Assembly: GCF_004001245.1 (NCBI RefSeq)
Contig: NZ_AP018724.1
Coordinates: 1,852,501-1,916,500, forward strand
Direction: 5' to 3'
Origin: Sulfurivermis fontis
GTDB taxonomy: Bacteria; Pseudomonadota; Gammaproteobacteria; Thiohalomonadales; Thiohalomonadaceae
Length of the DNA stretch: 64,000 nt
Part shown: one piece after another, positions 1 to 64,000 of the stretch
How positions within the stretch are numbered: the stretch's first letter is position 1
Layout: every line of letters starts with the position of its first letter
Translations under genes and position numbers: made by a program
The notes under the pieces: model-generated
What the model was told of the DNA's origin: nothing
What the model saw: only the letters and a program-made list of their open reading frames with translations
The model's database searches: none

Positions 1-269
1 GAGCTGCGTTCCTGCGTCAGGCCGATCATATCCGCCCAGTCGAGGCCGGCGGCATTCACCAGCTTGCCGTCGCGCAGCAGGTACACCGAGCAGCGCTCCA
101 TATCCTGGTTCTGCATCAGCACGTCGAGGGCACTACCGAGCAACTGGCTGTCGCTCTGGCCATAGACCCGCAATGCCGACAGGCCGCGCAGGGCGGAAAG
201 GGAATCGATCAGCTTGAGAAAACTGTCGTTGAGTTCGCGGAATGTTTCAATGAACGGCGCCGTATCCAT
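1..269 (-). CDS. N-terminal part of a GAF-type sensor protein (cut by window edge)
   Basis: The gene starts at an ATG at 269 and runs off the left edge, leaving 89 residues. The sequence begins MDTAPFIETFRELNDSF. The stretch from about residue 44 (SALDVLMQNQDMERCSVYLL) reads like the start of a GAF sensory domain. It begins 13 bases after the HDOD gene stop, so the two are probably co-transcribed. HDOD genes are often followed by GAF-GGDEF diguanylate cyclases, so an output domain beyond the window is likely but unseen. Confidence 0.6.
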   Translation of the reverse strand, partial: MDTAPFIETFRELNDSFLKLIDSLSALRGLSALRVYGQSDSQLLGSALDVLMQNQDMERCSVYLLRDGKLVNAAGLDWADMIGLTQERS

Positions 270-281
270 CGTGCACCCGCA

Positions 282-1151
282 TCAACCGTCAGCCAGCAGC
301 CGGGCCAACAGCGCGATTTCGTCACGCTTGGCCAGCATTTCGCCCAGCTCGCTCTCCGCCTCTACCGGCGGGATACCCAGCGCTGTCAGCGTGCCTAAAT
401 CAACAGCTTCATTCTCCCGCTGCAGGCGCGCGGCCCATTGGGCGCAAAAACCGATCAGACGCACCAAGGGTTGGTATTCGCCGTTATAGGCCACATCCCG
501 GTGGTGCTCGATGGCCGCCACGGCAAAGGCCGGCAGGTGCCACTTGCGCGCCAGCCAACCGCCTACCTGCAAATGGTCCGCGCCCAGCGCAGCGGTTTCT
601 GCCGCGGCCAGACTGAGCCCCGGCTCCTGCGCCAGACGGTCAAATACCCACGCCATCTCGTCCGGATAAAGGTGTACCAGCGCCAACAGCCCCAGGTTGT
701 GCAGCAGACCGGCCAGATAGGCGTTGCCGCCGTGGGGGCGCGGCTCCTCCTCGACCAGACGGGCCAGACGCTGGGCCAGGGTCGCCGTGACCATGGCGCT
801 GGCCCAGTACTCGTCGACATGGAAAGAGGGGCAATGGCTGGTGCGGAAGGGGCCGGCCAGCACCATGCTGAAGGCCAGGCTGCGGGCGATATTGATGCCC
901 AACACCTTGAAGATGGCGTCCTCGGCAGTGGCGACCCGCTCGGGATAGCCGAAATAGGCGGAATTGGCCAGGCCGATAAGGCGTGCCAGCAATGGCGGGT
1001 CTTTTTCGATGATGGCGGCAATACGCTGCACATCCATATCGCCTTCGGCGAACACCGCCAACAGTTCCTGCGCCACCAGGGACATCGGCGGAAGCCGGTT
1101 CAGCTTCTGAATTTCGAGCCGGGTCTCGGTTACCGTATGGCTGATGTGCAC
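282..1151 (-). CDS. HDOD domain protein
   Basis: This 289-residue protein is almost entirely one HDOD domain, a degenerate HD-phosphohydrolase fold used in bacterial signalling. Typical motifs are the DPPL segment at residues 51-54, the ANSAYF helix at 62-67 and LLHNLG at 149-154, where a catalytic HD would be HN. It is therefore expected to be a non-enzymatic scaffold. The start is a GTG preceded by an AAGGAT ribosome site. It lies directly upstream of the partial GAF protein gene. The partner or signal cannot be read from the sequence. Confidence 0.85.
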   Translation of the reverse strand: MHISHTVTETRLEIQKLNRLPPMSLVAQELLAVFAEGDMDVQRIAAIIEKDPPLLARLIGLANSAYFGYPERVATAEDAIFKVLGINIARSLAFSMVLAGPFRTSHCPSFHVDEYWASAMVTATLAQRLARLVEEEPRPHGGNAYLAGLLHNLGLLALVHLYPDEMAWVFDRLAQEPGLSLAAAETAALGADHLQVGGWLARKWHLPAFAVAAIEHHRDVAYNGEYQPLVRLIGFCAQWAARLQRENEAVDLGTLTALGIPPVEAESELGEMLAKRDEIALLARLLADG

Positions 1152-1270
1152 GTATGGTTATCCTTGCGGAGTCCCGCCCACGGCGGGCACATTCTCGGGA
1201 ACAGGTGCACAGTATATGAGAATGACGGGCAAAGGATAGCCCTCCACCCCATCAGGGAGAGGAGCGCAGC

Positions 1271-1501
1271 TCAGGCCTTGTCGTCGAACAGGCTGCCGAT
1301 GGCCTCATCGATGGTGCGCATGGCCTTGGCGCTGGCCTCCACCTGCAGGCGATTGACCTTGCTCTCCACCAGGGGCTCGGTGGGTGAGGCCTCGCCCTGC
1401 AGCTGCGCGGTACTGGCGATCTGGGCCGCATTGCGATCGAGTCCTTCCATACCGCGACGGATGCCTTGCAGGGCGCTGTTGAATGCCGATGTGATCTTCA
1501 T
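1271..1501 (-). CDS. Small flagellar rod/hook-like protein
   Basis: A 76-residue protein starting MKITSAFNSALQGIRRGMEG. Its N-terminus resembles the amphipathic helix that opens flagellar rod and hook proteins such as FlgC and FlgE, with the usual small-residue and Gln/Asn pattern (DRNAAQIAS). The C-terminal half (NRLQVEASAKAMRTIDEAIGSLFDD) also looks like the closing helix of such proteins, with the middle missing. Short proteins of this kind occur outside flagellar operons in many gammaproteobacteria. Whether it enters the flagellum is unknown. It is separated from nudF by about 54 bases. Confidence 0.6.
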   Translation of the reverse strand: MKITSAFNSALQGIRRGMEGLDRNAAQIASTAQLQGEASPTEPLVESKVNRLQVEASAKAMRTIDEAIGSLFDDKA

Positions 1502-1555
1502 GAGAGTTTATCCCGTGGAACCTCACTGCTTACTATCGTCCAAGCAGGCCGATTT

Positions 1556-2185
1556 TCAAGGGGACCACAATTGCTGCAGGCGTGACCGGTTCAGCTGCAG
1601 CCATTGCAGGGCGATGATCGGACTGGCGGAGTTGATACGCCCGGAGGACAGCAGGGCCATGGCCTCGGCGAAAGTCACCGTGAAGACCCGGATGTCCTCC
1701 CCCTCGGCAGCCAGGCCATGGATACCGCCGACCCCGGCCGCATCGACCCGGCCACAATACAGGCTGATGCGCTCCGAGGTGCCACCGGGACTGACCAGAT
1801 ACTCGCAGATGGGCTCCAGCGCCAGCAGGGTACAACCCGCCTCCTCCAACATCTCGCGCTCAACCACCTCCGCTGCCGTCTCGCCGCTCTCGATGATTCC
1901 CGCCACGATCTCCAATAGCCAGGGTCCACCGGGAGCGTCCAAGGCACCGATACGAAACTGCTCCAGCAATACGATGCGATCAAGGACCGGATCATAGGGC
2001 AGGACCGCCGCTGCGTGACCGCGCTCGAACAATTCGCGGCTGAGCAATGGACTCATGCCGCCATCGTAGCGACGGTGGCGCAGGCGGTAATGCTCCATGC
2101 GGAAAAAGCCTTGATAACAGGTGCGCTGCTCCACGATCTCCACCGTCGGCTCAGCCGGACCACCTGTCTGTGTCTGTATCGTCAC
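1556..2185 (-). CDS. nudF: ADP-ribose pyrophosphatase (Nudix)
   Basis: The protein hydrolyses ADP-ribose to AMP and ribose 5-phosphate. The Nudix box is complete at residues 96-118 (G-x5-E-x7-REMLEEAG). I place the start at a GTG at 2185, because a GGAGG lies 7 bases upstream and the product is then 209 residues, the same length as E. coli NudF. Longer readings would run into the divergent mobA gene and have no family resemblance. The N-terminal dimer region (about residues 15-60) fits the family. Confidence 0.92.
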   Translation of the reverse strand: MTIQTQTGGPAEPTVEIVEQRTCYQGFFRMEHYRLRHRRYDGGMSPLLSRELFERGHAAAVLPYDPVLDRIVLLEQFRIGALDAPGGPWLLEIVAGIIESGETAAEVVEREMLEEAGCTLLALEPICEYLVSPGGTSERISLYCGRVDAAGVGGIHGLAAEGEDIRVFTVTFAEAMALLSSGRINSASPIIALQWLQLNRSRLQQLWSP

Positions 2186-2261
2186 CCTGCCACCTCCACG
2201 CCTGCTGTAATCCTGCCCCCCATGGTACGATGTCGACATCCTGTTACAACAGTTACACGCC

Positions 2262-2876
2262 ATGCCCGTCCAAACTGCTCTCCCCGCCATCACCGCCGTG
2301 ATTCTTGCCGGTGGCCGCGCACGCCGCATGGCTGGGGCCGACAAGGCGCTGCTGCCCCTCGCCGGCAGGCCGCTGCTGGCCCATGTAATCGCTGCCCTGC
2401 GCCCGCAGGTGGATATGATCCTGCTGAACAGCAATCGTGCCGCTGCGGCGTACGCATCCTTCGGCCTGCCGGTCATCGCCGACACACTGCCAGATCAGCC
2501 CGGTCCACTCGCCGGTTTGCTTGCGGCATTACAGGCCAGTACCAGCGACCTGGTGCTGTGCGTTCCCTGTGACACCCCCTGCCTGCCTGCCGCACTGGTG
2601 CAACGCATGTATACAGCCCTGTCACAGGCCGCCGCCGATGTCTGCACCGTCAGTGACGGAGAGCGATTACATGCCGCCATCATGCTGGCACACCGCCGCG
2701 TCCAACCGGCCCTGGAGAGTTACCTCATCAGCGGCGGACGCAAGGTACAGGACTGGCTGCACAGCCAGAAACTGGTGGTTGCGGATTTTTCCGATCAATC
2801 GGCCGCCTTCAGCAACATCAATACCGCCCAGGATCTGCAAGCCCTGGAACAAAGGTTTTCCGCCCATGAGTGCTGA
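2262..2876 (+). CDS. mobA: Molybdenum cofactor guanylyltransferase
   Basis: MobA transfers GMP from GTP to molybdopterin, making the MGD form of the cofactor used by DMSO-reductase family enzymes. The 204-residue protein begins with the nucleotidyltransferase signature LAGGRARRMAGADKAL at residues 15-30, and has the expected length. A second motif, CVPCDTPCLP, matches the metal-binding aspartate region. It overlaps mobB by 11 bases and is followed by moeA, making a cofactor-maturation operon. It implies molybdoenzymes elsewhere in the genome. Confidence 0.93.
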   Translation: MPVQTALPAITAVILAGGRARRMAGADKALLPLAGRPLLAHVIAALRPQVDMILLNSNRAAAAYASFGLPVIADTLPDQPGPLAGLLAALQASTSDLVLCVPCDTPCLPAALVQRMYTALSQAAADVCTVSDGERLHAAIMLAHRRVQPALESYLISGGRKVQDWLHSQKLVVADFSDQSAAFSNINTAQDLQALEQRFSAHEC

Positions 2877-3393
2877 ACACACCCCGCCGCTGCTCGCCTT
2901 CGTCGCTGCCAGCGGCACCGGCAAGACCACCCTGCTGGAGCAGATCATCCCGCTGCTGCGCAGCCGCGGCCTGCGCCTTGCCGTCATCAAGCACACGCAT
3001 CACGATTTTGATATCGATCGGCCCGGCAAGGACAGCTATCGCATGCGTGATGCCGGCGCCCGGCAGGTGATGGTCGCCTCGCGCCGGCGCTGGGCGCTGC
3101 TCACGGAACATCCGGACGGCCGTGCCGAACCCTGCCTGGAGGAACTGGTGGCCGCACTGGATCGCGCCGCCCTCGACCTGATCCTGGTGGAAGGCTTCAA
3201 ACACGAGGCGGTCAATAAAATAGAGTTGCACCGGCCAACGCTGGGCAAACCGCCGCTGTTCCCCCATGACCCACAGATCATCGCCGTGGCCTGCGATGCA
3301 CCCCCCGACATCCCCACCCCGCTGCCACTGCTCGACCTCAACGACCCGCCGGCCATCGCCGCATTTGTGCTGCGGCACATCGGCCGGCAATAA
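2866..3393 (+). CDS. mobB: Molybdopterin-guanine dinucleotide biosynthesis GTPase MobB
   Basis: A 175-residue P-loop protein with Walker A AASGTGKTT at residues 14-22 and the MobB-typical VIKHTHHDFDIDRPGKDS stretch at about residues 39-56. It is thought to help MobA deliver GTP or cofactor. The start at 2866 lies inside the end of mobA, so translation is coupled. The open frame extends further upstream inside mobA, but the family homology begins at this ATG. Confidence 0.92.
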   Translation: MSAEHTPPLLAFVAASGTGKTTLLEQIIPLLRSRGLRLAVIKHTHHDFDIDRPGKDSYRMRDAGARQVMVASRRRWALLTEHPDGRAEPCLEELVAALDRAALDLILVEGFKHEAVNKIELHRPTLGKPPLFPHDPQIIAVACDAPPDIPTPLPLLDLNDPPAIAAFVLRHIGRQ

Positions 3394-3429
3394 TCCGCCC
3401 ACCATCGATACATCAGGAGTTGTCCCCAC

Positions 3430-4677
3430 ATGAGCCAGGAGCAAAACAGCACGCCACGCCCGGCACTGCTCAGCGTCGCCCAGGCACTGGAATACATCCG
3501 CGCCGGCCTCAAACCCATCACCGGTTTCGAACAACGCGCCCTGCGCGATGCTCTCGGCCGTGTACTCGCCAGCGACGTGTCATCCCCCATCGACGTACCG
3601 CCCCATGCCAACTCGGCGATGGACGGCTACGCCCTGCGTGCCGCCGATTTACCGCCAGACGGCGAAACCGCACTGCAACTCATCGGCACCGCCCTCGCCG
3701 GCCACCCGTACAGCGGCACGGTTGCCAGCGGCCAGTGTGTGCGCATCATGACCGGAGCCAAGCTGCCGACCGGTGCCGACACGGTGGTAATGCAGGAGAA
3801 TGCACGGCGCGAGGGCGATACTGTCTACATCGGTAATGGACCGCGCCAAGGTGACCATGTGCGCCTGCCCGGTGAAGACATCGCCAACGGACAAATCGTG
3901 CTGCAGCAGGGCCGCCAGCTGACACCCGCCGACCTCGGCCTGCTCGCCTCCCTCGGCATCGCCGAGGTAAAGGTGGCACGGCGTCTGCGCGTGGCCTTTT
4001 TCTCCACCGGCGATGAGCTGCGTTCCCTGGGCGAGACATTGCAGGAAGGCCAGATCTACGACAGCAACCGTTACACCCTGTACGGCATGCTGAGCCGCCT
4101 CGGAGTGGAAATCATCGACATGGGCGTGGTACGCGATCGGCGCGAGGATATCGTCACCGCCTTCCGGCAGGGTGCAGCCGTCGCCGATGTGCTCATCACT
4201 TCCGGTGGCGTATCCGTCGGTGATGCCGATTATGTGAAGGAAACGCTGGAAAGCCTCGGCAAGGTGAATTTTTGGAAGATTGCCATGAAACCGGGCAAGC
4301 CGTTGGCCTTCGGTCTGTTGGGGGAGACCGCCTTTTTTGGTCTGCCGGGCAATCCTGTGTCATCCATGGCCACCTTCTATCAGCTGGTGCAGCCGGCGCT
4401 GCAGCAGCTCATGGGCCAGACGGTTCAGCAACCGCTACGACTGCGGGTGCCGTGCATGACGCGGTTGAAAAAAACCCCGGGCCGCGCCGACTATCAGCGC
4501 GGCATTTTGGAATACGACGCCGCCGGACAGCTCACCGTGCGCAGTACCGGAGCGCAAGGTTCACATGTGCTCAGTTCGATGAGCCGGGCCAACTGCTTCA
4601 TCATTCTGCCGGCGGAATGCGGCAATGTGGAGGCGGGAACGCTGGTGGAAGTACAACCCTTCGCCGGCCTGATTTGA
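3430..4677 (+). CDS. moeA: Molybdopterin molybdenumtransferase
   Basis: MoeA inserts molybdate into adenylylated molybdopterin. The 415-residue length matches E. coli MoeA. The signature NSAMDGYALR is at residues 61-70, the MoCF-binding TSGGVSVGDADYVK motif at about 257-270 and FGLPGNPVSS at about 303-312. It is the third gene of the mobA-mobB-moeA operon, 36 bases after mobB, with AGGAG upstream of the ATG. It ends just before a strong hairpin shared with the convergent histone-like gene. Confidence 0.95.
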   Translation: MSQEQNSTPRPALLSVAQALEYIRAGLKPITGFEQRALRDALGRVLASDVSSPIDVPPHANSAMDGYALRAADLPPDGETALQLIGTALAGHPYSGTVASGQCVRIMTGAKLPTGADTVVMQENARREGDTVYIGNGPRQGDHVRLPGEDIANGQIVLQQGRQLTPADLGLLASLGIAEVKVARRLRVAFFSTGDELRSLGETLQEGQIYDSNRYTLYGMLSRLGVEIIDMGVVRDRREDIVTAFRQGAAVADVLITSGGVSVGDADYVKETLESLGKVNFWKIAMKPGKPLAFGLLGETAFFGLPGNPVSSMATFYQLVQPALQQLMGQTVQQPLRLRVPCMTRLKKTPGRADYQRGILEYDAAGQLTVRSTGAQGSHVLSSMSRANCFIILPAECGNVEAGTLVEVQPFAGLI

Positions 4678-4724
4678 CCGGACAGGACACGGCCCGGAGC
4701 TGAAAAACAGGGCCTACAAAGAAG

Positions 4725-4752
4725 AAGGCCACCGTCCGGGGACGGTGGCCTT
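4725..4752 (-). terminator. Rho-independent terminator, possibly bidirectional
   Basis: Two 13-base arms (4725-4737 and 4740-4752) are perfectly complementary, forming a GC-rich hairpin between the convergent moeA and histone-like genes. On the minus strand it is followed by TTCTTTGT, so it most clearly ends the histone-like transcript. It could also stop read-through from moeA. Confidence 0.75.
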
Positions 4753-4757
4753 GTTCA

Positions 4758-5174
4758 TCAGGCGGCTTTGGCGGCGCGTTTCTTACGCGCCGGCTTGCGC
4801 TTGGCCTTCTTGGCAGCGACCTTGGCGTGCTTCTTGTCGTAAGCCGCAACAGCCTTGGCAATTGCGGCCTGACGGCCTGCAAAGGCCTTTTCCTCATCCA
4901 GGACAGCCTTCAGTCGTGCCTTGGCTTCCGCAACGGCAGCACGCAGCTTGGCACGCATGGCCTTCTCGGCCTGAGCTGCCTTCTTCTTCTCGGCAGCCAG
5001 ACGTGCCTTAACGGCCTTGGCCTGGGCATTCATCTTCTTCACGCTGGCCAGCACTGCCTTCTTGCCGGCAGCGATCTTCTTCGCGGGGGAACGGCGCACG
5101 GCGCGCTTCGGCGCAGCAGCCTTCTTGGTACGAACACTCTTCTTGGCAACGGCGCGTCTTGCAACTTTCGGCAT
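4758..5174 (-). CDS. Histone H1-like DNA-binding protein
   Basis: A 138-residue, extremely basic protein built of Lys-, Ala- and Arg-rich low-complexity sequence (for example AKKAKRKPARKKRAAKAA at the end). The middle (residues 40-110) is predicted coiled or helical with Glu-Lys pairs. This composition resembles bacterial H1-like proteins (AlgP/Hc1 type) that bind DNA through unstructured basic tails. The start at 5174 is chosen because AAGGAG lies upstream and the promoter at 5217-5244 fits a short leader. The longer open frame adds a Cys/Tyr-rich leader that looks unrelated. Its role is inferred from composition only. Confidence 0.75.
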   Translation of the reverse strand: MPKVARRAVAKKSVRTKKAAAPKRAVRRSPAKKIAAGKKAVLASVKKMNAQAKAVKARLAAEKKKAAQAEKAMRAKLRAAVAEAKARLKAVLDEEKAFAGRQAAIAKAVAAYDKKHAKVAAKKAKRKPARKKRAAKAA

Positions 5175-5216
5175 GGCAACTCTTCTCCTTGTTAGTAGAG
5201 ACACATGTCGAAAAAC

Positions 5217-5244
5217 ATTATAAACATAAAAACCGATGTAACAA
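5217..5244 (-). promoter_or_regulatory. Sigma-70 promoter of the histone-like gene
   Basis: On the minus strand TTGTTA and TATAAT are separated by 16 bases and lie about 45 bases upstream of the start codon. The region is unusually AT-rich for this window. Confidence 0.65.
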
Positions 5245-5327
5245 GCAAACTTGCAATATTTTTTCAAGTACCAAATGCGCTGCCGCTCAACATGCGCACG
5301 ACATCACAACGACGCACGGCTCGTGGG

Positions 5328-5357
5328 CTTGCACGATGTCGGTACTGACCACACTAT
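5328..5357 (+). promoter_or_regulatory. Possible promoter of lon
   Basis: CTTGCAC at 5328-5334 is followed after 14 bases by CCACACTA, a weak match to the heat-shock pattern CTTGAAA-N14-CCCCAT. The same region can be read as a weak sigma-70 site (TTGCAC with an AT-rich -10). The call rests on position and partial matches only. Confidence 0.3.
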
Positions 5358-5436
5358 ATCCACGGCACGCCGCATGCGCGCAGACTGAAAAAATCAGCTC
5401 CCGTCACACTGCCAAGCCGCTGTGAGGAACAACAAA

Positions 5437-7833
5437 ATGTCCAACAACGACACCCTCGAATCCGAAGTTCTGTCCCGGGATGGCGGCTCTTCCGAATTGG
5501 CCGTCAGCGCCGATGTACTGCCCACCACACTCTATCTGCTACCGCTGACCGACCGTCCCTTCTTCCCGGCGCAGGCCTTTCCTGTCCTGCTGGACGAGCA
5601 ACCATGGCTGGAAACGCTGGAACGCATCGGCGATCATCCCCATCACATGGCCGGCCTGGTCCTCACCCGCAACGGCGATCCGGAGCATCTCAAGCCGGAG
5701 AATTTCCACCGCATCGGCAGCCTGGTGCGGGTACACAACCCCAACCGCTCCGGCGGCAAGATCCAGTTCATTGCCGAAGGCATCCAGCGCTTCCGCATCG
5801 TCAAATGGCTGTCGCACAAGCCGCCGTTCATGGTGCAGGTGGAGTATCCGGCGGAAAAGCCGCTCAAGGCGGACGCCAAGGTCAAGGCCTACGCCATGGC
5901 CATCATCAACACCCTGAAGGAGCTGATTCCGCTCAATCCGCTCTACAGCGAAGAACTGAAATACTTCCTCAGCCGTTTCAGTCCCAATGACCCCTCCCCG
6001 CTGGCCGATTTCGCCGCGGCACTGACCAGTGCCAAAGGCGAAGAGTTGCAACAGGTGCTGGAGGCCTTCGCGGTGTTGCCACGCATGGAAAAGGTGCTGG
6101 TACTGCTGAAAAAGGAATTGGATGTCGCCCGTCTGCAATCGCAGATCCGCGAAAAGGTGGACGAGCGCATGAGCGAGCAGCAGCGCAAGTTCTTCCTGCG
6201 CGAACAGCTCAAGGAAATCCAGAAGGAACTGGGCCTGGAGAAGGACGACCGCACCGCCGACGTGGACCGTTTCCGCGAGCGGCTGGCCAAACTCACCCTG
6301 CCCGCGGCGGCCCGGAAGCGCATCGACGACGAACTGCAAAAGCTATCCATCTTGGAAGTGGGTTCGCCGGAATACACCGTCACGCGCAACTACCTGGACT
6401 GGGCCACCGCCCTGCCCTGGGGTATCCACTCGACCGATCGGCTGGATTTGAAACGTGCCCGCCGCGTCCTCGATCAGGATCATGACGGCCTGGAAGACGT
6501 GAAGCAGCGCATCATCGAATTCCTCGCCGTCGGCGCCATGAAGGGCGAGGTGGCCGGTTCGATCCTGCTGCTGGTCGGCCCGCCCGGCGTGGGCAAGACC
6601 TCCATCGGCCGTTCCATCGCCAATACCCTGGGCCGTCAGTTCTACCGCTTCTCCCTCGGCGGTATGCGTGACGAAGCGGAGATCAAGGGCCACCGCCGCA
6701 CCTACATCGGCGCCATGCCCGGCAAGTTCATCCAGGCCATCAAGGAGGCAGGCACCGCCAATCCGGTGATCATGCTGGACGAGATCGACAAGATCGGCGC
6801 CTCCTACCAGGGCGACCCCGCCTCGGCCCTGCTGGAGGTACTCGATCCGGAACAGAACAGCGACTTCCTCGATCACTACCTGGACCTGCGCTTCGACCTG
6901 TCCAAGGTGCTGTTCGTCTGTACCGCCAACCAGCTCGACACCATCCCCGGCCCCCTGCTGGATCGCATGGAGGTGATCCGCCTGTCCGGCTACATCACCG
7001 AGGAGAAGCTGGCCATCGCCAAACACCACCTGTGGCCCAAACAACTGGAAAAGGCGGGGCTTAAGCCGAGCCAGCTGAAAATCTCCGACAGTGCGCTGCG
7101 CAAGGTCATCGAGGACTATGCACGCGAGGCCGGTGTGCGCAATCTGGAGAAGCAACTCGGGCGCATCATCCGCAAGGCGGTGGTGCGCATCGTCGGCGGC
7201 GAGCGGACGCCGATTCGCGTCGGCCCCACGAGCATCGAAGAACTGCTGGGCAAGCCGCTGTTCCAGCGCGAGAGGCCCTTGAGCGGCATCGGCGTGGTCA
7301 CCGGCCTGGCCTGGACCGCCATGGGCGGCGCCACCCTGAGCATCGAGGCGACGCTGGTGCACAGCCGCAACCGCGGTTTCAAGCTCACCGGCAAGCTGGG
7401 CGAGGTGATGCGCGAATCGGCGGAGATCGCCTACAGCTACATTTCCTCACATCTCAAGCAATTCGACGGCGACCCCGCCTTCTTCGACGAGGCCTTCGTG
7501 CACCTGCACGTACCCGAGGGGGCCACCCCCAAGGACGGTCCCAGCGCCGGCATCACCATGGCCACCGCCCTGCTCTCCCTGGCACGCAGGGAACGCATCA
7601 AGCGGCCGCTGGCCATGACCGGCGAGCTGACCCTCACCGGTCAGGTGCTGCCGGTGGGTGGCATACGCGAGAAGGTGATTGCGGCACGCCGCGTCGGCGT
7701 GATGGAACTGATCCTGCCCGAGGCCAACCGTGGCGACTACGAGGAACTGCCGGCCCACATCCGCAAGGGCATCACGATTCATTTCGCCCATCACTACCGC
7801 GACGTGGCGGCGGTGGCATTCGGGTTTGGGTAG
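5437..7833 (+). CDS. lon: ATP-dependent Lon protease
   Basis: A cytoplasmic AAA+ serine protease that degrades misfolded and regulatory proteins. The 798 residues contain the N-terminal LON substrate-binding domain (about 30-230), a coiled linker, Walker A GPPGVGKTS near residue 380, Walker B IMLDEIDK near 445, and the C-terminal protease domain with the Ser706-Lys746 dyad in PKDGPSAG and GIREKVIAA. I start at the ATG at 5437, which has GAGG 9 bases upstream, rather than the GTG at 5422. Several bacteria carry two Lon copies; this one could be either the main or a second copy. A repeat element lies directly downstream. Confidence 0.95.
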   Translation: MSNNDTLESEVLSRDGGSSELAVSADVLPTTLYLLPLTDRPFFPAQAFPVLLDEQPWLETLERIGDHPHHMAGLVLTRNGDPEHLKPENFHRIGSLVRVHNPNRSGGKIQFIAEGIQRFRIVKWLSHKPPFMVQVEYPAEKPLKADAKVKAYAMAIINTLKELIPLNPLYSEELKYFLSRFSPNDPSPLADFAAALTSAKGEELQQVLEAFAVLPRMEKVLVLLKKELDVARLQSQIREKVDERMSEQQRKFFLREQLKEIQKELGLEKDDRTADVDRFRERLAKLTLPAAARKRIDDELQKLSILEVGSPEYTVTRNYLDWATALPWGIHSTDRLDLKRARRVLDQDHDGLEDVKQRIIEFLAVGAMKGEVAGSILLLVGPPGVGKTSIGRSIANTLGRQFYRFSLGGMRDEAEIKGHRRTYIGAMPGKFIQAIKEAGTANPVIMLDEIDKIGASYQGDPASALLEVLDPEQNSDFLDHYLDLRFDLSKVLFVCTANQLDTIPGPLLDRMEVIRLSGYITEEKLAIAKHHLWPKQLEKAGLKPSQLKISDSALRKVIEDYAREAGVRNLEKQLGRIIRKAVVRIVGGERTPIRVGPTSIEELLGKPLFQRERPLSGIGVVTGLAWTAMGGATLSIEATLVHSRNRGFKLTGKLGEVMRESAEIAYSYISSHLKQFDGDPAFFDEAFVHLHVPEGATPKDGPSAGITMATALLSLARRERIKRPLAMTGELTLTGQVLPVGGIREKVIAARRVGVMELILPEANRGDYEELPAHIRKGITIHFAHHYRDVAAVAFGFG

Positions 7834-7837
7834 AAAA

Positions 7838-7884
7838 ACGCTTAAACGCAAAGACGCAAAGGACACCGAGAGCGCAAAGGTTTT
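7838..7884 (+). repeat. GCAAAGACGCAAAG repeat arm, left (forward)
   Basis: This segment contains AAACGCAAAGACGCAAAGGA and a related tail. Its reverse complement recurs at 8120-8166, and the same two arms occur closely spaced at 11615-11720. Together they define an inverted-repeat intergenic element. Confidence 0.75.
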
Positions 7885-7966
7885 ATGTTCCCCAGGCCGT
7901 TCCACAGGCTGACTCATGCCTGCCGCAGCGACGACAGCTTCTGCTTTGAACCGGCGCAATAACCAA

Positions 7967-8119
7967 GGAAGGTCTGAATAAGTCCATCCTGGACTTTTCA
8001 GACCACGCCAAGCGAAAAGTGTGATTTTCGCTTGGCTTCATTTTTCAACGACTTATCGTCGTTGAAAAATGGCGGCACATCCCTGTGCCGCGGAAGCTCT
8101 GAACTTATTCAGAGCTTCC
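7967..8119 (+). mobile_element. MITE copy 1 (short form, 153 bp)
   Basis: The ends GGAAGGTCTGAATAAGT and, inverted, GGAAGCTCTGAATAAGT are 17-base terminal inverted repeats with one mismatch. Flanks are CCAA on the left and CTAA on the right, an imperfect 4-base target duplication. Inside are three hairpins (a CCAAGCG stem, a TTTTTCAACGA stem and a GCGGCACA stem). No coding capacity is seen. It lies after lon, nested between two inverted GCAAAGACG repeat arms. Confidence 0.88.
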
Positions 8120-8166
8120 CTAACTTTGCGACCTTCGCGTCCTTTGCGTCTTTGCGTTGAAAGCCT
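8120..8166 (-). repeat. GCAAAGACGCAAAG repeat arm, right (inverted)
   Basis: The reverse complement reads AACGCAAAGACGCAAAGGAC, matching the arm at 7838-7884. It ends at the hemH stop codon. The 333-base lon-hemH gap is filled by these arms, MITE copy 1 and about 80 bases of unrecognised sequence (7885-7966). Confidence 0.75.
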
Positions 8167-9165
8167 TTAGCTTTCTCCCAGGCACAACTCCCGCGCCACA
8201 ATGCCGGCCAGGGCGGCGATGTGGTCGGGGCGGTCGTTGAGAGCGGGGATGTAGTGGAAGGACTCGCCACCGGCGTGCAGGAACAATTTGCGGTTTTCGC
8301 CGGCGATCTCCTCCAGAGTCTCCAGGCAATCGGCGGAGAAACCGGGGCAGATCACCTGTACGTGCCTGATGCCCTGCGCCGGCAATGCCTGAAGCACTTC
8401 ATCGGTATACGGTTGCAACCACGGCTCACGCCCGAAACGCGACTGGAAGGACACCTGCCACTCGTCTCCCTTCAATCCCAGGCGCTCCGCCGTCAACTGT
8501 GCGGTGACAAGGCACTGCTGATAGTACGGATCACCCTCGCTACGATAGCGTTCCGGCGTGCCGTGGAAGGAAAACAGCAGCCGCTGCACCGGCCCGGCCT
8601 CCTGCCGCGCCTCGCGCACCGAGGCGGCCAGGGCATCGATGTAGGCGGCATCGGCGTGATAGTCCGCCACGAAGCGCAGCGACGGCACATCGCGCGTGGC
8701 GCGCAGCGCCTCGGCCAGCGCATCGAAGGTGGAGGCGGTGGTGGAGCAGGAATTCTGCGGATACAACGGCAGCACCAGCACCTGCTGCACGCCGGCGGCG
8801 CGCAGTTCGGCCAGTGCCGCGGCGATGGAGGGATTGCCGTAGCGCATGCCGAGGGCCACCCGGGTCCGTCCCGGCCACTGCGCCTCCAGCGCCTGCTGCA
8901 ACAGCGCCTGCTGGCGCCGCGCGATGAGCAGCAGCGGTGAACCTTCGGCAGTCCATACCTTGCGGTACAGCCGCGCCGAGCGGGCCGGGCGGGTGCGCAG
9001 GATGATGCCGTGCAGGATCGGCCACCACAGCGGCCGCGGCACATCCACCACGCGGCGGTCCCACAGGAACTCGGCCAGATAGCGGCGCAGCGCCGGCGGG
9101 GTCGGCGCATCGGGGGTGCCCAGGTTGGTCAGCAGGATGCCGAGCGGCGCGCTGGAATCACTCAC
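8167..9165 (-). CDS. hemH: Ferrochelatase
   Basis: Inserts Fe2+ into protoporphyrin IX, the last step of haem b synthesis. The 332-residue protein shows GILLTNLGTPDAP at the N-terminus, PLYPQNSCSTT around the metal/substrate region, FSFHGTPERYRSEGDPY with the catalytic histidine, and FQSRFGREPWLQPYTDE. The start is a GTG at 9165 with GGAG 8 bases upstream; an upstream ATG adds 21 residues without family similarity. It is the last gene of a four-gene minus-strand run starting with the MoxR gene. Confidence 0.95.
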   Translation of the reverse strand: MSDSSAPLGILLTNLGTPDAPTPPALRRYLAEFLWDRRVVDVPRPLWWPILHGIILRTRPARSARLYRKVWTAEGSPLLLIARRQQALLQQALEAQWPGRTRVALGMRYGNPSIAAALAELRAAGVQQVLVLPLYPQNSCSTTASTFDALAEALRATRDVPSLRFVADYHADAAYIDALAASVREARQEAGPVQRLLFSFHGTPERYRSEGDPYYQQCLVTAQLTAERLGLKGDEWQVSFQSRFGREPWLQPYTDEVLQALPAQGIRHVQVICPGFSADCLETLEEIAGENRKLFLHAGGESFHYIPALNDRPDHIAALAGIVARELCLGES

Positions 9166-9202
9166 GGCATGCACTCCAGGTCGTTCGTTCGGCGCGAGTA
9201 TA

Positions 9203-10315
9203 TCAATGCCGTCCGCGCAGTACGGCAAACTGCTGCAGGATCGGCGTCACCACCGGCTCGATCTTCTTGCGCATCACGGTACCGACCGCGTCGCTGTGGG
9301 CGAAGATCGGGGTCACGATGGCCTCGTCGATGTGGGCCAGAAATACCATGGCGCGGATCTCGGCAGCCAACTGCGGCACCCCCTGCAGCAACTCGCACAG
9401 TTCGCCGCTGCCCGCGGCACACAGGGCCGCCACGCTGGCAGCGATGGCCTCGATCTCGCGCAGGCTGGGGGCGGCGGGACGTGCGGCCTGGAAATAGCGG
9501 CCGATGGCGTTGACCAGCGCCGTCACCACGTCCTGATCCGCCGGCTTGTGCAGTGCGTCGGCTCCCACGTCGAGGAAGGTCTGGCCCGGGCTATCCAGCA
9601 GCCTGAGCAGCAGCGCGGCACAGGCGTTGTGTGCCGCCAGCGGGGCCAGCAGTGGCCGGTATTGTTCCACATCGGCGCGGGCCGGCACCGCATCGGGCAG
9701 GTTGTCCGGCTCGGCGGCGAGGAAACCGACGCGATAGGTCTTGCGGGTACGCCCGGCATCCCACAACCGCTTGCGGGTTTCGGCGCTGATCAGTCCGGGC
9801 TGCAATACCAGGCGCACCGTATCCAGCATGTCCTGGTGTTCGCTCTCGAAGGGCAGATGCTCCACCAGAAACTCCGCCAGCACCGGCCCCATGCTGCCGG
9901 CCACCACCAGCGGATGTTCCAGCATGCGCCGCGCATTCTCCGCATACGGCGCCACCCACCAGGCGCGACGCGCCAGTTCGTCGGTGAGCTGGCGCGAGCG
10001 GGTCACCGCCACCACCGCCTCCGGCTCGCCGATCATCAGCAGCTTGTCCAGATCCTCGTTGTTGATCTGGCCCATGCGGGTCCAGCGACGCAGGAATACC
10101 GGATAGCCGCCGGGCGAACCCAGCACCTGCCCCGACAGCAGTTCGCGCACCCGTTGCAGATACTGCTCGCTGCGTCCGGTGGGATTGAGCGACACCTTCA
10201 TCTCGCGGTCACCCTTGAGGCCGTACACCGTCATGTTGTTTTCGTCGATGCGGATCGCCTCGGCATTGGCGATGAGCACGTTCAGGCGCAGACTGTCTTC
10301 GCTGGAAAGTTCCAT
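9203..10315 (-). CDS. DsrS-like conserved protein of unknown function
   Basis: A 370-residue protein with no signal peptide or membrane segment and no catalytic motif that I can name. Its start (MELSSEDSLRLNVLIANAEA) and segments such as VLGSPGGYPVFLRRWTRMGQ and LARRAWWVAPYAENARRML match my memory of DsrS, the cytoplasmic accessory protein at the end of the Allochromatium dsr sulfur-oxidation operon. Here it follows a VWA/metallopeptidase gene by 48 bases, with no dsr genes nearby. The name is from recall, not from a search. The role is unknown. Confidence 0.55.
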   Translation of the reverse strand: MELSSEDSLRLNVLIANAEAIRIDENNMTVYGLKGDREMKVSLNPTGRSEQYLQRVRELLSGQVLGSPGGYPVFLRRWTRMGQINNEDLDKLLMIGEPEAVVAVTRSRQLTDELARRAWWVAPYAENARRMLEHPLVVAGSMGPVLAEFLVEHLPFESEHQDMLDTVRLVLQPGLISAETRKRLWDAGRTRKTYRVGFLAAEPDNLPDAVPARADVEQYRPLLAPLAAHNACAALLLRLLDSPGQTFLDVGADALHKPADQDVVTALVNAIGRYFQAARPAAPSLREIEAIAASVAALCAAGSGELCELLQGVPQLAAEIRAMVFLAHIDEAIVTPIFAHSDAVGTVMRKKIEPVVTPILQQFAVLRGRH

Positions 10316-10363
10316 AAAATCGCTGTCCGTTACGGGTTCCGTGCGGGATGACGCCCGCAGGCG

Positions 10364-11611
10364 TCAATTGAGTTGTATGCGCTGTCCCCAGGGCACCTTG
10401 CCCTTGCCTTTCACCAGCCAGATCACCGGGAAGCCGGGCTCCTGCGCGGGAAAGGCGCCATCGGCGTCGGTGAAATAGACCAGCAGGTCGGGACGGCGGC
10501 CTTCGCGCTCCAGCCAGTCGAACACCGGCAGGAAAGATGTCCCGCCGCCGCCCTTGAACGCACGCGGCAACTTGAACTCTTCCCACGGCTCAAAGCTCCA
10601 CGGCCCGTCGTCGGCCAATTGCGCATCGCAGGCATGCAGGGTGATGCGGGCACGCACCTGCCCCTTGATGGCATCGATCTCGGCGAGGAACTCGCCCATC
10701 TCCTGGTCGCTGACCGAGCCGCTGGTATCCAGCGCCACCACGATATCGATCTCGGAGGAGCGCAGGCTGGGGAAGATGGCGTCGCCCTCGCGGCGCGAGG
10801 GACGCGCATAGTTATAGTCGTCACGCGCGGTGGCGGTCATGTATCTGGCCAGCAGCATGCGCCAGGGCAGTTGCGGTTGCAGCAGGTGGTCGATGAGCCG
10901 CGCCAGCGCGCCGCCCAGCTTGCCGGCCTGCAAGGCCTGCTGTGCCGCACCGGCCATGCGCTGACGCCACTGCACCGCCAGGCGTTCGCGCTCTTCATGG
11001 GACAGCGGTTCCGGTTTGGGCGCCCCGCCCTGGCCGCCCTGTTGCTGCGGCTGCGGCTTGCCGCTGCCGCCCTTGTCGTCCTTGTCCTCCGGGGTGGCCT
11101 GGCCACCACCGCCCTCGCCCTTGTCGCCGCCGCTGCCGGCCTTGCCCCCCTGATCGCCGCTGTCCTGGTCGTAGACATGGTCGTCATGGGGTTGCAGCGA
11201 GTCGGCCTCGTCCAGGCAGGGATAGATCTCCTCCGCCGTCATGCCCTTGTACTCCTCGAGGAACAGGGCGTCCTGCACCGGCGTCAGCCCCTCGTCGATG
11301 AGCAGCGGATTGATGGCGAGGTCGCAGGCGACATCCCAGCGGTGGCGGTCGCGGTGCTGACGGCGCGCGAAGTGCGACAGCGCGCAGTGCAGCGCCTCAT
11401 GGGCCAGGGCGAACTGGGTCTGATCGAGGGTCAACGCGTCCATGTAGTCGGCGTTGTAATAGAAGGTGCGCGCGTCGGTGGCCGTGGTCTTGCACCAGCG
11501 CGGATCGGCGGCCACCAGCGGCAGGCGCAGCACCAGGGCGCCGAGGAACGGCTTGTCCAGGATCAGCTTGGTGCGCGCGGCGCTGAGTTTGGTTTCGAGA
11601 TCGCCTGACAT
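10364..11611 (-). CDS. Putative metallopeptidase with VWA domain (MoxR-associated)
   Basis: This 415-residue cytoplasmic protein has an N-terminal peptidase-like domain with HEALH at residues 71-75, the HExxH zinc signature. A Gly/Gln/Lys-rich linker (about 165-215) follows, then a C-terminal von Willebrand A-like domain with a MIDAS motif DTSGSVS near residue 289. It sits between a MoxR ATPase and the DsrS-like gene, the usual pairing of MoxR ATPases with VWA proteins in metal-centre or complex assembly. The start at 11611 is preceded by a repeat element rather than a clear ribosome site, so it is less certain. Confidence 0.8.
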   Translation of the reverse strand: MSGDLETKLSAARTKLILDKPFLGALVLRLPLVAADPRWCKTTATDARTFYYNADYMDALTLDQTQFALAHEALHCALSHFARRQHRDRHRWDVACDLAINPLLIDEGLTPVQDALFLEEYKGMTAEEIYPCLDEADSLQPHDDHVYDQDSGDQGGKAGSGGDKGEGGGGQATPEDKDDKGGSGKPQPQQQGGQGGAPKPEPLSHEERERLAVQWRQRMAGAAQQALQAGKLGGALARLIDHLLQPQLPWRMLLARYMTATARDDYNYARPSRREGDAIFPSLRSSEIDIVVALDTSGSVSDQEMGEFLAEIDAIKGQVRARITLHACDAQLADDGPWSFEPWEEFKLPRAFKGGGGTSFLPVFDWLEREGRRPDLLVYFTDADGAFPAQEPGFPVIWLVKGKGKVPWGQRIQLN

Positions 11612-11614
11612 AAA

Positions 11615-11720
11615 GCGATTAAACACAAAGACACAAAGGACGCCAAGAGCGCGAAGAAATACAGGAAGCAAAGAACACATCCCTTTGTGTACTCTGCGCT
11701 CTTTGCGTCTTTGCGTTTAA
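11615..11720. repeat. GCAAAGACGC inverted-repeat element
   Basis: Two arms, forward ATTAAACACAAAGACACAAA near the left end and inverted CTTTGCGTCTTTGCGTTTAA near the right end, enclose about 45 bases and can fold into a long hairpin. The arms match those flanking MITE copy 1. The element lies between the MoxR and VWA genes and fills almost the whole intergenic gap. Confidence 0.75.
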
Positions 11721-11726
11721 CATGCT

Positions 11727-12773
11727 TTACATCTCATAGAGCATCACGTCGGCCACGGCCTGCGCCCAGGGCGCAAACTCGGGCACGCTGAAGATTTCCT
11801 GGCCGATGGCGCGGTGCATGTCGGACACCAGCATCACGCCCATCTCGCGCTGGCTGAAGCGGCCGGCGAATTCCAGGATCGGCCCGTACACCTCGGCCCC
11901 CTTCCGCTCGGCCTTGGCGCGCAGGGCGCGGGCCACCAGCGCGGAGGCTACGGCGTATTGCAGGTCGATCTCGCGTGGCACCGGCACCATCTCGCGGCGC
12001 AGGATGGCATCCAGATCGGGGAGCTTGTCCAGGTTGCGCACGAAGGCGGCCGCTTCGATGCCAGCCGCTGGACCGACACAGGCTTGCAGGGTCTCCACCA
12101 ATAGCTGATGTGCCTCGCCGAATTTTTTCAGCGCACGGTGGGCAAACTCCCAGGAACGTGGTGAGGGGAAGGCAATGGGATTGTGCGCCGGGTCGAAATC
12201 GAACAGCAATTCGGGACGGAAGCGCAGAAAGGCGATGATGCGTTCGTCGATACCGTTGCGGTAGGCCCACAGCACCCAGTCGTCGAGATGAGTCTCCACC
12301 TCGAAGTGGGCGAAACGGTTGGCCAGCGGTGCCGGCATGGCATAGGTGACACCGCGATCACCCTGGCGGTTGCCGGCGGCGAAGATGGCCCACCCCTCGG
12401 GCACACGGTATTCGCCGAGGCGGCGATCGAGGATCAGCTGGTAGGCGGCGGCGGAAACGGACGGCGGTGCCGAGGTGATTTCATCGAGAAACAGGATACC
12501 GGCCGGGCCGTGCCGCCTGGCATCGGGCAGCATGGCCGGCACCGCCCATTCCACCTGGCCTTCGCTACGGAACGGGATGCCGCGCAGGTCGCTCGGCTCC
12601 ATCTGCGACAGACGGATATCGATCACCGGCACCCGATGGCGCGCCGCCACCTGGGCCACCATCTGCGACTTGCCGACACCGGGCGGCCCCCACAGCATCA
12701 CCGGCGTGTGATGGCCGTCGTGCGTGCTCGCAAATTCCCGTTCCAGAACCTCGGTGATGTGTGCCGGACGCAT
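11727..12773 (-). CDS. MoxR-family AAA+ ATPase
   Basis: A 348-residue AAA+ ATPase with Walker A GPPGVGKS at residues 29-36, Walker B ILFLDEIT near 92-99, and the sensor region AAGNRQGDRG typical of MoxR proteins. MoxR ATPases remodel partner complexes together with VWA-domain proteins, and the next gene is exactly such a protein. The pair with the DsrS-like gene downstream suggests an assembly or activation module. The substrate is not visible. The start ATG at 12773 is followed by the full family N-terminus. Confidence 0.88.
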   Translation of the reverse strand: MRPAHITEVLEREFASTHDGHHTPVMLWGPPGVGKSQMVAQVAARHRVPVIDIRLSQMEPSDLRGIPFRSEGQVEWAVPAMLPDARRHGPAGILFLDEITSAPPSVSAAAYQLILDRRLGEYRVPEGWAIFAAGNRQGDRGVTYAMPAPLANRFAHFEVETHLDDWVLWAYRNGIDERIIAFLRFRPELLFDFDPAHNPIAFPSPRSWEFAHRALKKFGEAHQLLVETLQACVGPAAGIEAAAFVRNLDKLPDLDAILRREMVPVPREIDLQYAVASALVARALRAKAERKGAEVYGPILEFAGRFSQREMGVMLVSDMHRAIGQEIFSVPEFAPWAQAVADVMLYEM

Positions 12774-12926
12774 CGATACTCCCCGTTATGTGGCAAAGGA
12801 CAATAGTTTACTTTATTTGTCGGATACACAAAACAGGGAGTGGAGGTCGGTGCGGCAAGTTCCAAGTCGCAAGTTTCAAGTGGCGCTACAACACCACCGA
12901 AACCCGCGTCCGGAAACCGGCAGGAT

Positions 12927-13298
12927 TCAGCCCCGCTGTTGCTGCTGCTCCGCCACCTGCTTGTGCACCTCGGCCATGTCCAGTTCCTTGGCACGCTGCA
13001 GCAAGTTCTTCAGTTGGGACGGCTGCAGGGCACCCGCCTCGGAATAGATGATCACCTGCTCGCGGAAAATCATCAGCGTGGGGATGGAACGGATCTGGAA
13101 CAGGCCACCCAGCTCCTGCTCCTCTTCGGTATTCACCTTGGCGAACACGATGTCGGGATGATGTTCCGACTCCGCCTCGAACACCGGACCGAAGCCCTGG
13201 CAGGGGCCGCACCACGGCGCCCAGAAATCGATGATGACGAAATCGTTGTTGTTGATGATCTGTTCGAAATTATCTTTGGTCATGTGCACGGTGGCCAT
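12927..13298 (-). CDS. Thioredoxin-family protein
   Basis: A 123-residue cytoplasmic thioredoxin with the active site WCGPC at residues 29-33 and the cis-proline segment IRSIPTLMIF. The C-terminus ends in a Gln-rich tail (EQQQQRG). No signal peptide is seen. I start at the second ATG of the frame (13298), because the thioredoxin fold begins there; an ATG at 13331 would add 11 unrelated residues, yet only that one has a purine-rich sequence at normal distance. A possible insertion sequence border falls in this upstream region. Confidence 0.85.
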   Translation of the reverse strand: MATVHMTKDNFEQIINNNDFVIIDFWAPWCGPCQGFGPVFEAESEHHPDIVFAKVNTEEEQELGGLFQIRSIPTLMIFREQVIIYSEAGALQPSQLKNLLQRAKELDMAEVHKQVAEQQQQRG

Positions 13299-13422
13299 GG
13301 CGGTACTATATGGACGCCTCCCGTTTGCCAAGGGCGATTTTGGTGTGTTGGGACAGATAGGCTGCAGTTCTATATCCGGCCTGTTGTGCAGGAATAGACC
13401 TGCTGGCCCTGATGGAATCCGC

Positions 13423-13486
13423 TGACCCGCGCCTCATTCTCCTGAAGGACTCGAAGTCCTTACCGCCATACAGGTTTGGCGGGTCA
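13423..13486 (-). ncRNA. Candidate structured RNA (seekRNA/bridge-RNA-like) of the IS1111 element
   Basis: Downstream of the transposase, an 8-bp stem (13423-13430 with 13479-13486) encloses a perfect 7-bp hairpin (13445-13451 with 13455-13461, three-base loop). IS110/IS1111 elements are known to encode a guide RNA in their noncoding end, on the downstream side in the IS1111 group. The position fits; the pairing loops are not identified. Confidence 0.35.
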
Positions 13487-13582
13487 CGGTCTGACCTGTT
13501 TGCCATCACACTTTATCGACCTTGCGCAACCTTTACGGCGGCCACTCCTTTCTTCAAAGTGGTTGATACACTCGTCAGGCAC

Positions 13583-14608
13583 CTATGCCGGCTGACTGAC
13601 GAATCCCTTTTGGTACGTCCGTTCATGGGCGAGCATCGCCCAGATCGTTCGCGCCATCTTGTTGGCCAGGGCCACGACCGCGACATTCAGCGGCCGGCGC
13701 TGGCGTAATTTCGTGACCCACGGGCCGGGGTCTTTGGCGTGGGTCAGCACGGATCGCGCACCGTGAATCAGCAAGGTGCGCAGGTAGGTGTCACCGCGCT
13801 TGCTGATGCCGAGCAGTTTGATGCGCCCACCAGTGCCCACCTGTCGCGGCACCAGGCCGGCGAAGGCGGCGAACTCTCGCCCCGACTTGAAGGCTTTGGC
13901 GTCGCCCATGATGGCGACCGCCGCCGTGGCGGTCAGCGGCCCGACACCAGGAATTTCAGCGATTCGCTTGCAAGCTTCGTCTTGCTTGAGCCACAGCTGG
14001 ATGCGCTGCTCGATGGCGGCGATTTCCCCATCCAGCTTCTCGATGCGCGCCCATTGCTCGCGCAACGTATCGATCACCATTGCCGGCAGCCGGTCTTCCA
14101 GTCTGGCCAAAGCCGCAGCAATTCCCTTCCTGACCCCCGCTTTGCCCTGCGGCATCACTTCACCGTATTCGGCGAGCAACCCCCGCAGGCCGTTAATCTG
14201 CGCGGTGCGGAACTTGACCAACTGGCTCCTCATGCGGTGCAGCGCCAGGATGGCCTGCTGTTCTTCCGTCTTGATCGCCACCGCCTTGACGTGCGGCTGC
14301 TGCACCGCTGTCCAGATCGCCCGCGCGTCCTGCCGGTCGTTCTTGTTGCCGGTGACGAACGGCTTCACCGCCTTGCCTGGCAGGAGCTTGACCTGGTGGC
14401 CCAGCGCCGTGAGTTTCCTCGCCCAGTGCTGCGCACCGCCGCAGGCTTCCATCCCAATGAGGCATGGTTGCCGGTTAGCGAAGTGTTCGAGGAACTTCTC
14501 GCGCTTGAGCTGCAGGCTCACGATCTCTCCGGTCTCCATGTCGATCCAGTGCAACTGAAATACCCGCTTGGCGATATCCACGCCAACGACCGTTTTGCTA
14601 CCATTCAT
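13583..14608 (-). CDS. IS110-family transposase (IS1111 group)
   Basis: A 341-residue DEDD-type transposase/recombinase. The N-terminal RuvC-like domain has VVGVDIAKRVFQLH at residues 7-20, IGMEACGG near 57-64 and KNDRQDARAI near 92-101. The C-terminal Tnp domain has EIPGVGPLTATAAVA and GISKRGDTYLRTLLIHGAR with the catalytic serine. The start at 14608 has GGAGGG upstream; longer readings add a leader without similarity. The frame is intact, so the element may be active. Confidence 0.93.
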   Translation of the reverse strand: MNGSKTVVGVDIAKRVFQLHWIDMETGEIVSLQLKREKFLEHFANRQPCLIGMEACGGAQHWARKLTALGHQVKLLPGKAVKPFVTGNKNDRQDARAIWTAVQQPHVKAVAIKTEEQQAILALHRMRSQLVKFRTAQINGLRGLLAEYGEVMPQGKAGVRKGIAAALARLEDRLPAMVIDTLREQWARIEKLDGEIAAIEQRIQLWLKQDEACKRIAEIPGVGPLTATAAVAIMGDAKAFKSGREFAAFAGLVPRQVGTGGRIKLLGISKRGDTYLRTLLIHGARSVLTHAKDPGPWVTKLRQRRPLNVAVVALANKMARTIWAMLAHERTYQKGFVSQPA

Positions 14609-14927
14609 TTCGGACCCTCCGGTTTGCCTGTGAAGACCTTCAGTATCTTCCACCTTGGGCACTTCGATGCCGTCGGCCCGTGAGGGTCCACCTTCATCCC
14701 ACCCACACCGCAAAGCTATCCACGGCGCCGGGCGCCGCAGGTCCCTCCATACCGAAGACGGCCAGCGCGCCGGATAACTCGTGTTCAGCGCTCACGGGGT
14801 GGGAGGCGTCCATTCAATTCTCCGTTCGCTGATTGCGGGAAGAAAGGTCTGAAGCGGACCGGCGGCATGCCGTGACGTACGACAGACGGGTAATGGTGAA
14901 ACATTAGCCTACCTTAATGTTGCCCGG

Positions 14928-15323
14928 TTAAACACCTCGGCCGGTAAAACGGATGATCCGGCGCCGGCCACGCTTGTCCGGCCGGCGCGCCGGCAGCACC
15001 CCGGCGGCAGCGGCGAGACGCCGTTCCTCCGCCAGCGCTTCGCGCCGCTGGCGGCTCTCCTCGCTTTCCCGGTAAAGCTGTTGCGCCGCCGTTGCCGGAC
15101 CGCGCCGCTCCGACAAACCTGTCACAGTGATCACGAACTCCAAACCCGCCTTGCGGATTGCCAGTTCGTCGCCGCATTGCACGCCGCGCGACGGTTTCGG
15201 CCGCACACCATTGAGATAAACATGGCCGCCGTTGATAGCCTCCACCGCCAGGGCACGGGTCTTGTAGAAGCGCGCCGCCCATAGCCACTTGTCCAACCGC
15301 AGTGCGACTCCCGCCTCACTCAT
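14928..15323 (-). CDS. hslR: Heat-shock protein 15 (ribosome-associated S4 protein)
   Basis: Hsp15 binds stalled 50S subunits carrying nascent chains and recycles them. The 131-residue protein starts with an S4 RNA-binding domain (RLDKWLWAARFYKTRALA, residues 9-26, and the GGHVYLNG segment). It ends in a basic tail (DKRGRRRIIRFTGRGV), as in E. coli HslR. Its start overlaps the upstream zinc-ribbon gene by 8 bases, so the two are translationally coupled. Confidence 0.92.
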   Translation of the reverse strand: MSEAGVALRLDKWLWAARFYKTRALAVEAINGGHVYLNGVRPKPSRGVQCGDELAIRKAGLEFVITVTGLSERRGPATAAQQLYRESEESRQRREALAEERRLAAAAGVLPARRPDKRGRRRIIRFTGRGV

Positions 15324-15531
15324 CGGAAGTGCCGTTCTCGCTGATCTCGTGGTAGTACTCCATGGTAATCAAGGTGTGCTCCCGGCTGCCGCAGGCCGGG
15401 CAATGCAGCAGCATCATCAGCCCCAGCGCCTCCTCGTCCTCGTAGGACTCCCCCTCCACCCGGTAGTACTCCAGCATCCCCTCATAGCCACAGTCGATGC
15501 AGGTTCCCCACGCACGCAATGCCTTACTCAT
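15316..15531 (-). CDS. Small zinc-ribbon protein
   Basis: A 71-residue acidic protein with two Cys-x2-Cys knuckles (CIDC near residue 11 and CPAC near 44), consistent with one zinc ribbon. The region between (YYRVEGESYEDEEALGLMML) is acidic. I do not recognise a named family. It overlaps hslR by 8 bases, suggesting a shared role around ribosomes or stress, but this rests on context only. Confidence 0.7.
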   Translation of the reverse strand: MSKALRAWGTCIDCGYEGMLEYYRVEGESYEDEEALGLMMLLHCPACGSREHTLITMEYYHEISENGTSDE

Positions 15532-15601
15532 CAGTGACCGTTCCTGTTTGGAAAATGGGGCCAGTCTATCGGAAACCCTTGCCGATGGCTGCCCACATTA
15601 G

Positions 15602-15754
15602 GGAAGGTCTGAATAAGTCCATCCTGGACTTCTCAGACCACGCCAAGCGAAAAGTGTGATTTTCGCTTGGCTTCATTTTTCAACGACTTATCGTCGTTGA
15701 AAAATGGCGGCACATCCCTGTGCCGCGGAAGCTCTGAACTTATTCAGAGCTTCC
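15602..15754 (+). mobile_element. MITE copy 2 (short form, 153 bp)
   Basis: It has the same ends as copy 1 and is flanked by a perfect TTAG duplication (15598-15601 and 15755-15758), which defines the element exactly. Hairpins are at 15643-15670, 15675-15705 and 15707-15726. It lies between the zinc-ribbon gene and the chemoreceptor gene, ending 12 bases before the FliA-like promoter. Confidence 0.93.
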
Positions 15755-15766
15755 TTAGATAAATGC

Positions 15767-15794
15767 TAAAGTACGCAACAGAACCTGCCGATAT
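15767..15794 (+). promoter_or_regulatory. FliA (sigma-28)-type promoter of the chemoreceptor gene
   Basis: TAAAGTAC at 15767-15774 is followed after 12 bases by GCCGATAT at 15787-15794, close to the flagellar consensus TAAAGTTT-N11-GCCGATAA. It lies about 50 bases before the start codon, consistent with co-regulation with flagellar genes. Confidence 0.65.
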
Positions 15795-15844
15795 CCTTGC
15801 GTAGGCAATACACCTACATACCCATATAAAGAACAAGGTGATAT

Positions 15845-17500
15845 ATGAACCTGCTGCAGAACTTCACCATCAAGACCCGCCTGGTCACCTTGGTCACCCT
15901 CGCCACCGTGCTGATGATCGCCATCGGCCTGATGGGTCTGACCGGCATGCGCCACGCCAATGGATCATTGAACACGGTTTATAACGACCGTCTGGTGCCC
16001 ACCGGCCAAATCAGCCGCATTCTGGAAATGATGCAGGACAACCGCACCCAGCTGCTGCTGTCCCTGCAGCACGACCCGGCCAGCGAGTTCTCCAAAATGC
16101 ATGATCACCCCATCGACATGCATCTGAAGGTCGCCGAGGACAACATCGAGAAGATTTCCTCCCTGTGGCAGGCCTTCATGGCCAGCTACATGACCGAGGA
16201 GGAGAAGAAGCTGGCCGAAGACTTCGCCATCAAGCGCGGCGTGTTCGTCAACGAGGGCCTGAAACCCGTCATCACCCTGCTCAAGGCCGGCCGTTACCAC
16301 GACGCCAACGAAACACTGCTCAAGCGCGTCAACCCCACCTTCTACACCGCCACCGGCGCTGCTGAAAAACTGCTGCAACTGCAACTCGACGTCGCCAAGG
16401 CCGAATACGATAAGGCGGAGGCGGAATATACTCTGATCCGCAACGCCTCCCTCACCCTGATCGTGGTCGCCATCGGCCTCAGCACCCTGCTGGCCTGGGC
16501 CACCATCGGCGGCATCGGCCGTGCCGTGGCGGAGCTGGAGCGTGCCAGCGGCCAGATGGCCGAAGGCGACCTGACCACCCGTGCCAATTATAAGGCCCAG
16601 GATGAACTGGGCCGCGTCGCCACCGCCTTCAACCGCATGGGTGAACGCTTCCACAGCATGGTGCAGCAACTCTCCGGCGCCACCGGCCAATTGGCGGCGG
16701 CAGCGGAAGAGACCTCCGCCATCACCGAGCAGACCAGCAGCGGCATCCGCCAGCAGCAGTCGGAGACCGAGCAGGTCGCCACTGCCATGAACGAAATGAC
16801 GGCGACGGTACAGGAGGTGGCGCACAGCGCTGCCAGCGCCGCCGAGGCCGCCCACAAGGCCGACGACGAAGCGTTGGCCGGCAAACAGGTGGTCACGCGC
16901 ACCATCGATGTCATCGACTCCCTGGCCAGCGAAGTGGAAAAGGCCGCCGGCGTGATCCATCAGCTGGAACAGGACAGCGAACAGATCGGCACCGTGCTGG
17001 ACGTGATTCGCGGCATCGCCGAACAAACCAACCTGCTGGCACTGAACGCCGCCATCGAGGCCGCCCGCGCCGGCGAACAGGGCCGCGGCTTCGCCGTGGT
17101 GGCCGACGAGGTGCGCACCCTGGCCTCGCGCACCCAGCAGTCCACCGCCGAGATACAGGGCATGATCGAAAAACTGCAGACCGGCGCCGCCAATGCAGTG
17201 AAGGTCATGGAGGCCAGCCGTGCCCAGGCGCAGGCCGGTGTGGAGCAGGTGGCCCAAGCCGGCGCCTCGCTGGACTCCATCACCCGCGCCGTCGGCACCA
17301 TCAACGACCTCAATGCACAGATCGCCTCCGCCGCCGAGGAACAGAGCTCCGTGGCCGAGGAAATCAACCGCAATATCGTCAACATCAGCCAGGTGGCCGA
17401 ACAGACCAGCCAGGGGGCACAACAGACCGCTGCTGCCAGCGAGGAACTGGCGCGCCTGGCCGAACAACTGCAAGGCCTGGTCGGTCAGTTCCGTATCTGA
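15845..17500 (+). CDS. Methyl-accepting chemotaxis protein
   Basis: A 551-residue transmembrane chemoreceptor. It has TM1 at about residues 13-35, a periplasmic four-helix-bundle-like ligand domain (36-190), TM2 at about 192-213, HAMP (214-268) and the cytoplasmic signalling domain with the conserved hairpin tip [20 protein letters not shown]. The ligand is not evident. AAGGTGATAT precedes the ATG. A FliA-type promoter lies upstream and a strong terminator downstream, so it is a single-gene unit between two MITE copies. Confidence 0.93.
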
Positions 17501-17520
17501 CACTTCTTTACCGAAAAATA

Positions 17521-17550
17521 AAACGCCGCCTGATCAGGCGGCGTTTTTTT
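17521..17550 (+). terminator. Rho-independent terminator of the chemoreceptor gene
   Basis: A perfect 26-base palindrome (AAACGCCGCCTGA and its complement) is followed by a run of seven T, 20 bases after the stop codon. Confidence 0.92.
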
Positions 17551-17567
17551 GTGACAGGCAGAATTAA

Positions 17568-17774
17568 GGAAGCTCTGAATAAGTTCAGAGCTTCCGCGGC
17601 ACAGGGATGTGCCGCCATTTTTCAACGACGATAAGTCCAGTTGAAAAATGAAGCCAAGCGAAAATCACACTTTCCGCTTGGCGTGGTTTTGTCCACGGAT
17701 GGACTTATGTCGCGCAGCCCAGGGAGGGGCGGGAGCGACCTGAGAAGTCCAGGATGGACTTATTCAGACCTTCC
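17568..17774 (-). mobile_element. MITE copy 3 (long form, inverted, 207 bp)
   Basis: It has the same terminal repeats in reverse orientation, with a perfect TTAA duplication (17564-17567 and 17775-17778). It contains the extra segment of about 54 bases, with a second AAGTCCATCC module, that is shared with copy 5. Its right-hand TTAA duplication includes the stop codon of the convergent response regulator gene. Confidence 0.92.
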
Positions 17775-18284
17775 TTAATTTCCCCTTTCCTCCCAGTCTT
17801 TCGGCAAGACATCGGGATACTGCTGCGCCACCTGCTGCAACAGCGAGGTACGGGCATCCAGCAGATGCCGCAACTGCTCCAGCTCTATGCGCAACTCAGC
17901 CACCTCGCGCTGCAAGGCCCCTTGGGCGAGCCCTTCCTCAACGGCCTGCAACAGCACCATGTTATCCACCGGCTTTTCTATGAAGCGGTGCAACTGTGCC
18001 TGGTTGATGGCCGAACGGAACAGTTCGCCGTCGGCGTAGCCACTGACGATGATGCGGTAGGCCTGAGGCTGCAACTGGCGGAAGGCCTGCAGAAAGCGCG
18101 CGCCGTCCATCTCCGGCATGCGGTAGTCGGCGATCACGATGTCGAACAGCGTCTCCCGGGCACGGGCCAGCGCCGCTGCGGGGGTCTCGAAACGCTCGAT
18201 CTCGTGCTCGCCCTGCATGCGCAGCACGCGCATCATCGCACTGAGGTTGTGCGGTTCATCGTCCACCAGCATGATGCGCGCCAT
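17775..18284 (-). CDS. Single-domain response regulator with C-terminal helix
   Basis: A 169-residue protein with an N-terminal receiver domain (residues 1-120). The acidic pair DD is at residues 8-9, the phospho-acceptor Asp53 lies in IADYRMPEMDG and the conserved Lys in IEKPVDN. The remainder (LQREVAELRIELEQLRHLLD, then a Gln-rich tail) is probably a coiled coil and no DNA-binding output is seen. The stop codon TAA lies inside the target duplication of MITE copy 3, so the original C-terminus may have differed. Confidence 0.85.
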   Translation of the reverse strand: MARIMLVDDEPHNLSAMMRVLRMQGEHEIERFETPAAALARARETLFDIVIADYRMPEMDGARFLQAFRQLQPQAYRIIVSGYADGELFRSAINQAQLHRFIEKPVDNMVLLQAVEEGLAQGALQREVAELRIELEQLRHLLDARTSLLQQVAQQYPDVLPKDWEERGN

Positions 18285-18327
18285 GACTCAACTCCCTGCC
18301 AGATATCTGCGCACTACCCTACCCGAC

Positions 18328-18356
18328 CCGGCCCTGCCCCCGCAAGGCAGGGCCGG
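18328..18356 (-). terminator. GC-rich hairpin after htpG
   Basis: Eleven-base arms CCGGCCCTGCC and GGCAGGGCCGG lie 9 bases beyond the htpG stop codon. No T-run follows on the minus strand, so it may be a weak or factor-dependent terminator. Confidence 0.5.
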
Positions 18357-18364
18357 AGTACAGC

Positions 18365-20263
<1,899 letters not shown>

Positions 20264-20307
20264 GGTCCAACTCCCGACAAATTAGAGGGTTAACGATACA
20301 GCAACGG

Positions 20308-20337
20308 AAAGTGGGGATATTATGGTGAGGTTTCAAG
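20308..20337 (-). promoter_or_regulatory. Sigma-32 (heat-shock) promoter of htpG
   Basis: On the minus strand CTTGAAA is followed after 14 bases by CCCCACTTT, very near the RpoH consensus CTTGAAA-N14-CCCCATNT. The position upstream of htpG is right. Confidence 0.8.
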
Positions 20338-20370
20338 CCTGACACCGACCGCCACCGTATGGTTGAATGA

Positions 20371-22026
<1,656 letters not shown>

Positions 22027-22053
22027 TCCCACGACGCCGGCGGGCGATACAAA

Positions 22054-22083
22054 TGAAAAAGGCGGGTAACCCCGCCTTTTTCA
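22054..22083. terminator. Bidirectional terminator between pgm and ppdK
   Basis: AAAAAGGCGGG and CCCGCCTTTTT arms with a 4-base loop have A/T runs on both sides, fitting termination from both convergent genes. Confidence 0.88.
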
Positions 22084-22104
22084 TTTCTGATGTCTACGAC
22101 ACCA

Positions 22105-24876
22105 CTACCACTGGTAGTCCGCCTCTTTCAGCTTCGCATGCGCCGCCGCCAGGCGCGCCACCGGGACGCGCGGCGAGGAGCAGGAAATATAGTCGAGACC
22201 GACGTGGTGGCAGAAGCGGATGGTCTCCGGGTGGCCGCCCTGCTCGCCGCAGATGCCCACCTTGAGGTCGGGCCGACCCTTGCGGCCCCAGTCCACGGCA
22301 ATCCAGATCAGGCGGCCGACACCCTTCACATCCAGCACCTCGAAGGGATTGTGATCGAGGATTTTCTTCTCCGCATACATGGGCAGGAACTTGTTTTCGG
22401 CGTCCTCGCGCGAGAAGGAGAAGGTGGCCTGGGTCAAATCATTGGTGCCGAAGGAGAAGAACTCCGCCGCCTCGGCCATGTGGCCGGCGCGCAGACAGGC
22501 GCGCACCACTTCCATCATGGTGCCGAACTTGAGCGGCACGCTGACGCCGTACTGCTTCTCCACCTGTGGCTTGATCTCGTCCAGATAGCCCTTGACGATC
22601 TCCAGTTCGCGCTTGGTGCAGACGTTGGGCACCATCACCTCCGGGTGCACATCGATGCCTTCCTTGATGCATTCCGCCGCCGCCTCGCACAGGGCGCGCA
22701 GCTGCATCTTGTAGATCTCGGGATAGGTGATGCCGAGACGCACGCCGCGGTGGCCCAGCATCGGGTTGACCTCCTGCAGCACACGCACCTTGGCCAGCAT
22801 GGTTTCGGTGCGGGCAATGGCCTCCTCCACCAGCGAGCTGTCGCCCAGCACGCCTAAACTACCCTCCATGCCGACGGATTTTTCCGGATGCAGCACGCGC
22901 AGGGTAGACACCAGTGACTCGACACCTTGCACCGAACTGCGCAACTGACGCAGATGGGTCAGTTCGTCGAGCAGGCGCTGCTCGGTGGGCAGGAACTCGT
23001 GAATCGGCGGATCGAGCAGGCGCACGGTCATCGGCAGCGGCGCCATCACGCTGAGCATCTCCTTGAAGTCGCCGCGCTGCATGGGCAGCAGTTTGTCCAG
23101 CGCCTTCTGCCGCGCCTCGGTATCCTCGGCCAGGATCATCTCCACCACGATGGGCAGGCGCTCCTGGGCATTGAACATGCGCTCGGTGCGGCACAGGCCG
23201 ATACCCATGGCGCCGAACTTCAGCGCGCGGCGCGCATCGTTGGGGGTGTCGGCGTTGGCCATCACCTGCAGCTTCGCCACCTCGTCGGCCCAGCCCAGCA
23301 GCGTCGCCAGCTCCTCGCTGAACTCCGGTTCCACGGTCGGCACCTTGCCCAGATACACCGCGCCGCTGCCACCGTCGATGGTGAGCACATCGCCTTCGTG
23401 CAACACGTGCTCGCCCACCACCGCGGTGCGCGCCCGGCTGTCCACCTTGATGCCCTCGGCACCCACCACGCAGGGCTTGCCCATGCCGCGCGCCACCACC
23501 GCCGCGTGCGAGGTCTTGCCGCCGCGCGAGGTGAGCACACCCTGGGCGGCGAAGAAACCGTGAATGTCTTCCGGTTTGGTCTCCTCACGCACCAGAATCA
23601 CCTTTTCGCCCAGCTTGCCACGCCGCTCGGCAGTATCGGCGTCGAACACCACATGGCCGCTGGAGGCGCCGGGCGAGGCGCCGATGCCCACGGTAATGGC
23701 CTCGCGCTTGTAGCTCGGATCGAGGCGCGGGAACAGCAACTGCTCCAGCAGGGTCGGCTGAATGCGCAGCAGGGCCTGATTACGATCGATGAGGCCTTCC
23801 TTGACCATCTCCACCGAGGTGCGCACCATGGCCTGCGCGTTCATCTTGCCGTTGCGCGTCTGCAGGCAGTACAGCACCCCCTTTTCGATGGTGAACTCGA
23901 AGTCCTGGACTTCGTGATAGTGCGCCTCCAGCTTGTTGCGCAGCTCCACCAACTGACGGAACATCTCCGGCATTTCCTTTTCCAGCTCGAGGATCGGCTT
24001 AGGCGTGCGGATACCGGCCACCACGTCCTCACCCTGGGCATTGACCAGGTATTCGCCGAACAGGACATTCTCGCCGGTACCCGGGTTGCGGGTGAAGCCG
24101 ACGCCGGTGGCGGAATCGTCGCCCAGATTGCCGAACACCATGGTCACCACGTTCACCGCGGTGCCATTGGCCATCTGCGGCGTGATGTGGAACTCGCGGC
24201 GGTAATCCACCGCGCGCTTGCCCATCCAGGAGTTGAACACCGCCTTGATGGCCAGCTCCAATTGCTCCATCGGATCGGTAGGGAACGGCTTGCCGGTCTG
24301 CTGCTGCACCACTTGCAGGAAACGTTCGCTGATCTCCTTGAGGTCGGCGGCCTTGAGACCGACATCCACCGCCACACCGGCGCGTTGCTTCACCGCCTCG
24401 AAGTGTTCGTCGAAGTGCTCGTCGGCCACGCCCAGCGCCACCTTGCCGAACAGTTGGATGAAACGGCGGTAGGAGTCGTAGCCGAAACGTTCGTTGTTGC
24501 TCTGCTTGATGAGACCGGAGAGGGTCTGCGCATTCAGGCCGAGGTTGAGGATGGTATCCATCATGCCGGGCATGGACATGGCCGAACCGGAGCGCACCGA
24601 TACCAGCAATGGATTGTCGGCACCGCCGAAGGTCTTGCCGGTGGCCTTTTCCAGCGCCGCAATCTGGTCGCGCACCTGTTCCATCAGGCCGGCGGGCAGT
24701 TCGCGCTTGGGATCGGCCAGGTAGGTGAGGCAGGCCTCGGTGCTGATCACGAAGCCGGGTGGCACGTTGAGACCGATCTGGGTCATCTCGCACAGATTGG
24801 CTCCCTTGCCACCGAGCAGATGCTTGTTCTTGCCGTCGCCCTCGCTGAAGGCGTACACGTATTTCTGCGATCCCAT
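22105..24876 (-). CDS. ppdK: Pyruvate, phosphate dikinase
   Basis: Reversibly converts pyruvate, ATP and phosphate to phosphoenolpyruvate, AMP and pyrophosphate. This 923-residue protein has the ATP-grasp N-terminal domain starting at KYVYAFSEGDGKNKHLLGGKG, the central phosphohistidine domain with GGKTSHAAVVARGMGKPC, and the C-terminal PEP/pyruvate TIM barrel ending in GICGEQGGHPETIRF. The start at 24876 has GAGG 7 bases upstream; a longer frame adds 23 residues without similarity. Confidence 0.96.
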   Translation of the reverse strand: MGSQKYVYAFSEGDGKNKHLLGGKGANLCEMTQIGLNVPPGFVISTEACLTYLADPKRELPAGLMEQVRDQIAALEKATGKTFGGADNPLLVSVRSGSAMSMPGMMDTILNLGLNAQTLSGLIKQSNNERFGYDSYRRFIQLFGKVALGVADEHFDEHFEAVKQRAGVAVDVGLKAADLKEISERFLQVVQQQTGKPFPTDPMEQLELAIKAVFNSWMGKRAVDYRREFHITPQMANGTAVNVVTMVFGNLGDDSATGVGFTRNPGTGENVLFGEYLVNAQGEDVVAGIRTPKPILELEKEMPEMFRQLVELRNKLEAHYHEVQDFEFTIEKGVLYCLQTRNGKMNAQAMVRTSVEMVKEGLIDRNQALLRIQPTLLEQLLFPRLDPSYKREAITVGIGASPGASSGHVVFDADTAERRGKLGEKVILVREETKPEDIHGFFAAQGVLTSRGGKTSHAAVVARGMGKPCVVGAEGIKVDSRARTAVVGEHVLHEGDVLTIDGGSGAVYLGKVPTVEPEFSEELATLLGWADEVAKLQVMANADTPNDARRALKFGAMGIGLCRTERMFNAQERLPIVVEMILAEDTEARQKALDKLLPMQRGDFKEMLSVMAPLPMTVRLLDPPIHEFLPTEQRLLDELTHLRQLRSSVQGVESLVSTLRVLHPEKSVGMEGSLGVLGDSSLVEEAIARTETMLAKVRVLQEVNPMLGHRGVRLGITYPEIYKMQLRALCEAAAECIKEGIDVHPEVMVPNVCTKRELEIVKGYLDEIKPQVEKQYGVSVPLKFGTMMEVVRACLRAGHMAEAAEFFSFGTNDLTQATFSFSREDAENKFLPMYAEKKILDHNPFEVLDVKGVGRLIWIAVDWGRKGRPDLKVGICGEQGGHPETIRFCHHVGLDYISCSSPRVPVARLAAAHAKLKEADYQW

Positions 24877-24987
24877 AATCGACCTCGTTTGGTAGTTGTT
24901 ATCGACCGTCCTGGTGGTCAGGCGCTGGAAATAAGGTAGCCCCATTGCCAGTGGGCGGCAATGGGGATCAGAGAGGCCAGAGGGAAC

Positions 24988-26355
24988 TCAGTGCGCGGCG
25001 CGCGCCTGCATGGCATCGTATTCGGCCTGGAAGAAAAATTCCTTCTCGCCCAAGGCCGGACGCAGGTCATCGAGCCAGGTCGCCGCGGCGTCGAACTGGG
25101 CAAAGAACGGCCGCTGCACCCAGTCGGGATTGCGCCCCTGAATGAAACGCAGCACGAACACCTTTTCGCCCCCCACCTCGGCAACACCCTGTACCTCCAC
25201 CTTGCCGGGGCCGGCACTCATGGATGGCCCTCGCGCCGTGCGCGCCACGCCGGAGACCTGCTGGATAGCGTCCCGGTAGATCTCCCAGGCGCGTACCAGG
25301 GGAACCTCGAAATAACGCCGTGCGCCGGTATCGCGCTCGACGAACATGTAATAGGGCACGATGCCGAGGCGCACCTGGGTCTGCCACAGCGTGGCCCACA
25401 CATCGGCATCATCGTTGATGTGGGCGATCAGCGGCGACTGGCTGCGGATCACCGCGCCGGTCTCGCGCAGGCGGCGCACCGCCTCGCGGGCGATGGGCGT
25501 ATCCAGTTCGCGCCAGTGGTTGTAGTGCGCCATGACCGCCACCTGCTTGCCCTTGCGCACCAGCCACTCCAGCAGGCGCAGCAGATCGTCGGCATCCTCG
25601 TCGAGCACGAAACGCTGCGGCCAGAACGACAGCGCCTTGGTGCCGAGGCGCAGGGTCTGCACATGATCGAATTCCGGCTGCAGCAGCGGCTCCAGATAGC
25701 TGGCCAGATGTTTGGTCTTCATCACCATCGGGTCGCCGCCGGTCACCAGCAGATCGGTGACCTCAGTGTGCTGCCGGAGGTAACGGTGCAGCAGCGTGGC
25801 CTCGTGGGAGGCGATACGCAGTTCCTTGTCGCCGATGAACTGTGCCCAACGGAAGCAGAAGGTGCAGTAGCTGTGGCAGGTCTGTCCCTGGCTGGGGAAG
25901 AACAGCACCGTCTCGCGGTACTTGTGCTGCATCCCCTCCAGCCGCTTGTCGTCCAGGCGCGGCACGTTGAGCAGACGCTGCCCGGCGGGATGGGGATTGA
26001 GCTTGTGGCGGATCGCCTGCGCCGCAGCACGGATCTGCACCGGGTCGCCCCCGGCATCGAGCAACCCGGCAATGTGCGCAAAGTCCTCCGGCGCCAGCAT
26101 GCCCTGTTGCGGGAAGGTGAGCTGGAAGATGGGGTCGTTGGGGATGTCGTCCCAATCGATCAGTTCGTCGACCACATAACGGTTGACGCGGAACGGTAGC
26201 ACCTGGGCCACCGCATGCATGCTGCGGCGCAGCTCCGCCGGCAGGCGTGCCACCTGCGGGATCTGCTCCAGCTGGCGCTCGGTGTAGACCTGAAACTGTT
26301 CTACCCCGGTCAGGGGCCGAGCCGTGCGCGCCCCGAGATTTCTGACTTGGCTCAT
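24988..26355 (-). CDS. KamA-family radical SAM protein (lysine 2,3-aminomutase-like)
   Basis: A 455-residue radical SAM enzyme with the cluster motif C160-x3-C164-x2-C167 (CHSYCTFCFRW). It has the LLVTGGDPMVMKTKHL segment typical of the KamA family. Lysine 2,3-aminomutases use SAM, a 4Fe-4S cluster and PLP to move an amino group. The PLP-binding loop, usually PGGGGK, appears here as SAGPGK, so the substrate may not be lysine. The start ATG at 26355 has AGGT upstream. It follows ppdK on the same strand, but a co-metabolic link is not obvious. Confidence 0.8.
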   Translation of the reverse strand: MSQVRNLGARTARPLTGVEQFQVYTERQLEQIPQVARLPAELRRSMHAVAQVLPFRVNRYVVDELIDWDDIPNDPIFQLTFPQQGMLAPEDFAHIAGLLDAGGDPVQIRAAAQAIRHKLNPHPAGQRLLNVPRLDDKRLEGMQHKYRETVLFFPSQGQTCHSYCTFCFRWAQFIGDKELRIASHEATLLHRYLRQHTEVTDLLVTGGDPMVMKTKHLASYLEPLLQPEFDHVQTLRLGTKALSFWPQRFVLDEDADDLLRLLEWLVRKGKQVAVMAHYNHWRELDTPIAREAVRRLRETGAVIRSQSPLIAHINDDADVWATLWQTQVRLGIVPYYMFVERDTGARRYFEVPLVRAWEIYRDAIQQVSGVARTARGPSMSAGPGKVEVQGVAEVGGEKVFVLRFIQGRNPDWVQRPFFAQFDAAATWLDDLRPALGEKEFFFQAEYDAMQARAAH

Positions 26356-26732
26356 CTGCTTACCTCGTATCTGCCGACAACAACTGCCGATAGAGTTCGC
26401 ATAGGCAAACAGGAAGGAAACATCATCCCGGCAACCGGGCCGCCCGATACGGCGTTTCCTGCTTGCGATGTCCGAATGCACCGGACTTGGCGACCGGTAC
26501 GCGTATGAGGGTACTGCTGTTATGTGACAATCAATGTCTGCGGACGGTTCGAGAGGATTATGCTGTCCGCCACGCTGGCTAGTATAACGCAAGCGGCAGC
26601 AAGACCAAACCCAAACAAATATCAACGCAGTGGCGGCACATTTGCCACAAATATGCACACAGTTTCGCGCGTTACTTGAATTCGCGCCCCGCAACCCCAC
26701 ATCTCGCCCACCATCCCCAAAGCGAGTTCATC
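26356..26732. other. Divergent intergenic region, no gene seen
   Basis: This stretch of 377 bases lies between the divergent kamA-like and rhodanese genes. It must hold both promoters, but I see only weak candidates: TTGTCA paired with CATACG at 17 bases on the minus strand, and TATAAC at 26583 on the plus strand. It has lower GC than its surroundings. Confidence 0.5.
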
Positions 26733-27551
26733 ATGTCATCCGCTCCTCTGCCGCTGTTGCTCGAACCGGAAATGCTGGAACCCTTGCTGGGCGACCCGCG
26801 TCTGCTGCTGGTCGATCTGAGCCGGGCCGAGATTCATGCCCAATATCACATTCCCGGTGCTGTTCCCCTGGAATATGGACTGATCGTGCGCATGGCACCG
26901 CCGGTTGGGGGCCTGCTGCCGGACGAGGCACAGTTGAGCGAGATACTGTCGGCCATCGGCCTGACACCGGAACGCCATGTGGTGGCCTATGACGACGAGG
27001 GCGGCGGCAAGGCCTGCCGCCTGCTGTGGACCCTGGAGGCCATCGGCCATACCCGCTATTCGCTGCTCAACGGCGGCCTGCACGCCTGGGCCAACGAGGG
27101 CCATAAGCTGACACAGCAACCCAGCCCTGCCACACCGTCTTCCTATGACGCGCGCTATACCAATGGCGAGGTGGTGGCCGACGCCGCCTACATCCTTGCC
27201 CATCTGGGCGATGCGTCACACGCCCTGGTGGATGCCCGCACACCGCTGGAATACCGTGGGCTGCAACGCTATTCCGCGCGCGGCGGCCACATCCCCGGGG
27301 CGGTCAATTTCGAATGGACCGAGGCGATGGATCAGGGACGCAACCTGCGTCTGAAACCGGCGGCGGATCTGCGCCGGCAATTGGAGGCATTGGGCATCAC
27401 CCCGGACAAGACCGTGGTGGCCTATTGCCAGACCCACCACCGCTCCGCCCACACCTGGTTCATGCTCAAGTGGCTGGGTTATCGGGCCAGGGGCTATGCG
27501 GGCTCCTGGTCGGACTGGGGCAACCGGGAAGACACCCCTGTTGAAAACTAG
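26733..27551 (+). CDS. Tandem-domain rhodanese (thiosulfate/3-mercaptopyruvate sulfurtransferase)
   Basis: A 272-residue cytoplasmic protein with two rhodanese domains. The C-terminal domain carries the active cysteine C232 in the loop CQTHHRS. The N-terminal domain has Asp at the matching place (VVAYDDEGGG) and is inactive, as usual. It transfers sulfane sulfur to acceptors such as cyanide or thiols. The six-residue loop CQTHHRS does not match the classic CRKGVT or CGSGVT loops, so the donor cannot be assigned. MITE copy 4 begins directly after the stop codon. Confidence 0.88.
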   Translation: MSSAPLPLLLEPEMLEPLLGDPRLLLVDLSRAEIHAQYHIPGAVPLEYGLIVRMAPPVGGLLPDEAQLSEILSAIGLTPERHVVAYDDEGGGKACRLLWTLEAIGHTRYSLLNGGLHAWANEGHKLTQQPSPATPSSYDARYTNGEVVADAAYILAHLGDASHALVDARTPLEYRGLQRYSARGGHIPGAVNFEWTEAMDQGRNLRLKPAADLRRQLEALGITPDKTVVAYCQTHHRSAHTWFMLKWLGYRARGYAGSWSDWGNREDTPVEN

Positions 27552-27704
27552 GGAAGGTCTGAATAAGTCCATCCTGGACTTCTCAGACCACGCCAAGCGA
27601 AAAGTGTGATTTTCGCTTGGCTTCATTTTTCAACGACTTATCGTCGTTGAAAAATGGCGGCACATCCCTGTGCCGTGGAAGCTCTGAACTTATTCAGAGC
27701 TTCC
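27552..27704 (+). mobile_element. MITE copy 4 (short form, 153 bp)
   Basis: It is flanked by a perfect CTAG duplication (27548-27551 and 27705-27708). The TAG inside the left duplication is the stop codon of the rhodanese gene. The internal hairpins are as in copy 2, with a single C-to-T change in the third stem. Confidence 0.93.
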
Positions 27705-27822
27705 CTAGGTACCAGGGACGTGGCACGGGATACGGAAAAGGAGTGCGCTGCGCGTCCCATAGCCACCCGGCAGCGGGGAGTGTCATCCCTCGCTCCTCGT
27801 CCCTCGTACCCCGCACCTATTG

Positions 27823-28284
27823 TCACGCAGTGCGTATCACCCCGGTAACGATACCGAGGATCTGCACCTCGTCGTTGCGCAGGTAGATGGGCTGCATCTC
27901 GGGATTGGCCGGTTGCAGGCGGATGCCGTCGCGCTCCACATAAAACTTCTTCAGCGTCACCTGCTCGCCGTTGATCATCGCCACCACCGACTGGCCATTG
28001 GCGGCACTCTCGCGCTTTTCGATGATCACGATATCGCCGTCCTGGATGTTGTCGTCAATCATGGAATGGCCGCGCACGCGCAGGGCGTAGGTGTTCTTGC
28101 GCACCATGGTGGCGGGTACCGCCACCTGCTCCTGACTTTCATTCAACTCCACCGGACTGCCCGCCGTGATGTAACCGAGCAGGGGCACCTCCACCATCTC
28201 CACCGCCGCCAGCGCGACCGGCTCCAGCTCCGCATGCCACACCGGACGATTGTGTTTGGGGATCAACAGGCTAACATTGGACAC
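27823..28284 (-). CDS. LexA/UmuD-type S24 peptidase lacking a DNA-binding domain
   Basis: A 153-residue protein that is essentially the C-terminal half of LexA. It has a self-cleavage site Ala41-Gly42 in YITAGSP, the nucleophile Ser74 in RGHSMID and the general base Lys112 in VTLKKFY. There is no helix-turn-helix. UmuD has this layout, but no umuC follows. The start is a GTG with GGAGG 8 bases upstream. It may be a SOS-response accessory or a cleavable regulator; which one is not clear. Confidence 0.8.
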   Translation of the reverse strand: MSNVSLLIPKHNRPVWHAELEPVALAAVEMVEVPLLGYITAGSPVELNESQEQVAVPATMVRKNTYALRVRGHSMIDDNIQDGDIVIIEKRESAANGQSVVAMINGEQVTLKKFYVERDGIRLQPANPEMQPIYLRNDEVQILGIVTGVIRTA

Positions 28285-28303
28285 GACAGACTCCTCCCGT
28301 GGT

Positions 28304-28316
28304 TATTTATACAGTA
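28304..28316 (-). promoter_or_regulatory. Possible LexA half-site or AT-rich promoter element
   Basis: On the minus strand TACTGTATAAATA matches the left half of an SOS box (TACTGTATA), but the right half (expected ACAG) is not conserved. It sits about 20-30 bases before the LexA-like gene, where an operator or -10 region is expected. Confidence 0.3.
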
Positions 28317-28390
28317 AGGTACTTGTCCCGCCGCCGCAAGGCAAGCGGCCGATGACCCCGTGGCCGACAGATGCGATAATCGCGCCCGCC

Positions 28391-29041
28391 ATGGACCGAC
28401 CGCGTACCCCCCTGCTGCTTATCCTCGTCGTGGCGCTCAGCGCCGCGCTGTTCTGGCTATGGTCTGCGGACAACCTGCACCAGCCCAGCCGCACTGCGCC
28501 CCTGCCGCGGGAACTGCAGGGCATCGTGCAGCCGCAGTTGCGAGGCCTGCCCGAATTTCTCCTCCACGATTACGACGGCCAGCCCATCGGCCCGGCCTGG
28601 TTCCACGGCCAGTGGACCTTCGTCTTCTTCGGCTACACCCACTGCCCGGACATCTGCCCCACCACGCTGTACACCATGCAGCAAGTGCGCCGGCAACTGG
28701 AGCGCACCCCGGACCTGCTGGCCGATACCCGTTTCCTGTTCATCACCCTGGACCCGGCACGCGATACGCCAGAGATCCTCAAGGGTTACGTCCAGCACTT
28801 CGACCCCGGATTTCTCGCGGCCAGCACCGACCAGCCCACCCTGGATCGGCTGACCGCCGCAATGAATGTCGTCTACGCCATCGACCAGCGCCCCGGCCAG
28901 GACAACTACATCATCAATCACAGCGCCGCCATCCTGCTCATCGATGCTCAGGGGCGCTATCATGCGCGCTTCACGCCGCTACAGAACGCTGCCTTCATCG
29001 GCGACACTTACCGTACAATCCGCGACCTCCGCCACCGCTGA
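28391..29041 (+). CDS. Sco1/SenC-family copper chaperone
   Basis: A 216-residue membrane-anchored thioredoxin-fold protein. One N-terminal membrane helix (residues 8-25) is followed by a periplasmic domain. The copper ligands are C85 and C89 in HCPDICP, and a histidine at about 177 in IINHSAA. Sco proteins help assemble the CuA site of cytochrome c oxidase or act in redox stress. No oxidase genes are near. An in-frame ATG at 28352 is an alternative start; neither has a good ribosome site. Confidence 0.85.
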   Translation: MDRPRTPLLLILVVALSAALFWLWSADNLHQPSRTAPLPRELQGIVQPQLRGLPEFLLHDYDGQPIGPAWFHGQWTFVFFGYTHCPDICPTTLYTMQQVRRQLERTPDLLADTRFLFITLDPARDTPEILKGYVQHFDPGFLAASTDQPTLDRLTAAMNVVYAIDQRPGQDNYIINHSAAILLIDAQGRYHARFTPLQNAAFIGDTYRTIRDLRHR

Positions 29042-29051
29042 CGAGCCCCCC

Positions 29052-29972
29052 ATGGAACAGCCCGACACTGCCCCGGTACCGCTCAAGGACCATCTCAAGA
29101 CCTGGCCCCAGTACCTGATGCCCGGCCACCTGCTGTCGCGTCTGATGCAGGGACTGACCCGCGTCCGCTGGGCGGGCTTCCGCGAACCCTTCACCGACTG
29201 GTTCGTCGACCGTTTCCAGGTCAACATGGAGGAGGCGCAGGAACCGGACCCGCACGCCTACGAACATTTCAATGCCTTCTTCACCCGTGCCCTCAAGGCG
29301 GGTGCCCGGCCGCTGGTGGACGGGCCCTACGACATCGCCTGCCCGGTGGACGGCACCGTCAGCCAGGCCGGCCCCATCACGGACGGCCGTCTGCTGCAGG
29401 CCAAGGGGCACGACTTCAGTCTGGTGGAACTGCTCGGTGGATCAGAAAAACGCGCCGCCCCGTTCCAGGGCGGCAGCTTCGCCACCCTCTATCTCTCGCC
29501 GCGCGACTACCACCGCATCCACATGCCCATCGACGGCACCCTGCGTGAAATGGTACATATCCCGGGGCGACTGTTCTCGGTCAATGCCGTCACCGCACGG
29601 CGGATCCCCCGCCTGTTTGCGCGCAACGAGCGCGTCGCCGCCATCTTCGATACCGCAGCCGGCCCCATGGCCATGGTGCTGGTGGGGGCGGTCTTCGTCG
29701 GCAGCATCGAGACGGTATGGAGCGGCGTGGTCACGCCGCCGGCCGGCCGTGTGGTGCGTCGCTGGCGCTACGATGACGCCGCACAGCCCATCCGGCTGGC
29801 ACGCGGCGAGGAAATGGGCCGTTTCAACATGGGCTCGACGGTGATCGTGCTGTTCGGCCCCCAGGCTCTGGACTGGGCCGACAGCATCCAGCCCGGCGCC
29901 GGCATCCGCATGGGTCAGCGGCTCGCTACGCGCCGCCTGTCCGGCACCGAGGAACCGAGCGGAATCCAGTGA
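29052..29972 (+). CDS. psd: Phosphatidylserine decarboxylase proenzyme
   Basis: Makes phosphatidylethanolamine from phosphatidylserine at the inner membrane. The 306-residue proenzyme has the self-cleavage motif MGST, where the cut between G261 and S262 makes the pyruvoyl group; most enterobacterial forms have LGST. Other family segments are FFTRALKAGARP, CPVDGTVSQAG and YLSPRDYHRIHMP. It starts 11 bases after the Sco gene, suggesting one transcript. Confidence 0.94.
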   Translation: MEQPDTAPVPLKDHLKTWPQYLMPGHLLSRLMQGLTRVRWAGFREPFTDWFVDRFQVNMEEAQEPDPHAYEHFNAFFTRALKAGARPLVDGPYDIACPVDGTVSQAGPITDGRLLQAKGHDFSLVELLGGSEKRAAPFQGGSFATLYLSPRDYHRIHMPIDGTLREMVHIPGRLFSVNAVTARRIPRLFARNERVAAIFDTAAGPMAMVLVGAVFVGSIETVWSGVVTPPAGRVVRRWRYDDAAQPIRLARGEEMGRFNMGSTVIVLFGPQALDWADSIQPGAGIRMGQRLATRRLSGTEEPSGIQ

Positions 29973-30020
29973 GCCGACTATAATTCCTAGTACTCCACTA
30001 CGGATTACGGGAACTATGTC

Positions 30021-30215
30021 ATGTACTACCCGAACGCGGAGAAGCCCTTCCCCAGTGAACCGGAGCCGATCCAGTGCGAGATCTGCCTGCACGATATCCC
30101 CGCCTCAGTCGCCGTAACCGTGGAGGGATGCGACTACGTCCACCACTACTGCGGACTGGACTGCCTGGCACGCTGGAGCGCCCGTGTCAAACTCCCAGAA
30201 TATGGCTCAAATTGA
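30021..30215 (+). CDS. Small Cys-rich protein (DUF3330-like)
   Basis: A 64-residue protein with cysteines at 19, 22, 37, 44 and 48 and two histidines (41-42), arranged as a treble-clef or zinc-binding motif. The segments IQCEICLHDIP and DYVHHYCGLDCLARW resemble the DUF3330 family, which I recall from mercury and plasmid contexts. No mer genes are here. Function is unknown. Confidence 0.65.
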   Translation: MYYPNAEKPFPSEPEPIQCEICLHDIPASVAVTVEGCDYVHHYCGLDCLARWSARVKLPEYGSN

Positions 30216-30313
30216 TGTGGCAGGGCATTGATTCCGGCTGATATTTTGCATCCGAATTGTTATGCTACACAGTGGGATTGATACCCCTGACACGACAACA
30301 ATGAGGATGCTCC

Positions 30314-32128
30314 ATGGCAGAGGGACAGGGCCACATCGGATTCACGCTACCGGAACGGCACAAACCGGGGCGGGAATCCTTCGACACCAAACCGAGGAAG
30401 GTGGAGGCTTGGATCTCCCAGTTGCCCATGGGCAACGTGGGCGAAACCGCACGTCAGGTATTCGGTGCCCTGCATGAATCCAACCGTCTGCGGATCGGCT
30501 GGAACGAGCGCTATCGCCTGCTGGAAGCCCTGCGCGAACCGGTTGCCTATGTCGGCCAGGCGCTCAACAAACGCTTCACCGGCCTGACCTTCCCCTTGCA
30601 ACCGAAGACACAGCGCATCGCCAACCTCGCCATCGAGCTGTATAGCGAAATGGCCCTCGGTTACAAAATCGCCATCGAGGATATGCTGGCGCGCAACTTC
30701 CTGTTCCGTGACCGCAAGGCACTCACCGTAATGCTGCACCGCGCCCTGCGCTATCTCAACCGCGTGCTGCTCACCAGCTACCAAGTCTATGCCGCGGCAC
30801 CGCGCGAGACCTGGGCCGACCTGCACCGTCTGTATCGCTATGCCGAAAGCAAGCGTCTGCATCAGTCCTCGGTCACCGACAAGGAACAGGCCATCCTCCC
30901 CAAAACCAGCATCACCACCGCCTACAAACAGGCACTGCTGCTGGCCCTCGCCACCCCCTACCGCCTGCGCCAGGGTGAAGTCAGCGTGGTATATGCGGCG
31001 CTGGAAATATGGGCCCATCTGGCCCAACTGCAGCCCTATAACCCCAAGGCCGACGCCGAGGCCGCCCTGTTCGTTACCCATCTCGGCAGCGACGAAGAAC
31101 CCAGCCACATCGCCTTCAGCCATGCCCAGTGCAACGACGGCCAGTGCCGCCTCATCGATCTGCAGCGCCTCACTGCGACCGTGCATGAAGAACTGGAGCT
31201 GGTAGCCCGCGGCACCGTCACCGAGATGAAACACCGGCTCGGCAACAGTCTCACGGTGGACCTGCTGCGCCGTCTCAGCATGACCTGGGGGGCCCCGCCC
31301 AAGCGCGGCTTTTACCGCAACCACAAGGACTCCAAGGCCGAACTGGTGGTCGGACTTACCGCCGTACATCGCGCCCTCGGCCTGGTCAGCGCCTTGCGCA
31401 GTATCACCCTGCTGAACAATGTCACCGGCGCGGAAAACCTGTTCGCCAAGACCTCGTCCTATTCAAGTCGGGTCGTCAACTCGGAAAATGATGTCAAGGA
31501 AGACGTCTGGGATGTGTTCAAGCCCAAGCCGGCAAGCAAACCCGGTCAGCCACAAAAGACAGCCCCCAAGACCCCGCCCCTGCTGATGCAGACCTGGGAT
31601 GTGCGTGACGAAAGCGGTGGCGGCTACCGGGTTGCCCGTCGCGGCAACGACACCCTGGGGGTGCAGGTGGGTGACCTGATCGGCATCCGCCCGCTTACCG
31701 ATACCGATGACGCCAACTGGGTGGTAGGTGTGGTGCGCTGGATCCGACACAGCGGTACCGATGAGCTGGAGATGGGCCTGCAGAATCTGGCCCACCACAG
31801 CCGCCCCGCGGCGGCTCGGGTAAAACAACCCAATGGCCAGTACACCGAATACCAGCGGGTTATCGGCCTGCCCGAAACCAAAGAGCCGCCACAGCCGCAG
31901 ACACTGCTGACGCCTCCCCTCTTGTTCAGTGTCGGAGCCACACTGCTGGTACAATTCGATCACAGCGAACATCGTCTGCTGCTGACCGGCCTACGGGAAA
32001 CCACCGGCTCCTTTGCCCAGTTCACCTTCGAGAACCTGGGGCCCGCCAGCACTGACTCCGGCGGCAAAAAGCCGGGCTCCACGCCTGGCTCACCGTCCGA
32101 CTACACCTCGTTGTGGAACGAGCTGTAA
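30314..32128 (+). CDS. PilZ-like c-di-GMP effector candidate, partner of FimX
   Basis: A 604-residue cytoplasmic protein. The long N-terminal part (1-400) is helical and has no domain I can name. The C-terminal part has a PilZ-like motif: VRDESGGGYRV near residue 430 fits the D/N-x-S-x-x-G signature and is followed by GVVRWI. The Pro-rich linker at about 395-425 separates the two parts. GAGG precedes the ATG. It lies 36 bases before a FimX-like gene, so a c-di-GMP role in type IV pilus or surface behaviour is plausible. No database match was made. Confidence 0.65.
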   Translation: MAEGQGHIGFTLPERHKPGRESFDTKPRKVEAWISQLPMGNVGETARQVFGALHESNRLRIGWNERYRLLEALREPVAYVGQALNKRFTGLTFPLQPKTQRIANLAIELYSEMALGYKIAIEDMLARNFLFRDRKALTVMLHRALRYLNRVLLTSYQVYAAAPRETWADLHRLYRYAESKRLHQSSVTDKEQAILPKTSITTAYKQALLLALATPYRLRQGEVSVVYAALEIWAHLAQLQPYNPKADAEAALFVTHLGSDEEPSHIAFSHAQCNDGQCRLIDLQRLTATVHEELELVARGTVTEMKHRLGNSLTVDLLRRLSMTWGAPPKRGFYRNHKDSKAELVVGLTAVHRALGLVSALRSITLLNNVTGAENLFAKTSSYSSRVVNSENDVKEDVWDVFKPKPASKPGQPQKTAPKTPPLLMQTWDVRDESGGGYRVARRGNDTLGVQVGDLIGIRPLTDTDDANWVVGVVRWIRHSGTDELEMGLQNLAHHSRPAAARVKQPNGQYTEYQRVIGLPETKEPPQPQTLLTPPLLFSVGATLLVQFDHSEHRLLLTGLRETTGSFAQFTFENLGPASTDSGGKKPGSTPGSPSDYTSLWNEL

Positions 32129-32164
32129 GCTGACATACGCAACCAAAATCAGAAGACGGTATTG

Positions 32165-34237
32165 ATGGTAAAAACAGAAGAGATCCTCCGCCTCATCGTC
32201 CTCGATGATTCCTCCAATTATGCCGAAACCGTCAGTAGCCTGTTGCGCAATGCCGGTCAGGCCGTGCGCACCGAGCGAGCCGAGGACGACGAGGATTTGC
32301 GTGAAATGCTGGCCCAGCAGGCCTGGGACATGGTGCTGGCCAAGGCCAATATCGCCTACTGCTCTCCCGTAGACGCCCTGCGCATCATCACCCAGACCGA
32401 ACTGGACCTGCCCCTCATCGTGTTGATGGAGGACATCGACGACAGCGCCATGGCCGAGGTATTCCAGGCCGGCGCACGCGACGTCGTCAGTCTCAAGCAC
32501 CCGCTCTGCCTGGTGCACACACTGATGCGTGAGTTCGACGACGTACTCAAGCGCCGCCGCCACCGTGAATGCGAAACCCTGCTGCAGGAAGCGAACAAGC
32601 GCGCCCAGAGCCTGGTGGACAGCTCGCGCGATGCCATCGCCTACGTGCACGAAGGCATGTACATCTACGCCAACGAATCCTATTTGCAGATGTTCGGCTA
32701 CTCCGCCCTGGAAGAGATCGAGGGCATGCCACTGATGGACATGGTCTCGCCGGCCGATCATGGCAAGTTCAAGGAATTTCTGCGCGGCTACCTCAAGGGG
32801 CGTACCAGCAGCGACTCCCTCGACATTCACGGTTGCAAGTCGGACGGCAGTGAATTCAATATCACCATGGACTTCTCGCCCGCCAGCTATGAAGGCGAAT
32901 CCTGCATCCAGATCATCATCCGCGACCAGGCCCTGAGCAAAGAACTGGAGGCTAAACTCGACTCCCTCACCAAGCATGACCTGCTTACCGGCGCCTATAA
33001 CCGGCAGTACTTCATGGCCATGCTGGAAAATCTGGTCGGCCAGAGCGGCGTGCACGGTACCCTGCTGTATGTGGCTCCGGACGACTTCAAGTCACTGCGC
33101 GAGCGCATCGGCATCGCCGGCAGTGATTTGATCCTCACCGACTTCGCGACCCTGCTCAAGAAACAGCTACCGGGCGAAAACGACTTGGTAGCACGCTTCG
33201 ATGGAGAGGTTTTCACCCTCATTCTACAGGGTGTGGACGAGAACGACGCCGAGGCGGCAGCGAAGAAACTGCTCAAGGCAGTGGAAGAAAACATCTTCGA
33301 TGCCAACGGCCAGACCGCCACCCTCACCTGCAGCGTTGGCATTGCGCTATACCATGAAGACCTGCACGACGTACATGAGCTGTTACAGCGCGCCGAGAAA
33401 GCCTATCGCAAGGCGGCCGCTGGCGGCAATCGCCACTATCTGTACAACCCGCAGACCGAAGGCATGGCGGAACGCGAACAAACGGCGTTGCGCATCCGCC
33501 AGCTGAAGACCGCTCTGCGCGACAATCGCTTCCTGCTGTTGTACCAACCCATCGTCAGCCTACGCGGCGATCCGGTCGAAAATTATGAAGTACTGCTGCG
33601 CATGCTGGACGATGACAACAACCAAATTCCACCCAGCGAATTCATACCCGCCGCCGAGCAGGCCGGACTGATGGGCGGCGTCGACCGCTGGGTACTGGCA
33701 CACACGGTGAAAGCATTGGTGGAGCGACGCCGCGCCGGCCGCCACACCAATTTCTTCATCAAAATCTCCGGTGAGTCGCTGCACGACGACAAGTTGCTGC
33801 CCTGGCTGCGCGACCTACTCAAGGCGGCCAAGGTGGAAGGAAGCTATCTCACTCTGGAGATGAGCGAGGCGGTAGCGAGCAGCAACCTCAAGCTGATCAA
33901 GCCGCTCATCGACGGCCTGCACCAGTTACGCATCCAGGTGGGCCTCGACCACTTCGGCCTCGCTCCCAACTACGCCAATCTGCTACGCCATGCCGAAGTC
34001 GACTTCCTCAAGATCGACGGCAACCTGATCCGCGGCATCGCCCAGAACAAGGAAAATCAGGCGCGCGTCACCGAAATCGCCAGCCTGGCGCAGGAGTCCG
34101 GCAAGAAGACCATCGCCGAATTCGTCGAGGATGCCGGCAGCCTGTCCGCCCTATGGACCTGTGGCGTCGACTATATCCAGGGCTACTTCCTGCAAGAACC
34201 CGGCACGGAGATGAATTACGACTTCAACGCCAGCTAA
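32165..34237 (+). CDS. fimX: FimX-like REC-PAS-GGDEF-EAL protein, both catalytic domains degenerate
   Basis: A 690-residue protein with a degenerate receiver domain (1-130), PAS (about 150-260), GGDEF (270-420) and EAL (430-680). The GGDEF motif is replaced by FDGEV near residue 345 and EAL by E475-VLLR, so it should bind but not make or hydrolyse c-di-GMP. This layout and length match Pseudomonas FimX (691 residues, EVL), which controls type IV pilus assembly. The true start is the ATG at 32165. No pil genes are in the window. Confidence 0.85.
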   Translation: MVKTEEILRLIVLDDSSNYAETVSSLLRNAGQAVRTERAEDDEDLREMLAQQAWDMVLAKANIAYCSPVDALRIITQTELDLPLIVLMEDIDDSAMAEVFQAGARDVVSLKHPLCLVHTLMREFDDVLKRRRHRECETLLQEANKRAQSLVDSSRDAIAYVHEGMYIYANESYLQMFGYSALEEIEGMPLMDMVSPADHGKFKEFLRGYLKGRTSSDSLDIHGCKSDGSEFNITMDFSPASYEGESCIQIIIRDQALSKELEAKLDSLTKHDLLTGAYNRQYFMAMLENLVGQSGVHGTLLYVAPDDFKSLRERIGIAGSDLILTDFATLLKKQLPGENDLVARFDGEVFTLILQGVDENDAEAAAKKLLKAVEENIFDANGQTATLTCSVGIALYHEDLHDVHELLQRAEKAYRKAAAGGNRHYLYNPQTEGMAEREQTALRIRQLKTALRDNRFLLLYQPIVSLRGDPVENYEVLLRMLDDDNNQIPPSEFIPAAEQAGLMGGVDRWVLAHTVKALVERRRAGRHTNFFIKISGESLHDDKLLPWLRDLLKAAKVEGSYLTLEMSEAVASSNLKLIKPLIDGLHQLRIQVGLDHFGLAPNYANLLRHAEVDFLKIDGNLIRGIAQNKENQARVTEIASLAQESGKKTIAEFVEDAGSLSALWTCGVDYIQGYFLQEPGTEMNYDFNAS

Positions 34238-34255
34238 ATAGCAAATATTGATCGG

Positions 34256-34286
34256 AAAAAAGGCCGGCACATGCCGGCCTTTTTTC
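34256..34286. terminator. Rho-independent terminator after the fimX-like gene
   Basis: GGCCGGCA and TGCCGGCC arms are framed by an A-run on the left and a T-run on the right. It can also terminate the convergent htpX transcript. Confidence 0.88.
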
Positions 34287-34300
34287 TTCCGCCTACGCAT

Positions 34301-35191
34301 CTATGCGACGGTACGGCTTTTCAGCGCGGCGATGCGCTCTTCCAAGGGCGGATGAGACATGAACAGGCGCTTGATGCCACTACCCAAACCACCGGAAATA
34401 CCGAAGGCAGCCATTTGATCCGGTAACTGGCCGGCACCGCGATTCATCTGCAGCCGCTCCAGTGCAGCGATCATTTTGCGCGAACCGGCCAGGCTCGCAC
34501 CGCCGGCATCGGCGCGGAACTCGCGCTGGCGCGAGAACCACATAACGATGATACTGGCCAGTATGCCCAGTACCAACTCGGCGATGATAGCGGTGATCCA
34601 GAACGCCGGACCATGGCCACGCTCGGTCTTGAATACCACGCGGTCGACCAGATGGCCAATCACGCGCGACAGGAAGATGACGAAAGTGTTCACCACGCCC
34701 TGGATCAGTGCCAGCGTCACCATGTCGCCATTGGCGACGTGACTCACCTCGTGGGCCAGCACCGCCTCTGCCTCGTCTTGATTCATCTTCTGCAGCAGAC
34801 CGGTGCTCACCGCCACCAGTGAATTGTTACGGCTCGGCCCGGTGGCAAAGGCATTGATCTCCGGTGCATCGTAGATGGCCACCTCGGGCATGGCGATGCC
34901 GGCCTGCTGGGCCTGGCGTCTTACCGTCGCCACCAGCCATTGCTCGGTGGCGGTACGCGGCTGCTCGATGACCTGGGCGCCGGTCAGGTGCCTGGCCGTC
35001 CATTTGGAAATGGACAGGGAGATGAGCGAACCGCCGAAACCGAACACAGCAGCGAACACCAGCAGGGCATTGAGATTGAGATCCACCCCTTGCGCGTCGA
35101 GGATGCGCTCCACACCGAGCAGGCGCAGGGTGATACTGAGTACCACGATGATGGCCAGGTTGGTGACCAGGAACAGGAAAATGCGCTTCAT
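34301..35191 (-). CDS. htpX: Membrane zinc metalloprotease HtpX
   Basis: An inner-membrane quality-control protease. The 296-residue protein has two N-terminal membrane helices (about 5-23 and 38-58), the zinc motif HEVSH at residues 147-151, the family segment [21 protein letters not shown] at 113-133, and two further hydrophobic stretches. A heat-shock-type promoter lies upstream, in keeping with control of HtpX by stress in other proteobacteria. Confidence 0.96.
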
Positions 35192-35250
35192 GGCAGCTAA
35201 TTCACTCCTAAATGGTTGCGGTCATGGTTCAGCGGTATTGCCTGATAAAT

Positions 35251-35278
35251 GGTGTGGGCTTGGCCTCCCGCTTTCAAG
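35251..35278 (-). promoter_or_regulatory. Candidate sigma-32 promoter of htpX
   Basis: On the minus strand a perfect CTTGAAA -35 is followed after 13 bases by CCCACACC, a partial -10 match. It lies about 60-85 bases before the htpX start. Confidence 0.5.
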
Positions 35279-35443
35279 GCCGTTCCGGCGCCGCATGATA
35301 GACAAATCGGAGTCAGCACGGTTCCTTGCGCTGCATCAATTTTGCGCGCGAAAACATCAGCGTTTCATTATATAATCGCAGACCTTTATGATTTCCGACG
35401 TCGCCGGCTGCGACGCCACGTCAGCTTTGAAGATACGCCGCAC

Positions 35444-37222
35444 ATGAACGCCCTCGCGCAATGCAATCTGTTCTGGGTCAAACTGTTTCCCTTTCTGCGC
35501 TGGTGGCCGCGCGTCAACCGTGACAGCGTCCGCGCCGACCTGCTCGCCGGCCTGACCGGCGCCGTCATCGTCCTGCCCCAGGGCGTCGCCTTCGCCACCA
35601 TCGCCGGCCTGCCGCCGGAATACGGCCTGTACGCCGCCATGATGCCGGCGGTAATCGCCGCCCTGTGGGGCAGTTCCTGGCACCTGGTCTCCGGCCCCAC
35701 CACCGCCATCTCCATCGTGGTGTTCGCCTCCCTCAGTCCGCTGGCCGAACCGGGCAGCACCGACTTCGTCCGCCTCGCCATCACCCTCGCCTTCCTGGTC
35801 GGCGTGCTGCAGCTGGTGATGGCCCTGGCCAAGATGGGCAGCCTGGTCAACTTCATCTCCCACTCGGTGGTGGTCGGCTTCACCGCCGGCGCGGCGATCC
35901 TCATCGCCGCCAGCCAGATCAAGAATTTCTTCGCCCTGGACATCCCCCGCGGCAGCCACTTCTACGAAATCATCTACACCTTCTTCCAGCAGCTGGACGC
36001 GATCAATCCCTATGTCACCGCCGTCGGCATGGTGACACTGGTGACGGGCATCGTGGCACGGCGTTATGCCCGCCGCATCTACATGATCATCGCCATGCTG
36101 GTGGGCAGCCTGTTCGCCCTGGCACTCAACATGGCCTTCGGCGTCGAGACCACCGGTATCCGTACCGTGGGCGCCCTCCCCACCCACCTGCCGCCGCTGT
36201 CCCTGCCCGACCTGTCGCTGGGCACCATCAAGCAGCTGGCGCCCAGTGCAGTGGCCGTGGCCCTGCTGGCCATCACCGAGGCGGTGTCCATTGCCCGCTC
36301 CATCGGCAACAAGGCGCAGCAGCGCATCGACGGCAACCAGGAATTCATCGGCCAGGGCCTGTCCAACATGGTCGGCGCCTTCTTCTCCGCCTATCCGAGC
36401 AGCGGCTCGTTCAACCGCAGCGGCGTGAACTTCGCTGCCGGCGCCCAAACCCCCCTCGCCTCGGTATTTGCCGCCATTGCCCTGGCGCTGATCGTGCTGC
36501 TGGTCGCGCCGCTGGCCGCCTACCTGCCGGTGGCGGCTATGGCCGGCATCCTGTTCCTGGTCGCCTGGGGCCTGATCGACTTCCATCACATCGGCCAGAT
36601 CATCCGCGTCAGCCGCAGCGAAACCACCGTGCTCGGCGCCACCTTCTTCGGCGCCCTGTTCCTGGAGCTGGAATTCGCCATCCTGCTCGGCGTGATGCTG
36701 TCGCTGGTGTTCTACCTCAACCGCACCTCGCGCCCGCGCATCCTCAGCCGCGTGCCGAACCCAAAGCACGAAAAACGCGCCTTCACCACCGACCCGGCCC
36801 TGCCGGAATGTCCGCAGCTCAAGATCATGCGCATCGAGGGCTCGCTGTTCTTCGGCGCCATCAATCACGTCGAACAGGCCATGCACAATGTCGACGCGCT
36901 CAACCCACAACAGAAACACCTGCTACTGGTCGCCAAGGCGATCAACTTCGTCGACCTTGCCGGCGCCGAGATGCTGACCCAGGAGGCCGAGCGCCGCCAC
37001 AAGCTAGGCGGCGGCTTCTACCTGTACGAGGTCAAGGATACGGTGTGCAGCATCCTGCACCGGGGTGGCTACATCAAAACCATCGGTGACGAGCACATCT
37101 TCCATTCCAAGACCGAGGCACTGCAGACCATCATCAATGACAAGCTGGACCACACCATCTGCCGGCAGTGCGACAAGCGCATTTTCCGCGAGTGCCAGCA
37201 GTTCGCCCCGGTAGGCAGCTGA
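35444..37222 (+). CDS. SulP-family anion transporter with STAS domain
   Basis: A 592-residue inner-membrane protein. It has about 10-12 membrane segments over residues 25-430, including the SulP signature LPQGVAFATIAGLPPEYGLYAA. A cytoplasmic STAS domain follows (about 440-560). Substrates in the family include sulfate, bicarbonate and dicarboxylates; the sequence does not decide which. The C-terminus carries a Cys cluster (CRQCDKRIFRECQQF). The start ATG at 35444 follows an AT-rich TATAAT at 35371. Its ribosome site is weak. Confidence 0.88.
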   Translation: MNALAQCNLFWVKLFPFLRWWPRVNRDSVRADLLAGLTGAVIVLPQGVAFATIAGLPPEYGLYAAMMPAVIAALWGSSWHLVSGPTTAISIVVFASLSPLAEPGSTDFVRLAITLAFLVGVLQLVMALAKMGSLVNFISHSVVVGFTAGAAILIAASQIKNFFALDIPRGSHFYEIIYTFFQQLDAINPYVTAVGMVTLVTGIVARRYARRIYMIIAMLVGSLFALALNMAFGVETTGIRTVGALPTHLPPLSLPDLSLGTIKQLAPSAVAVALLAITEAVSIARSIGNKAQQRIDGNQEFIGQGLSNMVGAFFSAYPSSGSFNRSGVNFAAGAQTPLASVFAAIALALIVLLVAPLAAYLPVAAMAGILFLVAWGLIDFHHIGQIIRVSRSETTVLGATFFGALFLELEFAILLGVMLSLVFYLNRTSRPRILSRVPNPKHEKRAFTTDPALPECPQLKIMRIEGSLFFGAINHVEQAMHNVDALNPQQKHLLLVAKAINFVDLAGAEMLTQEAERRHKLGGGFYLYEVKDTVCSILHRGGYIKTIGDEHIFHSKTEALQTIINDKLDHTICRQCDKRIFRECQQFAPVGS

Positions 37223-37293
37223 GACATCTGCCACAGCTGGCCTGGGGGACGGCCGTGGTATGATCGCGCTCCGACTGTCGGACCGTCAGACTT

Positions 37294-38859
37294 ATGCGCG
37301 CAGCCAGCCTTACCCGCAGAATGGCACGAGATGTAACGACGCGACTGCGTCAGCAGATGGCCGCGCTGTGGCCACGCGCCGGCCTCCTGTGGCAGAACCT
37401 GCAACCGCAGCACTTCCCCATTGCCTACAAACTGGCCCTGGTCATTACCCTTGTCATCACTGTGGGAATGTCCCTGCTGGGCATGGCCGTGGTGGACAAC
37501 CAGACACGCCTGCTGCGCCAACAGATGAATCACTTCGGCCAGGCGCTCATCAGCCAGATGGCGGAGACCGTCAAGGAGCCGCTGTTGGCCGGCGACAGTC
37601 TGACACTGAGCCTGACGGCCGGCAGCATGATGCGTCACGCCGGTGTGCGCGGCGCCGTCGTCTACAACGAAGAACTCGAGCCCCTGATCAGCGAAGGCCT
37701 GGCACCCACGCCGCTCCAGCTCAGGCAGTTGGTGGAACAGGCCAAGGCCGGCAACAGCATCGCCACCGTGGAATGGCAAGCACTGACACAGGGCCACCCC
37801 ACCGACGCCATCGCCTTCTTCACCCCCATCGAGGTGCGTGAACTGATCACCGGCTATGTGCTGCTCACCTTCGATCATTCCCAGCTCAGTCAGGCCCAGC
37901 GCGATACCCTGCACGCCGTCACCACTGCCACCCTATTGATGGTCCTGCTCGGTGCCGTCGCCGCCATCCTGCTCGGCCAGCGTCTGTCACGGCCGATCAA
38001 CGACCTGATGGATGCCAGCCTGCAAATTTCCCGCGGCAACTATAGCTTCCGCTTCGCCGAGCGGCGCAACGACGAAATCGGTACCCTGATGCAGGCCTTC
38101 AACACCATGAGTGACGGGCTGCTGCGCAAGGAGCAGGTGGAGCAGATATTTTCCCGTTATGTCTCGCCCAAGGTGGCGCGCGAGGTGCTGAGCGATCTCG
38201 ATCAGGTGCAGCTTGGCGGCCAGCATGTCGAGGCCAGCGTACTGTTTGCGGACATCGCCGGGTTCACCGCCCTGTCCGAACAACTCACACCGCAGGAGAT
38301 CAGCAGCCTGCTGAACGAATACTTCGGCGTCATCGCCCTGGCGGCACAGGCCTATCAGGGACATGTGGACAAATATATGGGCGACTGCGCCATGCTGGTG
38401 TTCGGCGTCCCGCAACCCGATGACCAACACAGCCTCAACGCCGTGTGTTGCGCGGTGCTGATCCAGCACCTCATCGGTGAGCTGAATCGCCGGCGCCAGG
38501 CCCGTGGCCACATACCGGTCGATTTCCACATCAGCTGCAATTCCGGCACCATGCTGGCCGGCAACATGGGCTCACGGGAACGCATGGAATATACCGTGGT
38601 CGGTGATGCGGTAAATCTCGCCTCACGCCTGTCCACGGTGGCAGAAGCCGGCCAGATCATCATCAGCAAAGAGATGTACAGTCTGCCGACCCTGAACGGC
38701 AGGATCATCGGCCACGAGCACAACACCATCCGCCTGCGCGGCAAGCAGCAACCGGTGGCCACCGTGGAGATCATCGATCTGATCGAGCCACTGCGCCATC
38801 AGATGGAACAGCACTATCACCACATCCTGCGCCAGCAACCCGAGCTGGCCTCTGCCTGA
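37294..38859 (+). CDS. Membrane class III adenylate/guanylate cyclase
   Basis: A 521-residue protein with TM1 at about 46-66, a periplasmic sensor region (67-205), TM2 at about 208-228, HAMP (229-283) and a C-terminal class III cyclase domain (about 310-480). The metal-binding D320 lies in FADIAGFTAL, and MGDCAMLVFG and YTVVGDAVNLASRL are the other key segments. It should make cAMP or, less likely, cGMP. Its stop overlaps the start of the TPR lipoprotein gene by one base (TGATG), so the two are coupled. Confidence 0.9.
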   Translation: MRAASLTRRMARDVTTRLRQQMAALWPRAGLLWQNLQPQHFPIAYKLALVITLVITVGMSLLGMAVVDNQTRLLRQQMNHFGQALISQMAETVKEPLLAGDSLTLSLTAGSMMRHAGVRGAVVYNEELEPLISEGLAPTPLQLRQLVEQAKAGNSIATVEWQALTQGHPTDAIAFFTPIEVRELITGYVLLTFDHSQLSQAQRDTLHAVTTATLLMVLLGAVAAILLGQRLSRPINDLMDASLQISRGNYSFRFAERRNDEIGTLMQAFNTMSDGLLRKEQVEQIFSRYVSPKVAREVLSDLDQVQLGGQHVEASVLFADIAGFTALSEQLTPQEISSLLNEYFGVIALAAQAYQGHVDKYMGDCAMLVFGVPQPDDQHSLNAVCCAVLIQHLIGELNRRRQARGHIPVDFHISCNSGTMLAGNMGSRERMEYTVVGDAVNLASRLSTVAEAGQIIISKEMYSLPTLNGRIIGHEHNTIRLRGKQQPVATVEIIDLIEPLRHQMEQHYHHILRQQPELASA

Positions 38860-39920
38860 TGCGTCGCCTGCTGCTCATCCTGTTCCTGCCGCCGCTGCTT
38901 GGCGGCTGCGCCTATCTCGTAAGCGTCAGCGGCGATGTGGACAGTCAGCTCGATCGGTGGGTACAGCAGCAGGAGTATGGCAAGGCTCTGAACGTGCTGA
39001 GTTACATCAAACCACAGCATCCAGACTACGCGCGCCTGATGAAAAAGCGCGACACCATTGCACGCCGTGCCGAACAATACGCGCGCGAAACGGCCAGCCA
39101 GAGCGCGGAGCTGGCCCGGCAGGGACACTGGCAACAGGCACTCGAACTCAGCGCCGCCGCACTAAAACGTCTACCCGAAAGCAGTGTATTGCAGAACAGC
39201 CACCAGCGCCTGTTGCAGCAGCAGGCGGCACGACTGGAGGAGATCGAACTGGAGTTACTGCAGGCACGTGCCGAAGGACTGCTGCACCTGCTGCCGGTGT
39301 ACACCCGCCGTGTGACTGTTGACCCCTATTCCTGGCGTGCCCAGTATGATCTGCGCCAGCTGCGCAAGGAGGCCGCCGAGGTAAGCGGAGAGCTGACCCG
39401 GCGCGGCCGTCAGGCCCTGGAGCACAAGGACATGGATAGCGCCCGCCGTAGTCTGAACTTGGCCTTGCGTCTCAGTCCCGGTCCGGAAACCAAACAAGCC
39501 ACCAAGGAGCTCCTGCGCCGCCTCGCCCCGCCGACACCGCCAACCGCAAAGATTGCCGACCAACCCGGTGGCGAAGAAGAGACGCAGGAGTTGCTGCAGC
39601 AATACCGCCAGGCCGCCAGTCAAAAGAACTGGCTCGAGGCCCAGCGTCTGCTGGCCCTGCTGGAGTTGCAGCCCACGCCACCGGAGGAGCTGCCGCAGTT
39701 GCGCAGCGAGCTCAATGCCGAGGTGGCCGAGGTGGTGAACCGCCATACTGAACAGGGCATCCTCCTTTATAGCCGCGGCAAATATGAACAGGCCCTGGCC
39801 ACCTGGCGCCAGGCACAGCAGCTGGACCCGGCCAATGAGCGGGTTGCCGCGCACATCGAACGCGCCGAACGGGTTTTGGAGAAATTGCGCGCACTGCAGG
39901 AAAAGCGCAGCGGCGAATAA
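38859..39920 (+). CDS. TPR-containing lipoprotein
   Basis: A 353-residue secreted lipoprotein. The signal peptide ends in the lipobox LLGGC (Cys17). The mature part is helical and contains degenerate TPR units (about 30-110, and a clear one near 300-340 ending in RGKYEQALATWRQAQQLDP). It is Gln- and Leu-rich, as is typical of scaffold proteins. The coupling to the membrane cyclase suggests it may touch that enzyme's periplasmic sensor, which is inference. Confidence 0.8.
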   Translation: MRRLLLILFLPPLLGGCAYLVSVSGDVDSQLDRWVQQQEYGKALNVLSYIKPQHPDYARLMKKRDTIARRAEQYARETASQSAELARQGHWQQALELSAAALKRLPESSVLQNSHQRLLQQQAARLEEIELELLQARAEGLLHLLPVYTRRVTVDPYSWRAQYDLRQLRKEAAEVSGELTRRGRQALEHKDMDSARRSLNLALRLSPGPETKQATKELLRRLAPPTPPTAKIADQPGGEEETQELLQQYRQAASQKNWLEAQRLLALLELQPTPPEELPQLRSELNAEVAEVVNRHTEQGILLYSRGKYEQALATWRQAQQLDPANERVAAHIERAERVLEKLRALQEKRSGE

Positions 39921-39924
39921 GGAC

Positions 39925-40824
39925 TTATGACGGCGGCATCAGCTGTGCACGCAGACTATCTTCCGCCTGCTGCACCAGGCCATCGAATTCATCCGCCGAC
40001 TCGGCGACATTCTGCGTCGAGATACCCGCCTTGAACAGGATGGACGCCTTGCGCTCGCCGACCTTCAGTTCAAAAGTGGCGAGGCGACTGCGCAACCGGG
40101 CCCACACCTGCACCGTCGCCTGCGGATCGGCCCCCAGCAACAGCAACGCAAACTGGCCGGTGGAAAAACTCGCCGCAAGATCCTCCGTACGAATACTGTC
40201 GCGCAGCACCTTGGCCACCACAGCCAGCATCTTCACCACCAGCGGTACACCAAATTCCCGCTTCAGCTCCTCCAGGTTGGCAACCGCGATACGCGCCACG
40301 CTGATCTTGAATCCCTGCCGACGCGCCAGGGCCAGATGCTTTTTGCCCTGCTCCAGAAAATAGTACCGGCTCATCAGACCGGTCAGCTTGTCGATGGGGG
40401 CCTGCTGCTCGAGCCTGGTTACGGTCTTGCGCAGACTGGCATACCCGCGTGCGCGTGACACCAGTTCGGAAGAATGAAACGGCTTGTTGATGAAATCGGT
40501 CGCACCAAGGGCGAGCAGACGCTCCCGTGCCTCTTCCTCATCCTCCTTGCCGGTGACGATGATGACCGGCAATTCGCGGATGGCCGGGTTCTCGCTGGCA
40601 CGAATGCGCTCCAATAACGCATAGCCATCCAGGCGCGGCATGGACAGATCCGTGAACAGCAGGGTGAAATCATCGGTCCGCTCCAGCACCTCCCATGCTT
40701 GCTGGCCGTCCTCGCACAGCACCAACTCGAACTGTTCACCCAAATAACGGGAAAAACTGGCGCGAATCAGGCGTGAATCATCGGCCGCCAGGATCTTCGC
40801 CTTGCCCTGCCCGTCATCGCTCAT
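39925..40824 (-). CDS. Response regulator with degenerate GGDEF domain
   Basis: A 299-residue protein with receiver domain (1-130), phospho-acceptor D59 in FTDLSMPRLDG, and a GGDEF-fold domain (about 140-295) beginning DKLTGLMSRYYFLEQ. The catalytic GGDEF is replaced by STGQF, so diguanylate cyclase activity is not expected. It may act as a c-di-GMP or protein-binding output. It converges on the lipoprotein gene with 4 bases between stops. Confidence 0.85.
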   Translation of the reverse strand: MSDDGQGKAKILAADDSRLIRASFSRYLGEQFELVLCEDGQQAWEVLERTDDFTLLFTDLSMPRLDGYALLERIRASENPAIRELPVIIVTGKEDEEEARERLLALGATDFINKPFHSSELVSRARGYASLRKTVTRLEQQAPIDKLTGLMSRYYFLEQGKKHLALARRQGFKISVARIAVANLEELKREFGVPLVVKMLAVVAKVLRDSIRTEDLAASFSTGQFALLLLGADPQATVQVWARLRSRLATFELKVGERKASILFKAGISTQNVAESADEFDGLVQQAEDSLRAQLMPPS

Positions 40825-40864
40825 CAGGCCCTCCGTCCATTTCCCGATCCATCTGCCGAACCTA

Positions 40865-43123
40865 CTACGCCTTCTCCCCCACCATCATCGCATCCACCCG
40901 CTGGAAACCGCGCGGCAGTTTGTTGCCGCGCCGGCCGCGCTCGCCGCGATAGTGCTCCAGATCGGCGGCCTTGAGGGTGATGTGGCGTTTACCGGCGAAC
41001 AGTGTCACCGCACCGTCCACCGGGATCACCGCCGTGGCCACCACATATTCCTCGCGCATGGCCGCCTTGTTGGCCGGGATACCGATGATCTTGTTGCCCT
41101 TGCCGCGCGGCATCTGCGGCAGTTCGTTGAGCGGGAACACCAACAGGCGGCCGTCGTTGGTGGCGGCAGCCACGAGATCGGTATCGTAGTTACCCACCTT
41201 CTGCGGCGGCAACACCCGGGCGCCGCTGGGCAGGTTGAGCACGTTCTTACCGGCCTTGTTGCGCGCGTGCAGATCGGACAGTTTGGCGACGAAGCCATAA
41301 CCGGCGTCGGAGGCAAGCAGCACCAGTTCGTCATCCTCGCCCATCAACACGCTTTCGAAGGTCGCCCCGGCGATGGGGTTGATGCGGCCCGACAAGGGTT
41401 CGCCCTGACCGCGCGCCGAGGGCAGCGTATGGGCGGGCAGCGAATAGCTGCGGCCGGTGGAGTCGATGAAGGTGGCGAGTTGATTGCTCTTGCCGCGTGC
41501 GGCGTCCTTGTAGCCATCGCCGGCCTTGTAGCTGAGTCCGGTGGGGTCGAGGTCGTGCCCCTTGCCAGCGCGTACCCAGCCCTTCTCCGACAGCACCACG
41601 GTGACCGGCTCGACGCCGACCAGTGCGGTTTCGTCCAGTGCTTGGGCCGCGGCGCGCTCCACCAGCGGCGAACGGCGTTCATCGCCGTAGCTCTCGGCAT
41701 CGGCGATGAGTTCCTTCTTCACCAGGGTCTTCAGGCGCGCCTCGGAGGAGAGGGTCTTCTGCAGGGCATCACGCTCCTGAGCCAGTTCGTCCTGCTCACC
41801 GCGGATCTTCATCTCCTCCAGCTTGGCCAGGTGACGCAACTTGAGTTCGAGGATCGCCTCGGCCTGTTCGTCGGACAGGCCGAAACGTGCCATCAGTACC
41901 GGCTTGGGCTCGTCCTCGGTGCGGATGATGTGGATCACTTCGTCGATGTTGAGGAAGGCGATGAGCAGGCCGTCGAGGATGTGCAGGCGGCGTTGTACCT
42001 TGTCCAGGCGGTGCTCCAGACGGCGGCGCACGGTACGGATGCGGAACTCCAGCCACTCGGTCAGCATCTCGCGCAGGTTCTTCACCCGCGGCCGGCCATC
42101 GAGGCCGAGCACGTTCATGTTGACGCGGTAGCTGCGCTCCAGATCGGTGGTGGCGAACAGGTGGTTCATCAGTTCATCGACATCAATGCGGTTGGAACGC
42201 GGCACGATCACCAGCCGCGTGGGGTTCTCGTGATCGGACTCGTCACGCAAGTCTTCGACCATCGGCAGCTTCTTCTGCTGCATCTGCTGGGCGATCTGCT
42301 CCAGCACCTTGGCGCCGGACACCTGATAGGGCAGCGCGGTAATGACGATGTCGCCCTCGTCGCGCTCCCAGCGGGCGCGCATGCGCACGCTGCCGCCGCC
42401 CGTCTGATACATCTTCAGCAGTTCGGCGCGCGGGGTGATGATCTCCGCGTCGGTGGGATAGTCCGGCCCCTGTATGTGCTCGCACAGCTGTTCGATGGTG
42501 GCCCTGGGCTCTTCCAGCAGACGCACGCAGGCACTCACCACCTCGCGCAGGTTGTGCGGTGGAATATCGGTGGCCATGCCCACGGCGATGCCGGTGGTGC
42601 CGTTGAGCAGCACATGGGGCACGCGCGAAGGCAGCAGCGCCGGTTCTTCCAGCGTGCCGTCGAAGTTGGGCACCCAGTCCACCGTACCTTGCTCCACCTC
42701 GGTAAGCAGCAGGTCGGAGAACCTCGCCAGGCGCGACTCGGTGTAACGCATGGCGGCGAAGGACTTCGGATCGTCGGGTGAGCCCCAGTTGCCCTGGCCG
42801 TCGATGAGCGGATAGCGGTAGCTGAACGGCTGCGCCATCAGCACCATCGCCTCGTAGCAGGCGGAGTCGCCGTGGGGGTGGAACTTGCCCAGCACGTCAC
42901 CGACGGTGCGCGCCGACTTCTTGTACTTGGCGCCGGCCTTCAGGCCCAGCTCGCTCATGGCGTAGACGATGCGGCGCTGCACCGGCTTGAGGCCATCGCC
43001 GATATGCGGCAGGGCGCGATCCATGATCACGTACATGGAGTAGTCCAGGTACGCCTTCTCGGTGAAGGCCTTGAGCGGCAGACGCTCGACGCCTTCGTAA
43101 TTCATCTCGGTGGTTTCAGCCAT
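40865..43123 (-). CDS. parC: DNA topoisomerase IV subunit A
   Basis: The breakage-reunion subunit of the enzyme that decatenates daughter chromosomes. This 752-residue protein has the winged-helix core starting [21 protein letters not shown], the catalytic Tyr in [11 protein letters not shown], the QRR-like stretch and the C-terminal beta-pinwheel domain. The length fits ParC better than GyrA (about 870). It is the last gene of the parE-cbiX-parC unit, starting 18 bases after cbiX. Confidence 0.94.
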
Positions 43124-43141
43124 GACGTTCGCTCAGTGTTC

Positions 43142-43506
43142 TCATTGCGCCAGTTGCAGCAGGAGGGCGGCGATGCCCTCTTCCGCCGCGCCCAGATACG
43201 GCGCGATGGTGATCCGCACCTGCGGGTGCTCGGCCTGCTTGGGCTGCACCTGCGCGGGGATGTCGGTCGCCACGTGGCGCCCCTGTGACAGGAAATAGGG
43301 CAACACCACCACTTCCTGCGCGCCGCGCTCGACGCAGCATTGAATGGCGCCGGGGATGCTCGGCTCGGCCAGTTCGAGAAAGGCCGCGGTGACGTCGGCA
43401 TAGCGGTTGCCGGCCAGTTCCTTCAGGCGCGCGGCGATCTGGCGCACCTCCTCGTTGGAGGCCGCGCGGCGGCTGCCGTGGGCGACCAGTACCAGATGCT
43501 TCATCC

Positions 43507-43510
<4 letters not shown>
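43142..43510 (-). CDS. cbiX: Sirohydrochlorin chelatase-like protein, CbiX small type
   Basis: A 122-residue single-domain class II chelatase-like protein. It has the family start LVLVAHGSRR (His11) and a second histidine in FLSQGRHVATDIP. The family inserts Fe2+ or Co2+ into sirohydrochlorin for sirohaem or cobalamin. It overlaps parE by 4 bases and precedes parC, an odd location for a tetrapyrrole gene. Sulfite reductase or dsr genes, which need sirohaem, are not in the window. Confidence 0.85.
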
Positions 43511-45396
<1,886 letters not shown>

Positions 45397-45481
45397 AATT
45401 TATTGATTAATAATGGTTATTATCGTGAGACACGACCTGCAGCACGGGTGCGCCGCAGGCAAAGTGGAAGGATTCTAACGC

Positions 45482-45516
45482 AAAACGCCCCCGCCACGGT
45501 GTGACGGGGGCGTTTT
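45482..45516 (-). terminator. Rho-independent terminator of the second chemoreceptor gene
   Basis: AAAACGCCCCCG and CGGGGGCGTTTT arms are separated by 11 bases, about 20 bases beyond the gene's stop codon. On the minus strand the right arm's complement ends in a T-run. Confidence 0.85.
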
Positions 45517-45536
45517 CCGGGATCGGCGGCGGGCCA

Positions 45537-47573
45537 TCAGGTCCGGAACTGCCCCACCAGCCCCTGCAACTGCTCGGCCAGCCCGGCCAGCTGGGTGCTG
45601 GAGGCCGCCAGCTGGCGCGTGCCCTCGGCGGTCTGCTCGGCCACCTGGGTGATGTTGGCGATATTGCGGTTGATCTCCTCGGCCACCTGTTCCTGCTGGG
45701 CGGCGGCATCGGCGATATGGCGGTTCATGTCGGTGATGTTGTCCACCGAGGCGGTGATCTCCGCCAGGGCGGCACCGGCACGGGCCGCCTGCTCGACGCT
45801 GGCGGTGGCCTGCACCCGCCCCTTGGTCATCATCGCCACCGCATCGCTGGCCCCCTTTTGCAGCTTCTCGATGATGGCCTTGATCTCGGCAGTGGACTGC
45901 TGGGTACGCGAGGCCAGGGTGCGCACCTCGTCGGCCACCACGGCAAAACCGCGCCCCTGCTCGCCGGCGCGCGCCGCCTCGATGGCGGCGTTGAGGGCCA
46001 GCAGGTTGGTCTGCTCGGCGATGCCGCGGATCACGTCCACCACGGTGCCGATGCTGTCGCTGTCGTCCTCCAACTGGTGGATGACCTCGGCCGCCTCTTC
46101 CACGGCATGTGCCAGGCTGTCGATGGCGTCCACGGTCTGCGCCACCACCTGACGTCCACCCGTCGCCTGGGCATCGGCCTGGGCGGCGGAATCGGCGGCC
46201 AGGCCGGCGTTCTGCGCCATCTCCTGCGCCGTGGCCACCATCTGATTCATCGCCGCGGCAACCTGTTCGGTCTCCTGCTGCTGACGTTGTACGCCGCGAT
46301 TGGCGTCGGAACTGATCCGTGACATCTGTTCGGCGGCCGCCGCCAGTTGCGCTGTGGAGCCCGCCACCTGACTGACGATGGCGCGGATCTTTTCCACGAA
46401 ACGGTTGAAGGCCATGCACAACTGGCCGATTTCATCACGGCCGTCCACGTGCAGCTGGCAGGCCAGATTGCCGCCGCCAGCGGCAATATCGTTCATGGTG
46501 CTGACCGCCATGCGCAGTGGCCGACTGATCAGATGGCTGATGATCCAGGCGCCGAACACGCCGAGGAACAGACCGGTGGCCAGCAGCAACAGCACCGTTG
46601 CCCGTGTCACATCGATCTGCGTCAGCAGGGCATCACTGCGCTGCTCGGTACGGCTGCGCAACTCCTGCACCAGTTCATCGAGCAGCTGTTTGCTCTCGCC
46701 CAGCAGCGGCCCCAGCTCGCTGCGCACCAGATGGGCATCGGTGCGCCACTGCTCGCTGCTGTGCAGGGTACGCATCCGGGTGAAATTGGCGAGGAAGCGC
46801 TGGCGCAGGGCGACGAACTGCTCGAAGGCATCCTGCTGCTCGAAATTGAGCTGGCCGGCGCGTTTCTTCAGCCGCTCCACCAGCTTGCCGACATTGTCCT
46901 GGTGCAACTGGATCTCATCCAGGGCACTGTCGGCGCGGAAGGCCAGATAGCCGCGGATGCCGTTCATGACGTTGGTCCAGGCGTAGCGCAACTCCCCCAG
47001 CAGCAACAACAACTGTTTGCGCTGCCCGTTGGCCGCCTCTTCCTCCTCCGCCATGATCATCTGCGACAGCAGTTGCAGCGCCTCCTGGCTGAGTGGATTG
47101 ACGTTCATGCCGGCATAGTGCATGGCCGGGAAATTGGCGCCGTCATCCAGCGCCAGCTGCAACATGCGCTCCCGATAGTCCGCAAAACGCTGCACCTTCT
47201 CCGCCACCGCGGCGACCTTGCTGCCCAGCGCCGCCTCTTGCTGCACCAGCGGCTGCTGTTGCAAGCGCTGCAAGAGCTCGCTCACCTGTTGCAGATTTTG
47301 CAGATAGTCTTCCCGCTGCGTCGGCTCCTTGCTGAGCAGATAGAAGCCCAGCGAGGCGGAGGTATGTTCCAGACGCGTGGCCAGTTCCAGCGCATCGAGC
47401 ACGGTGGGCTGGATGCGCTCCGCCACCTCGGCCATGTTGCCACGGGTGGCGGTCAGGCTGGCAACGGTGGTCAGCACGACCCCGGCCAGAATCGCCACCA
47501 GCAGACCGAAGCCGAACCAGAGTTTGGTGCGTATGGAATAGCGCGCCAGCAGGCGCTGGATGAATGTGAGCAT
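45537..47573 (-). CDS. Methyl-accepting chemotaxis protein with long helical sensor
   Basis: A 678-residue chemoreceptor. It has TM1 at about residues 15-38, an unusually long periplasmic helical region (about 40-325), TM2 at about 328-350, HAMP (350-405) and the signalling domain with the conserved tip [18 protein letters not shown]. The ligand domain looks like a two-bundle (helical bimodular-like) form, so the ligand is not predictable. The ATG at 47573 has AGAGG upstream; the longer frame has no family resemblance. Confidence 0.9.
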
Positions 47574-47745
47574 GGACACCTCTCCCCGGCAATACATGCA
47601 TCCCGGCACAGAAAGGCCCATCCTGGCGCTTATTGCGATTTGCTAAATTTCTGAACAAAAGCAGTCAATTACTGCCTCTTTATAAGCAGCTTAGGAGATG
47701 ATGTCGAGGGAAGGCTTTTTATTCCGGCGCTGCGCCGCGGCAGGC

Positions 47746-48504
47746 TCAGGCCAGCTCGCGCCAGCCGAGGCCGTCGTCCTGATGGGCCACGCCGATCCAG
47801 GCATGTTCGCAATCCAAGGCCGTAGCGAGTGCGGCAACGGCCAGCGGCGGCGTGTTGTTCTTGTCACTGAGGTGGGCGGCAACGATGTGCTGCAGATGCG
47901 AACAATCGATGCGCTGCAGCAGCGTACCGGCCTGCTCGTTGCTCAAATGGCCATAGTCGCCGCCGACACGGGCCTTGAGCAGCGGCGGATAGATGCCGTT
48001 GGCCAGCATGGTGGGATCGTGATTGCACTCCAGTACCAGCGCATCACAGCCAGTGAGTTGCTGTTCGATGTGCGGCGTCAGCGATCCGGTATCGGTGAGC
48101 AGACCGAGTCGCTGTGCACCGTTGCCGAAGACAAACTGCGTCGGCTCGCGGGCATCGTGCGGCACGGGGAAGGGAGTGACCTCGACATCGCCGACGGCGA
48201 AGGAGGCATGGCTGCTGAATACCCGGCAGTCGGCAATCTCTTCATTGCCGGCCGCGCGCGTGCCGGCACTGAGCCACACCGGCACGCCATAGCGGCGGGC
48301 GAACAGTGCCACCCCGCTCAGGTGGTCGCCATGCTCATGGGTAACGAGGATCGCGCTGACCTGCGCGGGATCACGCCCGAGCCGCAGCAGACGCCGCTCG
48401 GTTTCGCGCAGGGAAAAGCCGCAATCGATGAGCAGCAGGGTGTCCCCCTGCTCGACCAGGGTGGCGTTGCCGCGGCTGCCGCTGCCGAGGGAGGCGAAAC
48501 GCAT
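47746..48504 (-). CDS. MBL-fold hydrolase, WalJ/YycJ-like
   Basis: A 252-residue metallo-beta-lactamase fold protein with the metal motif THEHGDH near residues 55-61, a second ligand in LTDTG and histidines in NHD and AAHLSD. It starts MRFASLGSGSRGNATLVE, as the YycJ/WalJ group does. Members of that group are thought to be nucleases or phosphodiesterases. It lies directly after bamC in the same direction. Confidence 0.85.
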   Translation of the reverse strand: MRFASLGSGSRGNATLVEQGDTLLLIDCGFSLRETERRLLRLGRDPAQVSAILVTHEHGDHLSGVALFARRYGVPVWLSAGTRAAGNEEIADCRVFSSHASFAVGDVEVTPFPVPHDAREPTQFVFGNGAQRLGLLTDTGSLTPHIEQQLTGCDALVLECNHDPTMLANGIYPPLLKARVGGDYGHLSNEQAGTLLQRIDCSHLQHIVAAHLSDKNNTPPLAVAALATALDCEHAWIGVAHQDDGLGWRELA

Positions 48505-48563
48505 CGATCAAAGATCTTTCGAGTTTCGGGGGCGGAGCTTCGCACTCCCCCCGCAACAGGTGT

Positions 48564-49646
48564 TTAGCGCAGTTCCGATTCCAACTGCTGCAGGATCTTC
48601 ACCGCTTGCGGAGTAGTGGCGAGCACACCACTCTTGTCCTGTACCGTGACGCGGGTGGTCTCGCCATTACCCTGCAACAGGATACGGGCCGGCGGCTCCG
48701 CGGGCCTGTCCTCCTCCTTGCCGGAGAACAGGCTGGAGAAGAAGCCCTTCTTGCCGGCATCGGCCACCTGATCGACCGGGCGGATGTAATACAGGCCGGC
48801 GGAGCGATCGCGGTCCTCGACCACCAGTCCCAGGCGATCCAGGGCGATGCCGACGCGACGCCAGGCGCGCGGGAAGGATTCGTTGATCTGCAATGCCGCG
48901 CCATCGAGGCGGGCGCGCGGTTCAGCGGCGACGGGGGCGGCGGCCAGTTGGGTTTCAGCCTCGGCCTGCGGCACGCCGAAATACACCATCATGCGGTTGA
49001 GCATTTCCGCGACCAGTTCCGGGTCGGCGGGGCGGGATTGCCAGATCGTGTCATAGGATTCCACATTCTGGCCGCGCTGTATTTCTTCCAGGCCGTAGTG
49101 GGTCACGAATATCTCGGTAGTACCCGGTGTCGCGCCGCGCTCGACACGCGTGCGGAATTTGTCACGCGTCGGCGCGGAATAGGCGCTCTTGAACAGCTTG
49201 CTCACCATGTTGGTGATCCAGTCACCGGGCACGTCGGCCTTGTTCTCGGCCCACTGGGTCTCCATCAGGCCGAGCCGCGGCTCGTCGATCTTGATCTCCA
49301 GCCCCTGCTTCTGCCAGAACTCGCGCAGGCGCGCCCAGAGCTGTTCCGGCTCGGCATTCACCTGCAACCAGCGCATGTCGTGATCGCGCAGCACCCGCAC
49401 ATTGGCTTGTTGCGGCAACACCTGTACCCCCGACTTGTCACCGCCCTGCGCCACATGGGCCGAATAGCTTTGCGGCAGCTCCATGTCGCCTTGCAGATCA
49501 GGGGCGGTCAAATCGGGCGGCACCTCCAGCGGCGGCAGAGTCACGGCACGCTGATATTCGGCCTTGCGGCCGGAACTGCTGGCACAACCGGAAAGAAGGA
49601 AACAGACGGCCGTGGCCACGGCCACGATGGCAATACCTTTACGCAC
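48564..49646 (-). CDS. bamC: Outer membrane assembly lipoprotein BamC
   Basis: A lipoprotein of the BAM complex that folds outer membrane beta-barrels. The 360-residue protein has a signal peptide ending in LLSGC (Cys21), an unstructured N-terminal stretch rich in Pro (LPPLEVPPDLTAPD), and two helix-grip domains. The start is a GTG with GAGG upstream. It follows dapA on the same strand with 38 bases between, the same order as in enterobacteria. Confidence 0.9.
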   Translation of the reverse strand: MRKGIAIVAVATAVCFLLSGCASSSGRKAEYQRAVTLPPLEVPPDLTAPDLQGDMELPQSYSAHVAQGGDKSGVQVLPQQANVRVLRDHDMRWLQVNAEPEQLWARLREFWQKQGLEIKIDEPRLGLMETQWAENKADVPGDWITNMVSKLFKSAYSAPTRDKFRTRVERGATPGTTEIFVTHYGLEEIQRGQNVESYDTIWQSRPADPELVAEMLNRMMVYFGVPQAEAETQLAAAPVAAEPRARLDGAALQINESFPRAWRRVGIALDRLGLVVEDRDRSAGLYYIRPVDQVADAGKKGFFSSLFSGKEEDRPAEPPARILLQGNGETTRVTVQDKSGVLATTPQAVKILQQLESELR

Positions 49647-49684
49647 TGGGAGTCCTCGTTACTGCCCGGGAAGATGCTCCCGGG

Positions 49685-50560
49685 TCAAAGCACGCCGGCC
49701 CGCTTCATGGCCTGACGCACGGTGTCGTGATGCTGGCTCGACAGTTCGGTCAGCGGCAGGCGGATCCCCGGCGGGATCAGCCCCATTTCATGCAGCGCCC
49801 ACTTCACCGGAATGGGGTTGGCCTCGACAAACAGATTCTTGTGCAGCAGTTCCAGATCGGCGTTGATGGCATGGGCGGCGACGCGATCCCCGCGCAGGGC
49901 GGCGGCACACATCTCGTGCATCGCACGTGGCGCCACATTGGCGGTCACCGAGATGTCGCCCTTGGCGCCCATCAGGATCAGCTCCATGGCGGTGGCGTCA
50001 TCGCCGCTGTAGATGTCCATACGATCGCCGCAACGGTCGATAAGTTCCTTGCCGCGCTCCAGATTGCCGGTGGCGTCCTTGATGCCGACGATGTTGCTGA
50101 TGTCGGCCAGGCGGGCCACGGTATCGTTGCTCATGTCGACGGCCGTGCGGCCCGGTACGTTGTACAGGATCTGGGCGATGGGCACCGCCTCGGCCACGGC
50201 GCGGAAATGGCGGTACAGTCCTTCCTGGGTGGGCTTGACGTAATACGGCGTCACCAGCAGGCAGGCATCGGCACCGGCCTCCATGGCGCAGCGGGTCAGC
50301 TCGATAGCCTCGACGGTGGAGTTGGAGCCGGTGCCGGCGATGACCGGAATGCGGCCGGCGGCCAATTCGACCACCCGGCGGATCAGGCCGCAGTGCTCAT
50401 CGTAATCGAGGGTGGAGGCCTCGCCGGTAGTACCGACCGCCACGATGGCGTCGGTGCCGTTGGTCACGTGAAACTCCACCAGCCCGCGCAGGCTGTCGTC
50501 GTCGACGCTGCCGTCGGCCCGCATCGGCGTGACCAGGGCCACCATACTGCCGTGAAACAT
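49685..50560 (-). CDS. dapA: 4-hydroxy-tetrahydrodipicolinate synthase
   Basis: Condenses pyruvate and aspartate semialdehyde in lysine and peptidoglycan precursor synthesis. The 291-residue TIM-barrel protein has Tyr133 in ILYNVPGRT and the Schiff-base Lys161 in VGIKDATGN, matching the E. coli numbering. The GTTGE motif that binds pyruvate is at about residues 43-47. GGGAG lies upstream of the ATG. It is divergent from gcvR. Confidence 0.96.
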
Positions 50561-50599
50561 GTTCGCTCCCCCGCTGTGGACGCCGCGCCAGGGGCGCCC

Positions 50600-50812
50600 G
50601 TCCGACTAAAATAACGTTGCATCCTACAAGAAGACAGGGACGAGGGACAAGAAGAAGACAGATACGCGGGACGAGGCACAAGGAACGCCCCCCTCGCCAG
50701 CCGTCCGTCGTACCTGGCGGCACCCGCACTCCCTTTGCGCCGACTACTCCGCTCCCGCGCCGCCCTGGGGTACAATGCCCGACGACCATCCCTTTAGCCG
50801 CCCTGAGGCCCC
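50600..50812. repeat. Low-complexity intergenic sequence between dapA and gcvR
   Basis: The region has repeated GACGAGGGAC- and GACAAGAAGAAGAC-like units near 50633-50690. A similar CTCGTCCCTCGTACC tract lies at 27796-27811, upstream of the LexA-like gene's stop. TACAAT at 50771 could be the -10 of gcvR, but no matching -35 is seen. Confidence 0.4.
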
Positions 50813-51361
50813 ATGAGCACCCAACCCACCCAGCAGCAATACCTCGTCATTTCGGCCCTGGGCCAGGACCGTCCCGGCATCGTCAACGACCTGGCCCTGC
50901 ACGTCACCGACGCCGGCTGCAACATCGTCGACAGCCGCATGACCGTTCTGGGTGGCGAGTTCGCCATCATGATGATGGTGGAGGGTGCCTGGAGTGCGGT
51001 GGCAAAGCTGGAAAACCAGCTGCCCGGCCTGCAGAAGAAACTGGGCCTGACCATCATCTCCAAACGCACCGAAGAACACGAACCCAAGACCGGCGGTCGT
51101 CCCTACATGGTGGAAGTCATCGCCATGGACCATCCGGGCATCGTCTACCAGCTGGCCAATTTCTTCTCCAGCCGCAACATCAACATCCAGGACCTGTACA
51201 CCGACAGCTATCGTGCCGCCCACAGCGGCGCCCAGATGTTCTCCGCCAACATCACCGTCAACCTGCCGGCCACCACCCAGGTCGCCCGCCTGCGCGAGGA
51301 GTTCCTCGACTTCTGCGACGCCCTCAACCTGGACGCGGTGCTGGAGCCGGTGAAGGGCTGA
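50813..51361 (+). CDS. gcvR: Glycine cleavage system regulator GcvR-like protein
   Basis: A 182-residue protein with two ACT domains (about residues 8-80 and 98-175). The first begins LVISALGQDRPGIVNDLALHV and the second EVIAMDHPGIVYQLANFF. In E. coli GcvR binds glycine and GcvA to repress glycine cleavage. Its position next to bcp and dapA matches the enterobacterial arrangement, which supports the name. Confidence 0.88.
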   Translation: MSTQPTQQQYLVISALGQDRPGIVNDLALHVTDAGCNIVDSRMTVLGGEFAIMMMVEGAWSAVAKLENQLPGLQKKLGLTIISKRTEEHEPKTGGRPYMVEVIAMDHPGIVYQLANFFSSRNINIQDLYTDSYRAAHSGAQMFSANITVNLPATTQVARLREEFLDFCDALNLDAVLEPVKG

Positions 51362-51420
51362 GCGTCATCATCCGACAATCTCGCCGCCACAGGCTTGCAC
51401 ATGATCTGCAAGGGAGTTCC

Positions 51421-51888
51421 ATGAGCACTGTAACCCTGGGCAAAAAGGTGCCCACCTTCGCCCTGCCCGCCACCGGCGGCCGGACCCTCGGCCTGAAAGA
51501 CTACAAAGGCAGGAATCTGGTCATTTATTTCTATCCCAAGGACAGCACTCCCGGTTGCACCACCGAGGGCCAGGAGTTCCGCGACCTGCACGCCGAGTTC
51601 GAGCGCCTGAACACTGCCATTCTCGGCGTGTCCCGCGACAGCGTGAAATCCCATGAAAACTTCAAGGCCAAGCAGGACTTCCCCTTCGAGCTGCTGTCCG
51701 ACAGCGAGGAAACCCTGTGCCGGCTGTTCGATGTCATCAAGGAAAAGAACATGTACGGCAAGAAGGTCATGGGCATCGAGCGCAGCACCTTCCTCATCGA
51801 CGCCCAGGGCGTGCTGCGCGCCGAGTGGCGCAAGGTCAAGGCCGCCGGTCACGCCGCCGAGGTGCTCGCGGCGGTACAAAACCTATAA
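51421..51888 (+). CDS. bcp: Thiol peroxidase Bcp (peroxiredoxin Q)
   Basis: Reduces hydroperoxides in the cytoplasm. The 155-residue protein has the peroxidatic Cys46 in YPKDSTPGCTTEG. The position where many Bcp proteins carry a second, resolving cysteine five residues later is not cysteine. Another Cys lies near residue 100. It may therefore use an external thiol. GGGAG precedes the ATG, 59 bases after gcvR. Confidence 0.93.
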   Translation: MSTVTLGKKVPTFALPATGGRTLGLKDYKGRNLVIYFYPKDSTPGCTTEGQEFRDLHAEFERLNTAILGVSRDSVKSHENFKAKQDFPFELLSDSEETLCRLFDVIKEKNMYGKKVMGIERSTFLIDAQGVLRAEWRKVKAAGHAAEVLAAVQNL

Positions 51889-51914
51889 TCCCCCAACCAC
51901 AGCCAGAATCCACG

Positions 51915-53327
51915 ATGAAGCAATCCAGCAAGCCCGGCAAGAAGCTGTTCGTCCTCGACACCAACGTCCTGATGCACGACCCCACCGCCCTGTTCCGTTT
52001 CCAGGAACACGACATCTATCTGCCGATGGTGGTGCTGGAGGAGCTGGACAACAACAAGAAGGGTCATTCCGAAGTGGCGCGCAACGCACGTCAGACCAGC
52101 CGCTTCCTCGACGAGCTGATGGTGGGCGTGAGCAAGGACACCATCGGCCACGGCATCCCCCTGGCCGGCGGCAGTCTCGGCAACGGCACCACCGGTCCGA
52201 GCGGCTGCCTGTTCTTCCAGACCCGCATCATGGAAGCCAACCTGCCCACCACCCTGCCTGGCAGCAAGTCGGACAACACCATCCTCGGCACCGCCCTCGC
52301 CCTGCGCGACGAGCGCAAGGACGTCACCGTCACCCTGGTGTCCAAGGACACCAACATGCGCATCAAGGCGGCCATCCTCGGCATCCACGCCGAGGACTAT
52401 CGCAACGACCAGGTACTGGACGACGTCGATCTGCTGTACAGCGGCATGACCGACCTGCCGGCCGATTTCTGGGACCGCCACAGCAAGGCCATGGAGTCCT
52501 GGCAGGAGCAGGGCCGCAGCTACTACCGCCTCACCGGTCCGGCCACCGCCGAATGGCATCCCAACCAACTGCTCTATCTGGAGGGTGAAGCCCCCTTCGA
52601 GGCGGTGGTGCGCCGCAAGGATGAGCAGGGCGCCATCATCGAGACGGTACGCGACTTCCGCGCCAAGGGCCACAGCGTGTGGGGCATCAACGCCCGCAAC
52701 CGCGAACAGAACTTCGCCCTCAACCTGCTGATGGACCCGGAGATCGACTTCGTCACCCTGGTGGGCCAGGCCGGCACCGGCAAGACCCTGCTCACCCTGG
52801 CCGCGGCGCTGGCGCAGACCCTGGACGAAAAACGCTACAGCGAGATCGTCGTCACCCGCGTCACCGTGCCGGTGGGCGAGGACATCGGCTTCCTGCCCGG
52901 CACCGAAGAGGAAAAGATGACACCATGGATGGGCGCCCTGATGGACAACCTGGAGGTACTGACCCAGTCGGAACAGCACAACGACTGGGAGCGCGCCGCC
53001 ACCCAGGAACTGCTCAACAAGCGCATCAAGATCCGCTCCCTCAACTTCATGCGCGGCCGTACCTTCCTCAACAAGTTCCTCATCATCGACGAGGCGCAGA
53101 ACCTGACCTCCAAACAGATGAAGACCCTGATCACCCGCGCCGGTCCCGGCACCAAGGTGGTGTGCCTGGGCAACGTCGCCCAGATCGACACCCCCTACCT
53201 GACCGAAACCAACTCCGGCCTCACCTACGTGGTGGACCGCTTCCAGAACTGGGAGCACTCAGGCCACATCACCCTCACCCGCGGCGAGCGCTCGCGCCTG
53301 GCGGATTACGCCTCCGAGGTGCTGTAA
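51915..53327 (+). CDS. PIN-PhoH fusion ATPase
   Basis: A 470-residue protein with an N-terminal PIN nuclease-like domain (residues 10-150, with LFVLDTNVLMHDP and the acidic metal ligands) fused to a C-terminal PhoH ATPase (about 265-460, Walker A GQAGTGKT near 284 and Walker B KFLIIDEAQN). This is the PhoH2 or YlaK type, proposed to be an RNA helicase with RNase activity. It starts 26 bases after bcp. A hairpin and MITE copy 5 follow. Confidence 0.93.
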   Translation: MKQSSKPGKKLFVLDTNVLMHDPTALFRFQEHDIYLPMVVLEELDNNKKGHSEVARNARQTSRFLDELMVGVSKDTIGHGIPLAGGSLGNGTTGPSGCLFFQTRIMEANLPTTLPGSKSDNTILGTALALRDERKDVTVTLVSKDTNMRIKAAILGIHAEDYRNDQVLDDVDLLYSGMTDLPADFWDRHSKAMESWQEQGRSYYRLTGPATAEWHPNQLLYLEGEAPFEAVVRRKDEQGAIIETVRDFRAKGHSVWGINARNREQNFALNLLMDPEIDFVTLVGQAGTGKTLLTLAAALAQTLDEKRYSEIVVTRVTVPVGEDIGFLPGTEEEKMTPWMGALMDNLEVLTQSEQHNDWERAATQELLNKRIKIRSLNFMRGRTFLNKFLIIDEAQNLTSKQMKTLITRAGPGTKVVCLGNVAQIDTPYLTETNSGLTYVVDRFQNWEHSGHITLTRGERSRLADYASEVL

Positions 53328-53350
53328 CGGGGAACAGGAGGCGGACGTAG

Positions 53351-53377
53351 GCCGGACATAGCGCAGCACTGTCCGGC
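53351..53377. repeat. Small palindrome after the PhoH gene
   Basis: GCCGGAC and GTCCGGC arms enclose 13 bases, making a REP-like hairpin that could act as a weak terminator of the bcp-phoH unit. Confidence 0.45.
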
Positions 53378-53405
53378 AATGCCGCCCGATGCCGCTGCGC
53401 TCTAG

Positions 53406-53610
53406 GGAAGGTCTGAATAAGTCCATCCTGGACTTCTCAGGTCGCTCCCGCCCCTCCCTGGGCTGCGCGACATAAGTCCATCCGTGGACAAAACCACGCC
53501 AAGCGAAACGTGTGATTTTCGCTCGGCTTCATTTTTCAACGACTTATCGTCGTTGAAAAATGGCGGCACATCCCTGTGCCGCGGAAGCTCTGAACTTATT
53601 CAGAGCTTCC
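53406..53610 (+). mobile_element. MITE copy 5 (long form, 205 bp)
   Basis: It has the same terminal repeats. Flanks are CTAG on the left (53402-53405) and CTAA on the right (53611-53614), one mismatch. A 52-base insert at 53441-53492 distinguishes it from the short form. The right duplication contains the stop codon of the convergent permease gene. Confidence 0.92.
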
Positions 53611-54675
53611 CTAACCTGCGACCGGCGGCGCGGTCGCGGGCCGCGGCCAGGCGCGGATGATGGCGCTGACCAAGGTGCCGAGCGGGATGGCGAAGAACAC
53701 CCCCCAGAAGCCCCACAGGCCGCCGAACAGCAGCACGGCGACGATGATCGCCACCGGATGCAGGTTGACCACCTCGGAGAACAGCAGCGGCACCAGCACG
53801 TTGCCATCCAACGCCTGGATGATCGCATAGGCCACCATCAGCCAGGCAAACGCCGGACTCCAGCCCCATTGGAACCAGGCGATCAGAGCCACCGGTATGG
53901 TCACCACGGCTGCACCGATGTACGGCACCACCACCGACAGGCCTACCAGCACCCCGAGCAGCACGGCGTATTTCAGTCCCATCAGCACGAAGGTGATCGA
54001 TGTAACCACGCCGACGATGAGTATCTCCCAGAACTTGCCGCGCACGTAATTGCCGATCTGCACGTCCACCTCACCCCAAACCTGCTGGGCCAAGTGGCGT
54101 TCGCGCGGCAGGAAGCCGCTGCACCAACGCACCAACAGCTCTTTGTCCTTGAGGAAGAAGAACACCAGCAGCGGCACCAGGATCACGTACACCAGGATGG
54201 TGATGATGCCGGGCAGCGAGGTGAGCGAATAGGCCAGAACGCGCTGCCCAAAACCCAGGCTCTGGGCACGGATCACCTGCAACAGTTCCGTCACCTGCTG
54301 TTCGGAAATGATGGGATAGTGCTGCGGCAGTTGCAGCAAGGCCTGCTGGCCCTGATTGATATAGCTGGGCAGTTCGCGCGCCAGTTCCACCGTCTGCGTC
54401 CACAGCAGCGGCGTCACGCCGAACAGCAGGAACAACACGAAGGCCAGGAAACTCAGGAACACCAGGATCACCGCCGACAACCGTGGCACGCCATGGCGCA
54501 CCAGCAGCCGCACCACCCCCTCCAGCAGATAGGCGATCACGATACTGGCCAGCACCGGTGCCAGCATCTTGCCGAAGATCAGCACCGCACCAAACCCCAG
54601 CAGCAGCAGCACCGCCAGAATGACAGCCTGCGGATCGGAGAAATAGCGGCGGAACCAGTCGGCGATCAGGTTCAT
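53611..54675 (-). CDS. AI-2E family transporter (PerM-like permease)
   Basis: A 354-residue inner-membrane protein with eight predicted membrane helices, including a conserved segment near residues 205-235 (TSITFVLMGLKYAVLLGVLVG and GLSVVVPYIGAAVV). Members are poorly characterised; some move autoinducer-2 or sodium/protons. The TAG stop lies in the MITE copy 5 target site, so the natural C-terminus may have been altered. It overlaps the upstream 113-residue gene by 4 bases. Confidence 0.9.
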   Translation of the reverse strand: MNLIADWFRRYFSDPQAVILAVLLLLGFGAVLIFGKMLAPVLASIVIAYLLEGVVRLLVRHGVPRLSAVILVFLSFLAFVLFLLFGVTPLLWTQTVELARELPSYINQGQQALLQLPQHYPIISEQQVTELLQVIRAQSLGFGQRVLAYSLTSLPGIITILVYVILVPLLVFFFLKDKELLVRWCSGFLPRERHLAQQVWGEVDVQIGNYVRGKFWEILIVGVVTSITFVLMGLKYAVLLGVLVGLSVVVPYIGAAVVTIPVALIAWFQWGWSPAFAWLMVAYAIIQALDGNVLVPLLFSEVVNLHPVAIIVAVLLFGGLWGFWGVFFAIPLGTLVSAIIRAWPRPATAPPVAG

Positions 54676-55013
54676 TCGGCGTCACCGAACTGCTGCCGGT
54701 AGTGGCGGCGGAACAACTCTTCCAATTCGTCGATCACCTCCGCCGCCGCCCGCCCCTGCATCAGGTGCTCGGTCATCAGGCCGGAGGTTTCGTGCAGTAT
54801 TTTGGAGCGGTCCAGCATGTGATAGCTGGCCGACAAGCGCTTGATGGCCGCCACCACCGACTCCTGTGCCGGTCGTTCGATGGGTTTGGGGGTGACGTCC
54901 AAGGGCACATCGCTGCGCGCCACCAGAAACTCGGCGAAGGCCAGCAGTGTCTCGCGTTCGGCGGTGGGCAGACGGTTGAACATCTGCACCAGGCGGGCGT
55001 CATCCTTGGCCAT
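54672..55013 (-). CDS. Conserved hypothetical protein
   Basis: A 113-residue, mostly helical soluble protein with no Cys. It opens with LPTAERETLLAFAEFLVAR (about residues 15-33), which resembles small regulatory or DUF2281-like proteins, and ends in EELFRRHYRQQFGDAE. Function is unknown. It overlaps the permease gene by 4 bases and follows the LysR gene by 4, so all three form a unit. Confidence 0.75.
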   Translation of the reverse strand: MAKDDARLVQMFNRLPTAERETLLAFAEFLVARSDVPLDVTPKPIERPAQESVVAAIKRLSASYHMLDRSKILHETSGLMTEHLMQGRAAAEVIDELEELFRRHYRQQFGDAE

Positions 55014-55016
55014 GGG

Positions 55017-55928
55017 CTACAGACCTACGCCGGGATGGTCCTTGCAATAGGCGCGGGCGAAATCGAGCAGCTTCTCGATGGCGCGCAGGCGGAACTTCTG
55101 CTTCTGGTGCACGAAGGAGAACGGCCGCTCCATCGGCGGGTCGATGTTGATGGCGACCAGGGTCCCCAGGGCCAGCTCCTTGGCGATGGTGGCGCGCGAG
55201 ATGATGGAGATGCCCATGCCCGCTTCCACCGCACCCTTCACCGCTTCCGGGCTGCCCAGTTCCATGACGATGTTGAGATTGCAGGAGTCGATACCACCGG
55301 CGCTGAGGTGCTCCAGCATTACCTCACGGGTGCCCGAGCCCTCCTCACGGCAGATGTAGGGGTAATCGATGATGCGGCTCATGGCGACGGAACGCTCCTT
55401 CGCCAGGGGATGCCCCTTAGGCACGATCAGCACCATCTGATCCATGCGGCAGGTCTCCACCACCAGATTCTTGTTGCTCACCGGGGCCTCGACCACGCCG
55501 AGATCGATGCTGTTGTTCTCCACCAGGGAAACGATGTGATCGGTATTGGCCACCTGCAGGCGGATGTTGACGTCGGGGTACTTGGCTTTGAAGTCGCCCA
55601 GCAGCGCCGGCAGCATGTACTCGGCGATGGTGGTACTGGCACCGATGAGCAGCACGCCGCTCACTTCGCCGGTCAGCTCGCGCACCGAGTTCTCCATCTC
55701 GCCGTACAGGGTGAAGATGCGGTCGGCGTACTGATAGACCCGCTCGCCGGCGGCGGTCAGGCTGATGCGGTTGTGGGTGCGATCGAACAGGCGGGTGTTG
55801 AAATGCTCCTCCAGCTGGCGCACCTGGAAGGTGACCGCGGGCTGGGTCATGTGCAGGTGTTCCGCCGCCTTGGTGAAGCTGAGCAGGCGGGCCACCGTGT
55901 GAAATACCTGTAAACGTCTGTCGGCCAT
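55017..55928 (-). CDS. LysR-family transcriptional regulator
   Basis: A 303-residue regulator with an N-terminal winged helix (residues 1-62, signature LSFTKAAEHLHMTQPAVTFQVRQLEEHFNTRLFDR) and a C-terminal co-inducer domain (about 90-295). The effector domain (CRMDQMVLIVPKGHPL) resembles CysB/CbbR types, which respond to sulfur or carbon intermediates, but the ligand is not decided. It heads the three-gene unit with the permease gene. Confidence 0.92.
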   Translation of the reverse strand: MADRRLQVFHTVARLLSFTKAAEHLHMTQPAVTFQVRQLEEHFNTRLFDRTHNRISLTAAGERVYQYADRIFTLYGEMENSVRELTGEVSGVLLIGASTTIAEYMLPALLGDFKAKYPDVNIRLQVANTDHIVSLVENNSIDLGVVEAPVSNKNLVVETCRMDQMVLIVPKGHPLAKERSVAMSRIIDYPYICREEGSGTREVMLEHLSAGGIDSCNLNIVMELGSPEAVKGAVEAGMGISIISRATIAKELALGTLVAINIDPPMERPFSFVHQKQKFRLRAIEKLLDFARAYCKDHPGVGL

Positions 55929-56036
55929 GAATTTCTTATGCCGCCGGGCGGCAAAACCTGATTAATGCACGGATAAGCGGCAAGAATACTTTATCCGCAT
56001 GGCCCGAAACAACGACAAGCATATATCCACAAAGAG

Positions 56037-56063
56037 AAAGGGGCGGTTGTCACCGCCCCTTTT
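56037..56063 (-). terminator. Rho-independent terminator of the RND permease gene
   Basis: AAAGGGGCGGT and ACCGCCCCTTT arms with a 4-base loop lie 18 bases after the permease stop codon, followed on the minus strand by a T-rich stretch. Confidence 0.9.
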
Positions 56064-56080
56064 CCCTGCAGCCGCCCGAC

Positions 56081-59000
56081 TTACGCCGGCCCGTTGATGA
56101 TGCTGTCCAGCCGCTTGCGCATGAAGGCATAGTACATCACCGGTATCACCACCAGCGTCAGCAGGGTGGAAACGAAGATACCGAAGATCAGCGACACGGC
56201 GAGGCCGCTGAAGATCGGGTCGTCCAGGATAAAGAAGGCCCCCAGCATGGCCGCCAGACCGGTGAGCACGATGGGCTTGGCGCGTACCGCGCCGGAGCGG
56301 ATCACCGCCTCCTCGAAGTCCATCCCCTCGCGTACCTGCTGGTTGATGAAGTCCACCAGCAGGATGGAATTGCGCACGATGATGCCGGCCAGGGCGATCA
56401 TGCCGATCATCGAGGTGGCGGTGAACTGCTTGTCCATCAGCCAATGGCCCGGCATCACGCCGATGACGGTGAGGGGAATCGGCACCATGATGATCAGCGG
56501 CACCAGGTAGGAGCGGAACTGCCCCACCACCAGCAGGTAGATGAGCAGCAGCCCCACCGAGTAGGCCAGGCCCATGTCGCGGAAGGTTTCATAGGTGACC
56601 TGCCACTCGCCATCCCACTTCAGGCTGTACTCGTAGGGGCTCTCCGGCGCATTGATCAGATACTGCTTGAGCACCTCGCCGTTTTCCACCGCCTTGTCGG
56701 CCAGTTGGCCGAGGATGTCGAACATGCCGTACAGCGGACTGTCCAGTTCGCCGGCCATGTCGCCGGTGACGAACACCACCGGCAGCATGTCCTTGTGGTA
56801 GATGGCATGCTCGCGCGTGCTCTCCTCCACGGTGACGATGTCGGACAGAGGTACCAGCAGACCGCTCTGGCTGCGCACGCGCAGCGCCAGCAGCGACGCA
56901 ATCGCGGCCTTGTCGGCCACCGGCAGTTCCAGGCGGATCGGCACCGGATACTTGAAGTGCTCGCCGTGCAGGTAGGAGGCATCCTCTCCGGACAGCGCCG
57001 TACCCAGCGCCGCCACCACGCTCTGTTGCGCCACGCCGAGCAGAGCCGCCTTTTGCTGATCGACCTTGATGATCAGCTTGCGCTGCTCCGCCTCGATGCT
57101 GTCGTCCACGTCGATGATGTCAGGGGTGGCCTCGAACACCTTGCGTACCTCCCGGGCGACGCGGATCTGGCCTTCGTAATCCAGGCCATAGACCTCCGCC
57201 ACCAGCGGCGCCATCACCGGCGGGCCGGGCGGCACCTCCACCACCTTCACGTTGGCGTTATGACGGCGGCCGATCTCCTGCAGCGGCGCGCGCACCGCCA
57301 GCGCCACCTCGTGGCTCTTGCGCTCGCGATACTTGGCCGCCACCAGATTGACCTGGAGATCGCCAACGTTGGCCCCCTCGCGCAGATAGTACTGCCGCAC
57401 CAGACCATTGAAGTTGATCGGTGCGGCGGTACCGGCGTAGGCCTGGTAATCGCTCACCTCCGGCACGGTGGCGAGATAATCGCCCAGCTCGGCCAGCACA
57501 CGCGCGGTCTGCTCGACGCTGGTGCCCTCCGGCATGTCCACCACCACCTGGAACTCAGACTTGTTGTCGAAGGGCAGCATCTTCAGCACCACCAGCTTGA
57601 CGCCGGCCAGCCCGACCGAAAGGACGATCAGGCCAAGGATTGCCAGGGTCAGCTTGCGCCGGTCCGGGGCGCCCTCGCTGCCACGCAGAAAGCGGCCGAC
57701 GGTACCCTTGAACAGGCTGTAGAGAAAATCCTCCTTAGGCTCCATCGCATGTCCGACGTGATGGTTCTTGAACATCACCTGCGACAGCCAGGGCGTGAAG
57801 ATAAAGGCCACGCCCAGGGAAATCAGCATACCGATGGAGGCGTTGATGGGGATCGGGCTCATGTACGGCCCCATCAGGCCGGTAACGAAGGCCATGGGCA
57901 GCAGCGCGGCGATGACGGTGAAGGTGGCCAGGATGGTCGGACCGCCCACCTCGTCCACCGCCAGCGGGATCGCCTCCAGCAGGGTCTTGTCGCCCATCTG
58001 CATGTGGCGGTGGATGTTCTCCACCACCACGATGGCGTCATCCACCAGGATGCCGATGGAGAAGATCAGCGCAAACAGCGACACACGGTTCAGGGTAAAG
58101 CCCCAGGCCCAGGAGGCGAACAGGGTCACCGCCAGGGTGATCACTACCGCCATGCCGACGATGAAGGATTCGCGCCAGCCCAGCGCCAGCAGTACCAGCG
58201 CCACCACCGAGGCGGTGGCGAAGATCAGCTTGGAGATCAGCTTCTGCGCCTTGTCGTTGGCGGTTTCGCCATAGTTGCGCGTCACCGTGGCGTGCACGCC
58301 CTCCGGCACGACGATGCCCCTGAGCTGCTCGAAGCGATCGATCACCTGATTGGCGATGTCCACCGCGTTGGTACCGGGCTGCTTGGCCACCGCCAAGGTC
58401 ACGGCCGGATGCACGCCCTGGCTGTCGATGCCCTTGGATTGCGCCGCCGGCCCGGTGCCGAACCAGACATACTGCTCCGGCTGATCGGCGCCGCGGCTCA
58501 CCTCGGCCACATCGCGCAGGAACACCGGCGCACCATTGGCCACGCCCACCACCAGATCGGCCACCTCGTCGGGGCTGGACAGGAAAGTGCCGGCCTGCAC
58601 CAGAATCTCCTGATTCTCGTTCACCAGGGCTCCGGCGGGCTGGGTCACATTGGACAGTTGCAGGGCATTGCGCAGGTCATCCAGCGCCAGGCCATAGCCC
58701 GCCAGCCGCGCAGCGTCGAAACGGACATTCACCACCTGATCCGGACCACCGATGGTATAGATGTCGCGCGTGCCCTTGACCCGCTTCAGCTGGGTTTCCA
58801 ACGCATGCGCCACCTGCTGCAGCTCGTAGCCACCCACCTGCGGGTCTTCGCTCCACAGGGTCAGGGCGACGATGGGCACATCGTCGATGCCCTTGGGCTT
58901 GATCAGCGGCTGACTGACACCGAGATTGCGCGGCAACCAGTCGCCCTTGGAGTACATGGCGTTATACAGACGCACGATGGCCGCGGTACGATCCTCACCC

Positions 59001-59311
59001 ACCTCGTATTGCACGGTGAGCACCGCCATGCCCGGCTGCGACACCGAGTAGACGTGCTTGACGCCCTCGATCTCGGAGAGGATCTGTTCCGCCGGCATGC
59101 TCACCACGCTCTCCACCTCGCGCGCGGAGGCGCCGGGATAGGCGATGAAGATGTTGGCGAAGGTGACGTTGATCTGCGGCTCTTCCTCGCGCGGCGTGAT
59201 CAGCACCGCGAACACGCCGAGCAGAAAGCCCACCAGGGCCAGCAGCGGCGTGATCTCGGTGGTGAGGAAACGCCGGGCGATGTTGCCCGAGATACCGAGC
59301 TTCATGCTCAT
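56081..59311 (-). CDS. RND efflux pump inner-membrane permease
   Basis: A 1076-residue RND transporter with 12 expected membrane segments and two large periplasmic loops. The N-terminal motif REEEPQINVTFANIFIAYPGASA and the central GILVDDAIVVVENIHRH with its conserved acidic residues belong to the AcrB/MdtC/CzcA superfamily. Similarity to the hydrophobe-amphiphile or metal branch cannot be decided by eye. It overlaps the adaptor gene by 4 bases. No outer membrane channel gene is present nearby. Confidence 0.92.
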   Translation of the reverse strand: MSMKLGISGNIARRFLTTEITPLLALVGFLLGVFAVLITPREEEPQINVTFANIFIAYPGASAREVESVVSMPAEQILSEIEGVKHVYSVSQPGMAVLTVQYEVGEDRTAAIVRLYNAMYSKGDWLPRNLGVSQPLIKPKGIDDVPIVALTLWSEDPQVGGYELQQVAHALETQLKRVKGTRDIYTIGGPDQVVNVRFDAARLAGYGLALDDLRNALQLSNVTQPAGALVNENQEILVQAGTFLSSPDEVADLVVGVANGAPVFLRDVAEVSRGADQPEQYVWFGTGPAAQSKGIDSQGVHPAVTLAVAKQPGTNAVDIANQVIDRFEQLRGIVVPEGVHATVTRNYGETANDKAQKLISKLIFATASVVALVLLALGWRESFIVGMAVVITLAVTLFASWAWGFTLNRVSLFALIFSIGILVDDAIVVVENIHRHMQMGDKTLLEAIPLAVDEVGGPTILATFTVIAALLPMAFVTGLMGPYMSPIPINASIGMLISLGVAFIFTPWLSQVMFKNHHVGHAMEPKEDFLYSLFKGTVGRFLRGSEGAPDRRKLTLAILGLIVLSVGLAGVKLVVLKMLPFDNKSEFQVVVDMPEGTSVEQTARVLAELGDYLATVPEVSDYQAYAGTAAPINFNGLVRQYYLREGANVGDLQVNLVAAKYRERKSHEVALAVRAPLQEIGRRHNANVKVVEVPPGPPVMAPLVAEVYGLDYEGQIRVAREVRKVFEATPDIIDVDDSIEAEQRKLIIKVDQQKAALLGVAQQSVVAALGTALSGEDASYLHGEHFKYPVPIRLELPVADKAAIASLLALRVRSQSGLLVPLSDIVTVEESTREHAIYHKDMLPVVFVTGDMAGELDSPLYGMFDILGQLADKAVENGEVLKQYLINAPESPYEYSLKWDGEWQVTYETFRDMGLAYSVGLLLIYLLVVGQFRSYLVPLIIMVPIPLTVIGVMPGHWLMDKQFTATSMIGMIALAGIIVRNSILLVDFINQQVREGMDFEEAVIRSGAVRAKPIVLTGLAAMLGAFFILDDPIFSGLAVSLIFGIFVSTLLTLVVIPVMYYAFMRKRLDSIINGPA

Positions 59312-60321
59312 GTGCCGTCGCCCTCACGCTTGCCCTTGAGATGGATGCCGGCGCGGATCGGGTCCAGCGCCACGCGTTCGCCGGCGGACAGGCCTGCCAG
59401 CACCTCCACCGAGCCATCCGGCAGGGTGCGGCCGGCACGGATCTGGCGCAGGGCGACACGGTCACCCTCGCCCACCACATATACCGCAGTCACCTCGGAG
59501 CGATGCACCACCGCCGCCGCCGGCACCAGCAACCGAGCCTCCTCACCCACGACGAAGGCCACCTTGGCGAACATGCCGGGATAGACACCGTGCTGGCCGG
59601 GCGGCAGGTCGACGCGCACCTTGAAGGTGTGCGACACGCTGTCGGCATAGGGACTGATGGTGAGCTTGCTGCCCTCGACGCTGCCCGTGCCGTCCGGCAC
59701 CAGCACCCGGGCGCGCGACAGACTGCGCAGGGTATCGATGTAGGCCTGCGGCACGTCGGCCACCGCACGCAACCGCTCCAGCGACAGTCCGGTCATCAAG
59801 GCCTGCCCCGGATTGGCCAGCTCGCCCACTTCGATGTGGCGTTTTACCACGATGCCGCTGTAGGGGGCGCGCACCACGGTATGCTCCAGCTGTTCCTGCG
59901 CCTGCTCCAGGCCGGCGCGGGCGGCCTTGTAGGCAGCCTCGGCACGGTCAAAGGCCGACCTCGCCACCAGCTGTTTCTCGAAGATATCCTTGATGCGTCT
60001 GAATTCGGCTTCGGCCTCGGCATGACGCGCCTCGGCGGCCTTGAGGGCTGCGCGCTGCTCGGTGTCGCGGAAGCGGATCAGGACATCGCCCTTGGTGACG
60101 TAATCGTCGACATCGAACTTGACCTCGACCACCCGGCCGGAGGTCTGCGCCGACACCGTGGCGCGCTGCACGGCCTCGATGATGCCGTTCACCACCACCT
60201 CGCGCACCACCGTGCGCGACTCCGCCGTAGCCACCTCGAAGGGCAGCGGTGACTCCGCACCCGCCGTCCCCATACCGGCCAAGGCGATTAGCCCACCGAT
60301 CATCAGACGCCTCAAACGCAT
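59308..60321 (-). CDS. RND pump periplasmic adaptor (membrane fusion protein)
   Basis: A 337-residue protein with an N-terminal membrane or signal segment (about 6-22), a barrel-sandwich domain with VVVNGIIEAVQRATVSAQTSGRV, a helical hairpin (about 85-150) and a beta-barrel end. It bridges the inner-membrane pump to an outer channel. GGAGGG precedes the ATG at 60321. A palindromic operator candidate lies upstream. Confidence 0.9.
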   Translation of the reverse strand: MRLRRLMIGGLIALAGMGTAGAESPLPFEVATAESRTVVREVVVNGIIEAVQRATVSAQTSGRVVEVKFDVDDYVTKGDVLIRFRDTEQRAALKAAEARHAEAEAEFRRIKDIFEKQLVARSAFDRAEAAYKAARAGLEQAQEQLEHTVVRAPYSGIVVKRHIEVGELANPGQALMTGLSLERLRAVADVPQAYIDTLRSLSRARVLVPDGTGSVEGSKLTISPYADSVSHTFKVRVDLPPGQHGVYPGMFAKVAFVVGEEARLLVPAAAVVHRSEVTAVYVVGEGDRVALRQIRAGRTLPDGSVEVLAGLSAGERVALDPIRAGIHLKGKREGDGT

Positions 60322-60421
60322 TCCCTTCCCTCCGCAGAAAATCGTTATCAAACCGAAACTTGGCTAACTATAGAGAATTACCGCCGGGAGCGCGAACAGC
60401 CTTGCAACCCGCAGACGCATT

Positions 60422-60445
60422 GTATATTAGCATTTCCTAATATAC
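60422..60445. promoter_or_regulatory. Palindromic operator candidate upstream of the RND operon
   Basis: Perfect 9-base arms GTATATTAG and CTAATATAC are separated by six bases. The AT-rich dyad is typical of ArsR-, TetR- or MerR-type repressor sites. It lies about 100 bases upstream of the adaptor start codon. No regulator gene sits beside it. Confidence 0.6.
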
Positions 60446-60511
60446 CAGACGGGATATGGGGTGGACGGGGGTGTGATTCAAGCCTGGGTCCGGCCCGGGG
60501 AAGAAAAGAAG

Positions 60512-60537
60512 ACAGGGCGCCGTCCGGCGCCCTGTCC
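60512..60537 (-). terminator. Rho-independent terminator of the haem chemoreceptor gene
   Basis: GACAGGGCGCC and GGCGCCCTGTC arms are followed on the minus strand by TCTTCTTTTCTT. Confidence 0.88.
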
Positions 60538-60545
60538 TGCGCGAA

Positions 60546-62168
60546 TCAAAGCTTGAACTCGTCGATGAGGCGGTTCAGCTCGCTGGCAAGACGCACCAGC
60601 TCCTCACTGCTCTGCGAGGTCTGCTTGGCCCCTTCCGAGGTCATGTCCGCCAAGTGGCTGATGCTGGCGATGTTGCGATTGATCTCCTCGGCCACGGCAC
60701 TCTGCTCTTCCGCCGCCGTGGCAATCTGGGCATTCATATCGGTGATGGTGGCCACCTCGCCGGCGATCATGCCCAGGCTCTCCGCGGCCTTCTCCACATG
60801 CTCGGAACCGGATTGTGCCCGCCCCTGGGCCGCCTCCATCGCCCGCACCGCATCGCGCACACCGCCCTGCAGGCGCTCGATCATGGCCTGGATTTCCTCG
60901 GTGGACTTCTGTGTGCGCGAGGCCAGGGTACGCACCTCGTCGGCCACCACGGCGAAGCCGCGCCCCTGCTCGCCGGCACGGGCGGCCTCGATGGCCGCAT
61001 TGAGCGCCAGCAGGTTGGTCTGCTCGGCAATGCCCTTGATGACATCCAGCACCATACCGATATTGGCGCTGTCACTCTCCACCTGCTGGATCACCTTGGC
61101 GGCATTCTCGATATCGCGAATCAGCACCTCGATGCCGCCCAGCGCTTCGGTGGCCACATAGGCGCCGGCCTTGGCCTCGTCGTCGGCGCCGCGCGAGGCC
61201 GCCGCCGTCTGGCTGGCATTGCGCGCCACCTCCTGCACCGTGGCGGCCATCTCATTCATTGCCGAGGCGACCATATCGGTTTCGCTGCGCTGTTCCATCA
61301 CCACACGCAACGTCTCCTCGGCCACGTTGGCAACGCGGTCGGACACCTCGGTCAGGCTGTGGGTGGCCTGGGACACGGAAAGCAGACTCTGACGGAACTT
61401 GTCGATCATGTGGTTGAAGGCATGCCCCATGGCCCCCACCTCGTCCTCTGCCTCGATGGTGACGCTGCGGCTGAGATCCTCATCCCGGGCCATGGTTTCC
61501 ATGGTGCTGCGCATGGCATTGATGCGGCTGATCACCACGCGGCGCACGGTATAGACCATCACCACCAGCCCCAGCACCAGGAGCAACAACTGAATGCCGG
61601 CAGAGATGAAGATGTTGCGGTTCACCTCGTCGTCCAGCTCCTTGAGCGAATAGCTGATGCGTACCGCGCCAACGACGGTATTTTCCTCCACCGGGTGGCA
61701 CATCAGGCAGTTGGTGCCGCGATAATCCTTCTCCGCCAGAATGGGATTGATGACGGTCAGCACACGGCCGCCACCGTTATCGCTGACATCGATGATGGCC
61801 TCGCCGGCCAGGGCGCGGCGGTCAAAGTCGTCGGTCGGGGCCTGGTGGTCGTAGCCGGGGCCGTACATCTTGGTGACGGGCTCGCCGCGCACGATGCGCG
61901 CATCGATGACGCCGGGACGGGAGAGGATTTTCTTGCGCAGCACATCGCGCTGGGCCATGGTGCCGGTCAGCATCATGGTGTTGATGCTGTCGAAATAGGA
62001 GTCGGCAGCGTCCTTGGTCTGCTGCTCCACCACTTCCAGCACCAGCCGCTTTTCGGTGCCGGCGGCAAACATCAGCGAGGCGGTCATCACCGCGGCGAAT
62101 ACCAGCACCAGGGCCAGGTTGATCTTTGCCTGCACGGACATCTGTCGGGTGGCGGACGGCTTGTTCAT
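60546..62168 (-). CDS. Chemoreceptor with periplasmic CXXCH haem-binding motif
   Basis: A 540-residue methyl-accepting protein. It has TM1 at about residues 16-36, a compact periplasmic domain (37-186), TM2 at about 188-208, HAMP (210-262) and the standard signalling domain with [18 protein letters not shown]. The periplasmic domain holds C154-L-M-C157-H158, a c-type haem site, just before TM2. Haem-bearing chemoreceptors such as DcrA of Desulfovibrio sense redox or oxygen. The ligand here is inferred. A terminator follows. Confidence 0.88.
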
Positions 62169-62381
62169 GAAATACCTCGATCACACTGTGGCAGCAGACA
62201 CTGGGAGCCACCATCGTTATATGTTTTATTAACTTATCAACACTTCCTTATTTGCCCGACTCGCATGCATTCCAGTGCTCTCTGGCTCCCCTATCGGCAG
62301 GCCTCTCACGTTCTGAAGGGGGAGGTCCACCGACACCGGAAGTGTGATCCACATCATACTCCGGCCGCAATGGTATCCGCA

Positions 62382-63686
62382 TCAGCCGTTGGTGTAATGG
62401 ACGCCCGCCGGCCCCTCCGGGCGATAAAACGCATATTGCGCCCCCCGCTCCCGCGCCTGATGCATGGCCAGCGCGGCCTTGTGCAACAGTTCCTCGGTTT
62501 CCGTGCCGTCTCCGGGATAGCGACTGATGCCGATGGCCGGGGTCAGGAACAGCTCATAGCCCTCCAGCCGCAGGGGTTGGGCGAACTCCAGCCTGAGACG
62601 CTGTGCCAGCGGCACCATTTCCTGCGCCGACAGCGCCTCCTTGTGCAGGATGGCGAACTCATCGCGCCCGAGCCGCGCCACGGTGTCACCCTCGCTCACT
62701 GCCTCTTTCAGGTGGCGCGCCAACAAGCCCTGAAAACGCTCCTCGGTGCGCCGCTCCATCCCCTCACCGAACAGCGCCGCGAGGTCGAAAGAGACATGCA
62801 GCACTCCTACCGCCAGGCCGAGGCGGCGTGCCTGCAGCAGGGCTTGGCCAAGACGATCGACGAACAGGATGCGGTTGGCCAGGCCGGTCATGGCGTCGTA
62901 GTGCAGCACGCGGTGCAGGCGCTGCTGCGCCAAAAGACGCCGGGTGATGTCTTTGCCGGTAGAGACGAAATGGGTGATATTGCCCTGCTCGTCCCGCACC
63001 GGGGTGATGGTCTTTTCCTCGTAATACAACTCGCCGTCCTTGCGCCGGTTGATGAACACATCGCAGAACGGCAGGCCATTGAGCAGCAACTTCCACATCT
63101 GTCCATAGAAGGCCGGCTCCTGAAAGCCCGAACGCAGCAGCGCCGGGGTACGGCCAATCACCTCGGCCTTGCTGTAACCGCTGATGTCCTCGAAGGCCGC
63201 GTTGACATACTCGATCACCCCCTCGCGGTTGGTAATCATCACCGCGTCCGCCGTCTGTTCCAGGGCGCGGGACATCTGCTTGGTCTGTGACTCCCGCTGG
63301 CGTGCCTCGGTGATATCGCTGGACAGGGTGGCGCAGTGCTGCACTCGGCCGGCCTCATCGTGCATGGGAAAGCTGCGGCTGCGCACCCAGCGCACCGTAC
63401 CGTCAGGCTGCTGGATACGATATTCGCCATGGAGGCCGGGCCAGCCGGCGGCCAGCCACTCCTCCACCTGCGGCACATCCTCAGGATGCACCGTGGCCAG
63501 AAACGAGGGGATGTCGTGGAACAGCCGCCCCCACAGGCGGGCGCAGGCGGGATTGCTGTACACCACCTTGCCGCGACAGCCTGCGGCCAACCAGAAGGCC
63601 TCGTCGATGGCACCGGCAAACTGCCGTAGGCCGCCGGCCTCATCGGCTGTCGCCGAAGGCGGCGATGAATGGAAGGAGTTGTCCAT
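62382..63686 (-). CDS. PAS-PAS-GGDEF signalling protein
   Basis: A 434-residue cytoplasmic protein with two PAS domains (about residues 20-125 and 135-250) and a C-terminal GGDEF-like domain (260-420). The catalytic motif is GRDEF, with Arg in the second position; the other positions match, so diguanylate cyclase activity is uncertain. The first PAS contains WVRSRSFPMHDEAGR, the second VMITNREGVIEYVN. The start is uncertain: 63686 fits the domain start, but the ribosome site is weak. Confidence 0.8.
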   Translation of the reverse strand: MDNSFHSSPPSATADEAGGLRQFAGAIDEAFWLAAGCRGKVVYSNPACARLWGRLFHDIPSFLATVHPEDVPQVEEWLAAGWPGLHGEYRIQQPDGTVRWVRSRSFPMHDEAGRVQHCATLSSDITEARQRESQTKQMSRALEQTADAVMITNREGVIEYVNAAFEDISGYSKAEVIGRTPALLRSGFQEPAFYGQMWKLLLNGLPFCDVFINRRKDGELYYEEKTITPVRDEQGNITHFVSTGKDITRRLLAQQRLHRVLHYDAMTGLANRILFVDRLGQALLQARRLGLAVGVLHVSFDLAALFGEGMERRTEERFQGLLARHLKEAVSEGDTVARLGRDEFAILHKEALSAQEMVPLAQRLRLEFAQPLRLEGYELFLTPAIGISRYPGDGTETEELLHKAALAMHQARERGAQYAFYRPEGPAGVHYTNG

Positions 63687-63771
63687 CGCGGTGTGACACC
63701 TGAGCGGAAACACGTCGGATCGTCATCCTATGACCGTGACCGAGAAGGCACAAGACTTTTTGTACCGCGCT

Positions 63772-63801
63772 TTGCCGCGCAAATTCCAGCCCGGCTATAA
63801 T
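63772..63801 (+). promoter_or_regulatory. Sigma-70 promoter of ettA
   Basis: TTGCCG at 63772-63777 and TATAAT at 63796-63801 are separated by 18 bases and lie about 40 bases before the ettA start codon. Confidence 0.6.
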
Positions 63802-63841
63802 GCCGCCTTCGGCAATTTCCTACCTTCGACAGCAAACAGCC

Positions 63842-64000
63842 ATGGCCCAATACGTAATGTCCATGCTCCACGTGAGCAAAGTCGTCCCGCCCAAGCGGCA
63901 GATCATCAAGGACATCTCCCTGTCCTTCTTCCCCGGCGCCAAGATCGGTCTGCTCGGCCTCAACGGCTCGGGCAAATCCACCGTGCTGCGCATCATGGCC
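63842..64000 (+). CDS. ettA: EttA ABC-F translation factor, N-terminal part (cut by window edge)
   Basis: The first 53 residues of an ABC-F protein. It begins MAQYVMSMLHVSKVVPPKRQ, as the EttA (energy-dependent translational throttle) family does. The first Walker A motif is GLNGSGKST at about residues 40-48. EttA gates the ribosome's entry into elongation in response to energy level. The rest lies beyond the window. Confidence 0.9.
   Translation, partial: MAQYVMSMLHVSKVVPPKRQIIKDISLSFFPGAKIGLLGLNGSGKSTVLRIMA

What the first reader, a model, noticed from the sequence alone, without database searches (positions are those of the whole stretch)
9203..12773. MoxR, metallopeptidase-VWA and DsrS-like gene set
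A MoxR ATPase, a protein combining HEALH and a MIDAS motif, and a DsrS-like protein lie in order on one strand. MoxR-VWA pairs are known for assembling metal centres or complexes. A zinc-protease motif in the VWA partner and a DsrS-like third member, away from dsr genes, suggest an unstudied maturation system, perhaps for a sulfur or haem enzyme (hemH is next).
Basis: partly seen in the sequence, partly recalled or inferred. Interest (0 to 1): 0.55.

Follow-up and report, generated by a model that had tools for sequence, protein, structure and literature searches.

The report
ATPase module of reverse Dsr pathway
Three neighbouring genes (a molecular-motor ATPase, its metal-binding adaptor and the unexplained sulfur protein DsrS) travel together through sulfur-oxidising bacteria and sometimes sit inside the sulfur-oxidation operon itself, so they are probably a helper machine for that pathway, which makes the role of DsrS testable.

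Summary
On the minus strand lie an AAA+ (MoxR-like) ATPase (11727-12773), a protein with a putative metallopeptidase domain plus a VWA domain (PF13203+PF09967, 10364-11680) and DsrS (9203-10315), a full-length relative (about 50% identity) of the protein encoded after dsrN-dsrR in real dsr operons.

Of 370 Gammaproteobacteria genomes, DsrS is in 107 and the VWA protein in 108, 103 holding both; 102 of the 107 have dsrA and two more have dsrK. MoxR was found in 28 of 28 tested genomes with both. In two genomes of one genus the order on one strand is dsrABEFHCMKLJOPNR-MoxR-VWA-dsrS. The window's genome has an oxidative dsr operon (dsrA to dsrR, no dsrS) about 373 kb away.

Best reading: MoxR-VWA-DsrS is an ATP-driven maturation or reactivation module for a reverse-Dsr component, working like CbbQO or NorQD, with DsrS (predicted alpha-solenoid) as target adaptor. 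The haem (hemH) idea is not supported. HEALH is degenerate in 4 of 47 homologues, so proteolysis is probably not the core activity. 22 dsrA-bearing genomes lack the module and three have it without detected dsrA or dsrK: it is an accessory, not indispensable.

The parts
11727..12773 (-). MoxR-like AAA+ ATPase, 348 aa
   Evidence: AAA_5 43.9 bits over cut-off 22; 74-95% identical to 19 partners in other loci, Walker A and B invariant in the 20 rows
12666..12689 (-). Walker A motif GPPGVGKS (residues 29-36 of the ATPase)
   Evidence: invariant in 20 of 20 aligned rows
10364..11680 (-). DUF2201_N (putative metallopeptidase) + DUF2201 (VWA) adaptor; likely true start ATG at 11611
   Evidence: Pfam E 2.8e-48 and 1.5e-23; aligned homologues begin near residue 24; sequence read
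11387..11401 (-). HEALH motif (residues 94-98)
   Evidence: H94 43/47, E95 44/47, H98 47/47; NQALH in L084, L085, L099 and REALH in L094
10715..10729 (-). MIDAS core DTSGS (residues 318-322), completed by T381 (10538-10540) and D405 (10466-10468)
   Evidence: the five MIDAS residues 47 of 47; VWA fold Z 13.0 to a solved VWA domain
9203..10315 (-). DsrS, 370 aa, predicted alpha-solenoid with a small N-terminal beta element
   Evidence: about 50% identity to DsrS copies that follow dsrN-dsrR; AlphaFold2 pLDDT 90.4
8167..9228 (-). hemH, ferrochelatase: neighbour, not part of the module
   Evidence: TIGR00109 E 1.3e-95; found in 12 of 80 named loci, 11 of them near relatives
12927..13331 (-). thioredoxin gene directly upstream of the ATPase; link to the module unproven
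   Evidence: PF00085 E 1.3e-24; upstream of MoxR also in L026, L027, L031, L034, L035, L037
8072..8091 (-). terminator-like hairpin downstream of hemH
   Evidence: 8 pairs, 6 G-C, then CATTTTTC; 7 such sites found in 8000-15000 against 4.7 (sd 2.2) in shuffles, so not significant alone

Best explanation
MoxR, the DUF2201 VWA protein and DsrS form an ATP-driven remodelling module for the reverse dissimilatory sulfite reductase (rDsr) sulfur-oxidation system. SHOWN here: the genes are real, co-inherited, co-occur with rDsr and in some genomes are embedded in or joined to the dsr operon. INFERRED: a MoxR ring hydrolyses ATP and moves the VWA adaptor. The adaptor's MIDAS metal grips an acidic residue on the target, as proposed for CbbO. 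DsrS, a solenoid protein, brings in a specific Dsr component. The most likely target is DsrAB, at the stage of inserting or restoring its coupled sirohaem and iron-sulfur cofactor, or of releasing it from an inhibited state. Likelihoods: the three genes act in the rDsr pathway, about 0.9; they do so as an AAA+ maturation or reactivation machine, about 0.6; the target is DsrAB itself, about 0.35.
For: Co-occurrence in 370 Gammaproteobacteria genomes, own included: DsrS 107, VWA 108, both 103; DsrS and dsrA 102; all three 98. Two of the five DsrS+ dsrA- genomes carry DsrK at 76-78% identity, so 104 of 107 have dsr genes. MoxR: 28 of 28 tested DsrS+VWA+ genomes (the G318 match holds one stop codon), 0 of 13 controls, 0 intact in 22 dsrA+ genomes without DsrS and VWA, one of which has a 133-residue fragment. 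In 14 genomes searched because their DsrS lies apart from the pair (13 of the 29 named loci without VWA, plus L078), all 14 hold MoxR and VWA, among them Thiohalobacter thiocyanaticus and the Escarpia symbiont. Nearness: DsrS within 33 kb of dsrA in 37 of 102 genomes, most of them 10-20 kb. Operon embedding: L218 (G185) dsrABEFHCMKLJOPNR-MoxR-VWA-dsrS on one strand, with 42, 82 and 4 bases between the last four; same order in L215 (G059, same genus); dsrA to dsrP, 3 kb, then MoxR-VWA-dsrS in L223 (G365); MoxR-VWA-dsrS-dsrA in L214 (G097). Loss together: on a DsrA tree of 51 operon rows DsrS changes 11 times; in 6 supported independent pairs VWA follows in 5-6 and never goes the other way. In the 1.2 Mb genome G370 all three are decayed while dsrA and dsrK are intact. 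The five MIDAS residues 47 of 47.
Against: 22 of 125 dsrA+ genomes have neither DsrS nor VWA; several are about 1 Mb reduced genomes but others are 2-5 Mb, and 21 of the 22 show dsrA, B, E, F, H, C and M together, so the module is not strictly needed. Three genomes have the module without detected dsrA or dsrK; one of them, G130, is rated 100% complete. Within the named loci only L091 and L103 of 80 show several dsr genes around DsrS; neither has the pair there. In L195 and L210 dsrS follows dsrR without the pair. G062 and G156 have DsrS but no MoxR or VWA. Nothing here shows physical contact, ATPase activity or which Dsr protein is the target. The predicted fold of DsrS has no confident relative (best Foldseek E 0.11; best Z 7.0), so 'target adaptor' is inferred.
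Confidence: 0.6

Rival explanations
1. The module serves another Dsr component (the DsrMKJOP membrane complex, DsrL, or the DsrEFH-DsrC sulfur relay) and not DsrAB.
For: The whole dsr set co-occurs, so co-occurrence cannot single out one target; the module follows dsrP in L223 and dsrR in L215 and L218. E. coli RavA-ViaA, another MoxR-VWA pair, is proposed to help complex I maturation (PMC3893208, abstract and passages).
Against: None direct. A sirohaem synthase (CysG) gene follows DsrS in L051 and L231, which leans to a sirohaem enzyme.
Confidence: 0.3
2. The VWA protein is a working zinc protease of minigluzincin type that trims or degrades a Dsr protein (quality control); MoxR feeds it.
For: HEALH-type motif intact in 43 of 47 homologues, H98 and D120 invariant. 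The N-terminal domain resembles selecase (Foldseek prob 0.94, E 0.082, 77 columns; profile E 0.024).
Against: The first His and/or the Glu is replaced in 4 of 47 homologues that keep the complete MIDAS. The resemblance to selecase is weak.
Confidence: 0.15
3. The genes merely share a lifestyle with rDsr (sulfur-oxidising autotrophs) and act elsewhere, for example on Rubisco or APS reductase.
For: Three genomes have the module without detected dsrA or dsrK, and they have Rubisco. In many genomes the module is far from dsr. Strong Rubisco matches are commoner in module+dsrA+ genomes (23 of 25) than in dsrA+ genomes without it (14 of 22; six of the eight without are about 1 Mb genomes).
Against: aprA is over cut-off in 24 of 25 module+dsrA+ genomes and in 18 of 22 dsrA+ genomes without the module, so it hardly tracks it. 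G061 and G187 have the module but only weak Rubisco-like matches of about 1e-22 to 1e-23. The module is inside the dsr operon in L215 and L218.
Confidence: 0.08
4. The set matures a haem enzyme together with hemH.
For: hemH follows DsrS in the window and close relatives.
Against: hemH was found in 12 of 80 named loci, 11 of them near relatives. The set tracks dsrA.
Confidence: 0.03

Closest known systems
CbbQ-CbbO Rubisco activase (MoxR AAA+ with VWA adaptor)
   Same: AAA+ protein plus a separate VWA protein with MIDAS (PMC5437159, passages); profile match of the ATPase to solved CbbQ at E 2.5e-5
   Different: The VWA protein is not found by the VWA_CoxE family search of its own genome (that CbbO falls under this model is recalled). 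It carries a metallopeptidase-like N-terminal domain. There is a third conserved partner, DsrS. The genes are linked to rDsr.
NorQ-NorD (nitric oxide reductase)
   Same: AAA+ plus VWA pair; NorQ in the profile hits at E 0.001 and a NorQD entry in the fold hits (E 0.065)
   Different: Weak sequence relation; different target operon and no DsrS (recalled)
RavA-ViaA (E. coli)
   Same: MoxR-VWA pair tied to iron-sulfur assembly and respiratory enzymes (PMC3893208, abstract and passages)
   Different: Proposed target is complex I; a DsrS-like partner is not mentioned in what I saw
DsrS of the dsr operon (Allochromatium Alvin_1265)
   Same: Family member by about 50% identity to DsrS copies after dsrR in L103 and L091; PMC3368242 (passage) says the function of DsrS is still not resolved
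   Different: Here dsrS sits with MoxR-VWA instead of after dsrR; [quoted passage not shown] Alvin_1265 itself was not compared.
Midasin (Rea1)
   Same: Best solved relative of the ATPase by profile (E 1.8e-17)
   Different: Single giant eukaryotic ribosome-assembly protein (recalled)

Membership tests
DsrS | Full-length sequence relation to the protein encoded after dsrN-dsrR | tested here: met
   49.9% over 373 columns to L103 and 52% over 370 to L091, whose upstream genes are dsrM-K-L-J-O-P-N-R
DsrS | Gene at the end of the dsr operon | tested here: not met
   The window copy follows MoxR-VWA; the own dsr operon shows no DsrS match and the genome has one DsrS match only. The family itself is found both ways
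MoxR-clade AAA+ ATPase | AAA+ core with Walker A and B | tested here: met
   AAA_5 43.9 bits; Walker motifs invariant in 20 of 20
MoxR-clade AAA+ ATPase | MoxR-type Pfam model AAA_3 over its cut-off | tested here: not met
   18.9 bits against 27; 'MoxR' is therefore meant in the broad clade sense
MoxR-clade AAA+ ATPase | Helix-2 insert | not tested
   No structure of the ATPase was predicted; feature taken from PMC7159879 (passage)
MoxR-clade AAA+ ATPase | Paired gene for a VWA protein with MIDAS | tested here: met
   MoxR, VWA and DsrS together in 45 of 80 named loci; MoxR in 28 of 28 tested DsrS+VWA+ genomes; MIDAS 47 of 47
CbbO/CoxE-type VWA (PF05762) | Match to the family model | tested here: not met
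   Search of the own genome hit one other place (2999471-2999785), not the window
DUF2201 / DUF2201_N | Both Pfam models over cut-off | tested here: met
   165.3 bits (cut-off 23.2) and 83.7 bits (cut-off 26.4); 47 of 47 homologues match both at E up to 1e-5
Minigluzincin metallopeptidase | HExxH plus a third ligand | tested here: inconclusive
   HExxH in the window and 43 of 47 homologues; D120 invariant 22 residues on as a possible ligand; 4 of 47 lack the first His and/or the Glu
Minigluzincin metallopeptidase | Proteolytic activity | not testable with these tools
   Needs protein

The most novel reading that the evidence does not exclude
MoxR-VWA-DsrS is a dedicated reactivase or cofactor maturase of reverse-acting DsrAB, a counterpart of Rubisco activase for the sulfur cycle. 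DsrS would be its substrate-recognition subunit, and the HExxH domain a repurposed, sometimes dead, peptidase acting as a structural adaptor.
Probability: 0.33. Interest if true: 0.8.

Novelty: new variant of a known kind. Interest (0 to 1): 0.6.

Why it matters
DsrS has been listed among Dsr proteins without a function (PMC3368242, passage: 'still not resolved'). The data here give it two partners and a machine type, and suggest that the dsr gene set of many Gammaproteobacteria should be extended by moxR and vwa. If an ATP-driven helper builds or keeps reverse Dsr active, that would bear on how the pathway is matured and on reading sulfur oxidation from genomes. It is directly testable by gene deletion in a tractable sulfur oxidiser.

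Tried and rejected
Haem link through hemH: rejected as the main idea, since hemH was found in 12 of 80 named loci, 11 of them near relatives. Rubisco link: module genomes G061 and G187 have only weak Rubisco-like matches; against this, strong Rubisco is commoner with the module (23 of 25) than without it (14 of 22), which six of the eight Rubisco-less being about 1 Mb genomes may explain. APS reductase link: aprA over cut-off in 24 of 25 with the module and 18 of 22 without. Anti-phage reading: PADLOC gives only an E 0.0005 P-loop match of the ATPase. Module tied to one DsrA type: dsrA+ genomes without DsrS are scattered over the DsrA tree, so no.

Fold of DsrS: no PDB match with E up to 0.001; HEAT/ARM-like rows at Z up to 7.0 may be only a common helical arrangement, so no relative is claimed. 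Sequence profile of DsrS against PDB: nothing better than E 0.24. The whole-protein VWA model has pLDDT 75.8; its VWA domain alone gives firm matches.

Phylum-wide search with DsrS: 5 of 397; the 25 rows shown are all of the same class and 372 were not shown, so it does not tell whether DsrS exists outside Gammaproteobacteria. The sigma-70 scan of 8000-15000 found nothing beyond chance (1 found, 1.3 expected).

Limits of the counts: the lists were copied by hand into. From, 13 of 121 genomes with only weak matches (E worse than 1e-15) were dropped, seven of them over the Pfam cut-off. From, 104 of 229 were dropped as other sulfite-reductase relatives, keeping the 123 over cut-off plus partials G253 and G214. 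DsrS hits include fragments (G074 with a stop, G383 contig ends, G370 decayed, G076 partial). Fisher p-values ignore kinship. The 51 rows were chosen partly by DsrS state, and a DsrA tree is not a species tree, so its sign test (median p 0.03) is only supportive. The 14 genomes are 13 of the 29 named loci without VWA, plus L078; at least some appear to be the same genomes as in the 370 (for example L047 and G010, by equal contig length and coordinates), and in L029 the pair appears to lie only about 12 kb from DsrS. The regions were picked because the genes lay near dsrA or because dsrA was missing.

Literature: searches listed no paper that I saw joining MoxR or VWA with DsrS or rDsr. The two hits mention MoxR in other contexts (passages). 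One search was swamped by other meanings of DSRS. Most subscription papers are not held, among them the DsrR paper PMC2832516, so prior mention cannot be excluded.
Full report
What is there. Minus strand, in order: thioredoxin (12927-13331), an AAA+ ATPase (11727-12773), a DUF2201_N+DUF2201 protein (10364-11680, likely start 11611), DsrS (9203-10315), hemH (8167-9228). The window lies in a 3.25 Mb single-contig genome; the best-matching named records are Gammaproteobacteria, two of them labelled Thiohalomonas denitrificans. The ATPase keeps its Walker motifs. The second protein keeps HEALH and a full MIDAS. The third has no Pfam or NCBIfam match.

Is the third protein really DsrS? Yes by sequence. 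In the Escarpia symbiont contig (L103) the genes before it were scanned with NCBIfam: DsrK (603.8 bits), DsrO (310) and DsrC/TusE (164) are over cut-off; DsrM, DsrJ and DsrP match below cut-off; DsrL, DsrN and DsrR are named from their relatives and their place. The next gene is 50% identical to the window protein; L091 shows the same order with 52%. Allochromatium DsrS itself was not compared.

Do the three genes co-occur? DsrS was found in 24 of 39 genomes of relatives, own included. In 370 Gammaproteobacteria genomes at least 90% complete, own included, DsrS is in 107, the VWA protein in 108 after dropping 13 weak hits, and dsrA in 125 (123 over cut-off plus two partials). DsrS and VWA share 103; DsrS and dsrA 102; all three 98. 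Of five DsrS+ genomes without dsrA, G080 and G259 carry DsrK at 76-78% identity; G130, G282 and G298 do not. MoxR was sought in 72 chosen genomes: 28 of 28 with DsrS and VWA have it (E 2.3e-180 or better; the G318 match holds one stop codon), 0 of 13 controls, 0 intact of 22 with dsrA but neither partner (G115 has a 133-residue piece), 0 intact of 4 with DsrS but no VWA. Among 5 with VWA but no DsrS, G078 has it, three have more distant relatives and one has none.

Where are they? In 57 of 103 genomes DsrS and VWA start within 4 kb; 67 have both on one contig. DsrS lies within 33 kb of dsrA in 37 of 102 genomes, on the same contig but over 90 kb away in 10, and on another contig in the rest. 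Of 80 named loci, 45 show all three genes and 29 show no VWA. To see whether those 29 are counter-examples, 13 of them plus L078 (pair at a distance) were searched as whole genomes, with three positive controls: all 17 hold both MoxR and VWA. So where DsrS stands apart, the pair is elsewhere but not lost, in those tested.

Direct operon evidence. In L218 (G185) one strand reads dsrA-B-E-F-H-C-M-K-L-J-O-P-N-R-MoxR-VWA-dsrS, with 42, 82 and 4 bases between the last four; the dsrS frame runs to the contig end. L215 (G059, same genus) has the same order with about 500 bases between MoxR and VWA. L223 (G365) has dsrA to dsrP, about 3 kb, then the three genes on the same strand. L214 (G097) has MoxR-VWA-dsrS and then dsrA on the same strand. 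In others (for example L217, L220, L222) the three genes lie some 10-16 kb from dsrA, outside the operon; in L195 and L210 dsrS follows dsrR without the pair. Of the 80 named loci only L091 and L103 show several dsr genes round DsrS, without the pair. In the window's genome the dsr operon, dsrA, B, E, F, H, C, M, K, L, J, O, P, N, R, starts at 1488396 and has no dsrS. That dsrS can lie outside the cluster is in print for two Thioalkalivibrio species (PMC5328954, passage).

Is it only kinship? On a DsrA tree of 64 rows the DsrS-negative genomes are scattered; DsrS needs 11 changes over 51 operon rows; in 6 supported independent pairs VWA changes with DsrS in 5-6 and never against it (rows were partly chosen by DsrS state). 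G370, a 1.2 Mb genome, keeps dsrA and dsrK while DsrS is in pieces and MoxR and VWA remnants carry stops, as expected of genes that lose their use together.

How it may work. MoxR-clade AAA+ proteins work with VWA co-chaperones, among other things in metal-cluster insertion (PMC7159879, passages). [quoted passage not shown] RavA-ViaA is linked to iron-sulfur assembly and respiratory enzymes (PMC3893208, abstract and passages). By analogy the MIDAS (47 of 47 conserved) would grip a Dsr protein, and DsrS, a confident and largely helical solenoid prediction (pLDDT 90.4), would give specificity. DsrAB is my first choice because it holds a coupled sirohaem-iron-sulfur cofactor (recalled) and because CysG follows DsrS in L051 and L231. 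This choice is inference.

Is it a protease? The N-terminal domain weakly resembles selecase and the HExxH is usual, but three homologues have NQALH and one REALH while H98, C99, H103, C119, D120 and the MIDAS are invariant. A strictly catalytic role would not tolerate this, unless those four have changed function.

Results against. 22 dsrA+ genomes live without DsrS and VWA, 21 of them with dsrA, B, E, F, H, C and M together; at least one rated-complete genome (G130) has the module without dsrA or dsrK, though a DsrC-like gene lies nearby; G062 and G156 have DsrS alone; strong Rubisco matches are somewhat commoner with the module than without it (23 of 25 against 14 of 22). The module is therefore an accessory to rDsr and may have a second use.

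Known or new? The parts are of known kinds. The joining of this AAA+/DUF2201 pair with DsrS and rDsr was not listed by the paper searches, which cover open-licence papers only. I rate it a new variant of the MoxR-VWA chaperone kind.

Noticed in passing
L178, L180, L182, L184, L185, L188, L190, L192, L200, L209, L212, L168: Several genomes carry a dsrA copy with few or no other dsr genes round it (in G256 it is the only copy found over cut-off); seven of the twelve form one well supported clade in the DsrA tree.
   Followed up: partly
L084, L085, L099, L094 (VWA genes): The HExxH motif is replaced by NQALH or REALH while the invariant residues H98, C99, H103, C119, D120 and the MIDAS stay.
   Followed up: partly
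L051 11138-13409; L231 6912-9729: A 178-179 aa protein without Pfam match and the sirohaem synthase CysG lie just downstream of DsrS; L051 also has a glutaredoxin between them, and L231 a DUF3050 protein after CysG.
   Followed up: no
G370 (contig C1, 1.2 Mb): A reduced genome in which MoxR, VWA and DsrS are all decayed while dsrA and dsrK remain.
   Followed up: partly
G130 contig C42 (L231): Intact MoxR, VWA and DsrS frames in a genome rated 100% complete with no dsrA match over cut-off and only a 31% DsrK-like match.
   Followed up: partly
window 13583-14713 (-): A 376 aa ORF that looks like an IS110-type transposase (recalled resemblance, not searched) upstream of the thioredoxin gene.
   Followed up: no
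window 11612-11726: The spacer between the ATPase and VWA genes holds stretches that look like inverted repeats (not tested), from which the 23 extra N-terminal residues of the listed ORF are partly read.
   Followed up: no
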